From: a virus
DNA length: 39,815 nucleotides
Strand: one strand, 5' to 3'
Virus record (IMG/VR): IMGVR_UViG_3300047560_000253
Location: 1-39,815 of that record
The position numbers were made by a program, and so were the translations under genes. The notes beneath the pieces are model-generated. The model was not told the DNA's origin and did not search any database. It saw only the letters and a program-made list of their open reading frames with translations. This document shows positions 1-39,815 of this stretch, piece by piece (within the stretch, counting starts at the first letter, position 1; the number at the start of each line of letters is the position of its first letter).

Positions 1-78
1 TACACCGTATTCGTCCGCTTCGGAATCAACTGGGAAGAGCAAGACGCTGTTGCATTCGCAACCAAGTCAGCTTCCTAA
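1..78 (+). CDS. Major capsid protein, C-terminal end (partial)
   Basis: Only the last 25 codons lie in the window, ending in TAA followed by a second in-frame TAA. The tail reads RFGINWEEQDAVAFATKSAS. This is too short to identify by itself. The capsid call rests on position: it is followed by a strong terminator and then by a head-tail adaptor, stopper and tail genes, the usual place of the major capsid gene in siphoviruses. A terminator directly behind it also suits a very highly expressed gene. Another head protein is possible. Confidence 0.5.
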   Translation, partial: YTVFVRFGINWEEQDAVAFATKSAS

Positions 79-97
79 TAAGTAGATGACACCCATT

Positions 98-133
98 GAG
101 GGGGGTAGGGATAATACCCTACCCCCTTCTTTT
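98..133 (+). terminator. Rho-independent terminator after the capsid gene
   Basis: A perfect 10-bp inverted repeat, GGGGGTAGGG (101-110) and CCCTACCCCC (117-126), encloses an ATAATA loop. It can be extended by three pairs (one G-U) to 98/129. It is followed by a T-rich run (TTCTTTT). It should end most capsid transcripts and separate them from the next unit. Confidence 0.9.
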
Positions 134-140
134 AATTTAA

Positions 141-149
141 TGCTATAAT
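141..149 (+). promoter_or_regulatory. Extended -10 promoter for the 113-aa gene
   Basis: TGC-TATAAT is a full extended -10 element (TGnTATAAT) just past the terminator. No -35 is recognisable in the terminator sequence upstream. Transcription would start near 156, giving a leader of about 14 nt that carries the AAGGAGG ribosome site at 159-165. Confidence 0.65.
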
Positions 150-169
150 TAATAAGACAAGGAGGGATC

Positions 170-511
170 ATGACAGAAATTATCAATGATTCAAATGAGG
201 AAGCTGTAGTAGCAGAAGAAGTTACAGAAGCTCCTGTAGATGCAGTAGCAGAAGAAGTAGCAGAGGCTCCAGTTGCCGAACCTGTCGCTGAAGAGAAGCC
301 AAAGGCTAAAAAGGCTAAGGCTGAAAAGGTTGTAGGTGCAGAAGAAGTTGTTGCACTATTCTCAGAAAGTAACTATTCATGGGATATAGTAGGCAAGCTA
401 AAGACTGGCTATAACTTTGTAACAAAGTCAGAGGCTGACCAATGGCTATCTGGAACACTTAAGGTTCGTCTAGCAACACCAGAAGAGATTGCTGCAAAGG
501 CGGCAAATTAA
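170..511 (+). CDS. Acidic Glu/Ala/Val/Pro-rich small protein, function unknown
   Basis: 113 aa. The first half is low complexity: acidic EEVxEAPV-type repeats (about residues 18-45) followed by a Lys/Ala-rich patch (about 45-53). The last ~58 residues look folded, with YSWDIVGKLKTGYNFVTKSEADQWL and a charged helical end. I do not recognise the family. Its place between the capsid gene and the head-tail adaptor suggests a virion or head-assembly accessory protein such as a decoration or head-fibre-like protein, but this is inference. The start is well supported: AAGGAGG lies 4 nt before the ATG, and a private extended -10 promoter and upstream terminator make it separately expressed. It ends 2 nt before the next gene. 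Confidence 0.7.
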   Translation: MTEIINDSNEEAVVAEEVTEAPVDAVAEEVAEAPVAEPVAEEKPKAKKAKAEKVVGAEEVVALFSESNYSWDIVGKLKTGYNFVTKSEADQWLSGTLKVRLATPEEIAAKAAN

Positions 512-513
512 TA

Positions 514-1668
514 ATGGAAATTCTTAGAGTCCCACCATATCCAATTGTAACGTCTTGGGATGTACCAGACGCTAATCACGCATACATAATCTATGTTGAG
601 GATGTGGTGGACCACTCTATTGAGACCAACTCTGTTACTTCAGATGCCAACGCAAAAGTAACATATACACTGCCACGCTCAAAGGTACAGTTTGACCGTG
701 ACTTTGTTTTTAGAGTATATGACACAGATCTTAACGGAGAAATTGTTGTAGACTCAAACCTAACTGTCTATAGACCATATGTAGACCCAAACATGCTTGG
801 TTCAAATGCAACAGAGGTAGACGATTACAAGCACTGGGAAATAATTGCTCGTGCAATCATGGACTCGTACCTTCAGAATGACTCTGCAAATGGAGAAGGT
901 TTTTATAACCACAAGCTAATTGTCCAGGGTGTAGGAGAAGGAACAGACTACTATCCAATTTGGCACAATCCAAAGCGTATCCTAAAGGTATATGAAAACA
1001 ATATTCTTGTTTACAATGGAGAAGACGTAGCCCTCAATGTTATATCTTCACAACCATCAATGCCAGAAGGACACAACCTCTACGAAACATCATCTGAAAA
1101 CAACTTCGCTGTTGGAGACATGGTTACGTTTACAGGCTTTACTCCAGAAGAATATAATGGAACATTCAAGGTTGAAGAGGTATGGTCAAATACAACATTC
1201 AGAATCAAAAAGGATTTTATTGACAATACAGTAACCCAGTATGGAACAGTTCAAAGATTGTGGAACACAAAATTTGCTATTTCTGCAAATAATTCAGCTA
1301 TTATAAAAGTTATTTCTGGAGAGATGAACAGATTTGAAAGTGCCCCTCAGAGGCTCCCACTGGCTGCTGGAGATCTAAACTATTACGGAAGGTCTGGAAC
1401 ATCGTTCCCTCGTGGATATGACTACACATTCATTCTTGACGTTGGGTACAAGGCTGTTCCACCAGATGTTGAGAAGGCTGCTATCATGCTTATCAATGAC
1501 CTTAAGTGTGGAAACAATGAATACTGGAAGCGTTTTGTTACACAGTACAATACCGATCAGTTCAGCATCAAGTACGCACCAGAATTTTTGAAGGGTACTG
1601 GTAACCTGATTGTCGATAAGATTCTAGATGGATATAAGGGTAATGTAATTAAACCAGGGGTGATCTAA
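514..1668 (+). CDS. Head-to-tail adaptor (connector) protein, candidate
   Basis: 384 aa. The C-terminal part (about residues 310-375) reads like siphovirus head-tail adaptors of the HK97 gp6/SPP1 gp15 type: a VPPDVEKAAIMLINDLK helix, an aromatic YWKRFVTQY segment and a closing helix. The N-terminal third is beta-rich and may be immunoglobulin-like. Residues about 195-232 hold a small beta module (VGDMVTFTGF then YNGTFKVEEV) that recurs in tail proteins of this phage. The protein is larger than the usual 100-200 aa adaptor, which fits added N-terminal domains. It would sit on the portal and join head to tail. The gene overlaps the next by one base (TAATG). Confidence 0.6.
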   Translation: MEILRVPPYPIVTSWDVPDANHAYIIYVEDVVDHSIETNSVTSDANAKVTYTLPRSKVQFDRDFVFRVYDTDLNGEIVVDSNLTVYRPYVDPNMLGSNATEVDDYKHWEIIARAIMDSYLQNDSANGEGFYNHKLIVQGVGEGTDYYPIWHNPKRILKVYENNILVYNGEDVALNVISSQPSMPEGHNLYETSSENNFAVGDMVTFTGFTPEEYNGTFKVEEVWSNTTFRIKKDFIDNTVTQYGTVQRLWNTKFAISANNSAIIKVISGEMNRFESAPQRLPLAAGDLNYYGRSGTSFPRGYDYTFILDVGYKAVPPDVEKAAIMLINDLKCGNNEYWKRFVTQYNTDQFSIKYAPEFLKGTGNLIVDKILDGYKGNVIKPGVI

Positions 1669-2120
1669 TGCCTGGTTGCGAAACAACTCCTGACTTCATC
1701 TTTCCATTATCAGTAGATATCTACTATCCCATAGTTACAACAGGTGGGTACGGAGATATGAAACGCCAATGGGTATTTGACAGAACAATCTCCTGCTTCT
1801 TCTCTAGCCCATCTAGCAAGACAAAAGAGGAAATTCTACCAGAAGCAAAAATTGTAGTAGATACTGCAATCATCGGCAGAGTTAGATCAGACATAACACA
1901 GTCATCTAGAGGTACCTTTAATTCTACAACTAACATTCTTTTGACAAACATCAGAGATAGAAGTGGAAACATTATCTATAACGAATCGTCTGGTCCAAGA
2001 GTCGGTCTTGCTACTGTTTTTGAAGTAGCCACCTTTTCTCCAGTTGTTGGTCCACTTGGATCAACGGAGTACTATAAGGTAGTATTGAGACGCTCAGAAA
2101 ACCAGGCGGTAGATGTATGA
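1668..2120 (+). CDS. Head-to-tail stopper / head-closure protein, candidate
   Basis: 150 aa, predicted mostly beta strand. The position, directly after the adaptor and before a tail-completion-like gene, matches the head-closure (stopper) gene of HK97/SPP1-type phages, and the size fits those 100-150 aa proteins. Readable features are a conserved-looking DIYYPIVTTGGYGD start and a closing TEYYKVVLRR strand, which resembles the last strand of stopper barrels. No catalytic motif is seen. Assignment is mainly by gene order. It is translationally coupled at both ends (TAATG upstream, ATGA downstream). Confidence 0.45.
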   Translation: MPGCETTPDFIFPLSVDIYYPIVTTGGYGDMKRQWVFDRTISCFFSSPSSKTKEEILPEAKIVVDTAIIGRVRSDITQSSRGTFNSTTNILLTNIRDRSGNIIYNESSGPRVGLATVFEVATFSPVVGPLGSTEYYKVVLRRSENQAVDV

Positions 2121-2794
2121 TAGGTGCTAAGTTTGACGATGCTAAGTTTTTCTCAGAACTAAGCAATATAGTCCAATATGCAGAAGGATACCTAGACGGT
2201 GCACAGCTAGGCAAAACACAAATGCTTTCAAAGATTGGTAAAACAATGAAAGAGATTTTGGAAGAGTTTATAGATGTAAATGCTAGGATAGATCCATCAT
2301 CACTACATCACGTATATGAATGGTACCAGTCTGGAAGCCCTGCAGCAAGACTATTCGACATAGATTATTCTGTTACAAAAGGTGGACTATCATTTGGGTA
2401 TACCTTTAGCCAGTCACGAAGCATAGCAAATGGCTCACATACCCCATTTTACGATAAAGCATCAATCATGGAAAATGGCATACCAGTAACTATCAAACCA
2501 GTATCAGCTAAGGTTCTAGCGTTTGACAATAATGGAGAAACAATATTCACAAAGGGACCAATCACAATTGACAATCCTGGAGGAGACAACGTTCAGGGAT
2601 CTTTTGCAGAAATCTTTGATGATTTCTTTTCAAAATATCTTACACAATCATATCTAGTAGATAGTGGATTCACTAGACATCTATCTACTCCAATAGATTT
2701 CAAAAATAATCTAGCAAAGGGTAAAACTGGCGGTAGATCAGTAGGTAAACAAATAGGGTATAATTGGATAGTAAAGGCAGGTGACAAACTATAA
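2117..2794 (+). CDS. Neck / tail-completion protein (HK97 gp10-like), candidate
   Basis: 225 aa. The N-terminal half is helical with a long amphipathic stretch (about residues 25-60) and the remainder is mixed alpha/beta. Gene order (adaptor, stopper, this gene, tail terminator, major tail protein) is where siphoviruses encode the HK97 gp10-like neck protein, which is often around 130-230 aa. I see no diagnostic motif, so the call is positional. The ATG overlaps the previous stop as ATGA, and the stop overlaps the next ATG as TAATG, so the product is made in step with its neighbours. Confidence 0.42.
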   Translation: MIGAKFDDAKFFSELSNIVQYAEGYLDGAQLGKTQMLSKIGKTMKEILEEFIDVNARIDPSSLHHVYEWYQSGSPAARLFDIDYSVTKGGLSFGYTFSQSRSIANGSHTPFYDKASIMENGIPVTIKPVSAKVLAFDNNGETIFTKGPITIDNPGGDNVQGSFAEIFDDFFSKYLTQSYLVDSGFTRHLSTPIDFKNNLAKGKTGGRSVGKQIGYNWIVKAGDKL

Positions 2795-3321
2795 TGAGTA
2801 GAACGTCAATCTTAAACACACCAGCACTATGGGTGAACCATTATTTGCAAGAAAAGCTTGCTGATCTTGGTTTTGAATCCGTACCATTTTTTCCAACAAC
2901 ACCATCTACGATTAATGACCTAACAGAGTTCTTTCCAGAGGGTGGCGTTATGTGTACATACGACAGACTTATAAGACTTCGTAAGTCACCATTCCCACAC
3001 ATTAAGTGTGAGCAATTACTTTATTATTTTTACGCTACAGCAGAAAACTCTGTGCCAAACATGGTAAGAATAACAGAGCAATCCCTAAGACTGCTTGACC
3101 GTGAAGATGAGTCAGCAGAAGAAATTAATGAATGGCAAAAGGGTAAGACAATCATAGTTGAGGGTGAGACTCTAGAGCCAAACTTTAGGTTCCACAAATT
3201 TAAGCTATTCCAATTGCAGGAGTCAAGAGACATCATTAACTTTGCTACAGCAAAAACTTATGGTGGAAATAAACTTATCATCGAATTCGACTATCACCTG
3301 ATAGAAAACCCAAATGCGTAA
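2794..3321 (+). CDS. Tail terminator protein, candidate
   Basis: 175 aa. Tail terminators are small alpha/beta proteins that cap the tail tube and join it to the neck; their gene normally lies just before the major tail protein gene, as here. The start WVNHYLQEKLADLGF fits the first helix of this fold, and LLYYFYATAE and KLIIEFDYHLIE fit its core strands. The last strand (EFDYHLIE) is a common ending in actinophage tail terminators. No catalytic residues are expected. It closes the head-tail operon, and the next gene has its own promoter. Confidence 0.5.
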   Translation: MSRTSILNTPALWVNHYLQEKLADLGFESVPFFPTTPSTINDLTEFFPEGGVMCTYDRLIRLRKSPFPHIKCEQLLYYFYATAENSVPNMVRITEQSLRLLDREDESAEEINEWQKGKTIIVEGETLEPNFRFHKFKLFQLQESRDIINFATAKTYGGNKLIIEFDYHLIENPNA

Positions 3322-3327
3322 AACGTA

Positions 3328-3336
3328 TGGTATACT
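3328..3336 (+). promoter_or_regulatory. Extended -10 promoter of the major tail protein gene
   Basis: TGG-TATACT lies directly behind the tail-terminator stop codon. There is no convincing -35. Transcription would begin near 3343 and give a 50-nt leader, one of the longest in the window. Confidence 0.6.
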
Positions 3337-3356
3337 TATAACGAGGAAACAAAGCC

Positions 3357-3383
3357 CCTCTATTCTATAGAAAGAAAAAGAGG
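3357..3383 (+). promoter_or_regulatory. Possible leader hairpin covering the ribosome site
   Basis: CCTCT (3357-3361) can pair with AGAGG (3379-3383), and the loop contains the palindrome TTCTATAGAA (3363-3372). The AGAGG is the Shine-Dalgarno for the ATG at 3393, so folding would mask it. The stem is only 5 bp, so this is a weak call. Confidence 0.28.
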
Positions 3384-3392
3384 TGACTAATT

Positions 3393-4031
3393 ATGGCATA
3401 TACACGTGGAGATTCAGCACAGATCATCGTTGGTGCTGCTGCTTTTTTCGTTAGTAAGGTTGCAGAGGCTACTGCCCCTGTATTCGTTGCAGACGAAGAC
3501 TACAAGACAACAGTATCAGATGACACTACAAACTGGAGAAACGTCGGTTATACCAGCAACGGTCTTGAGCTACAGTTCGAACCTGACTTCGGTGAAGTCA
3601 AGGTCGACCAGCTTCTTGACGTTGCAAAGCTCTTCAAGCAGGGTATGAAGGTTTCTATGAAGACTAGCTTCGCAGAAGCAACTCTTGAGAACCTTCTCCT
3701 AGCGATCGCTCAAAAAGATGGCGATCTAACAGGACACACTGAAGGAGCTGCACAAGTAGGTTCAGAACTTGAACTTAAGTCTGGAGAACTTGGAGAGTAT
3801 CCTCTAGAGCGTCAGATTATCGCAATCGGTGCTTCAGAGGAAGCAGGTTCGCTTGCTGGAACTGGTACATCATCACAGCGTGTTTACACTGCATACCGTG
3901 CCCTTTCAATTGAAAGTGTTACAGTATCAGCTAAACGTGATGAAGCTACTATGTTTGAGGTTAATTTCCGTCTACTACCAGATGAACTTGGTGTTTACGG
4001 TAAGATCGTTGACCGCACTTACACAGCATAA
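3393..4031 (+). CDS. Major tail protein (tail tube subunit)
   Basis: 212 aa. The sequence has the usual features of a siphovirus tube protein: an early strand pair (GDSAQIIVGAAAFFV), a strand-loop region typical of these proteins (WRNVGYTSNGLELQFEPDFGEVKVDQ), a long helix (FAEATLENLLLAIAQ) and a final strand set (SVTVSAKRDEATMFEVNFRLLPD). The W-R-N-V-G-Y-T-S-x-G segment is common in actinophage major tail proteins. Position agrees: after the tail terminator and before the chaperone and tape-measure genes. The gene forms its own unit, with an extended -10 promoter upstream and a UUCG-type terminator downstream, as expected for a protein needed in hundreds of copies. GC-richer codons than its neighbours (TTC, CGT) also suggest high expression. 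Confidence 0.85.
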   Translation: MAYTRGDSAQIIVGAAAFFVSKVAEATAPVFVADEDYKTTVSDDTTNWRNVGYTSNGLELQFEPDFGEVKVDQLLDVAKLFKQGMKVSMKTSFAEATLENLLLAIAQKDGDLTGHTEGAAQVGSELELKSGELGEYPLERQIIAIGASEEAGSLAGTGTSSQRVYTAYRALSIESVTVSAKRDEATMFEVNFRLLPDELGVYGKIVDRTYTA

Positions 4032-4046
4032 TAACTTAATAACAGA

Positions 4047-4082
4047 GACTACCCTGGCTTCGGCTGGGGTAGTTTTCTTTTT
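4047..4082 (+). terminator. Terminator with C(TTCG)G loop after the major tail gene
   Basis: CTACCCTGGC (4049-4058) pairs with GCTGGGGTAG (4063-4072), a 10-bp stem with two G-U pairs, closed by the very stable C-TTCG-G tetraloop. The T run TTTTCTTTTT follows. The next promoter starts only 5 nt later. Confidence 0.9.
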
Positions 4083-4086
4083 GCGG

Positions 4087-4092
4087 TATAAT
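4087..4092 (+). promoter_or_regulatory. -10 element for leaderless transcription of the chaperone gene
   Basis: TATAAT ends exactly 7 nt before the ATG at 4099, so the transcript is expected to start at or next to that A. There is no Shine-Dalgarno and no room for a leader. There is no TG extension and no visible -35, so strength may be modest. Confidence 0.6.
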
Positions 4093-4098
4093 TAAAGA

Positions 4099-4812
4099 AT
4101 GCCTACAGAAATATATAAAACTACAACAATCTACACAATAGATGGAGACAAGATTTTTGTCACCCCACTGAAGATAAAATACATGAAGCAGTTCATGCAA
4201 GAGTTTGATGAAATTAAAAAGTCAACAAGTGACTCAGAATCAATGGAGGTGTTAGCCAAGTGCTGCCTAGTAACTATGCAACAATATTATCCATCAATAA
4301 TGACAATAGAACAACTAGAGGACAGCTTTGACCTGGACACAATTTATACTATTATAGATTTTGGTGCTGGAATAAAAATAAAAAAGAGTGCAGAAGAGTC
4401 TAGTAGTACTACAGAAGAGACAACTATCGTAAAGGACAAGGGAAGTAGCTGGGAAGACCTGGACCTAGTAAAGCTAGAGTCAGAGGCGTTCCTACTCGGT
4501 ATATGGAAAGACTATGACGAACTAGAGTCGTCTCTATGTATGCAAGAACTAACAGCCATCCTTGAAGCAAAGAGAGAGTCAGATTATGAAGAGAAGAAGT
4601 TCCTGGCAGCCATCCAGGGCGTAGACTTAGAGGCAGAAAATAACAAGGGTGGAGAAGACAAGTGGGAAGCCATGAAGGCTCGTGTTGCTGCAAAGGTTAG
4701 TGGCATAGAGAATAGCGGTGGAAACGATATTACATCATTCACTGGTCAAAAGGCAAAGAAGGCTGGATTCGGTATTGGAATGGGTCTAGCTTACGAAAAG
4801 ATAGAATCATAA
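4099..4812 (+). CDS. Tail assembly chaperone, long (GT-type) form in one frame
   Basis: 237 aa. Residues 1-96 are a G-type chaperone domain that aligns with the 101-aa protein encoded next (shared pattern DGxKI...PLKI...FM..FD.I...VL.KC...QY.P...LE...DL.T.Y.I...GIK). After a Ser/Thr/Glu linker (about 97-115), residues about 115-237 form a second helical domain like the T domain of siphovirus GT proteins (EAFLLGIW, AILEAKRES). In most siphoviruses GT is made by a programmed -1 frameshift; here G and T are fused in one continuous frame. Such proteins bind the tape measure and the tail tube subunits during tail assembly and are absent from the finished virion. It is probably translated from a leaderless mRNA. 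A slippery heptamer sits at the G/T boundary. Confidence 0.75.
   Translation: MPTEIYKTTTIYTIDGDKIFVTPLKIKYMKQFMQEFDEIKKSTSDSESMEVLAKCCLVTMQQYYPSIMTIEQLEDSFDLDTIYTIIDFGAGIKIKKSAEESSSTTEETTIVKDKGSSWEDLDLVKLESEAFLLGIWKDYDELESSLCMQELTAILEAKRESDYEEKKFLAAIQGVDLEAENNKGGEDKWEAMKARVAAKVSGIENSGGNDITSFTGQKAKKAGFGIGMGLAYEKIES
4380..4386 (+). other. Slippery heptamer A AAA AAG at the G/T boundary
   Basis: The heptamer is in the correct phase (A_AAA_AAG; codons 95-96 are AAA AAG). A -1 slip here would add five residues (ECRRV) and stop at TAG 4401-4403, giving a 101-aa G-only product. A weak bulged stem-loop (4399-4415, loop GTAC) lies 12 nt downstream. It is the same heptamer as in E. coli dnaX; whether it works here is unknown. 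Confidence 0.4.
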
Positions 4813-4824
4813 AAGTTTATCTTA

Positions 4825-4833
4825 TGATATAAT
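4825..4833 (+). promoter_or_regulatory. Extended -10 promoter of the short chaperone gene
   Basis: TGA-TATAAT lies just behind the long chaperone gene. With a start near 4840, the leader is about 22 nt and carries AGGAGG (4850-4855), 6 nt before the TTG start. No -35 is evident. Confidence 0.65.
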
Positions 4834-4861
4834 TTAAATAGTCGAAAACAGGAGGAACCAA

Positions 4862-5167
4862 TTGACTACAACAATTAATGAACAAAAAGAGATCGTACTA
4901 CTTGATGGTACAAAGATTGTGGCTCGTCCACTAAAGATTTCACTACTTAAAGAGTTTATGAAGACTTTTGATGGTATTGCGGATGTTGCTGAGGACAACG
5001 AAAAATCCTTGGACGTTCTTCTTAAGTGTGTTGCGATCGCACTGAAGCAGTACGCTCCTGATACTGAAGGAAAGGATCTTGAAGAAATTCTTGATCTGCC
5101 TACTGTCTACGCAATTGTAGAAGAGGCATCAGGCATCAAGCTAGGCGACAGCCTACTTAGAGCCTAA
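4862..5167 (+). CDS. Tail assembly chaperone, short (G-type) paralogue
   Basis: 101 aa, starting at TTG with an ideal AGGAGG 6 nt upstream; no ATG is nearby in frame. The whole protein aligns with residues 1-100 of the preceding long chaperone, so the pair arose by tandem duplication. It ends after GIKLGDSLLRA, with no T domain and no T-like frame behind it: the tape-measure gene begins 22 nt downstream. It should supply the free G protein that, in lambda-like tails, is needed in large excess over GT. Its own extended -10 promoter and strong ribosome site fit higher output than the leaderless long form. G function is inferred from the family and gene order. Confidence 0.7.
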   Translation: MTTTINEQKEIVLLDGTKIVARPLKISLLKEFMKTFDGIADVAEDNEKSLDVLLKCVAIALKQYAPDTEGKDLEEILDLPTVYAIVEEASGIKLGDSLLRA

Positions 5168-5188
5168 AAATAAAAGAGGTGTAAATGA

Positions 5189-8100
5189 ATGGCTGATATC
5201 CAATCCAATATTAGTGTCAATATAGACACTAGTGGTGCTTTAGCAAGCCTAAAAGCTCTACAGGGTCAGATATCAGCCTTCCACCAGCAGATGTCAAAAT
5301 CTGGTGCTCTAGCAGCATCAGAGATGTCTAAGATGCAGAATAGCCTAATGAATGGCATTAACCGTTCAGGGCAGTTCGATGCAAGACTAAAAACAATCAA
5401 GACTACAACAGAATCATTCACTGAGGCTCTTGAAAAGAACAAGCTCTCCATGGGAGAATACTTTAGGTATGCTGGAGCAGCTACAAAAGACTTTGGAAAA
5501 CTCTTTGGTAAAGAGTTCGACACAATTGAGAAGGTAGCTCGTGAAAGAGTAAAAGACCTTCAGACCCAATACATTAAAATGGGTCGTGATGCAAATGGTG
5601 CAATGAAGGCTATTTCCATCAGACCACTTACCCTTGACCTAGATGATGCATCTACTAAAATGCAAATTGCTGCACAAAGACAGCAAATCCTAAACCAGGT
5701 TCTTAAGCAAGGTTCTACACAGATGCTTAACTGGGGCAAGAATACTCAGTGGGCTGGTCGTCAGCTTATGGTTGGTTTTACTGTACCACTAACTATGCTT
5801 GGACAAATTGCTGGCAAGACATTCATGCAGATGGAAGAGCAAGTAATTAAGTTCCAGCGTGTTTATGGAGACTTCTCAACTACAACTCAGCAAACTAAGG
5901 AAATGACCACAGAGGTCACAAACCTTGCTAAAGCTTTTACAAAGTATGGCGTATCTGTATCTGACACAATGGGTATGGCTGCAGATGCAGCAGCAATGGG
6001 TAAGGTAGGAGCAGACCTTCTAGCCCAGGTACAATCAGCAACAGAGCTTTCAGTTCTCGGTGGCATTGATCAGAAACAAGCACTTGAAACAACCATCTCT
6101 CTTACAAATGCTTTTGGTATTGCTACAGACCAGCTAAAGAGCAAGATTAACTTCTTGAACGTTGTAGAAAACCAAACCGTAACATCCATTGAAGACTTGA
6201 CTATTGCTATTCCAAAGGCTGCCCCTGTTATTAAGCAGCTTGGTGGTAACGTAGAAGACCTAGCATTCTTCCTAACAGCAATGAAGGAAGGTGGAATTGA
6301 CGCAGCAGAAGGTGCTAACGCACTTAAGTCTGGTATTGCATCTATCATTAACCCAACTAAGAAGGCATCAGACATGCTTTCTGGTTTTGGTATTAACATT
6401 AAGGGTATCGTAGAAGCAAACAAGGGCGATGTCAAGGGCATGGTTATGGGTGTTGCAGAAGCACTCAACACACTTGACCCACTAAAGAGAGCACAGGCAA
6501 TTGAACAGCTATTCGGTAAGTTCCAGTTTGCTCGTATTTCAACTCTATTCAAGAACATCACAGATGTCAACTCTCAGGCAACAAAGGTTGCTGCACTAGC
6601 TGCACAGGGTCCAGAGGCATCTGCTATCCTGGCTCAACGAGAGCTTAAGAAAATCGAAGAGTCTCCAATGTTCAAATTCAAGAAGGCATTGGAAGACCTT
6701 AAGACAGAACTTGTTCCACTTGGAGAACAGTTCCTAAAGATTGTAACACCAATTGCTGAATTTGTAAAGAAGGCTCTAGAAGGCTTTAATAATCTTAGTG
6801 ATGGAGTAAAGGGGGTAGTTGGAAACATTGCTCTATGGCTTGGCGGTATTGGTCCAATCGCAATTATGACAATTGGTCTTATTGCTAACGGTGTTGCAAA
6901 TATGATTAAGATTTTCGCAACAATTAAGGGATTCCTAAATGGTGTTGGCAAGGGCACACAAGACCTAGGCTCACAAACATCATACATGACATCAAAGCAG
7001 GTAGAAGCTGCAGCAGTAGCAGCATCACTTGACCAGGTTCACTCAAAGCTACGTCAGACATTTACAGCAGAAGCTGGTGCCGTAGCTAACCTAACTACAC
7101 AGCTTGAAAAGGCTGTAGCAGCACAGAAGCAGTTTGGATGGACTCCTGGTGCAATGCCAGGTGCAGCTGGTAAGGGTCGCAAGAAGTTTGCAGCTGGTGG
7201 TATGGTTGTTGGTCCAGGTGGACCAAAGGATGATCTAGTACCAACAGACCTGTCAAATGGAGAAGCTGTTATTGACGCAGCAACAGTAAAGAAAAACCCA
7301 AGAATTATTGGTGCTTTGTTTGCTGGTAAGAAGATTAACATTCCAGGGTATGCAAGTAACAATAGAGGAGCATTTAGATCTTCTGGACCAGTAACAGCAG
7401 ATACACCAAGCCAATATGAAAATGTATTTGCACACATTGCAGATCCAATCGCTATGACCCTTGAAGACTTTGTTAAGAAGCTCAAGGCTGCTGGTCAGGC
7501 TATTCCAGCAGATATTCAAAGAAAGCTAGATGCAGGATTTGAAAAGGCATCTGTTAGAACATACGGCGGACTAGGCTTTGAAACAAGACAGTCTTACAAT
7601 GATGCCATGAAGCCAGGTAGAGCTGGCGTTGTTCCAAAAGACTTTATTAAGGATTTTGAAGACCGTGGACTAGATAAATGGAAGACATCATTAAAGGTAG
7701 CTGGTATAAATCTATCAGACGTTTCTGATGAGTTGGGTCAGCTAGATAAGTCAATTGTAGATCAAATTAAAAATGCTCAAAAACTAGACAAAAACTTTGT
7801 TGTTACAGATAAAGCAATTGCAGACTTTACAGAAGTAGCTCTCAAACCACTTCGTGAAAAGGGAAGCCAGCTAGCAGCAGGATTTGATAAAGCAAAGAAG
7901 ACAGTTACTGAAGTTCGTGGAAACACTACACAGGCTATAGCATCAGCAGCTGGTTACCGAGCAGAGCCAGGTCGTCCAGGATACTACATTAATGACAAAT
8001 ATTCAGAAGGTGACAAAGACTATAGAGTTAATACTGGAAGACTAGTTAAGATTGGTGGAGGTGCCAAGGGCAAGACATCTCGTGGTGTTCTAGGTGGAGC

Positions 8101-11056
8101 TACCATGGACGACTTCACAGTTGAAGGAATCAAGGAATCAACAGATCAAAGATCACCATCCAGAAAGGCTAAAAAAGCTGGAGAGATGATTGGTATTGGT
8201 GCTCTGCAGGGTATTGGCGAAGTAGCCAAAAAAGCAGGAACCCAAGCACAAAAAGATTCTATCGCATTAGCTTCAGCTACAAAGGCTGCATATGCAAAAG
8301 ACTCTATTCTTAGAAACCTAACCATTCAGAAAAAGCAAGCAGAGATGATGGGTGCAAACACAGCATCTATCGAACAAGAAATTGCTGCTAGAAGAAAGGC
8401 TATCGCTGCTGAAATAAAGAATGCTGCTGCAGTAGACACTGCAACAAATGCAACAAAGTCTCAAGGATTTACAGGATCTGCTCCACTACCTGCTGGATAC
8501 CAAGGACCTATTGGACCAAACGATAAGCGTAAGGGTAATGGACTTGGTTCTAGAATTCTTGGTGGTATCAAGGGCGTTGGTGGCAAGATCATGGGTGGTG
8601 GCGTTGCTTCTGGAATGGGTCTGGGTATGGCTGGTATGGCTGTTGGAATGATCCCTGGTATGGAGGGCGTAGGTTCAGCGATCTCTATGGCTGGTATGAT
8701 CCCAAGCCTACTTCCAATGCTTGCAAACCCAATTGGAGCCACTGTGGCTGCCCTGGGACTTCTGACGGTAGGTATTATAGCTCTTAACGCAGCTAATGAA
8801 GAAAACAAGAGAAAGCAAATTGCTCTTGGTAATGCATCTGTAATGTCTGCAGATAAGATGATCAAGGTCTCTAAGGATCTTGGAACAGTTACTGCAACAG
8901 AAGCAAGAAGAAGTAGCCAAACAGCATCTATCGCAGGTATCTCAGAAAAGGATATGGGACAAGCAGCATCATATCTTGAAACAGATTCTGGTAAGGCAAT
9001 GCTTGCAGACATTAAAACACAAAAAGAAGGTGGCAAGACAGACTCTGAAATTGCTAACTCAACTGTCAATAATCTAGCAAACCTTGTATCACAGGGAGCA
9101 ATGTCAAAGGAAATAGCTTCTGGAATTCTAACTGCAATGGGGCAGAAGACAGGAAACTTTGCACTTACAGCATCTACATCACAACTTCAAAATCTTACAT
9201 CTGGAAAGACAACAGATGTAGGTGCATCAACAGTTAAGGGTGTAAAAGAATCTTATGGAAACCTGGAGCCAACAACAGTTTCAACATATCGTGGAGAGTT
9301 CAGCACTCTTCCTACAATGATGCCCAAACTTCGTGAAGGTGCAGTAGCGACATCAAATGCATATGCTCAGATTGTTGGTCAAGCAGATATTCTTAACCAG
9401 AAACTAAAGAGTAATCAGATTACTCAAGAAGAATATAACGTAGAGATTACTGAAAATAAGAAGCAGCAAAAAGAAGTATCTGACCAAATTCTTAAAATTA
9501 AAAACACTATGGGTGCATCTGAATGGAATGATACCTTCACAAAGAATATTAAAGAATCTTTTGGTGAAGATAGCGAAGCAGCAAAGACAGCAGATAAGAT
9601 TAATGCACTTGGAGATAGCGACTTTAAGACAAACATGCAAATCAATCTTGAATCTGGTGCACTCACTCCAGATGTTGTAAACAAATTTATTGAGATGCAA
9701 ACAGCAGACGCAAACTTTGGAAAAATGTATACTGCTTCTGTTGCTGTAAATGGGCAAACAGAAACTGACAATCTGGTCATTGCCATGCTTGTTGCTGGAA
9801 AAGACCAAGCCCAGATCGATGCTGTTCTGAAGGTTGCATCAGACAATCCAGAAGCAATGTCCATTATTAACACTTTTACAAGTCGTGCAGGAACATTGGG
9901 AATTAGCCTTGGAGATATAGATCTTACAAATCTAGACAAGCTAAAGCTAATTAATGATGAGTATACCAAAATAGCTGACATGACAAAAAATGGACCAATC
10001 ACTCTTGAGATGGTTACAAAAACAGCAGGTTTCGAAGGATTTAAGGCAAATGCAGAATGGTTCAATGGTCTTCCAAAAGAACAACAGGCATGGGCAATGC
10101 AATACTATATCACTGTAAAAGATACAATCACTGGCGACGACATTAATGCATACATTAAAGCACACAGCCTAGGAGGAAGTGAGGCATTTGCAAATTCATC
10201 TACTGGACAAATGATTCTTGCAGACCAGGGCACAAGAGATAGTGCTGCAAGTGCGATTGCGTCACAAAGAACAAGGACTGCACTTAACGCTCAGGTAAGC
10301 TCTGGTGCATTCAACACTGGCGGTAGCAGTGGTGGCGGTGGTGGTGGCTCCACAGCACCAACAAAATCAGATAAGATCAGTGCAGCCCTATCAATTATTG
10401 GTCGCAAAGAAGACAAAATCAATAAGGCATATGATGAAAGACTCAAAGCACTTGATAAAATTCAGGCAGCCAATGATAAGATTAACCAGCAGAAGAAGGA
10501 TCAGCTTGACATAGCAGATGCACTTTCAAAGGGTGATATTGGTGCTGCAGCACGAGCACAACAACAGGCTCGTGAAACTGCACAAGCAAATGCTCTACAA
10601 GAACAGCGTGATAGAATGACAGCTGCTCGTGATGCACAGATTAAGGGTCTAAAGGTTAATGGAATGACTAGAGACCAGATGGAAGCTTGGCAGCGTTCTC
10701 AAGAGAATACTGCAGATAACAAAACACTTGGCTCGTTCCACCTCGCAACTGGTGGTATGGTTCCAAATACTCAGTACCTAGCTCTTGGTGGAAAGCCAAA
10801 GGGAACCGACACAATTGCAGCTATGCTTACACCAGGAGAGTTTGTAGTTAAGAAGTCAGCAGTCAACAAGATTGGCTCTGGCAACATGAGCAAAATTAAT
10901 AGAGGAGAACTTCCTACAAACGCTGGCGGTTCAGTGTATAATTATAGTATCAATGTTAGTGTTAAGTCAGATGCAGACCCAGATAAGATTGCAAATGTAG
11001 TTATGACAAAGATTAAGAATATTGAAAACCAGGGTATGAAGGGGGATAAGGCATAA
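5189..11056 (+). CDS. Tape measure protein
   Basis: 1955 aa, the largest gene here, placed right after the tail chaperones. The N-terminal quarter (about residues 180-420) matches the TP901-type tape-measure core: QMEEQVIKFQRVYGDF, then LAKAFTKYGVSVSDTM, then the GG(I/N)xxDLAFFLTAMKEGG region. Hydrophobic, Gly-rich membrane-like stretches lie at about 540-585 and 1135-1205, as usual in tape measures that enter the host membrane. Two copies of the GGMV...G-E-(A/F)-V motif common in these proteins occur near 665-695 and 1850-1885. Long helical, Gln/Lys-rich segments fill the rest; a Gly/Ser linker lies near 1710. No peptidase or lysozyme motif is seen. By the usual ~0.15 nm per residue the tail would be close to 290 nm. 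The ATG has AGAGGTG upstream; an earlier ATG at 5185 stops after three codons. Confidence 0.92.
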   Translation: MADIQSNISVNIDTSGALASLKALQGQISAFHQQMSKSGALAASEMSKMQNSLMNGINRSGQFDARLKTIKTTTESFTEALEKNKLSMGEYFRYAGAATKDFGKLFGKEFDTIEKVARERVKDLQTQYIKMGRDANGAMKAISIRPLTLDLDDASTKMQIAAQRQQILNQVLKQGSTQMLNWGKNTQWAGRQLMVGFTVPLTMLGQIAGKTFMQMEEQVIKFQRVYGDFSTTTQQTKEMTTEVTNLAKAFTKYGVSVSDTMGMAADAAAMGKVGADLLAQVQSATELSVLGGIDQKQALETTISLTNAFGIATDQLKSKINFLNVVENQTVTSIEDLTIAIPKAAPVIKQLGGNVEDLAFFLTAMKEGGIDAAEGANALKSGIASIINPTKKASDMLSGFGINIKGIVEANKGDVKGMVMGVAEALNTLDPLKRAQAIEQLFGKFQFARISTLFKNITDVNSQATKVAALAAQGPEASAILAQRELKKIEESPMFKFKKALEDLKTELVPLGEQFLKIVTPIAEFVKKALEGFNNLSDGVKGVVGNIALWLGGIGPIAIMTIGLIANGVANMIKIFATIKGFLNGVGKGTQDLGSQTSYMTSKQVEAAAVAASLDQVHSKLRQTFTAEAGAVANLTTQLEKAVAAQKQFGWTPGAMPGAAGKGRKKFAAGGMVVGPGGPKDDLVPTDLSNGEAVIDAATVKKNPRIIGALFAGKKINIPGYASNNRGAFRSSGPVTADTPSQYENVFAHIADPIAMTLEDFVKKLKAAGQAIPADIQRKLDAGFEKASVRTYGGLGFETRQSYNDAMKPGRAGVVPKDFIKDFEDRGLDKWKTSLKVAGINLSDVSDELGQLDKSIVDQIKNAQKLDKNFVVTDKAIADFTEVALKPLREKGSQLAAGFDKAKKTVTEVRGNTTQAIASAAGYRAEPGRPGYYINDKYSEGDKDYRVNTGRLVKIGGGAKGKTSRGVLGGATMDDFTVEGIKESTDQRSPSRKAKKAGEMIGIGALQGIGEVAKKAGTQAQKDSIALASATKAAYAKDSILRNLTIQKKQAEMMGANTASIEQEIAARRKAIAAEIKNAAAVDTATNATKSQGFTGSAPLPAGYQGPIGPNDKRKGNGLGSRILGGIKGVGGKIMGGGVASGMGLGMAGMAVGMIPGMEGVGSAISMAGMIPSLLPMLANPIGATVAALGLLTVGIIALNAANEENKRKQIALGNASVMSADKMIKVSKDLGTVTATEARRSSQTASIAGISEKDMGQAASYLETDSGKAMLADIKTQKEGGKTDSEIANSTVNNLANLVSQGAMSKEIASGILTAMGQKTGNFALTASTSQLQNLTSGKTTDVGASTVKGVKESYGNLEPTTVSTYRGEFSTLPTMMPKLREGAVATSNAYAQIVGQADILNQKLKSNQITQEEYNVEITENKKQQKEVSDQILKIKNTMGASEWNDTFTKNIKESFGEDSEAAKTADKINALGDSDFKTNMQINLESGALTPDVVNKFIEMQTADANFGKMYTASVAVNGQTETDNLVIAMLVAGKDQAQIDAVLKVASDNPEAMSIINTFTSRAGTLGISLGDIDLTNLDKLKLINDEYTKIADMTKNGPITLEMVTKTAGFEGFKANAEWFNGLPKEQQAWAMQYYITVKDTITGDDINAYIKAHSLGGSEAFANSSTGQMILADQGTRDSAASAIASQRTRTALNAQVSSGAFNTGGSSGGGGGGSTAPTKSDKISAALSIIGRKEDKINKAYDERLKALDKIQAANDKINQQKKDQLDIADALSKGDIGAAARAQQQARETAQANALQEQRDRMTAARDAQIKGLKVNGMTRDQMEAWQRSQENTADNKTLGSFHLATGGMVPNTQYLALGGKPKGTDTIAAMLTPGEFVVKKSAVNKIGSGNMSKINRGELPTNAGGSVYNYSINVSVKSDADPDKIANVVMTKIKNIENQGMKGDKA

Positions 11057-11865
11057 TGGCAACAGCAAACTATATGGACGGAAGAGTCAAGTACAAAAGA
11101 CCGCAAGCCGTTATCTTTGCAGATAACCCAGGCACACTTGACACAGTGTGGACATCATCTGGAAGAACAGCAACTCTAACATCTGGTGGAACAACGTTCG
11201 TAGCACTTAATGGTATATCTGGCATGTATGTTGGTCAATCATTCCAGGTAACAAGCGGTGCTGGTGCATTCGGAACAAATGCAAAGATTACTGCTATTAA
11301 TCAGCAGACATTAGTCGTTACAGTATCAGTCCCACATGCAACTACTGGCTCAGTAGTATTCCGCACAGGAAGTATTTCATATGTTCCAGAAGGAACAGAG
11401 TTCGTAAACTTTATTGTTCTATCAGACCACAATAGATCACCAATCGATATCTCTACAGACCGTATTGAAAAGCGTGAACGTATGGTGAATGGGCGTATGC
11501 GTTCATACCACGTTGTTGACAAAATTAAGTTTGGTCTATCATGGGACATGCTTCCATCAAGAGCATTCTATACAACACCAACTTTTAATTCAAGTGGAAA
11601 GCCAAACATAGAGCCATACACAGTAGATGGCGGTGCAGGTGGTAATGATCTGCTAAAATGGTATGAGGATCATGTTGGATCTTTTTGGGTGTACCTTGCA
11701 TATGACAAGTACACAGCAATAGGAACAGATGCAGCAGCATATGGGCACATGAACCAATATAACCAGGTAATTGAAATGTACACATCAGATTTCTCTCACA
11801 ATGTTAAAACAAGAGGGAGCCTATTCGATATGTGGGATGTTTCAATTTCCCTAGAAGAGGCATAG
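11056..11865 (+). CDS. Minor tail protein, distal-tail (Dit) position
   Basis: 269 aa, starting at the ATG that overlaps the tape-measure stop (TAATG). In siphoviruses the gene directly after the tape measure is usually the distal tail protein, which forms the ring joining the tube to the adsorption apparatus. Residues about 30-80 carry a small beta module (MYVGQSFQVTSGAGAF... then TLVVTVSVPH) also found in other tail genes of this phage. The rest has a conserved-looking core (NRSPIDISTDRIEKRERMVNG, FGLSWDMLPSR) and a strand-rich end (MWDVSISLEEA) typical of actinophage minor tail proteins. Dit function is inferred from order and size. Confidence 0.62.
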   Translation: MATANYMDGRVKYKRPQAVIFADNPGTLDTVWTSSGRTATLTSGGTTFVALNGISGMYVGQSFQVTSGAGAFGTNAKITAINQQTLVVTVSVPHATTGSVVFRTGSISYVPEGTEFVNFIVLSDHNRSPIDISTDRIEKRERMVNGRMRSYHVVDKIKFGLSWDMLPSRAFYTTPTFNSSGKPNIEPYTVDGGAGGNDLLKWYEDHVGSFWVYLAYDKYTAIGTDAAAYGHMNQYNQVIEMYTSDFSHNVKTRGSLFDMWDVSISLEEA

Positions 11866-11866
11866 T

Positions 11867-14800
11867 ATGTGGAATAGTATAAATAACGTAGTAGAAGATT
11901 ACTTAGAAACTTCATCGACAATCCGTTCACAGTCATTGGTGACTGCTGAGTGGAATTTAAACATGATTGATAATGTTAGCGAAATTGGTAACTATAGACA
12001 TAGACCAAGCAGTGCTGACGGAGACTCTGACTTTATTTATAACATAGTAGCTCCAGCATTTATAAGAGAGACAAGTTCTGCTCATGGAAGCTCTTTTTAC
12101 TACGGTGCAACAGATGCAGATATAGTAGTTGACGGAGGGTTTGATGAAAACAATGACCCAATCATCTTTACAACAATAAAGAAAAAGATGAAGGCTCTAT
12201 TCTCCCTAGAAGACTGCCTTGGCAGATTCCGACCACGTTCTGGAATTAATAAGGTGATCTACTTTGACGGTAAATACTTAAACCGTGTACACGCTGATAT
12301 GGCACGTCAACCAAGATTTTATTTCCCAACACCAGACGACAAGTTTAAGTACTGGACATCCTATAGAACTGAGGGTAGGGCAATACAGCTAGAGTCAACA
12401 GTTACCAAGGTATACGTAACAGAAACAGTTAATGGACAAAAGATAACTAGAATAAAAGCACCACTGAATGGATTCAAGGCTGGAGATTCTGTTTCATTTA
12501 CAGATACAGGAATAGCTGCACTAGATGGAAAATCATTTGTAGTTAGTTCATCTAGCTCTAACTACATAAAGATATATGGAGATATTTCTGCAACCATTCA
12601 AACAGTAGCTAATGGAATTGCCTCATCAACATCTATGCAAAATTCTACAAGAGGATTTTCGTATAGAGAAGGAGAAGACTTCCTAATTGATGATGCTGCA
12701 CCATTCGTAGTTTACAAAGAGACTGTGCCAGCAAACAGGATTACAGTTAAGATGCAGACCAAGGTTGGCGAAATCGATTTGGGACCATATTACGATACAG
12801 ATGGAAATGAATATGATGATCCATTCTTTGACAAAGACGGAAACCGTGTAAAAGAGACACCACTTGACTGGAAGATTCAGACACTAGATTCTGGGAATCA
12901 GTGGGTAGATGCATATGACTTTGCACTAAATCCATATGATATCCCATCACACGGACATGTTGAAATGTCATATGGATTAAACGTTCCAGAGACAACAGTA
13001 AACATATCAAATCTAAGAGAGATCTTCCTAATAGCTGGAACAATTTCTTCATCATCAGCACTTCCAGATGCAGCACCAGAAGGATACGCATATCTTGTAA
13101 CAGAGATTAATGGACCTGGAACAATTTATGTAGCCTACCATGACAATTTGGGGTTCGCAGGATATGACTCATTTGATGCTGTATATGCATGGTATCTGTC
13201 AAACCAAGAGATTCCAACAAATACATCAAGCTTCGTAACTGACTTTACCAATCCAGCATTCTATATGCAAGATGGTATTAAAAAGTATAGAGATATTCAG
13301 TATATCAATGGTATGAGAATTGTAGTAAAGTCAATGACTGCAGAGAATGCGTCATTCGACCTTATTGAGATGTCACCAAGACTGGCTGCAAATATCACAG
13401 ACATGACACAAAAAATTTCTCTGCAAAAACATGCATCAGACCTTGGTTCAAGCGGTATGCCTGTTGGTCAGCTACTAGCTTCTACAGGAACACTAAGTCT
13501 TTTCGACTTTGACCAATCTTTTAACAAGAATAACCCAGACAGCATGGTTGCTAACCTATCTTCAAAGAATCTTCAGATTAAGGTATACGAAAGCCTATTC
13601 CCAGGTAATGGAATAGTCTACAATATTCCAATTAAGACATTATACGCAGACGGATTCCCAGAATCAAATGATGAGTCTAGAGAAGTCACGATAAAGATTA
13701 GAGACCTGTTCTTCTACTTTGAGTCAGTCAAAGCACCAGAACTTCTAATTCCAAACTGCTCACTAAGCATGGCTGTATCATGTCTAATGGATTCAATTGG
13801 ATTCTCAAACTATACATTCAAGCGTCCAGATGGCGAAACAAAGGAAGCAGTAATTCCGTACTTCTTTGTTGGACCAGATACCACAGTTGCTCAGGTACTA
13901 GAAGATCTAGCAGTATCTACACAGACAGCGATGTTCTTTGACGAATATAACAATTTAATTCTAATGTCGAAAGAATACATGATGCCAAAGAATGAAGACG
14001 TTAGACCAACAGACTTTACTTTTGTTGGTGACGATACATCTCTTGCAAACATTATGCAAATCCAGTCCATTGATGATGACGTTTATAATGATGGAAAGAT
14101 TGTTTATGAAACAAAGTATATTCAAAGATCATATTCATCTCTAGCACAGGCTGGTCACATTGATCAAGACAAGACATGGATATATAAGCCAGTCCTACTT
14201 TGGGAGGTATCTCCAGAAGAGAATACAAAGTCATGGAATGATGAATCTGCCAAGCAGTCTTCATACACACTTTCTGCAATTCCTCTAGACACAACACTTA
14301 CAGCAGATCTTCCACAAGTTGTAAATGGAGTAATAGTAAACAATGTGATGGACCTAGGTGAAGCCGTATATTGGCTATCTCGTTACAATGGATACTTCTA
14401 TGCAAATGGAGAAATCATTCAATTTGATGCAGTTCAATACAATGTTGCCAATGTTGGCAATGTTTGGATTTCAGATGTAGAGGAATACCAGAAGTATTTT
14501 GCTAATATTCCTTTTGGTGGTAAGATTTACCCAACAGGCTTAGTTAGAATTTTTGCAGAACCATTCTACAACAGCACAACTAATACACTAAAGGAAGGTG
14601 CTGTAGCCAAGCATGGTCGTGCACAATTTGGTACAGATGCAGTATTGCACCAGGCAGGTCTAGATTCTACATGGGTAGAAGATAAAAACAAGAAGACATT
14701 CTTGATGAACAGCTCTTTAATGTTTAATGGTGGAACAGTTCCAGATACATATCAAAACGTATCTTCTGGAAATCTCAATTCTGCAACAAGAGTAAAGATT

Positions 14801-16417
14801 GGATACGCTACTGTAAATGGAGTTATAAAGAATTACCTAAGTGCCAACTCTGTTAAAGAAACAGAAGCAAATAACTCTAAAGACTCAACAGTTCCAGGAA
14901 CAATCCAAAGCTCCGCACTAGTTCTTGACGGTCCAACATACCCATCTGGATATAACCCACAACAGTTTGTTCAGTATGTATATAAGCCAATGGCAGACTC
15001 ATACCAGCACTTTTCAACTAGAATGAGAATTATTGGATCAATGGAAGACGAAAAGGCTAAGTCTCAGTCACCTGTTGGTAGCACACCATACTATAAAGTA
15101 AATGGAGAAAACGTTGGTGGTTCATCTGGCGGTATTGCAATTTGGGTAGACCCAGCAACTAACTGCGGATACTATTACGAAATCGTAGCATTGACAGACA
15201 CAGAAGTAAATGCATTTACTGGAACTGCAGAAGCAATTAACACAGTATTCTTCTATAAGATTCAGGCAGCTGCAGATGGTACAGCAATTCCAATTGTTCT
15301 TTGGTCTGGTCTAACTCCAATCATCTGTGATGATGGACGATTCACTGGTCAGGCTAGAATGACTACAGAAAAGAATCCGACGGTATATGATTTGGGAGTA
15401 GAGTTCTCAATTAAAGACAGCGATAACGTTAAGTTTAACCTATACATGAATGACGAAATGATTGCAACGGTTACAGATAAAGATAGACTGCAGCAAAAGA
15501 ATGGAATCTCCTTGTTTGTTCGTGGTTCAGCAAGAGCAATGTTTGAAAACGTATTTGCCATTAAGCAAAATTATTCAGATGAAAGATCTGGAAAACTTAA
15601 TGCACCAGTAAGCTCGGCATTTGGATTTACTAATCCATCATCTACTGTAGCATCTAGACGATTCTCTTTAAGCGGTGCCATTAAGAGCACAGTGCTAGAT
15701 GGATTGTCAAACGTATATGAGCCACAGTACAACATGTACTTTGAAGAGTTTGGAACTATCATGAGAGAGTGTGCATACTTCAACATTAAGTACGATAAGG
15801 CGTATCCTGCACTCTACGCAAAAATGTCTCCAACATTCAATAACAATCAGGGATACGCTGTGTCTGGATTTACAGCAAATGCCTTTGGTGCTCAGTTCTT
15901 GCTGTTCAATACAACAGATACAGTTCTTAGCCTAGACAGTGGTAGTGGAAACTATCTAAGAATTCAGGGAGTTACATTTACACAAAACTCTCGCCACGAC
16001 CTAACTGTGGACGAATTCTTCTCTGACGCTGGAGATCTTTCTGACCCAGAATACAGAGACGGAAAAGTCTACAATGCTAAGTACGATGAGTCATACGATG
16101 ATCTCAAAAAGAATAGATTATCATATGGAAAGAAATCTTTCACACTAGATGCACCATACATCCAAACACAAGATGCAGCAAAAGACATGATGACATGGCT
16201 TGTTGGAAAGATAATGAAGCCACGCAAGGCAGTAGGTCTTGAAGTGTTCTCAATGCCACATCTTCAGCTTGGGGACATTGTGGAAATCCAGTTTAATAAA
16301 GACGGTATTGGTCAGGTCTCTAAATCATCTTCTGGAAGATACGTAATCTACTCAATAGAGTATAATAGAGATAATAATGGTCCATCAACCATTATGCACT
16401 TAAGCGAGGTAAAATAA
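11867..16417 (+). CDS. Large minor tail protein: tail hub with carbohydrate-binding-like domain
   Basis: 1516 aa. The middle part (about residues 500-760) has the pattern of tail-hub/Tal proteins: SLFDFDQSFN, FYFESVKAPELL, then a domain with VAQVLEDLAVSTQTAMFFDE. The extreme C-terminus (MPHLQLGDIVEIQFN, then SGRYVIYSIEYNRDNN) resembles the closing OB-like/hub strands seen in many actinophage tail proteins. Between about 1040 and 1235 lies a beta-sandwich-like segment (FSTRMRIIGSM, GGIAIWVDPATNCGYYYEIV, FENVFAIKQ) that reads like a concanavalin-A/laminin-G-type jelly roll, plausible for binding host glycans. A small beta module recurs at about 200-240. It follows the Dit-like gene after one base, so it should be the central adsorption protein at the tail tip. 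Confidence 0.75.
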   Translation: MWNSINNVVEDYLETSSTIRSQSLVTAEWNLNMIDNVSEIGNYRHRPSSADGDSDFIYNIVAPAFIRETSSAHGSSFYYGATDADIVVDGGFDENNDPIIFTTIKKKMKALFSLEDCLGRFRPRSGINKVIYFDGKYLNRVHADMARQPRFYFPTPDDKFKYWTSYRTEGRAIQLESTVTKVYVTETVNGQKITRIKAPLNGFKAGDSVSFTDTGIAALDGKSFVVSSSSSNYIKIYGDISATIQTVANGIASSTSMQNSTRGFSYREGEDFLIDDAAPFVVYKETVPANRITVKMQTKVGEIDLGPYYDTDGNEYDDPFFDKDGNRVKETPLDWKIQTLDSGNQWVDAYDFALNPYDIPSHGHVEMSYGLNVPETTVNISNLREIFLIAGTISSSSALPDAAPEGYAYLVTEINGPGTIYVAYHDNLGFAGYDSFDAVYAWYLSNQEIPTNTSSFVTDFTNPAFYMQDGIKKYRDIQYINGMRIVVKSMTAENASFDLIEMSPRLAANITDMTQKISLQKHASDLGSSGMPVGQLLASTGTLSLFDFDQSFNKNNPDSMVANLSSKNLQIKVYESLFPGNGIVYNIPIKTLYADGFPESNDESREVTIKIRDLFFYFESVKAPELLIPNCSLSMAVSCLMDSIGFSNYTFKRPDGETKEAVIPYFFVGPDTTVAQVLEDLAVSTQTAMFFDEYNNLILMSKEYMMPKNEDVRPTDFTFVGDDTSLANIMQIQSIDDDVYNDGKIVYETKYIQRSYSSLAQAGHIDQDKTWIYKPVLLWEVSPEENTKSWNDESAKQSSYTLSAIPLDTTLTADLPQVVNGVIVNNVMDLGEAVYWLSRYNGYFYANGEIIQFDAVQYNVANVGNVWISDVEEYQKYFANIPFGGKIYPTGLVRIFAEPFYNSTTNTLKEGAVAKHGRAQFGTDAVLHQAGLDSTWVEDKNKKTFLMNSSLMFNGGTVPDTYQNVSSGNLNSATRVKIGYATVNGVIKNYLSANSVKETEANNSKDSTVPGTIQSSALVLDGPTYPSGYNPQQFVQYVYKPMADSYQHFSTRMRIIGSMEDEKAKSQSPVGSTPYYKVNGENVGGSSGGIAIWVDPATNCGYYYEIVALTDTEVNAFTGTAEAINTVFFYKIQAAADGTAIPIVLWSGLTPIICDDGRFTGQARMTTEKNPTVYDLGVEFSIKDSDNVKFNLYMNDEMIATVTDKDRLQQKNGISLFVRGSARAMFENVFAIKQNYSDERSGKLNAPVSSAFGFTNPSSTVASRRFSLSGAIKSTVLDGLSNVYEPQYNMYFEEFGTIMRECAYFNIKYDKAYPALYAKMSPTFNNNQGYAVSGFTANAFGAQFLLFNTTDTVLSLDSGSGNYLRIQGVTFTQNSRHDLTVDEFFSDAGDLSDPEYRDGKVYNAKYDESYDDLKKNRLSYGKKSFTLDAPYIQTQDAAKDMMTWLVGKIMKPRKAVGLEVFSMPHLQLGDIVEIQFNKDGIGQVSKSSSGRYVIYSIEYNRDNNGPSTIMHLSEVK

Positions 16418-16932
16418 TGGCAGCAGTCTTAGTAGTTAAACCAGCAGTTCCACCTAAAAAAGATAGGGCTGCCTCTAAGGTGGTTAAGGTTGCAACATCG
16501 AACCTATTTATTACAGACCAACGTGTAGAGCAGACAGACCTAATGGCAGATGCTATTCTTGAGGATATTGGTGGACAAGAGCTTATTAATATAACCAGGA
16601 ATGACCTTTTGAATGGTCAGAATGTAACCTACAACGTAATAGAGAACCTAGAATCGACTCAAAGAAAGTTTAACCCAGGTGAGCTAATTAAGCTTCAGAG
16701 CACATCTTCAGATTTTTTCGAGTCATTCTCCCTAGACCTAAACGATTTTACTCCAAACTTTGGAACTGGGGTAATAGATGCTGGAGTAAATGCTGGACAA
16801 AACTCTGGAGAGATAGTCTACGTTGACCCAGATACAGGTAATCTCATTATCAATACAATTAATTTATCAGACAATCTTGTTCTGGAGGTGAGCTTTGTAT
16901 CATACTCAGATATCTCTTCAACAGAGGTTTAA
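16417..16932 (+). CDS. Minor tail protein, unknown role
   Basis: 171 aa, starting at the ATG overlapping the previous stop (TAATG). A basic, Pro/Val-rich N-terminus (about 1-25) is followed by a segment with an IGGQELINITRNDLLNGQNV core and a beta-rich C-terminal half ending in LVLEVSFVSYSDI. I do not recognise a domain, but similar small proteins lie between the hub and fibre genes in actinophages. The gene is part of the tail operon; the next gene starts 15 nt later from its own -10 element. Confidence 0.5.
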   Translation: MAAVLVVKPAVPPKKDRAASKVVKVATSNLFITDQRVEQTDLMADAILEDIGGQELINITRNDLLNGQNVTYNVIENLESTQRKFNPGELIKLQSTSSDFFESFSLDLNDFTPNFGTGVIDAGVNAGQNSGEIVYVDPDTGNLIINTINLSDNLVLEVSFVSYSDISSTEV

Positions 16933-16941
16933 TGATACAAT
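16933..16941 (+). promoter_or_regulatory. Extended -10 element for a leaderless tail gene
   Basis: TGA-TACAAT spans the stop codon of the previous gene (the TGA is out of frame with it). The last T is 7 nt before the ATG at 16948, so transcription should start at the ATG itself. There is no Shine-Dalgarno between them. Confidence 0.6.
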
Positions 16942-16947
16942 ATTAAT

Positions 16948-18057
16948 ATGATAACTAACAAGGGAAAGTCTGTAATCTCCAAATACATGATTGGTCAAAC
17001 ATCAGCATATGCTTCATATCTTGCAATTGGGTGTGGACCAGCACCACTAAAACCAACAGACACTATTGACGTAGAATCGCTTAAAACAAAGGAAACGCTA
17101 GATTTTGAAACTCTAAGAGTTCCGATTACTTCTAGAGGATATGTAACGCAGGTAATCGATGGAACCCCAGTTTCTCAGCTAGTTCTTACTGCACAGCTTC
17201 CTGCAGAAAGCAGTTATGGAATAACAGAGGTGGGCATCTATCCTGCACTGTCAAACCCTGTTGCTGTTGGAAACGACAGTAGAATGCTACTCACCTTTGA
17301 CAACAATGAGGCATGGCTTGTTCGTGACACCATCCCAGCAACACCAACATCAACAATTATCGTAGATGGTCAAATCAATGAAACTACACCAACAACAATT
17401 TTTGCAAATTTGCTAGATCCAGTTATCACAAACCAAACTAGAATTCTTCACAACGAAGCACCACGTAACGGTTCAACATCATTGGTTACTCCAGGAAACC
17501 TGTCAACATTTTCAGGTACAACACCACAGGCTGGAAAGTATTTAGTCATTACAAATCCTGGCATCAATCTTAGCCAAAGCTCTCCAAAGGACAAGCTTAA
17601 GATTGCATTTTCAGTAATGCCAAAAACAATGCTATCTTCTGTTTCTGGAACTGCGAAGATTGTTGTAGAGTTTGGAAACCAAGAGGGTATTGGTGTAGGT
17701 GGATACGCACGAGCAATATATTCTGTAAACATAACAGATCCTGTTGGAGGAGCGACACCATCAAGATACTTCACAGCATCAATCGACATCAAAGACCTAG
17801 TGCAATCTGGATTCTCTTGGGCAGATGCAACATACATTAAAGTCTTCGTATATGCTGGTGCAGACAATATCGTAGCTCTAGACGGAATGAGGGTAGACAA
17901 TGTCTCATCAGAAAGCCCTGTATACGGTCTAGTCGGATATACAGTCATCAAGAACCTTCTGACAACTTCTGGGGGTACTCCAGGTGCGGTCCCAATTGTA
18001 AAAGATAAGGACAAGACAAGCCTAATTGAATTTAGGTTCCAAGTGAGTGTAGGATAA
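16948..18057 (+). CDS. Minor tail / fibre protein
   Basis: 369 aa. The N-terminus (ITNKGKSVISKYMIGQ, then YASYLAIGCGP) and the following YGITEVGIYP motif match the tail-attachment domain of many phage fibre and minor tail proteins of Gram-positive hosts. The C-terminal two thirds are beta-rich, with Thr/Val-rich strands that suggest a sandwich domain for surface binding, about residues 165-330. The gene is expected to be expressed from a leaderless mRNA and also by read-through from the tail operon. It overlaps the next gene by one base (TAATG). Confidence 0.65.
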   Translation: MITNKGKSVISKYMIGQTSAYASYLAIGCGPAPLKPTDTIDVESLKTKETLDFETLRVPITSRGYVTQVIDGTPVSQLVLTAQLPAESSYGITEVGIYPALSNPVAVGNDSRMLLTFDNNEAWLVRDTIPATPTSTIIVDGQINETTPTTIFANLLDPVITNQTRILHNEAPRNGSTSLVTPGNLSTFSGTTPQAGKYLVITNPGINLSQSSPKDKLKIAFSVMPKTMLSSVSGTAKIVVEFGNQEGIGVGGYARAIYSVNITDPVGGATPSRYFTASIDIKDLVQSGFSWADATYIKVFVYAGADNIVALDGMRVDNVSSESPVYGLVGYTVIKNLLTTSGGTPGAVPIVKDKDKTSLIEFRFQVSVG

Positions 18058-18833
18058 TGACTACACCAGATATCAATATCCAAAAGATTCCTGTACAAAA
18101 GGAGAGCCTCCCATATCTTGACTCAGACAATAACTATTTAGTTAGATATAGAATTAGAACAGAAGATGGTAACTCCTCAACTTCATGGTCTCCAGTATAC
18201 AAAGCTAAAAAGCAGTCAATTGACAAATTTTTTAATCCTACAACTGGAACACACAATGCAAATGAGCGTGAAATTAAGTCTCACGGAAAGTCCATAGATG
18301 TTAGCTGGAAAATTAAAAACGGAGACCTAGTCTCAATTCCAGAGCAAATAGACGGACTCCCACTTGATGCCTACGTTAGATGGGGAGGCAAAATTGTAGC
18401 ATATACATCTTCTGGTGACACAAGAACAATTACTGTTAATTATGACCATAATTTTTATGTTGGACAGGTCATTACAGCAGAAGGTGCTACAGAAGACCAG
18501 CAGACTAATTATACTGTTACTTATATTCACCCAACCAATCCACGTCAGTTTCAGGTAGTTACTAGCACACCAACAAATATTGCCGTTGGTAATAGGCTAT
18601 GGAGCCGTTGGGAGTTTATTGCGACAATTACAGGAAACAGCTTCTCTGTACCTATCCCAGATTCACACCAATCAAGGGTAGAGTCTGGTGTGCCAATGGA
18701 AAGGTATGCAGAGTTTATGGTACATCTAGCCACATTTAAAAAAGACAGGCAAGAGACTACACCAGAAACCCTCATATTCTATTCAGAGTCAATATCAACA
18801 AAGGCACAATATGATGCTGGTAGTATCGTATAG
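18057..18833 (+). CDS. Minor tail protein with beta-sandwich modules
   Basis: 258 aa. The N-terminal segment has the fibronectin/Ig-like pattern VRYRIRTEDGNSSTSWSPVY (about residues 28-48). Residues about 130-172 carry the recurrent beta module (FYVGQVITAEGA..., NYTVTYIHP, RQFQVVTS). The rest includes AYVRWGG and a C-terminal AEFMVHLATF strand. No enzyme motif is seen. Position among fibre genes suggests a tail-tip or fibre component that binds other tail proteins or the cell surface. Start codon overlaps the previous stop. Confidence 0.55.
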   Translation: MTTPDINIQKIPVQKESLPYLDSDNNYLVRYRIRTEDGNSSTSWSPVYKAKKQSIDKFFNPTTGTHNANEREIKSHGKSIDVSWKIKNGDLVSIPEQIDGLPLDAYVRWGGKIVAYTSSGDTRTITVNYDHNFYVGQVITAEGATEDQQTNYTVTYIHPTNPRQFQVVTSTPTNIAVGNRLWSRWEFIATITGNSFSVPIPDSHQSRVESGVPMERYAEFMVHLATFKKDRQETTPETLIFYSESISTKAQYDAGSIV

Positions 18834-18837
18834 TTTG

Positions 18838-18846
18838 TGTTATAAT
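18838..18846 (+). promoter_or_regulatory. Extended -10 element for a leaderless lectin-like gene
   Basis: TGT-TATAAT lies directly after the previous stop. Its last base is 7 nt before the ATG at 18853. No Shine-Dalgarno is present, so a leaderless start is expected. Confidence 0.65.
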
Positions 18847-18852
18847 TAACCT

Positions 18853-19281
18853 ATGGCAAATATTCCTATCCCACAACAGGGTCAACCAATCGACTATCAG
18901 TACATCTATCAGATTGTCGATAACCTAAATGAAATCTCTACTAAGATTAATTCCAAGTTTAGCGAGTCACGATTCGACAATGGAACGATCAAGGAAAAGC
19001 ACAGGCTCAATGACCTAGCTGTTGATGCTGGAACTAAGGACTATTCTGCATCAGACTCTAAGGGTGCAATTTGGGGTACTCACAATTTTGGAATTACTTT
19101 TAAGTATCCACCAGTAGTGACTGCCACAATTACCGATCCAACTGGAAATAAGGCTTGCTGGGTAACTACAATGTCTGGAACAACTTCATCTATTCAGTAT
19201 TACGTTTGGTTCAGAGATAAGGGATCATCAGCTGTTGCTGGAAAGATCCACTTCCAGGCTATCGGTATTCCAGAAATCTAG
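18853..19281 (+). CDS. Small tail protein with H-type-lectin-like C-terminus
   Basis: 142 aa. The N-terminal ~50 residues (QPIDYQYIYQIVDNLNEISTKI) look like an attachment helix. The C-terminal ~75 residues, from GTHNFGITFKYPPVVTATIT to YYVWFRDKGSS and HFQAIGI, have the pattern of H-type lectin domains: an aromatic strand, PPVV, and a closing strand with F.AIG. Such domains occur in phage tail proteins and bind sugars as trimers. I infer a receptor-binding or fibre-tip role. It is the last recognisable structural gene before the regulatory/replication region. A dedicated -10 element suggests separate control. Confidence 0.55.
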   Translation: MANIPIPQQGQPIDYQYIYQIVDNLNEISTKINSKFSESRFDNGTIKEKHRLNDLAVDAGTKDYSASDSKGAIWGTHNFGITFKYPPVVTATITDPTGNKACWVTTMSGTTSSIQYYVWFRDKGSSAVAGKIHFQAIGIPEI

Positions 19282-19289
19282 GATATCTG

Positions 19290-19820
19290 ATGGCGTATAG
19301 GACGAGAGACGAATACAACAAGGCACCAGTAATTCCTGGAAATAAGAAGGTCTGGTTTTTGAACGGAGACCTTGTTAGGGTGCATCACCTGAATAGATCA
19401 AACAACATCATGTCAGTATATAACATTGTTAAAGACCAAATTGAAAGTTGTCTTGTCGGTGATTTTAAAAAGAACCGTGAACGTGCATACACAGTTGGAC
19501 AGACTGCAGACCTGGTAAACCGTCATAAGAAATATATGCCACAATTGGTCAAGAGAGGCGTTCTTCCACCTCCTACAGGCTCTCAAAAAGGCGGAGAGAC
19601 AGCCTGGCAAGTAAGAAGTTATTACTCAGAGTCGCAAGTTCGTGATCTTCGTGATATACTTGCTTCATACCATATGGGAACTCCTAGAAAGGATGGTCTC
19701 ATAACCAACAATATGACACCTTCAAAACAGGAGTTGACAAGGCGTATGGGAGATGGTATACTTACATATACAAGGACAGAAGATGGGCGTTTTATCCCAA
19801 TCTGGTCTGAAACATTATAA
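19290..19820 (+). CDS. MerR/excisionase-like helix-turn-helix protein
   Basis: 176 aa. Residues about 66-115 form a winged-helix pattern like MerR/excisionase proteins: YTVGQTADLVNRHKKYMPQL, then a GVLPPP wing and RSYYSESQVRDLRDIL. The N-terminal part holds KVWFLNGDLVRVHHLNRSNN and the C-terminal part is basic (TPSKQELTRRMGDG). It probably binds DNA and, at the border between tail and replication genes, may act as a transcription regulator; this is inference. The 3' end of the gene contains the consensus promoter for the replication genes (19734-19762), so the protein could bind within or next to its own gene. Confidence 0.62.
   Translation: MAYRTRDEYNKAPVIPGNKKVWFLNGDLVRVHHLNRSNNIMSVYNIVKDQIESCLVGDFKKNRERAYTVGQTADLVNRHKKYMPQLVKRGVLPPPTGSQKGGETAWQVRSYYSESQVRDLRDILASYHMGTPRKDGLITNNMTPSKQELTRRMGDGILTYTRTEDGRFIPIWSETL
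19734..19762 (+). promoter_or_regulatory. Consensus promoter of the replication operon, inside the HTH gene
   Basis: TTGACA (19734-19739), a 17-nt spacer and TATACT (19757-19762) preceded by TGG, so it has both a perfect -35 and an extended -10. Start is expected near 19769, inside the 3' end of the coding region. It would drive the genes from 19836 on. Confidence 0.8.
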
Positions 19821-19835
19821 TCCATAAGGAGAGAC

Positions 19836-20042
19836 ATGGAAAACGAAACTAAAGTAACAGTTACTCTTGGCTATACCCTTAACCTTGGTAACTTCCAATC
19901 ACTACGCATTGATCTTGGCGTAACTGATTCACGACGTGATGGTGAAAACATCAACGAGGCATTTGAGCGTGTCTATAGCTTTGTAGAAGCCAAGCTAGGT
20001 GAAAAAGTACGAGAGTCGCAGGACGAAGTAGAGGGTAAGTAA
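19836..20042 (+). CDS. Small conserved-looking phage protein, function unknown
   Basis: 68 aa. The first half is a strand pair (KVTVTLGYTLNLGNFQSLRIDLGV), the second an amphipathic helix (NINEAFERVYSFVEAKLGEKV). This compact pattern of a Leu-Gly-Asn-rich strand pair followed by a helix recurs in replication regions of other phages, but I cannot name a function. AAGGAGAG lies just upstream of the ATG. A weak TATAAT at 19816-19821 is close, but the consensus promoter at 19734 is more likely to be used. The stop overlaps the next start (TAATG). Confidence 0.6.
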   Translation: MENETKVTVTLGYTLNLGNFQSLRIDLGVTDSRRDGENINEAFERVYSFVEAKLGEKVRESQDEVEGK

Positions 20043-20350
20043 TGGCTGAACGCAAAGACCGAATGGCTTTGCTCAGTCGCTATGCAAAATTGCATACAAA
20101 ACACTACGAGCAAAGGGTTACGCTTAACCTAAACGTTGAGCAGTGGGCTGCAGATGCTCTTATCGAATCATATGGTATGCCAGAGTGCTACGACCTACTT
20201 GAGTACTATTTCGGGGTAGCCCAGACACCCACCTGGAAGTACTTCGCAAACTATGCTGACAAGATTATCGATGCTAGAGAGCAATACGAACAAGATATTA
20301 AGGAGAGAGCCGAACGCCGAGCTAAGGCAAAGGACTGGTTAAATGAGTAA
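20042..20350 (+). CDS. Helical protein upstream of the helicase, possible helicase loader
   Basis: 102 aa, almost all helical and strongly charged: a basic start, the motif LNVEQWAADALIESYGMPECYDLLEYYF, and a Glu/Arg/Lys-rich end. It overlaps the replicative helicase gene by 8 nt, so the two are translated together. Small helical proteins encoded next to a DnaB-type helicase often load it or bridge it to the primase; I see no motif proving this. Alternatives are an ssDNA-region adaptor or an unrelated regulator. Confidence 0.5.
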   Translation: MAERKDRMALLSRYAKLHTKHYEQRVTLNLNVEQWAADALIESYGMPECYDLLEYYFGVAQTPTWKYFANYADKIIDAREQYEQDIKERAERRAKAKDWLNE

Positions 20351-21563
20351 TACAGAATCAAAACTAATTTCTGCTGTACTGCAGGACAAGCAAGTTCACG
20401 TACTGCTACAGGCAAACGTGGACAACATCCTACGTACCCATAATGATATTTGGCAATTCATTCGTAACTATTCTGAGATGAATGGAACTGTACCACCTGT
20501 ATCGCTTGTTGTAGACAAGTTCCGTGATTTCTCTCCTATCGATGGTGTTGGTGCTACCAAGTATCACCTAGAAGAATTGCAGTCAGAGTTCCTTACAGAT
20601 AGTCTAAAAGATATTCTTCGCACCACAGCTGGTGAAGTACAGTCTGGTCAGGGAGTGAAGGCTCTTGAAGAACTAATTACTCAGACATCTGCACTCAAAA
20701 AGAATACATCTGTAATTCGTGACATTGACGTTATTGACATTGAGGATGCAGTTGCGTATTACGAAAATGTAAAGAAGCAGAATGAAATCGGTTCTATTGG
20801 TATCAAGACTGGTCTTGCTGGATTCGATAACTATCTACCTGCTGGTATTACTCCAGGTCAGCTAGGCGTATTTCTGGCATATCCAGGTATCGGTAAGTCG
20901 TGGATGGCTCTCTACTTTGCTGTACAGGCTTGGAAGCAGGGTAAATCACCACTAATCATCTCCCTTGAAATGAGTGAGACTGAAGTCCGTAACCGTGTAT
21001 TTACAATCATGGGTGAAGGTCTTTGGTCACACCGTAAGCTTTCTGCTGGTCTCGTAGAGACAGAAGATCTTCGTCGTTGGCACGGTAAGGAGCTTGCTGG
21101 TAAGCCAGAGTTCCACATCATCTCAAACGATGGCGGTGGAGAAGTAACTCCATCAGTTATCCGTGGTAAGATTGACCAGTATAAGCCAGACCTTATTATC
21201 GTGGACTACTTGCAGCTTATGTCTCCAAACCAGAAGTCAGACAATGAGACTGTTCGTATGAAGAACCTTTCTCGTGAGCTAAAGCTTATGGCTATCTCTG
21301 AGGAAATGCCAATCATTGCCATCTCGTCAGCAACACCAGACGATGTTAACAAGCTTGATACTGTTCCTACACTTGGGCAGACTGCTTGGTCACGCCAGAT
21401 TGCCTACGATGCTGACTGGGTTCTTGCTCTAGGTCGTGCCACTAACTCTGACATTATCGAATGCGTGTTCCGCAAGAACCGTAACGGATTTATGGGTGAG
21501 TTCATTGTACAGGCTGACTTCGACAAGGGTTGGTACAAGTACAAAGACTACGAGGATAATTAA
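20343..21563 (+). CDS. dnaB: Replicative DNA helicase, DnaB type
   Basis: 406 aa. It has a short N-terminal domain (about 1-140), then the RecA-like ATPase core: Walker A in YPGIGKSW (around residues 180-188), ISLEMSETEVRNR (the DnaB family helix after strand 2), Walker B in LIIVDYLQLM (about 284-293) and the late motif WSRQIAYDADWVLAL. It unwinds the fork 5'-3' as a ring and works with the primase encoded downstream and the DnaE-type polymerase. It is shorter than bacterial DnaB (~450-470 aa), with the loss mainly in the N-terminal domain, which is common in phage versions. It overlaps the preceding gene by 8 nt. Codon use is GC-richer than that of the HNH gene that follows. Confidence 0.92.
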   Translation: MSNTESKLISAVLQDKQVHVLLQANVDNILRTHNDIWQFIRNYSEMNGTVPPVSLVVDKFRDFSPIDGVGATKYHLEELQSEFLTDSLKDILRTTAGEVQSGQGVKALEELITQTSALKKNTSVIRDIDVIDIEDAVAYYENVKKQNEIGSIGIKTGLAGFDNYLPAGITPGQLGVFLAYPGIGKSWMALYFAVQAWKQGKSPLIISLEMSETEVRNRVFTIMGEGLWSHRKLSAGLVETEDLRRWHGKELAGKPEFHIISNDGGGEVTPSVIRGKIDQYKPDLIIVDYLQLMSPNQKSDNETVRMKNLSRELKLMAISEEMPIIAISSATPDDVNKLDTVPTLGQTAWSRQIAYDADWVLALGRATNSDIIECVFRKNRNGFMGEFIVQADFDKGWYKYKDYEDN

Positions 21564-21567
21564 AATA

Positions 21568-21576
21568 TGTTATACT
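21568..21576 (+). promoter_or_regulatory. Extended -10 element for the leaderless HNH gene
   Basis: TGT-TATACT directly follows the helicase stop. Its last T is 7 nt before the ATG at 21583. No Shine-Dalgarno is present. Confidence 0.6.
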
Positions 21577-21582
21577 TGGATT

Positions 21583-22023
21583 ATGAAAACATGCAAAAGA
21601 TGCAACATAGAGAAATCTCTAGAAGATTTTTTCTCTAATAAGAAACGAAAAGATGGTGTGTCAACATATTGCAAGGTATGCCAGCTAGAGTATCAAAGAC
21701 AGAGATATAACGATCCAGAGAGTCACAAGCAACACAAAATGGATAGAAATATCTATCTAAAAAACAGAAAAGATTCTGTTAGGAAATGGTATCTTAAAAC
21801 TACATATGGGTTAACACCAGAAGAATACGAATTGCTATATTCTAAAAATGATGGCAAATGCTATATATGTTTAGAGAAAAAGGACTACTACCTGCATGTT
21901 GACCATGACCATGATACTGGAGCTATCCGTGGATTGCTATGCAATAATTGCAATCGTGGATTAGGTCTTTTCAAAGACAACAAAGAGTCTTTGCTTAGAG
22001 CAGTACAGTATCTAGAAAACTAG
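21583..22023 (+). CDS. Recombination endonuclease VII / HNH family nuclease
   Basis: 146 aa. The active site is textbook endonuclease VII: HVDHDHDTGAIRGLLCNNCN (residues 105-124) with the D-H-D-H-D run at 107-111 and structural zinc pairs CYIC (93-96) and CNNC (120-123). An N-terminal zinc ribbon (CKRC at 4-7, CKVC at 30-33) and a basic linker look like a DNA-binding part. I chose 21583 because it gives the complete zinc ribbon and sits 7 nt after an extended -10; longer readings run back through the helicase gene out of frame. Some family members resolve branched DNA, others act as free-standing homing nucleases. Between helicase and primase, with AT-rich codons (AGA, ATA, AAA) unlike the helicase, it looks inserted. 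Confidence 0.85.
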   Translation: MKTCKRCNIEKSLEDFFSNKKRKDGVSTYCKVCQLEYQRQRYNDPESHKQHKMDRNIYLKNRKDSVRKWYLKTTYGLTPEEYELLYSKNDGKCYICLEKKDYYLHVDHDHDTGAIRGLLCNNCNRGLGLFKDNKESLLRAVQYLEN

Positions 22024-22024
22024 G

Positions 22025-22030
22025 TATAAT
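22025..22030 (+). promoter_or_regulatory. -10 element for the 114-aa gene, near-leaderless
   Basis: TATAAT, two bases after the HNH stop, ends 8 nt before the ATG at 22038. There is no Shine-Dalgarno in between. The ATG at 22034 is in another frame and too close to be used. Confidence 0.5.
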
Positions 22031-22037
22031 AGTATGT

Positions 22038-22382
22038 ATGGATCACAGTCACCACAAGTCAATAAAGAGGTTCTCTCTGGATGGTATCATCAAGGATGAT
22101 ATCTCCATTGGGAGACTTCGCATTGAGTATGTCAAACTTCTTAATACAGAAATGCGACTAAATGGATATGCACCAAGACTTGACATAGACCCAAACTTTA
22201 CGATATACTATAACCACGACAAAGATTATTACGAATTTATATTATCAGTATATGGAACATATTTAGGAAGAAAACAGGTAGAATGGATAGAGGGAATAGA
22301 CGGCACAGCTCTAGTGCCTACACAGAAGAGCAAATCAAAAGAGTTATCGCAGGATCAGGAATCAACATCGAATCAGAAGTAG
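22038..22382 (+). CDS. Small protein before the primase, function unknown
   Basis: 114 aa. It begins with a His-rich stretch (DHSHHKS), then a helix (GRLRIEYVKLLNTEMRLNGYAP) and strands in DYYEFILSVYGTYLGRKQVEWIEGIDG. The last ~20 residues are Ser/Gln/Lys-rich and look unstructured. The 3' end overlaps the primase gene by 100 nt in another frame, and the low complexity of the tail may result from that overlap. I do not recognise a function; it may belong with the primase as an accessory protein. Translation probably starts on a leaderless or near-leaderless mRNA. Confidence 0.55.
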   Translation: MDHSHHKSIKRFSLDGIIKDDISIGRLRIEYVKLLNTEMRLNGYAPRLDIDPNFTIYYNHDKDYYEFILSVYGTYLGRKQVEWIEGIDGTALVPTQKSKSKELSQDQESTSNQK

Positions 22383-23227
22383 ATTCTGACTATATCATCT
22401 TTTGCCCTTTCCACAACAACTATCGTTCACCTGCTGGTGAAGTTGACAAGCGTTCTGGCTTCTTCTTTTGTTTCTCATGTCAGCATGTATCTGACCTAAC
22501 TGAACTCGTAATGCACACATCTGGTCGCACCTACTTTGAGGCGGTACGCTTCATTAAGTCTAAAGAGACTGAGTCTAATCTTGAACTACAGATTAATAAA
22601 GCACTAGTAGAGAAACAAGATTACTTACCATTTGACGAACTTGTTATCAAGCGTCTTAATAACCAAGCACTTGAGTCACCTCGTGCTATGCGATACTTTC
22701 AAGGCAGACTAATTACAGAAGACTCTGTAAAGCGTTTTGGTCTTGGATACTCTGAAAAGCAGGACATGGTAACTATTCCTGTAGCCTCACCAGACGGAAT
22801 GGACATCGGGTTTGTTGGTCGTTCCGTTGAGGGTAAAGAGTTTAAGAATACACCTGGACTACCAAAGTCAAAGGTATTATTCAATCTACATAGGGTAAAG
22901 ACTGCTGGGAAGGTGTACGTTGTCGAATCATCATTCGATGCCATCCGTCTTGACCAGTGCGGTTTTCCTGCTGTAGCAACCTTGGGTGCAAACGTATCCA
23001 AAATTCAAACAGACCTACTTCAGAAGTATTTCAATAACATCATTGTTGTTGCTGATAACGATGAAGCTGGCGGTAATATGAAAGACAAGCTCATTGAAAA
23101 GCTTGGTAATCGTGTAACTGTTATAACACTAGATAAGAAGTATAAAGATATTGGCGACATGTCAGATGAAGATATCAAGAATTTGGACGAAACATTTGAC
23201 AAAACCATTATCGGTATGCTACAATAA
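22283..23227 (+). CDS. dnaG: DNA primase, DnaG type (zinc and TOPRIM domains)
   Basis: 314 aa. The N-terminal CHC2-type zinc motif is visible as CPFH (from residue 41) and CFSC (about 65-68). The TOPRIM catalytic domain follows: glutamate motif VVESSFDAI (about 213-221) and the Asp pair in VVADNDEAGG (about 255-264). It lacks a separate C-terminal helicase-interaction domain, which fits its short length against ~600 aa for bacterial DnaG. It would make RNA primers for the DnaE-type polymerase at forks opened by the helicase. The only plausible start is the ATG at 22283, deep inside the preceding gene; no ATG, GTG or TTG follows in frame before the zinc motif. Confidence 0.88.
   Translation: MDRGNRRHSSSAYTEEQIKRVIAGSGINIESEVDSDYIIFCPFHNNYRSPAGEVDKRSGFFFCFSCQHVSDLTELVMHTSGRTYFEAVRFIKSKETESNLELQINKALVEKQDYLPFDELVIKRLNNQALESPRAMRYFQGRLITEDSVKRFGLGYSEKQDMVTIPVASPDGMDIGFVGRSVEGKEFKNTPGLPKSKVLFNLHRVKTAGKVYVVESSFDAIRLDQCGFPAVATLGANVSKIQTDLLQKYFNNIIVVADNDEAGGNMKDKLIEKLGNRVTVITLDKKYKDIGDMSDEDIKNLDETFDKTIIGMLQ
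23196..23225 (+). promoter_or_regulatory. Strong promoter of the ssDNA-binding protein gene
   Basis: TTGACA (23196-23201), an 18-nt spacer and TACAAT (23220-23225) with a TGC extension, inside the primase 3' end. Start is expected near 23232, giving a leader of about 23 nt with AGGAGA before the ATG at 23255. Confidence 0.7.
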
Positions 23228-23254
23228 TAATCCAACCAAATTAGGAGAAACAAT

Positions 23255-23908
23255 ATGAGTATCATTAGAGGGCTTAAAGACATCAACGCTATTGTTGACA
23301 AGCCAAAATTCGAAGGCACAGGACAGAAGGTCCGTTGGGTCAAGCTTGCAGATGGACAGTCTGCCAAGATCCGTTTCGTTGAGGAGCTAGATGCTGACTC
23401 AGCAAACTATTCGGAAGACCGTGGTCTTTCAGTAGTAATCGCAGAACACACAAATCCAAAGGATTACAAGCGTAAGGCTGCTTGTACAATCGATTCAGAG
23501 GGTCGTTGCTACGGTTGTGAGATGGCTCGCAAGGAGCCTAAGTCTGGATGGCGTTCACGCCTTCGCTTCTACTGCAACGTTATCATTGATGACGGAACTG
23601 AAGACCCTTATGTAGCCGTATGGTCACAGGGCATCAGCAAGCAGTCAGCGTTCAACACAATTCGTGAGTATGCTCTTGAAACTGGTTCAGTATCGAACCT
23701 TGAGTGGAAGATTAAGCGTAATGGTCAGGGAACTGAAACCAGCTACACCTTGCTTCCTACCAAGCCAGATGCAGAGCCTTACACATGGGGTAGCATCGAA
23801 GCATTCGATCTTGAGAAGGTCGTTCGTGAAGTTGCTTATGCAGAGCAGGAGAACTTCTACTTCGGCTTCGACGCTCCGTCACTCACCTCCAGTAATTCAG
23901 ACTGGTAA
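23255..23908 (+). CDS. Single-stranded DNA-binding protein, T4 gp32-like
   Basis: 217 aa. A likely zinc site is H65, C77, C85 and C88, close in arrangement to the His-Cys3 zinc site of T4 gp32. The surrounding sequence is a plausible OB core: SRLRFYCNVIIDDG, PYVAVWSQG, and aromatic residues through the C-terminal half (ENFYFGFDAP). The C-terminal tail is Ser/Asn-rich with a single Asp, so the usual strongly acidic tail is weak. It would coat ssDNA at the fork and recruit recombination and replication proteins. A consensus promoter and AGGAGA site upstream fit high expression. Position between primase and polymerase supports the call. The zinc reading is mine; the family match needs profile confirmation. 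Confidence 0.62.
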   Translation: MSIIRGLKDINAIVDKPKFEGTGQKVRWVKLADGQSAKIRFVEELDADSANYSEDRGLSVVIAEHTNPKDYKRKAACTIDSEGRCYGCEMARKEPKSGWRSRLRFYCNVIIDDGTEDPYVAVWSQGISKQSAFNTIREYALETGSVSNLEWKIKRNGQGTETSYTLLPTKPDAEPYTWGSIEAFDLEKVVREVAYAEQENFYFGFDAPSLTSSNSDW

Positions 23909-23919
23909 AAACTATGAGC

Positions 23920-23942
23920 TGGGCATCTCTATAAACTGCCCA
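23920..23942 (+). terminator. Weak hairpin between SSB and polymerase genes, possible attenuator
   Basis: TGGGCA (23920-23925) and TGCCCA (23937-23942) form a 6-bp stem with an 11-nt loop, followed by a T-containing stretch (CTTTCAAACTTTT). It is the only structure in the 68-nt gap. It could reduce transcription into the polymerase gene; too weak to be sure. Confidence 0.35.
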
Positions 23943-23976
23943 CTTTCAAACTTTTAAAAATTAACGTAAGGATATA

Positions 23977-26900
23977 ATGAGTTACGCTGGACTTCACGTT
24001 CACACCCACTTCTCGCTTTTCGATGGAATTGCCACCCCACAGGAATATGTGGATCGTGCTGTAGAGATTGGGATGCCAGCCATCGCTATCACTGACCATG
24101 GTTCGCTATCTGGACACCGTGAGATGTACCGAGTTGCTAAGGAAAAAGGTATCAAGCCTATTCTTGGAATTGAGGGGTACATTACCAAAGACCGCTTCGA
24201 TCACGAAGACAAGAAAGACAAGAATGACCCCCTAGACCTAAACTATAACCACTTGGTTATCCTTGCAAAGAATGCAAAGGGTCTTGAGAACCTTAACAAA
24301 CTAAACGAACTTGCCTGGACTGAGGGATTCTTCAAGAAGCCTCGCATGGACTGGAAGATTCTAGAAGAGTACAAGGAAGGTCTTGTAATTACCTCTGGCT
24401 GTCTATCTGGATACCTTGCAAAGGCAATTGAAGCAGACAACCTAGCTGCTGCTAAAATGCACCTCCAATGGGCTAAGGATACGTTTGGAGACGATTACTA
24501 CATTGAGGTTATGCCACATAACCCCCCAGAAGTAAACAAGCTCATTTTGGAGCTGGCGGATGAATTCAACCTAAAGCCAGTCGTCACTCCTGACTGCCAC
24601 CACTCTGACCCAGAGCAACGTGAAATCCAGGAACTCAAGCTTATCCTCAACTCTTATGCTAATAAGACTGTTAAGGATGTCAGCTATGCAGAGTCTGCAG
24701 AGATGGATAACCTTATGGACCGTCTAGACTACCTATATGGTGCAGACCGCCAAATGACATTCCGTGACTTCCAGATTCACTTGCTTTCAGATGCAGAGAT
24801 GCACGAGGCTATGGAAGCCCAGGGTATCGTTCGTCAGGACATGTACGATAATACCATTGAGATCATGAACAAGGTAGAAGACTACGACATTCAGGACCAC
24901 CTAGACTTGCTTCCTGCACAGTACCAGGATCCAGACAAGGAACTTCTGGACCTTGCTATGGAAGGTCTAAAAGAAAAAGGTCTAGACACCAAGGAAGATT
25001 ATATTGCTCGTCTCCAAGAAGAGCTAGAGGTCATTAAGGATAAGAAGTTTGGTCCTTACTTCCTAGTTGTTCGAAACATGATTAACTGGGCTAAGAAAGA
25101 AGATATCATGGTAGGACCAGGTCGTGGTTCTGCTGCTGGTTCGCTACTCTGCTATGCCCTAGGCATTACAGACATTGACCCAATTGTTCACGGTCTTCTG
25201 TTCTTCCGATTCATCAACCCAGAGCGTAATGACTTCCCAGATATCGATACCGATATTCAGGATAGCCGTCGTGAAGACGTTAAGGACTACCTTGTACGTC
25301 AGTACCGTCACGTTGCATCTATCGCCACATTCCTTGAGTTCAAGGGTAAGGGTATTGTTCGTGACATTGCTCGTGTGTTGATGGTCCCACTTGCAGACGT
25401 TAACAAGGTACTTAAGGTTGTTGATGACTGGGATGACTACTGCACATCTAAGCAGACTGAATGGTTCCGTGAGAAGTATCCAGAGATTGAGGTCTATGGG
25501 GAGAAGCTTCGTGGTCGCATCCGTGGAACTGGTATTCACGCAGCTGGTGTTGTTACATCTAAGCTACCTATCTTTAAGTTTGCTCCATTGGAGACTCGTA
25601 CCAGCCCTGGAAACAAGGAACGTATCCCTGTTGTGGCGGTAGACATGGAAGAAGCAGAGCGTATTGGTCTAATCAAGATCGATGCTCTGGGTCTAAAGAC
25701 TCTATCTGTTATTCAGGACACTCTCAAGATTATTGAGGAACGTACTGGTGACAATATTGACCTACATAAGATTGACATGGAAGACAAGAAGGTTTATGCC
25801 ATGCTATCTGACGGTCTTACAAAGGGTGTCTTCCAGTGTGAAGCTACACCTTACACCAACCTACTCGTAAAGATGGGTATTAAAAGCTTTGCAGAGCTTG
25901 CTGCTTCGAACGCTCTAGTTCGCCCAGGTGCCATGAACACCATTGGTAAGGACTACATCGCTCGTAAGCACGGTAAGCAAAACCTTGATTACAAGCACAC
26001 CAAGATGAAAGCATTCACGGAAGAGACATACGGATGTATCCTTTATCAGGAACAGGTTATGCTCGCATGTACTGAACTTGGTGGCATGACAATGGCAGAA
26101 GCGGACAAGGTCCGTAAGATCATTGGTAAGAAAAAGGATGCAAAAGAGTTCAAGCAGTTCCAGGACAAGTTCGTAGAGGGTGCTTCTCGCTACCTGTCTC
26201 CAAACATTGCAGAAGAACTATGGCACGACTTTGAGGCTCACGCAGGGTACTCATTCAATAAGTCACACGCTGTAGCATACTCAACAGTCTCGTACTGGAC
26301 TGCTTGGCTCAAGTACTACTATCCTATTGAGTTCATGTATTCATTGCTCAAGAACGAGAGTGACAAGGATGCTCGTACAGAGTACCTAATCGAAGCAAAG
26401 CGAATGGGTATCCCTGTAAAGCTTCCACACATTAATGATTCTGATATTGACTTCACCATTGAGGGCAAGGGTATTCGATTCGGACTAAGTGCTATTAAGT
26501 TTATTAGTGATAATATTGCTGAGAAGTACATGGCTGGTCGTCCTTTCAACTCATACAAGGAGCTAGAGGAGTTTACATTCACCAAGGGTAACGGAGTCAA
26601 CTCACGTGCTCTACAGGCTCTACGAGTCATTGGTGCTGCAACATTCCCTGACAATCCTCGTAATGATGAAGAGGTTAAGGAAAACTTGTATGAGTACCTA
26701 AACCTACCAGAATTCAATATCCAGATTCCACAGCACTACCACGCCTTTATCAATGATGTTGAGGAGTATGAGGAAAAGGGGTCCTTCATCCTCATGGGGA
26801 TGGTAAAGGCTATCAAGCGAGGTAAGGGATGGTCACGTGTTGAAATCCTAGACCGAACTGGTAGTGTTGGTATCTTTGATGAAGAGCAGACAACGATTGA

Positions 26901-27255
26901 GACTGGTAAGACTTATATTCTTCTTGCTAGTGACAACCGTATCGTCATGGCTCTACCTGCAGACGAGATTCGTAACAGCGAGTCTGCATTAATTAAACTG
27001 TTAAACTATCGTATGCTCCCTTACAAGGACGAAGAACTCTATGTGGTGTCATTCAAGCCACGAGTTACCAAGGCTGGTAAGAAGATGGCTTCGCTAGTTC
27101 TAGCAGACGCTGCGAGAGACCTGCACAGCGTTACGGTATTCCCTACGGCTTTCTCCAAGGCTTATATGAAGATTGACGAGGGTAAGGTCTACAAATTCGA
27201 CCTTGGCAAAACCAAGGACGGTACAGTAATTATGGAAGAGGTATACAATGTCTAA
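23977..27255 (+). CDS. dnaE: DNA polymerase III alpha subunit, DnaE type
   Basis: 1092 aa, near the normal DnaE length. The N-terminal PHP domain is complete-looking: HVHTHFSLFDG (residues 7-17), AITDHGSLSGH, then PDCHHSD. The C-family palm follows with GPGRGSAAGSLL (about 379-390) and the catalytic aspartates in PDIDTDIQD (about 414-422). Later come GIHAAGVVTSK, FNKSHAVAYS and, near 930-1010, a C-terminal OB domain (SFILMGMVKAIKRGKGWSRVEI). It replicates the phage genome, probably with the host clamp. No separate 3'-5' exonuclease is evident here; an intact PHP could proofread. ATG 23977 has an AAGGA site. The end overlaps the next gene by 8 nt. Confidence 0.96.
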   Translation: MSYAGLHVHTHFSLFDGIATPQEYVDRAVEIGMPAIAITDHGSLSGHREMYRVAKEKGIKPILGIEGYITKDRFDHEDKKDKNDPLDLNYNHLVILAKNAKGLENLNKLNELAWTEGFFKKPRMDWKILEEYKEGLVITSGCLSGYLAKAIEADNLAAAKMHLQWAKDTFGDDYYIEVMPHNPPEVNKLILELADEFNLKPVVTPDCHHSDPEQREIQELKLILNSYANKTVKDVSYAESAEMDNLMDRLDYLYGADRQMTFRDFQIHLLSDAEMHEAMEAQGIVRQDMYDNTIEIMNKVEDYDIQDHLDLLPAQYQDPDKELLDLAMEGLKEKGLDTKEDYIARLQEELEVIKDKKFGPYFLVVRNMINWAKKEDIMVGPGRGSAAGSLLCYALGITDIDPIVHGLLFFRFINPERNDFPDIDTDIQDSRREDVKDYLVRQYRHVASIATFLEFKGKGIVRDIARVLMVPLADVNKVLKVVDDWDDYCTSKQTEWFREKYPEIEVYGEKLRGRIRGTGIHAAGVVTSKLPIFKFAPLETRTSPGNKERIPVVAVDMEEAERIGLIKIDALGLKTLSVIQDTLKIIEERTGDNIDLHKIDMEDKKVYAMLSDGLTKGVFQCEATPYTNLLVKMGIKSFAELAASNALVRPGAMNTIGKDYIARKHGKQNLDYKHTKMKAFTEETYGCILYQEQVMLACTELGGMTMAEADKVRKIIGKKKDAKEFKQFQDKFVEGASRYLSPNIAEELWHDFEAHAGYSFNKSHAVAYSTVSYWTAWLKYYYPIEFMYSLLKNESDKDARTEYLIEAKRMGIPVKLPHINDSDIDFTIEGKGIRFGLSAIKFISDNIAEKYMAGRPFNSYKELEEFTFTKGNGVNSRALQALRVIGAATFPDNPRNDEEVKENLYEYLNLPEFNIQIPQHYHAFINDVEEYEEKGSFILMGMVKAIKRGKGWSRVEILDRTGSVGIFDEEQTTIETGKTYILLASDNRIVMALPADEIRNSESALIKLLNYRMLPYKDEELYVVSFKPRVTKAGKKMASLVLADAARDLHSVTVFPTAFSKAYMKIDEGKVYKFDLGKTKDGTVIMEEVYNV

Positions 27256-27595
27256 TTTAACATTTGACGATATTGCAACAGAGTTGCACGAACTAGCAGT
27301 AGAAAAGGGTTTCTGGGACGTAGTCCAGGATGCCACACAGGAACAGACGGACATCTTTATGACCAAGCAGTTGATGATGATTGTATCAGAGGCTACAGAA
27401 GTCATGGAGGCTATCCGTAAGTCTCACGGACCAGAGGCAGTAGCAGACGAGATGGCAGATATCCTTATCCGCACATTCGATCTCTACGCAGGTCTAGTAG
27501 AGCACGGATACACACATGTATCACTTGACTACGCATTTGAAAACAAGACTAGCGTTAACAAACTACGAGCACAGAAGCATGGAGTGAAGTTCTAA
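27248..27595 (+). CDS. MazG-like nucleotide pyrophosphohydrolase
   Basis: 115 aa. All-alpha NTP pyrophosphatase pattern: an ExxExxE run (E48, E51, E54 in SEATEVMEAIRK) and an ExxD motif (E68, D71 in DEMADILIR), the Mg-binding residues of MazG/dUTPase-like enzymes. Such phage enzymes remove non-canonical or excess NTPs or lower (p)ppGpp-related signals; the substrate cannot be read from the sequence. It overlaps the polymerase end by 8 nt and the NrdH start by 1 nt, placing it in the dNTP-handling part of the operon. Confidence 0.78.
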   Translation: MSNLTFDDIATELHELAVEKGFWDVVQDATQEQTDIFMTKQLMMIVSEATEVMEAIRKSHGPEAVADEMADILIRTFDLYAGLVEHGYTHVSLDYAFENKTSVNKLRAQKHGVKF

Positions 27596-27828
27596 TGGGA
27601 GTAACAGTATACACAAAGCCAAGTTGCGTACAGTGCGATGCAACCAAGCGTAGTCTGGACAAGCTGGGCATCTCGTATGACACAGTAGATATCTCAGTTG
27701 ACACAGATGCGTTCGATAAGATTATCAGTATGGGATTCAAGGCTGCACCAGTTGTCATTACAGACACAGATGCATGGGCAGGGTTCCAGCCAGCCAAGAT
27801 TAATCAACTTGCGGAGGAAAATCTATAA
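27595..27828 (+). CDS. nrdH: Glutaredoxin-like NrdH redoxin
   Basis: 77 aa, the typical NrdH size. The thioredoxin-fold start VTVYTKPSCVQC has the redox motif C11-V-Q-C14, and the NrdH-type W-x-G-F-x-P signature is present as WAGFQP (61-66). It donates electrons to the class Ib ribonucleotide reductase, whose other genes (nrdI, nrdE, nrdF) lie about 6 kb downstream. The gene overlaps its neighbours by one base on each side. Confidence 0.92.
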   Translation: MGVTVYTKPSCVQCDATKRSLDKLGISYDTVDISVDTDAFDKIISMGFKAAPVVITDTDAWAGFQPAKINQLAEENL

Positions 27829-28835
27829 TGATGACAGTCGAAGAAGTTCTAGCAAAACTTGATCCAAAGATTAGAAAGCGTCTAAGCACTGGTGAGGGGA
27901 TTGAAACTGAAGTTCAGCCCACACCTAGCTATGGCTTGAATCGTGCCTTAAATGGTGGATTGCCATATGGTCGCCAGATTCTTATCTGGGGTTCCAAGTC
28001 AAGTGCCAAGTCTTCGCTATGTCTTCAGATGATTGGTATGGCTCAGAAAGAGGGCAAGATGTGTGCCTGGATTGATGCTGAGATGTCGTATGACGAATCT
28101 TGGGCAGCACGTCTTGGTGTAGACACATCACAGCTAATCGTCTCTCAGGCTCGTACAATCAACGAGATGGTGGATGTAGGCACAGCTCTGATGAATGCAG
28201 GTGTTGACCTAATCGTTGTTGACTCAATTACATCATTGCTACCTGCTATCTACTTTGAAAAGGGTACTGATGAACTCAAGGAACTTGAGAACACTAAGCA
28301 GATTGGTGCAGAGTCTCGTGACTTCTCTAATGCATGGAAGATGATCAACTATGCAAACAACAAGGAGAAGCCAACCCTGTTCGTTCTGATTAGTCAGTCT
28401 CGTAACAACATTTCTGCAATGTACACATCACAGCAACCAACTGGTGGACAAGCAACTAAGTTCTATTCGTCAACAGTAATTAAACTGTTTAGCTCTGAAT
28501 CAGATAATCAAGCTATCAAGGGTAAGATTCCTGTGGGCGATAAGTTGATTGAGGAAAAGGTTGGGCGTAAGGTTCGTTGGGAACTACAGTTCTCCAAGAC
28601 CTCTCCAGCATTCCAGTCTGGCGAATACGACTTCTATTTCCGTGGTGACAAGATTGGTATCGACAGTATTGGAGACCTTGTAGACACTGCTGAGATGGCT
28701 GGTATTGTAGAGCGTACAGGTGCTTGGTACATCGTATCTGAGGACAAGAAAATCCAGGGTAGAGAGGCATTCGTTAACTACGTAAGAGAGAACGATGACT
28801 TCCGTAAATCAATTGAGGACAGACTAAATGGCTAG
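27828..28835 (+). CDS. RecA/UvsX-like recombinase
   Basis: 335 aa. RecA-fold ATPase with Walker A in GSKSSAKSS (residues 55-63), Walker B in DLIVVDSITSLLP (about 126-138) and a loop region GGQATKFYSSTVIKL typical of RecA (the GG...F.....R/K stretch before strand 6). The second glycine of the Walker A motif is alanine (A60), while Lys61 and Ser62 remain. T4 UvsX also departs from GKT here, so this is closer to phage recombinases than to bacterial RecA. It should form filaments on ssDNA for strand exchange and recombination-dependent replication. Two ATGs in a row begin the gene; GGAGG lies 10 nt before the first. Confidence 0.85.
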   Translation: MMTVEEVLAKLDPKIRKRLSTGEGIETEVQPTPSYGLNRALNGGLPYGRQILIWGSKSSAKSSLCLQMIGMAQKEGKMCAWIDAEMSYDESWAARLGVDTSQLIVSQARTINEMVDVGTALMNAGVDLIVVDSITSLLPAIYFEKGTDELKELENTKQIGAESRDFSNAWKMINYANNKEKPTLFVLISQSRNNISAMYTSQQPTGGQATKFYSSTVIKLFSSESDNQAIKGKIPVGDKLIEEKVGRKVRWELQFSKTSPAFQSGEYDFYFRGDKIGIDSIGDLVDTAEMAGIVERTGAWYIVSEDKKIQGREAFVNYVRENDDFRKSIEDRLNG

Positions 28836-29007
28836 ATACGAAATCTATAAGGGTCAGTTTGTATGCCACGTATGTAAGATGGAGGTAGGATCCTTGAGGT
28901 CCTACCCCTCTGAGAAAAAGCTATCGTGGATGTGTAAAGACGGACACCTCAGTGAAGTAAACCTAGACACCAAAAAGAAGAAGGCGGACTATGAGCGAGA
29001 AGAGTGA
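28828..29007 (+). CDS. Small zinc-ribbon-like protein (59 aa)
   Basis: A 59-aa frame starting at the ATG that overlaps the recombinase stop by 8 nt. It reads MARYEIYKGQFVCHVCKMEV..., with a C-x-x-C pair (CHVC, 13-16) and a later C-K-D-G-H (C36, H40), a possible zinc site, and a basic KKKK stretch near the end. The short overlaps with both neighbours (8 and 17 nt) support it as a real gene. Function unknown; a nucleic-acid-binding accessory factor is possible. Confidence 0.68.
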   Translation: MARYEIYKGQFVCHVCKMEVGSLRSYPSEKKLSWMCKDGHLSEVNLDTKKKKADYEREE

Positions 29008-29278
29008 GAGTAAGCGTATTGGTGCTAAACAGCACAAGAACTCTGGTCGTGGAACTCACAAGGGGGATGCCTCTTGGGAAAACTTCACGGTAGACTTTAA
29101 GGAAGTTGGCAAAAGCTTTACCCTTAATAAAGACGTATGGGCTAAGGCTACTACAGATGCTATCCGTAACGGCAATGACCCTGCTATCGTAGTTGTCATT
29201 GGTGAGTCAGGAATCAAAACAAGACTGGCAGTCATTGAAATGTCTGTTCTAGAACAATTGATTAACGGCACGGAATAG
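28991..29278 (+). CDS. Hjc-like PD-(D/E)XK nuclease, candidate Holliday junction resolvase
   Basis: 95 aa. The sequence KNSGRGTHKGDASWENFTVD then FKEVGKSFTL has the Hjc/VRR-type nuclease shape: a SGRG/KGD turn with D26, then D35-F-K37 as the D-x-K catalytic pair, followed by a strand/helix (WAKATTDAIRNG) and a core strand (PAIVVVIGE). The arrangement G-D...D-x-K, then K-S-F, matches small archaeal/phage Holliday resolvases. It is placed among recombination genes, after the RecA-like gene. The catalytic Glu at the N-terminus of Hjc is not certain here. It starts 17 nt inside the previous small gene. Confidence 0.55.
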   Translation: MSEKSESKRIGAKQHKNSGRGTHKGDASWENFTVDFKEVGKSFTLNKDVWAKATTDAIRNGNDPAIVVVIGESGIKTRLAVIEMSVLEQLINGTE

Positions 29279-29286
29279 TGTATAAT
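29258..29286 (+). promoter_or_regulatory. Promoter of the 101-aa gene and nuclease genes
   Basis: TTGATT (29258-29263), a 17-nt spacer and a perfect TATAAT (29281-29286). The start is expected near 29293, giving a leader of about 20 nt with an AGGAAA site before the ATG at 29313. Confidence 0.65.
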
Positions 29287-29312
29287 AGTAGAAACGATAG
29301 AAATAGGAAACA

Positions 29313-29618
29313 ATGGAAACACAACCAACAACATTAGATGCAGTCAATGGTCTAGTAGAGATTGCAGAATACATGGACGATGAAGAGCTTACCATGGCTC
29401 TTACATTTGTTGCAAAGGCTATCATTAAGCCAGACATTCCAATTAACATTGTTACCGTTGAAATTGTTCGATTGCAAGCCATTGCTGCAAAGCTTTCATT
29501 GAAAGCCACGTGGATGGCTAACGTAGACAAGGGAGATAGAGCGAAGAAGAACATATACTACACTGCTGCAGAGGCTGTAAACCAGCTTGTGTCTGCTCTG
29601 AAGTATGTTGCTCGCTAA
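29313..29618 (+). CDS. Helical protein, function unknown
   Basis: 101 aa, predicted all helical: LDAVNGLVEIAEYMDDEELTMAL, then VEIVRLQAIAAKLSLKATWM, then YYTAAEAVNQLVSALKYV. Hydrophobic heptads suggest a small oligomer. I do not recognise the family. It sits 9 nt before the Cas4-like nuclease gene and shares a promoter with it, so it may be an accessory protein for recombination or end-processing, but there is no direct evidence. Confidence 0.62.
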   Translation: METQPTTLDAVNGLVEIAEYMDDEELTMALTFVAKAIIKPDIPINIVTVEIVRLQAIAAKLSLKATWMANVDKGDRAKKNIYYTAAEAVNQLVSALKYVAR

Positions 29619-29627
29619 GGTAATATC

Positions 29628-30443
29628 ATGGCAAAAAATTTACTACAACAAGTGATGCTTAAGAAGGCTGAGACAAACACAGTCAACCAACCATCATTTA
29701 TTGACAAAGAAGCCCTAATTGAAAAAATCAATTCTGGCTATACAATTAATCGTGTGGATAAGTTTCAAACAAAGAAAACTTTTGCACCAAGTACAATTGC
29801 ATTCTCACACGGAGAGTGTCCACGTTATTGGTATCTAGCATTTACTGGTGCTACGTTTACAGATAACGCAGATGCCTACGGTGGGGCTAACATGACTGCA
29901 GGTACAAAGTCACACGAACGAATCCAGGAAGCCATGGGCAACGTCCCAGGTCTACTTGCTGATTCTGAATTCAAGGTTACTTATAATGATCCACCTATCT
30001 TCGGATATGGTGACGTGATGCTAAACTGGGAAGACAAGGAATTGCTTGGTGAAATCAAGACAATGCCTAATGAAGGTTTTGAGTATCGCAAGGTAGCAGG
30101 GAAGCCAAAGATAGGACACCTGGTCCAGCTTCTTATCTACATGAAGATCCTTAATAAGAGCAAAGCCGTCCTGATTTATGAAAATAAGAATAATCATGAA
30201 CTATTGATTTTCCCAATTGAACTAAATCAGTACATGTATGATTGGGTAGAGAGAACATTCGATTGGATGCGAGAGGTACGTAGGGCTTGGGAAGATAAGA
30301 AGCTTCCTGAGAAGAACTACCGTGTCAATTCTAAGATTTGCAAGACATGTCCTATTAGGTCAGCTTGTGATGAAGCAGGTTCTGGAGAAATCAAAATCAA
30401 ATCTCTGGAGCCGTTAGATGAAACACTGTCACTGGTGCGATAA
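29628..30443 (+). CDS. Cas4-family PD-(D/E)XK exonuclease with Fe-S cysteines
   Basis: 271 aa. RecB-type nuclease motifs in order: H96 (KSHERI), D129 (GYGDVML), E142-I-K144 (GEIKT) and Q167 (HLVQLLIYMK). Four cysteines that would hold a 4Fe-4S cluster: C64 (GECPRYWYL) and C238, C241, C247 (CKTCPIRSAC). This is the Cas4/AddB-like arrangement. In phages without CRISPR such proteins act as recombination exonucleases; no cas1 or CRISPR array is present here. Its N-terminal ~50 residues are extra. The end overlaps the next zinc-ribbon gene by 26 nt. Confidence 0.85.
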   Translation: MAKNLLQQVMLKKAETNTVNQPSFIDKEALIEKINSGYTINRVDKFQTKKTFAPSTIAFSHGECPRYWYLAFTGATFTDNADAYGGANMTAGTKSHERIQEAMGNVPGLLADSEFKVTYNDPPIFGYGDVMLNWEDKELLGEIKTMPNEGFEYRKVAGKPKIGHLVQLLIYMKILNKSKAVLIYENKNNHELLIFPIELNQYMYDWVERTFDWMREVRRAWEDKKLPEKNYRVNSKICKTCPIRSACDEAGSGEIKIKSLEPLDETLSLVR

Positions 30444-30708
30444 TACATTTGAATCGAATGTAAAGTATCAAATTTATTGCTCTCCTGAATGCAGGAACGA
30501 AGCAACAAAATTCAATATTGCAGAAAAATACAAAATCACTCGCAGGAAAAACAAGAAGCCTCGCCAATGCAAGTCATGCGGAGCCACACTGTCTGCCTAC
30601 AACGACACAATGCTTTGTTCTGTGTGTTCGGTAAATCCTATCGACGTTGCTAAGGCACTGCGAGAGATGAAGGGTTATGGAAATGGTAAATCTCCAAAAG
30701 ATAACTAA
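30418..30708 (+). CDS. Zinc-ribbon protein (96 aa)
   Basis: Cysteine pairs suggest two zinc sites: CHWC (4-7) with CSPEC (21-25), and CKSC (51-54) with CSVC further on. The region between is basic (KYKITRRKNKKPRQ). It looks like a small double zinc finger for nucleic-acid binding. It overlaps the Cas4-like gene by 26 nt and RuvC by 32 nt, an unusually tight arrangement that suggests coupled translation. The specific role is unknown. Confidence 0.65.
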   Translation: MKHCHWCDNTFESNVKYQIYCSPECRNEATKFNIAEKYKITRRKNKKPRQCKSCGATLSAYNDTMLCSVCSVNPIDVAKALREMKGYGNGKSPKDN

Positions 30709-31258
30709 TGCATCCAAGCCCAAGACCATAATGTCAATCGATGCCAGTACCAATAGCGTCGCCTTTGCATTGTTCTCTGATGATGTACTCATCAAGTATG
30801 GTAAGATAAATTTTTCTGGTTCTACTGCCTATGACAAGGTGGTGGATGCTTCTAGAAAACTAAGACCATACTTCTCTGAACATGTAGAGGTTGACGCTAT
30901 TGTTATTGAGCATACAGTATTTATGAATAGCCCTAAGACTGCTGCAGACCTTGCACTGGTCCAGGGAGCCATCCTGGGGGCTGCTGGAGTACCTTTAATC
31001 AGATCAGTAGCACCAATCACCTGGCAAAACTTTGTTGGCAACAAGAAGCCAAGCAAGGACGAGATTGCCATGTTCAAGTACAACAACCCTGGCAAGTCTG
31101 ACTCCTGGATTAAGACGCAGTTGCGAGAACAGAGAAAGCAAAAGACAATGCACTTTGTTGAGATACAGTATAATAAAATTGTTACTGATAACGACGTGGC
31201 AGACGCAATCGCAATTGGTCACTATGCCACTAAGAATTGGGGGAAGTTGACAAAATGA
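30677..31258 (+). CDS. ruvC: RuvC-like Holliday junction resolvase
   Basis: 193 aa. RNase H-fold nuclease with the acidic residues expected of RuvC: D22 in MSIDASTNSVAFAL, E78 in IVIEHTVF, and D173 and D176 in DNDVADAIAIG. It would cut four-way junctions formed by recombination and replication before packaging. Translation may begin at ATG 30677 or at an internal ATG (residue 19) directly before the catalytic strand; the first is used here because it keeps the tight overlap seen in this operon. The stop overlaps the next small gene (ATGA), and the 3' end holds a consensus promoter. Confidence 0.85.
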   Translation: MEMVNLQKITNASKPKTIMSIDASTNSVAFALFSDDVLIKYGKINFSGSTAYDKVVDASRKLRPYFSEHVEVDAIVIEHTVFMNSPKTAADLALVQGAILGAAGVPLIRSVAPITWQNFVGNKKPSKDEIAMFKYNNPGKSDSWIKTQLREQRKQKTMHFVEIQYNKIVTDNDVADAIAIGHYATKNWGKLTK

Positions 31259-31275
31259 GTTTAAAGCTGTATACT
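31247..31275 (+). promoter_or_regulatory. Consensus promoter of the packaging/RNR operon, inside coding sequence
   Basis: TTGACA (31247-31252), a 17-nt spacer and TATACT (31270-31275) at the ruvC/HTH junction. Start is expected near 31282, already inside the 51-aa gene. It is well placed to drive terminase and nrdIEF. Confidence 0.78.
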
Positions 31276-31410
31276 AGTGAAGTGTGGTTAAAAAAGAGAT
31301 ACCACATGGACAAGAAGACTCCAGAGCAAATCGCTAAGGAGTGCGGTACTAGCGTAGAAACTATCTATGTGTACCTAGCAAAATTCGGATTAAGGAAGTC
31401 AAAGAGATAA
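31255..31410 (+). CDS. Short helix-turn-helix protein (51 aa)
   Basis: A 51-aa frame starting with the ATG in the ATGA overlap with ruvC and ending in TAATGG, which starts the next gene. The C-terminal part, TPEQIAKECGTSVETIYVYL then AKFGLRK, is a clear helix-turn-helix pattern (helix, turn at G, recognition helix). The N-terminal 17 residues are basic/aromatic (SEVWLKKRYH). It probably binds DNA; a regulator role for the promoter just upstream is possible. Transcripts from that promoter would lack its first codons and could start only at the internal ATG at 31306 (34-aa form). Confidence 0.7.
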   Translation: MSLKLYTSEVWLKKRYHMDKKTPEQIAKECGTSVETIYVYLAKFGLRKSKR

Positions 31411-31706
31411 TGGCTAGACGTAAAGTAGTAACCCCCACAGGACCAATCCAGACAAAGTTTTCTCGTGTCTACGAGATGGAGTACGGAAACTTCACCATTG
31501 AAAAGGGAGACCTTATCAAGATCCAGGGTGAGTACGGAACACGATTTAAGTTTATTAGCATTACCACAAATACCGAGACAGGTGTTTTTTGGGTAGACTG
31601 CATTGAGACCTATCGTGGACAGCCTGGACCATTCCGTTCGTTCACGGTTGACCGTGTACGTCGCATTCCAAAGAAGCGTGTAAGAAAGGCTAAGAAGAAT
31701 GTCTAA
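31410..31706 (+). CDS. Small basic beta-barrel-like protein, function unknown
   Basis: 98 aa. The core YEMEYGNFTIEKGDLIKIQG then FKFISITTN, FWVDCIET and FRSFTVDRVRRI has the alternating strands of an SH3-like barrel. Both ends are very basic (MARRKV; KKRVRKAKK). Such proteins may bind nucleic acid. It lies just before the small terminase and overlaps it by 8 nt, so a role in packaging or genome maturation is conceivable, but unproven. Confidence 0.62.
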   Translation: MARRKVVTPTGPIQTKFSRVYEMEYGNFTIEKGDLIKIQGEYGTRFKFISITTNTETGVFWVDCIETYRGQPGPFRSFTVDRVRRIPKKRVRKAKKNV

Positions 31707-32232
31707 TTTTGAAGACCTAACAGTGGAACACCTTGACGAAATGAACAAGGTTGTTGAACGATACCTGCAGGGTGAAGAGCCTACGCAGATTTCCAAAGAG
31801 CTTGCTCTGCCTCGTCAGAAGGTTGTTGCACATCTTAATCAATGGAAGGTGATGGCTGCAGACAATGCTGCTATTCGTGCTCGTGCCAAAGAAGCACTCG
31901 TAGCTGCTGACACACACTATAACAAACTAATTAGCAAAGCATACGAGGTCATGGATGATGCAACCACAACAGCCAACCTCAGTGCAAAGAACGGTGCTAT
32001 CAAGCTAGTCCTTGACATTGAGTCTAAGCGTATTGACATGCTACAGAAAGCTGGTCTGCTTGAGAACAAGGAACTCGCAGAAGAGATGATTGAGATTGAG
32101 CGTAAGCAGGATATCCTCAAGGGTATTCTGGCTGACATTGCCGCAGAGCACCCAGAGATCCGTGACAAGATTATGAGACGACTCTCTGACATTGCTAACA
32201 ACCAGGAGACGATTACAATTGTCCATGTTTAA
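31699..32232 (+). CDS. terS: Terminase small subunit, candidate
   Basis: 177 aa. The N-terminal ~55 residues form a helix-turn-helix (YLQGEEPTQISKELALPRQ, then VVAHLNQWK), and the rest is long helices with a Lys/Glu-rich middle (DIESKRIDMLQKAGLL, MIEIERKQDILKGIL) fit for ring oligomerisation. This order of HTH and helical assembly domain, directly before the large terminase with an 8-nt overlap, is typical of TerS, which recognises phage DNA for packaging. The family match is structural reasoning, not a clear sequence signature. Confidence 0.68.
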   Translation: MSNFEDLTVEHLDEMNKVVERYLQGEEPTQISKELALPRQKVVAHLNQWKVMAADNAAIRARAKEALVAADTHYNKLISKAYEVMDDATTTANLSAKNGAIKLVLDIESKRIDMLQKAGLLENKELAEEMIEIERKQDILKGILADIAAEHPEIRDKIMRRLSDIANNQETITIVHV

Positions 32233-34003
32233 TGAATTCTTTGAGGTCCTAAAAAGTTCTAACTTTGAAGAGATCCCAGTAGATGCTAAGACGTTTGTTG
32301 AGGGTGAAGACTATTTGGGTCAGCCACCACTGTCAAGCGTACAGTATGATGTGGTTGAGGCAATGAGCCAAATTTATAAGATTGATGACCTCATTGATTT
32401 GATGGGGGAAGAAGAGGGAAGACGCTATTACAAGAAGTATACAAAGAATGAAGTTATCCTACAGCTTGGTAAGGGGTCTGGTAAAGACTTTACCTCAACA
32501 GTTGCTTGTGCCTATATTGTATATAAACTACTTTGTCTTAAGGATCCTGCTAGATATTTTGGTAAGCCTAGTGGCGATGCTATCGACATTATTAACGTTG
32601 CTATCAACGCACAACAGGCAAAGAATGTTTTCTTCAAGGGCTTTAAGACTAAAATTGAGAAGTCTCCTTGGTTTGCAGGAAAGTTCTATGCTAAAGCAGA
32701 GAGCATTGAGTTTGATAAGTCTATCACTGTTTATTCAGGACACTCAGAACGAGAATCGCATGAGGGACTTAACCTTATCCTTGCGGTTCTTGATGAGATC
32801 TCTGGTTTTGCTACAGAGATTGGCACTGGAAACGATCAAGGTAAGACAGCAGATAACATCTATAAAGCATTCCGTGCGTCAGTTGACTCACGTTTCCCAG
32901 ACCTTGGCAAGGTAGCCCTACTGTCCTTCCCTCGTTTCCCTGGTGACTTTATCTCACAACGATACGATGCCGTTATTGCTGACAAGGATGTTATCCACAA
33001 GACTCATAAGTTTATTATGAATCCAGAACTACCAGAAGATGCTGAGGGCAACTCACTGGAGATTGAGTGGGATGAAGACAACATTCTTAACTACAAGTAT
33101 CCAGGAGTATTTGCACTAAAGAGACCTACCTGGGTAGTAAACCCTACTCGTAAGATTGACGACTTCAAGTTGGCATTCTTTACAGACATGGGTGATGCTA
33201 TGCAACGTTTTGCCTGTGTTCCTACATTCGCTTCAGATGCTTTCTTCAAGGACCGTGACAAGGTTCGTAGTGCAATGACAATTAGAAATCCACTGGACAG
33301 TGCTAAGAGATTTGACGAGGCATTCGTTCCTGATCCAGACAAGAAATACTTTGTCCATGCTGACCTTGCACAGAAGCATGACAAATGTGCTGTGGCAATT
33401 GCTCACGTAGAAAAGTGGGTAAACATTCAGGTTATCAAGGACTATGAGCAGATTGCACCAATCGTTGTAGTGGATGCTGTAGCCTGGTGGGAGCCACGCA
33501 TTGAAGGTCCTGTTAACCTATCAGAGGTTAAGCAGTGGATCCAAAACCTACGCAGACTTGGCTTTGATATTGGTATGGTGTCATTTGACCGTTGGAACTC
33601 ATTCGATATTCAGAACGAGCTTAAAGCTGTTGGTATGCGTACTGAGACTGTTTCTGTTGCCAAGAAGCATTATGAAGACCTTGCCATGCTTGTTTACGAA
33701 GACCGTCTTGTAATGCCCAACATAGAACTTTTGTTCGAAGAACTTACAGAACTCAAGATTGTAAAGCAGAACCGTGTAGATCACCCTAGAAAGCTTTCTA
33801 AGGACCTTGCAGACGCTGTCTGTGGTGCTGTGTTCGGAGCCATCTCCCACACGCCTAAAGACCAGAACACTGTAGTTGAGGTACACACATTTAAGGATCG
33901 TCCAAAGAGAACAGTTGACGAACTACCACAAAATGTGATACACTATACTCCTAGCCAAAAACAAGAACTACGAGATTTTGTAGACAACTTCGAATTGCTT
34001 TAG
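32225..34003 (+). CDS. terL: Terminase large subunit (ATPase and nuclease)
   Basis: 592 aa. ATPase domain: Walker A variant G82-K-G-S-G-K87-D in LQLGKGSGKDF, Walker B with D190-E191 in LILAVLDEISGF. RNase H-like nuclease: D380 (FVHADLAQKHDK), D455 (GMVSFDRWNS) and D530 (KDLADAVCGA), the three Asp positions expected. It pumps DNA into the procapsid through the portal and cuts the concatemer. I chose ATG 32225; a longer reading begins at TTG 32192, and another TTG at 32219 has AGGAG 10 nt upstream. The gene lies far from the capsid genes, after the replication block, unlike the usual order next to the portal. The 3' end carries a promoter for nrdI. Confidence 0.93.
   Translation: MFNEFFEVLKSSNFEEIPVDAKTFVEGEDYLGQPPLSSVQYDVVEAMSQIYKIDDLIDLMGEEEGRRYYKKYTKNEVILQLGKGSGKDFTSTVACAYIVYKLLCLKDPARYFGKPSGDAIDIINVAINAQQAKNVFFKGFKTKIEKSPWFAGKFYAKAESIEFDKSITVYSGHSERESHEGLNLILAVLDEISGFATEIGTGNDQGKTADNIYKAFRASVDSRFPDLGKVALLSFPRFPGDFISQRYDAVIADKDVIHKTHKFIMNPELPEDAEGNSLEIEWDEDNILNYKYPGVFALKRPTWVVNPTRKIDDFKLAFFTDMGDAMQRFACVPTFASDAFFKDRDKVRSAMTIRNPLDSAKRFDEAFVPDPDKKYFVHADLAQKHDKCAVAIAHVEKWVNIQVIKDYEQIAPIVVVDAVAWWEPRIEGPVNLSEVKQWIQNLRRLGFDIGMVSFDRWNSFDIQNELKAVGMRTETVSVAKKHYEDLAMLVYEDRLVMPNIELLFEELTELKIVKQNRVDHPRKLSKDLADAVCGAVFGAISHTPKDQNTVVEVHTFKDRPKRTVDELPQNVIHYTPSQKQELRDFVDNFELL
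33915..33944 (+). promoter_or_regulatory. Promoter upstream of nrdI, inside the terminase gene
   Basis: TTGACG (33915-33920), an 18-nt spacer and TACACT (33939-33944) with a TGA extension. The start would lie near 33951, about 60 nt before nrdI. An overlapping TATACT (33944-33949) could also serve. Moderate match. Confidence 0.5.
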
Positions 34004-34011
34004 GAGAAACC

Positions 34012-34402
34012 ATGGACATTGTCTACTTCTCCAACTATTCAGGGAATACACATCGTCTTGTACAAAAGTTTGCGAGCGAATCGATAAGGATACCAATTGA
34101 CTATAGTGCTGATGCTAGCCCCATTAGGGTTTATCACCCTTATATACTTGTTGTTCCAACTTACGGAGGCGGTAATGAAAAATCAGCAATCCCAAGACAA
34201 GTCAGAGCGTTCCTAAATGTGCCAGAAAACCGAGAACTCTTGCGTGGAGTTATTGGTACAGGTAACACAAACTTCGGAGAACATTATTGCAAAGCAGCAG
34301 ATTTAGTTGCTGCCAAAACAGGTGTCCCGATTTTAGCCAGGGTAGAGATACTAGGCACACCAGAAGACATAGAAATAATAACAGAAAGGCTGGCGATGTT
34401 TA

Positions 34403-34419
<17 letters not shown>
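34012..34419 (+). CDS. nrdI: NrdI flavodoxin-like protein
   Basis: 135 aa, normal for NrdI. The FMN phosphate loop is seen in [13 protein letters not shown] (residues 5-17), the later [15 protein letters not shown] and the flavin-contact [14 protein letters not shown] are typical. NrdI supplies oxidant to form the Mn-tyrosyl radical in NrdF. TTAGGAGAAA precedes the ATG. It overlaps nrdE by 17 nt and starts the nrdI-nrdE-nrdF run. Confidence 0.94.
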
Positions 34420-37488
<3,069 letters not shown>

Positions 37489-37504
37489 CTAAATAATAAG
37501 GATT

Positions 37505-37534
37505 GGGCTACTTCGGTAGCCCTTTCTTTTTTTT
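37505..37534 (+). terminator. Terminator with C(TTCG)G loop after nrdF
   Basis: GGGCTAC (37505-37511) and GTAGCCC (37516-37522) form a perfect 7-bp stem closed by the C-TTCG-G tetraloop, followed by TTTCTTTTTTTT. It closes the packaging/RNR unit. Confidence 0.93.
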
Positions 37535-37541
37535 ATACTAG

Positions 37542-37550
37542 TGGTATAAT
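37542..37550 (+). promoter_or_regulatory. Extended -10 promoter of the envelope cassette
   Basis: TGG-TATAAT lies directly behind the terminator. Start is expected at about 37557, the first base of an inverted repeat. A second TATACT at 37534-37539 overlaps the terminator tail. No clear -35. Confidence 0.68.
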
Positions 37551-37556
37551 AGTTTT

Positions 37557-37575
37557 GTTAGTGATCCGCACTAAC
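37557..37575 (+). repeat. Perfect inverted repeat at the transcription start (5' hairpin or operator)
   Basis: GTTAGTG (37557-37563), ATCCG, CACTAAC (37569-37575). It begins at the predicted first base of the transcript, so the RNA would carry a 7-bp hairpin at its 5' end, followed at once by the AGGAGA ribosome site. It could protect the mRNA from 5' decay or be an operator for a dimeric repressor. Confidence 0.6.
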
Positions 37576-37590
37576 TATAGGAGACAGGAA

Positions 37591-39171
37591 ATTAGACGAT
37601 TAGCACACTCAATAATAGTTGCAGCAATAGTCTTGCTTATGGTATTTTGGGGAGACCCTGCACATGCACAAACAAGGGCAGAGTATAACCAGATAGTAGC
37701 AGAAGCACAGGCTAAGGTTTCTGCTGCTCAGAATGCCCTACAACAGGCAGAGCAAGCACATCTAGAGGCGGTACAAAGAGGTCAGTCTCTACAAGAGGAA
37801 ATAGCAATTGCACAAGAAGAACTTGCACAAGCACAAACAGATTATGAACAAGCCCTAATTCCAGATCCAACGTGGATCAGACCAACAAAAGAAATACAGG
37901 TTTCAGAGCAGGTTTCGCACACTATTCAAGTGCCACACACAGAGACAATAAGAGAGGTCACGCTAGTACCCAGAGAGGTAACTACGCTGATTCCTGGTGG
38001 ACTTATAGCAAAATCCTACAATATGCAAGGATACAATAATGCACCACCTTTACCTGGAGAAAACAGATTAGTATCTACACTTAACGTTCCTAATATCAAT
38101 TATGATTGGGGTGGTGGACAGATTCTAAATTCAGGATTATACGAAGATGTCATTGTTAACTTTAGTGGAAATATACAAATACCAAGTACAGGAACATACT
38201 ACTTTTACGCACCAGGAGACGATGGGATTAAGTTAATTATCGATGGCAATACTATCATTAATGACTGGTATGACAAAGGCGGAGGTGGCTCAACAACATC
38301 CCTTTACTTGACAGAGGGCAGCCACACGATAACGCTATGGTTCTATGAGAACGGTGGTGGGGCAAACGTCTGGCTATACTGGGCAAAGCCAGGGTATGGT
38401 TGGGAGATTGTCCCATCATCACAATTCGGAACACAGACAGTAACAGAAACAGTATATGATGAAGTAGTTACCTACACAGACGTAACCACATACACAGAAG
38501 AAATCATTTATGAAACTGTTTGGCATACAGAGACCGTGCTTGATATGGATGCGATTCAGCCAGAGATGCAAAACCCAGAACTATTCGTAATCGTAAATGA
38601 AAAACAAACTAATCTAGATACTTTGATAGAACAACAGTCAAACAATTCACTAACAATACAGTCAACCTCAGACGATATCGAAGTAAAAAAACAGGAATTG
38701 CTTACAGCACAAAATGATTTAAACAGCATACCAGAATATGTAGAGCCAACACCAGAGCCTGAGCCAACACCAGAGCCAGTTGTAGAACCAGTACCAGTTG
38801 TAGAGCCAGTGGTAGAAGAAAAGACAGAGGCAGAGGTGCAACTAGAGGAACGATCAGTCCAAAACGATACAGGAGTTCTTCCATACACAATGGCAGATGT
38901 GACTACAGAATTACAGGCAGAAGAAGTTATAAACGCTCTGACAGACCCTACAGCCCTTGCTGGGGCTATTTCTGAGGGTATAGCAGAGACAGCAGCATTC
39001 GTAGGAGAGCTACTTACAGAGCCAGGAAAGGCAGTAGCAGAAGTATTTAAAAACGTGTCTCAGGCAGGTCTGGATATGACAGACGATCAGCGTGAGAAAG
39101 CACAAGAAGTCATCGTGCCTGTGGTCATCGTATCACAAATTGCAAGCATGATGGTAGGGAGAATAAGGTGA
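37591..39171 (+). CDS. Secreted PA14-domain protein with C-terminal membrane anchor
   Basis: 526 aa if started at ATT 37591, which has AGGAGA 6 nt upstream and gives a textbook signal peptide (MRRLAHS, a 14-residue hydrophobic core, DPAHA then Q); an in-frame TTG at 37555 or GTG at 37561 would add 12 or 10 residues inside the 5' hairpin. Then: Ala/Gln/Glu-rich coiled coil (about 27-85); Thr/Val-rich strands flanking a PA14-type beta barrel (about 133-277, with the calcium-site-like GDDGIKLIIDG); a second coiled coil; a TPEPEP-type proline spacer (about 390-410); and a hydrophobic end (VIVPVVIVSQIASMMVG then RIR) like a membrane anchor. PA14 domains often bind carbohydrate. The protein should sit on the outer face of the host membrane. 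Role unknown; not a recognisable endolysin. Confidence 0.72.
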   Translation: MRRLAHSIIVAAIVLLMVFWGDPAHAQTRAEYNQIVAEAQAKVSAAQNALQQAEQAHLEAVQRGQSLQEEIAIAQEELAQAQTDYEQALIPDPTWIRPTKEIQVSEQVSHTIQVPHTETIREVTLVPREVTTLIPGGLIAKSYNMQGYNNAPPLPGENRLVSTLNVPNINYDWGGGQILNSGLYEDVIVNFSGNIQIPSTGTYYFYAPGDDGIKLIIDGNTIINDWYDKGGGGSTTSLYLTEGSHTITLWFYENGGGANVWLYWAKPGYGWEIVPSSQFGTQTVTETVYDEVVTYTDVTTYTEEIIYETVWHTETVLDMDAIQPEMQNPELFVIVNEKQTNLDTLIEQQSNNSLTIQSTSDDIEVKKQELLTAQNDLNSIPEYVEPTPEPEPTPEPVVEPVPVVEPVVEEKTEAEVQLEERSVQNDTGVLPYTMADVTTELQAEEVINALTDPTALAGAISEGIAETAAFVGELLTEPGKAVAEVFKNVSQAGLDMTDDQREKAQEVIVPVVIVSQIASMMVGRIR

Positions 39172-39371
39172 AAATAATTAAATCAATATTCAGGTGGATT
39201 GCAGATGTTTTCAAAGAAAGCATTAACCAGATATTCACCCTACTGGGGTTCTTCATTGCATGGCTAACTCTGACAGGGTCTGCTAGAGATATTGTGGGTA
39301 TAGCAATTATTTGGTCAACTGTAATCTGGCTGATCACAATTAATCTAAGAAAAGATAAGGAGGACAAATAA
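39168..39371 (+). CDS. Small two-helix membrane protein, holin candidate
   Basis: 67 aa from a GTG start overlapping the previous stop (GTGA). Two hydrophobic helices are evident: IFTLLGFFIAWLTLTGS (about 22-38) and IVGIAIIWSTVIWLITI (about 42-58). The N-terminus is basic-amphipathic (KIIKSIFRWIADVFK) and the C-terminus is charged (RKDKEDK), the usual topology of class II holins or accessory lysis proteins. Its place before another small hydrophobic protein supports a lysis-related role, but no endolysin gene is within view. Confidence 0.6.
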   Translation: MKIIKSIFRWIADVFKESINQIFTLLGFFIAWLTLTGSARDIVGIAIIWSTVIWLITINLRKDKEDK

Positions 39372-39607
39372 TGAACTACGCAAAAATCGCAAAGCGTATG
39401 CTTGCACTATTCATCGTATCAGCATTGACAACTATTGGTGCTGGTGCTATCATTGGTATTGACACAGTACAGACTGCTATTCTAGCAGGTGTAATGGGTA
39501 TTGCTAATGTAGTCGAAGATCTTGCTCGTGGCTATCTGAATGACGGAGAGCTATCTGACGAAGAAATCGATGCAGCATTCGTTGACAACACTCCAGAAGA
39601 AGACTAA
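39371..39607 (+). CDS. Small membrane protein, holin-like
   Basis: 78 aa, ATG overlapping the previous TAA and with an AAGGAGG-type site just upstream. It has a basic start (NYAKIAKRM), then hydrophobic helices LALFIVSALTTIGAGAIIG and VQTAILAGVMGIANVV, and a very acidic end (LSDEEIDAAFVDNTPEED). Proteins of this form (two helices, acidic tail) are frequent next to lysis genes of actinophages and are usually called holins. Function is inferred from topology and context. Confidence 0.62.
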   Translation: MNYAKIAKRMLALFIVSALTTIGAGAIIGIDTVQTAILAGVMGIANVVEDLARGYLNDGELSDEEIDAAFVDNTPEED

Positions 39608-39615
39608 AAACCTTC

Positions 39616-39644
39616 TTGACAAGACCCTTTCTAGGCTGTATAAT
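39616..39644 (+). promoter_or_regulatory. Consensus promoter of the last gene
   Basis: TTGACA (39616-39621), 17-nt spacer, TATAAT (39639-39644). Both boxes are perfect, among the best in the window. Start expected near 39651. The -10 lies in the loop of an inverted repeat. Confidence 0.85.
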
Positions 39645-39669
39645 AATACATATACCTAGGAAGGGTTTT
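39624..39669 (+). terminator. Inverted repeat around the -10: terminator of the envelope cassette
   Basis: ACCCTTTCTAGG (39624-39635) and CCTAGGAAGGGT (39655-39666) pair over 12 bp with a single G-U, around a 19-nt loop; TTTTG-TTT follows. For transcripts coming from upstream this is a terminator-like hairpin. Transcripts from the embedded promoter start within the loop and cannot form it. It could also be an operator. Confidence 0.6.
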
Positions 39670-39673
39670 GTTT

Positions 39674-39815
39674 ATGACAATCGAACACAAAGACTTCTCC
39701 ATTGAGGAGTCAACTGAAGCCATAGAATGGCTATACAAAGGAATTGAAAAGGGTTGGATATCTGAGGGATTCTGTTTCACTCACGATGGAGACCAGTACA
39801 TGACTGCCGAAGAAG
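39674..39815 (+). CDS. Truncated gene at the window end, function unknown
   Basis: The first 47 codons of a frame beginning at ATG 39674, open to the end of the window. It starts MTIEHKDFSIEESTEAIEWL and is acidic and helical, with a later GFCFTHDGDQYM segment. I do not recognise it. It is the first gene behind a consensus promoter, so it is probably the start of a new, possibly early, transcription unit. Confidence 0.6.
   Translation, partial: MTIEHKDFSIEESTEAIEWLYKGIEKGWISEGFCFTHDGDQYMTAEE

Follow-up and report, generated by a model that had tools for sequence, protein, structure and literature searches.

Single genes with conserved AUU or AUA start codons are already known. The E. coli genes infC and pcnB, which are translationally limited, start with AUU; UUG is an ordinary secondary start codon in bacteria, and 5'-terminal stem-loops of the ompA type stabilise bacterial mRNAs. 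In S. aureus, AUU and AUA starts gave about 10% of the AUG reporter output in one medium, an attenuation described as modulated by IF3, and cvfC1 (AUU) as well as ccpN and infC (both AUA) have conserved starts with extended Shine–Dalgarno (SD) motifs (PMC13009471, excerpts). The phage gene described here, gene 1 of its operon, resembles E. coli infC and pcnB in a conserved AUU behind an SD sequence, which we interpret as a brake on output, but those genes are cellular and use a single codon type, whereas gene 1 opens a phage operon and uses five interchangeable weak codons. With S. aureus cvfC1 it shares a conserved weak start, an SD sequence and the first position in an operon. The output of the S. 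aureus genes was measured, whereas the phage gene is known from sequence comparison, uses UUG, CUG and AUC as well and, unlike cvfC1, ccpN and infC, has no extended SD motif in the window (compared with the excerpts of PMC13009471). About 10% of AUG output, although measured in another organism, may be taken as the expected effect size for ATT.

The window, a 39.8-kb IMG/VR virus record analysed over all of its 39,815 nt, is most likely an actinobacteriophage, because its terminase shares about 58% identity with Streptomyces phage terminases and its NrdA is phage-like. The features from the ribonucleotide reductase genes to gene 3 are all on the + strand. Upstream of gene 1 lie the large subunit of ribonucleotide reductase (34403..36520; tblastn 69–72% to the closest NrdA records from phages across almost the full length) and probably the small subunit (36499..37488), delimited from the ORF list and a start scan, which found the best SD match at ATG 36532, and assigned to its family by position and sequence. 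A predicted intrinsic terminator of the upstream transcript (37505..37522; 7-bp stem, 4-nt loop, T run) is followed by a TATAAT box (37545-37550) with TGG directly before it, which we read by eye as an extended -10 promoter element TGG-TATAAT (37542..37550). From the position of this box the +1 of the gene 1 transcript is predicted near 37557, and a TATAAT-like box is found upstream of the start in 87 of 88 cluster representatives of the relatives. Then come a 5'-terminal hairpin (37557..37575; 19 nt, 7 bp, 5-nt loop), the SD sequence AGGAGA (37579..37584; duplex with the anti-SD -7.3 kcal/mol) and the start codon ATT (37591..37593) of gene 1 (37591..39171), which is predicted from Pfam, an AlphaFold model, Foldseek and the alignment to encode a surface-display protein. 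Gene 2 (39168..39371), the conserved next gene in relatives, encodes a 67-aa membrane protein, and its GTG start overlaps the gene 1 stop. Gene 3 (39371..39607) has an ATG start and encodes a 78-aa membrane protein that is weakly holin-like by PHROG matches. Just 3' of gene 3 there is a perfect consensus sigma-70 promoter (TTGACA-17-TATAAT, 39616-39644).

The initial annotation had claimed that gene 1 lacks a nearby ATG and starts at ATT 37591 behind AGGAGA, and direct reading confirmed this. Between AGGAGA and ATT there are six bases, the ATT is in frame with the ORF up to 39171 and is the sole codon of this ORF at proper SD spacing, and no ATG occurs from the last in-frame stop to the middle of the hydrophobic core. 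Reading of the translation also supports the signal peptide proposed to follow ATT (37591..37668, up to AHA with QT behind it). It had further been noted that the alternative TTG and GTG codons lie before or within a perfect inverted repeat and have no ribosome site, which holds: TTG 37555 spans the predicted +1 and GTG 37561 is inside the hairpin stem, so that neither leaves room for such a site on its 5' side. In the window each of the two codons is in frame and leads into the open frame of the gene, and a true start at one of them, or a frameshift from another frame, could be considered on that ground. However, in the relatives L002, L004 and L005 an in-frame stop in the hairpin region cuts the upstream TTG and GTG off from the gene, and these codons are therefore not alternatives common to the relatives. 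An in-frame stop stands immediately 5' of ATT in L042, L053, L083 and L130, as does an in-frame TAA in L045, L049, L053, L057 and L066. Across all frames, an ATG within 12 nt of the start was found in only two of the 88 representatives, one of them L055. By the stops of the relatives and the absent ribosome site, upstream initiation and frameshifting were ruled out, and we consider it almost certain that the gene does not start elsewhere.

Next, we compared the start codon in relatives gathered by IMG/VR scans; all cluster counts given here are counts among the matches listed. Identity to the window protein ranged from 25 to 79% in 16 aligned members. The first set, at least 284 called loci, was grouped at 90% over -60..+60 into 88 clusters, which also merges contigs fetched repeatedly by different queries. 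Among these matches the SD-positioned codon was TTG in 53 clusters, ATT in 17, ATA in 13, ATC in four and CTG in one; neither ATG nor GTG was observed at this position in any of the 88. A wider automated pass, which included proteins with other heads, called 372 of at least 395 loci with a frame and yielded 116 clusters among the matches listed (TTG 59, ATT 25, ATA 25, ATC 5, CTG 2), again with ATG and GTG at zero. The clusters are not independent, as the sequences are related. Judged from these sequences, the non-AUG start trait is much wider than the single gene of the window. The exclusion of ATG and GTG does not extend beyond gene 1: in the same operons as the 88 clusters, gene 2 starts with ATG in 74 and with GTG in four of the 78 cases found, and in the wider set with ATG in 91, GTG in five and TTG in five of 101 (its start being taken as the outermost ATG, GTG or TTG). 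The idea that the weak start is under selection is supported by this contrast between the missing ATG and GTG of gene 1 and the predominant ATG of its neighbour. For control we applied a similar scorer to other + strand ORFs of at least 100 aa in the 88 representatives, and it picked ATG in 182 of 271. The best-scoring codon was ATT, ATA, ATC or CTG in 69 of the 271; for all but 15 of those 69, the same stretch also contains an ATG that has some SD, and the 15 others mostly appear to be internal.

Relatives with ATG at another position had been named as a finding that would speak against ATT. None has ATG at the SD-positioned codon; an in-frame ATG does occur upstream in five of the 88 clusters (L006 at -24, L007 at -36, L055 at -6, L192 at -30 and L208 at -15), and only that of L055 shows SD pairing (-3.4 kcal/mol vs -7.4 kcal/mol for the L055 ATT). 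L055, which may start at this in-frame ATG 6 nt upstream although its SD is weakly placed, is the one seriously doubtful cluster. On the downstream side, the first canonical codon in several representatives (e.g. L042, L083 and L130) lies at least 65 codons into the protein. An SD sequence is present throughout, with mean energies of -9.4 kcal/mol for ATT/ATA/ATC (n = 34), -7.8 for TTG/CTG (n = 54) and -11.8 for gene 2 (n = 78); it is stronger with the weaker codon class, yet below that of gene 2, in statistics that ignore the relatedness of the sequences.

Miscalls of the SD scorer were set by hand before the 88-cluster count (L018 CTG, L008 ATT, L028 TTG), in the first clustering (L011 and L025, both TTG) and in the wider pass (L001 ATT, L152 ATC), and codon assignment is less certain in the L008-type clade (L303-L311). 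Excluded from the 88-cluster count were L080, which is the window itself, L046 and L054, whose frames are broken or incomplete, and loci in which a contig end cut the frame, the frame fell short of 250 aa or the start was less than 90 bases from the end of the locus. Uncalled in the wider pass were 13 loci at contig ends, one short locus, three without a signal peptide and six without a candidate; in these six (the window, L006, L007, L386, L387 and L390) the hydrophobicity filter caught an untranslated part, and the first three are ATT in the 88-cluster count. In L046 and L344, which belong to one contig, the surface protein loses its frame within the signal peptide, through either a sequencing error or decay of the copy. 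Scans of bacterial genome contigs found no relatives. Among named phages we found partial PA14 matches only, no match for L053 or gene 2, and a distant relative of gene 3 in DSL-LC01.

In order to follow the codon through the family we used a tree of the 88 proteins, each trimmed of its first 30 residues, a quick build that gave long-branch warnings. This tree requires at least 21 start-codon changes, none of which reached ATG or GTG; at least 16 of them crossed from one class, TTG/CTG or ATT/ATA/ATC, to the other, and the tree rows with ATT/ATA/ATC starts alone require eight. Leaders fell into 14 types (edit distance 15 in 50), none of which has ATG at the SD-positioned codon. The sister proteins L130 and L145 have unlike leaders, start codons and signal peptides; leader and signal peptide appear to be exchanged as a unit by recombination, so that part of the 21 changes would be module swaps. 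The weak codons could also be an inherited accident under relaxed selection, which would fit the third base of the ATT/ATA/ATC class, since its base frequencies approximate those at fourfold sites; with such a composition, the lack of G at this base within the class is only weakly unlikely (P = 0.034). However, ATG is one substitution away from every start codon found in the family and is generally favoured, prokaryotic AUG starts being kept by purifying selection (PMC5622118, excerpts), yet it is absent from 14 leader types and through at least 21 changes, which makes an accident very unlikely. Compared with the excerpts of PMC5622118, the maintenance of AUG is reversed in gene 1, but the tendency of weak starts to gain stronger SD sequences, also described there, recurs between its two weak classes. 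Because AUG and GUG are excluded although ATG is a single step away, the family offers a natural experiment on how selection sets and keeps initiation strength.

The 5' hairpin named in the initial annotation is real and, as the relatives indicate, acts at the RNA level. In the window the two arms of the inverted repeat, GTTAGTG (37557-37563) and CACTAAC (37569-37575), pair without mismatch around a 5-nt loop. The 36-nt leader forms this hairpin and no other structure (-7.6 kcal/mol, z -2.53, 4 of 200 shuffles as good), but with 74 nt of context z is only -0.56. Among 87 leaders, 58 have a perfect stem of at least 5 bp 3' of the -10 box and 40 one of at least 6 bp, and stems were better than shuffles at p < 0.05 in 42. 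Being perfect in the window and located at the predicted +1, the repeat might instead be a DNA operator for a dimeric regulator. Against this, the 58 stems contain 20 different loop-proximal arms, with all four Watson–Crick pairs at each of the five inner positions, and among the 14 longer stems with a single mismatch this is G-U in 12, A-A in one, A-G in one and A-C in none. Mismatches that are G-U and never A-C point to RNA rather than a DNA palindrome, and we regard an operator as highly improbable. By compensatory change, the structure is conserved as an RNA hairpin, with its sequence changed in relatives, at what is predicted to be the mRNA 5' end.

A dependence of start choice on the hairpin was not supported. 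Several clades with short leaders (20–32 nt from -10 box to start), among them L224, L250, L294, L064, L266, L114 and L027, have no stem and keep the weak, non-AUG start, so that the two are distinct traits. In the window fold the ribosome site is single-stranded, AGGAGA and ATT both being unpaired, which does not support a role of the hairpin as a lid over this site in the window; in a thermodynamic model of the 87 leaders, SD and start were each about half unpaired, which speaks neither for nor against such a role. Most likely the hairpin protects the mRNA 5' end rather than gating the start. It resembles the ompA-type stem-loops in its place at the predicted 5' end, in structure being kept over sequence and in the free ribosome site of the window, but unlike them it is missing from the short-leader phage clades, and its stabilising role is putative.

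From its N-terminus the gene 1 protein consists of the signal peptide, a coiled coil, a beta stalk, a PA14 head, a second beta stalk, a second coiled coil and a P/E-rich linker, and the C-terminal part holds a conserved DMTDDQRE followed by a hydrophobic segment in the alignment. The PA14 domain (38032..38415) was matched by PF07691 at residues 160–287 of ORF P0001, which starts at 37555 (5.3e-10, 39.7 bits vs a curated cut-off of 24). The AlphaFold model (mean pLDDT 72.8, mostly <55 in the C-terminal part) shows coiled coil, long beta stalk, PA14 head, beta stalk and coiled coil, and a Foldseek search of the PDB returned PA14 carbohydrate-binding domains and similar heads among the best matches. 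With a PA14 fold tipping a long surface protein, gene 1 resembles the adhesins MpAFP (6x8a) and RTX adhesin (6m8m), but differs from them in being phage-encoded within a lysis-type operon and in combining a signal peptide with a C-terminal hydrophobic segment, and its sugar binding is putative. By means of these two segments we infer display on the membrane or the cell surface. The head is PA14 in the first-set members scanned, a SUEL galactose/rhamnose lectin in L311:1792-3570 (PF02140, 37.7 bits) and a domain without a Pfam match in L349:2191-3813 and L360:2200-3678, which suggests a modular phage surface-display protein whose head is swapped while the signal peptide and the C-terminal segment stay alike. 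Stalk length differs among close relatives, and in L005:3001-4941 the beta stalk flanking the PA14 head is lengthened by repeats compared with window 37591-39171.

Slow initiation could serve export itself, sparse ribosomes allowing Sec to take up the signal peptide without jamming. The trait is indeed tied to a signal-peptide gene whose codons 2–3 are mostly K/R/T/N, and the signal peptide seems to move along with the leader. However, the distant PA14-matching phage proteins of DSL-LC01 and HTVC008M, which also have hydrophobic N-termini, start with ATG, and we consider a benefit for export an unlikely reason for the weak codons.

The operon looks like a lysis cassette. The gene 3 product matches phrog_443 (holin) weakly, with E 0.008, and phrog_26427, labelled nuclease, with E 1e-22; we think this label probably incorrect for a hydrophobic protein of 78 aa that also matches a holin weakly. 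CHAP endolysins are encoded downstream in L114 and L008, and a CHAP-like motif occurs downstream in 44 of the 70 loci with 2.5 kb of sequence; the window itself ends soon after gene 3. In most loci gene 2 starts at or near the gene 1 stop, and because of this adjoining arrangement translational coupling could make gene 2 follow the low rate of gene 1, not exceed it.

Taking ATT 37591 as the real start, we consider it probable that selection keeps gene 1 on weak codons and that the codon sets the ratio of gene 1 to the membrane genes. The absence of standard starts suggests a deliberately low output of gene 1, in an operon whose other genes have normal starts. The terminator-backed extended -10 promoter would yield a strong mRNA with a stable 5' hairpin, which would protect its 5' end, and an open SD site. 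At ATT the ordinary initiator tRNA would pair with one mismatch, few ribosomes would start gene 1, and the output of the surface PA14 protein would be low. Genes 2 and 3, with AUG or GUG starts and stronger SD sites, would be well translated from the same mRNA, so that the start codon would fix how much of the throttled gene 1 product is made relative to those of the membrane genes that follow in this lysis-type operon. Setting a ratio would be the most economical mechanism for the observed anatomy, codon exclusion and RNA hairpin, with low output, surface location and a role in lysis as presumptive elements. A phage tRNA with a special anticodon was also considered, and rejected, as we found no tRNA genes in the window.

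The weak codon might be a regulator and not just a brake, a near-cognate start responding to IF3 or the ribosome state with a rise at some stage of infection. Feedback in the sense of infC is inapplicable, as gene 1 encodes no initiation factor. What speaks for regulation is that the strong promoter and the ribosome site are retained, although weakening either would lower output, and that AUU and AUA starts are described as modulated by IF3 (PMC13009471, excerpts); yet about half of the clusters use UUG, the ordinary secondary start, and we rate regulation as rather unlikely. It is equally a long shot that start-codon fidelity forms a control input of this actinobacterial phage lineage, the modular lectin being shown only at lowered initiation stringency; if so, surface display could be timed, e.g. 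late in infection, with the lysis genes downstream. The ratio-setting reading remains the one we favour.

In the open-licence literature searched we found no phage family in which AUG and GUG are avoided over five interchangeable weak codons and many kinds of leader, and nothing on gene 1 in work on non-AUG phage or lysis starts, PA14 phage proteins and freshwater actinophages; the excerpts of PMC10202952, which reports isolates for 'Ca. Nanopelagicales', and of PMC6802176 make no mention of it. The best start codons are absent across a large, fast-evolving phage family. For annotation this means that gene callers restricted to ATG, GTG and TTG will misplace or truncate the ATT, ATA, ATC and CTG members and may lose the signal peptide. 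Two other phage genes (L187:885-1418 and L130:6294-6791), with no second homologue among the first-set loci, apparently also start with ATT behind a good SD sequence.

Follow-up and report, generated by a model that had tools for sequence, protein, structure and literature searches.

The closest described counterparts of the protein presented here are sugar-binding PA14 proteins, i.e., MpAFP and other RTX adhesins, the yeast proteins Flo5 and Epa1, and RsgI3. These have in common with it the fold, an Asp-Asp motif and the setting of a glycan-facing adhesin. In contrast to those lectins, the protein, here termed lollipop, is phage-encoded, is modeled with its head on a hairpin stalk and has a virus-specific anchor, and its sugar binding is only predicted. 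A second comparison is with the streptococcal antigen I/II adhesins, where two distant chain segments, one helix and one PPII, form a stalk that carries a head at its tip. The tip-head plan is alike, but the lollipop arms are helix with helix plus beta with beta, and the likeness is one of architecture. Set against these adhesins, an LPxTG-type motif before the C-terminal helix is rare in the lollipop family (1 of 134 tails).

Two phage systems should also be considered. In Corynebacterium phages, the membrane protein LysZ has been proposed to promote efficient lysis by acting on envelope glycans (PMC13056207). Compared by description, it resembles lollipop in its actinophage origin, its membrane anchor and the proposed glycan role in lysis; LysZ itself is 177 aa with a proposed N-in/C-out orientation, and has no known relation to lollipop. 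LysF1a/LysF1b of F1 mycobacteriophages (PMC13056207) represent a small two-TM protein beside a single-TM N-out/C-in protein, as is predicted for TM1 and lollipop described below. However, LysF1b does not have the large outer domain of lollipop, and no detectable sequence match was found. In addition, a secreted phage PA14 cargo has been reported for Cryophage (PMC7468147).

Anatomy of the lollipop protein

The sequence analyzed (the window) is a stretch of 39,815 nt, positions 1 to 39,815 of IMG/VR record IMGVR_UViG_3300047560_000253. Features are listed in Table 1, with coordinates on the given strand.

Table 1. Features of the lollipop gene and its immediate surroundings in the window.
Feature	Position	Strand	Basis
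Intrinsic terminator after RNR genes (nrdA/nrdB)	37505..37532	+	GGGCTAC-TTCG-GTAGCCC, 7-bp stem, TTCG loop, T-run
Extended -10 promoter element TGGTATAAT	37542..37550	+	read directly
Shine-Dalgarno AGGAG, 7 nt before ATT	37579..37583	+	sequence
Inferred start codon ATT	37591..37593	+	family-wide start analysis
Lollipop gene (surface protein, 526 aa)	37591..39171	+	frame 37591-39168 plus stop; Pfam; relatives; AlphaFold
Predicted signal peptide, residues 1-26 (AHA/Q)	37591..37668	+	hydropathy; SPase I-like site read directly
Stalk helix, N arm, residues 29-87	37675..37851	+	AlphaFold; length co-variation with C arm
Stalk beta arm, N side, residues 99-134	37885..37992	+	AlphaFold; length co-variation
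PA14 tip domain, residues 138-280; Asp-Asp-Gly at 210-212	38002..38430	+	Pfam, Foldseek, 6m8m alignment, invariant columns
Stalk beta arm, C side, residues 282-317	38434..38541	+	AlphaFold; length co-variation
Stalk helix, C arm, residues 329-378	38575..38724	+	AlphaFold; length co-variation
Pro-rich spacer	38776..38865	+	sequence
Conserved virus-specific C-terminal module, motifs PYTxAD..TE and DMTxDQREKAQE	38872..39168	+	alignments, scans
Terminal hydrophobic segment, then basic tail, inside C-terminal module	39109-39159	+	hydropathy
TM1, 67-aa two-TM partner; GTG overlaps lollipop stop	39168..39371	+	profile search, start analysis
TM2, 78-aa two-TM holin-like protein	39371..39607	+	PHROG matches; adjoins family in relatives

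The order of parts, i.e., signal peptide, helix, beta arm, PA14, beta arm, helix, Pro-rich spacer and C-terminal module, is assigned with high confidence. A sequence-only reading of the window had described a surface-anchored protein with a signal peptide, two coiled coils, a PA14 domain, a Pro-rich spacer and a C-terminal anchor, and all of these are present. The hairpin plan, two 36-residue beta arms, the ATT first codon and the universal pairing with TM1 in the sample go beyond that reading.

The hydrophobic core of the putative signal peptide has a 17-aa hydropathy of 2.51 and lies ahead of the AHA and Q residues of the cleavage site, and the C-terminal hydrophobic segment (residues 507-523) has a hydropathy of 2.19 and is followed by an RIR tail. 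A hydrophobic C-terminus is found in 134 of 134 relatives, and at least two K/R are found among the last six residues in 133 of these. Cleavage of the signal peptide and membrane anchoring by the stop-transfer-like C-terminus are predicted from these sequence properties, and surface display is the best supported part of the interpretation. Sortase anchoring was rejected; there is no LPxTG, and the conserved PYTxAD, ~85 residues before the end, is not read as a sorting signal.

The PA14 domain is detected by Pfam PF07691 (E 5e-10; 39.8 bits, with a gathering cut-off of 24). In a phmmer search of PDB sequences the domain is matched by RsgI3 (3e-16) and by the RTX-adhesin PA14 6m8m (2e-7). The fold search proposed in the sequence-only reading, performed with AlphaFold and Foldseek, points to a lectin-type PA14 head, with matches to RsgI3, Epa1, Flo5 and the Marinomonas sugar-binding PA14. 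The residues DDG at 210-212 are invariant in a 19-sequence alignment and align with the DDG of 6m8m; thus the adjacent Asp-Asp of the calcium/sugar site of sugar-binding PA14 domains is present in lollipop. By analogy with these lectins, the head may bind glycans of the host envelope. DDG is absent from 33 of 134 sequences (about a quarter), some of which are fragments. Some complete members among these display other heads that match no assigned type, and extra Fn3 domains are also present in the family. Thus the head appears to be exchangeable.

Several other matches were discarded. The PHROG "major head protein" match (E 2.5e-5) covers the PA14 part only, and the Phage_portal_3 match (0.0038) is under its gathering score. 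A spanin assignment was rejected, as the Rz-like PHROG matches are weak (E 0.05-0.9), are to the N-terminal hydrophobic/coiled-coil part and reflect coiled-coil composition. Searches with lollipop gave no match to muralytic or known tail families.

An AlphaFold model was built with 19 relatives and places two helices, two strands and the PA14 domain between them at the limits in Table 1. The pLDDT values are mostly >90 in the stalk helices and mostly 77-92 in PA14, with parts of the beta arms at 55-84. The tail is not resolved in the full model, and the C-terminal module modeled alone (pLDDT 55) is uninformative. The model suggests that the helices pair with each other, as do the beta arms, to form one hairpin.

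Arm lengths in relatives, measured between alignment anchors, provide an independent assay of the pairing. The N and C beta arms are 47/51, 59/62, 101/105, 65/69, 40/45 and 13/15 residues, and the helix arms are 66/63 or 87/84, so that both helices differ by the same 21 residues, i.e., three heptads. The N and C arm lengths correlate with r of 0.87 for beta and 0.975 for helix arms in 17 sequences, which are related and some of which have a helix instead of a beta arm beyond PA14. Thus the modeled pairing and the co-variation in length both argue for a hairpin stalk with the PA14 head at its tip, a lollipop-like form.

Membrane partners and the endolysin

TM1 is found directly 3′ of the family gene in 129 of 129 relatives and TM2 follows in 108 of 120, both by profile search; it should be noted that the loci are mostly related metagenome contigs, so that these counts are not independent events and gene order may be inherited. 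TM1 was counted by profile because longer antisense ORFs overlap it. A reverse search with TM1 gave 80 loci, where the family gene is upstream in 75 and the contig ends at the other 5; the pairing therefore holds in 75 of 75 testable loci. TM1 begins no more than a few bases from the stop codon of lollipop, which it often overlaps. The sequence-only reading had viewed the gene as its own unit, expressed with two small membrane proteins after the RNR terminator, and asked whether relatives always show this pairing. The elements of such a unit are present, i.e., the terminator stem-loop and T-run, TGGTATAAT and the two membrane genes in Table 1, and the pairing is supported, in all relatives for TM1 and in most for TM2.

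A CHAP endolysin (Pfam E 3e-11) is nearby in 16 of the 17 loci that have >5 kb on both sides. In close relatives of the window it is one to several genes from TM2, and in locus L008 lollipop, TM1, TM2 and CHAP are in a row, with the other genes of the locus differing. TM2 matches PHROG 443, holin, weakly (E 0.008) and PHROG 26427 with E 1e-22; the "nuclease" label of the latter is implausible for a 78-aa two-TM protein.

A perfect sigma-70 consensus promoter, TTGACA-17-TATAAT, is present at 39616-39644 of the window, just past TM2 and ahead of a small acidic conserved protein. Thus the lollipop-TM1-TM2 unit appears to be bounded.

Promoter and start codon

Upstream of the gene, 92 of 102 relatives carry the extended -10 element TGNTATAAT and 99 of 102 carry TATAAT, compared with 9 expected from shuffled sequences, at a median of 44 nt before the start. 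In the close relatives L002, L004 and L005 the frame is closed just upstream, so that only ATT/ATA are left as start codons, and close relatives show Ile or Leu followed by Lys/Arg at the expected start.

Starts were called by SD and signal-peptide (hydropathy) rules in 107 unique, 5′-complete members. The called codons are ATT (44), TTG (33), ATA (19), ATC (5) and CTG (2), with 4 unclear and no ATG. In 62 of 107 members, the stretch from the in-frame stop to the signal-peptide core contains no ATG/GTG/TTG, and in 42 members none is found for 30 codons or more past the stop. AT[TAC] follows straight after a stop in 9 members, and the called codon lies at a regular distance from the SD. In L055, a freshwater member, an ATG is present two codons ahead of the called ATT. 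At the same 107 loci TM1 starts with ATG (103) or GTG (4). Among neighboring genes with a strong SD, ATG is called in 266 of 339 and a near-cognate codon in 37 of 339 by a similar mechanical call; some of these 37 are surely chance, and a few in the lollipop family may be likewise. A tree of 98 tails requires at least 30 changes of start codon, none of them involving an ATG state; recombination can inflate this count, and most forks of the tree are weak.

The non-AUG starts could be miscalls, with the real start a canonical upstream codon or a frameshift from another gene. The window does have in-frame TTG (37555) and GTG (37561) codons upstream of ATT; however, these coincide with the expected start of transcription and lack an SD. 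The members that lack a canonical codon, those with AT[TAC] directly after a stop and the regular SD spacing all make miscalling very unlikely.

Further freshwater-type members, found through TM1 alone, have TTG, ATT or ATA. However, the TM1-based scan also revealed a distant clade of about 12 members (L184-L192, L244, L250, L252, L258), likely of marine origin, with GTG or ATG and one CTG/TTG case, and a non-AUG rule for the whole family was dropped. Thus the avoidance of ATG is a trait of the large freshwater-type clade, and the family can do without a weak start.

IF3 discriminates against ATT, ATC and ATA starts (PMC4611024); in the classical sense, TTG is not among the codons affected. 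The combination of a strong promoter, a strong SD and a weak start suggests, from sequence, that the dosage of lollipop is controlled relative to TM1 and TM2 on one mRNA.

Distribution of the family and host

In IMG/VR, at least 588 relatives are found by the whole protein and at least 568, in viral contigs, by the C-terminal module. A scan of 84,980 prokaryote genomes with the C-terminal module gave one contig, L101. This contig was assigned to a gammaproteobacterial MAG, encodes the lollipop C-terminus and TM1 amid genes that look phage-like, and is probably a phage contig. TM1 and the C-terminal module have no match in 50,697 phage records, and the whole lollipop matches only PA14 parts of three records in the cultured-phage collection. 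A large and virus-specific family is strongly supported by these scans.

PA14 proteins of uncultured Caudovirales (BFVD; UniProt A0A6J7WSJ6 and others) match with a Foldseek E of 2e-34 and probably belong to the lollipop family or are close kin. These entries are annotated by domain only, and no description of the anchor, partner or start codon was found. The sequence-only reading had considered such a protein unusual in a phage gene. This stands in part: the Caudovirales matches and the Cryophage cargo speak against it, and the size and virus specificity of the family speak for it. No account of the family was found in the open-access literature searched, which does not show that none exists.

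TerL (window 32192-34003) shares 54-58% identity with its counterparts in large Streptomyces phages, including Stanwilliamsviridae, and one relative encodes WhiB. Thus an actinobacterial host is indicated. GC content is 42%, and the host may be a freshwater actinobacterium of the Nanopelagicales type.

Possible functions

The explanation that best accounts for the whole, proposed here tentatively, is that lollipop is a membrane-anchored surface lectin of the late/lysis neighborhood that engages host envelope glycans. Lollipop would be secreted, lose its signal peptide and stay anchored in the membrane of the infected actinobacterial cell. The chain would run outward, first helical and next as a beta strand, to the PA14 head, which would bind the envelope glycans, and would return through a beta ladder, an antiparallel coiled coil and the Pro-rich spacer. 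The C-terminal module and stop-transfer helix would be held together with TM1, which is translationally coupled to lollipop. The strong extended -10, strong SD and AUU would keep lollipop scarce relative to TM1 and TM2, which have their own ATG or GTG starts. Late in infection lollipop, with TM1 and the holin-like TM2, would engage surface glycans or loosen them, which would allow the endolysin to open the cell.

The holin-like genes and the nearby endolysin favor this late or lysis role, although nearness of genes does not establish function, whereas the long variable stalk favors an outward role such as receptor masking; its variable length suggests work outside the wall that is not obviously needed by lysis. 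Masking is thus a close rival, whereby lollipop would extend past the wall, bind the receptor glycan and hide it from later phages (superinfection exclusion). A lectin-type head on a stalk that varies two-fold or more in length, heads that swap while the anchor stays, and a promoter of its own with a weak start, which would suit a low and constant supply, are consistent with exclusion, and the same guess was published for the Cryophage cargo (PMC7468147). However, holin-like and endolysin genes are close by, the sequence offers no reason for a need of TM2, and known exclusion proteins do not appear among the matches seen. Exclusion is considered possible, if on the whole unlikely.

Lollipop could also make infected cells or debris stick to each other, to particles or to predators, and so aid the spread of progeny. 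Among solved structures, the nearest PA14 folds include lectin heads from yeast flocculins, Epa adhesins and the Marinomonas ice adhesin, but the gain for a lytic phage of free-living plankton is not evident, and such a role is improbable. That lollipop is a virion component, a fibre or head decoration, is highly improbable: many phage structural proteins have lectin-like domains and the weak PHROG major head protein match is over the PA14 part, but a cleavable signal peptide and stop-transfer C-terminus have no use in cytoplasmic virion assembly, and the gene lies outside the tail gene block and is served by a promoter of its own.

Apart from its function, there is about an even chance that lollipop represents a virus-only display system, made up of an exchangeable head, a two-armed stalk, and a C-terminal module with an obligate two-TM partner, and translated weakly from selected non-AUG starts (AUU/AUA/AUC/UUG/CUG) under a strong promoter and SD. 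If so, initiation in this phage gene family is conserved and largely IF3-sensitive, and the family is misannotated wherever gene callers accept only ATG/GTG/TTG; with hundreds of members, standard gene calling truncates or misses the genes that start with AUU or AUA. The family may show how phages of freshwater actinobacteria remodel the surface of the infected cell. It makes testable a setting of stoichiometry by IF3-sensitive starts within a phage operon, as well as a role of lectin-like surface proteins in lysis or exclusion in monoderm hosts.

Other neighboring genes

In L180 (Actinomycetia phage DSL-LC01) a TM2-like gene is found shortly after ribonucleotide reductase, and neither lollipop nor TM1 lies between them. 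Upstream of the family gene, 62 of 99 relatives (e.g., L057 624-2057) encode another secreted coiled-coil protein of ~379 aa, with a signal peptide and an ATG start, which has no informative Pfam or PHROG match. Conserved downstream neighbors in many relatives are a subtilase (S8, Pfam E 1e-16) whose N-terminus resembles a signal peptide, as well as an HslV/proteasome-like peptidase, e.g., L028 14438-15367 and L075 9913-10506.
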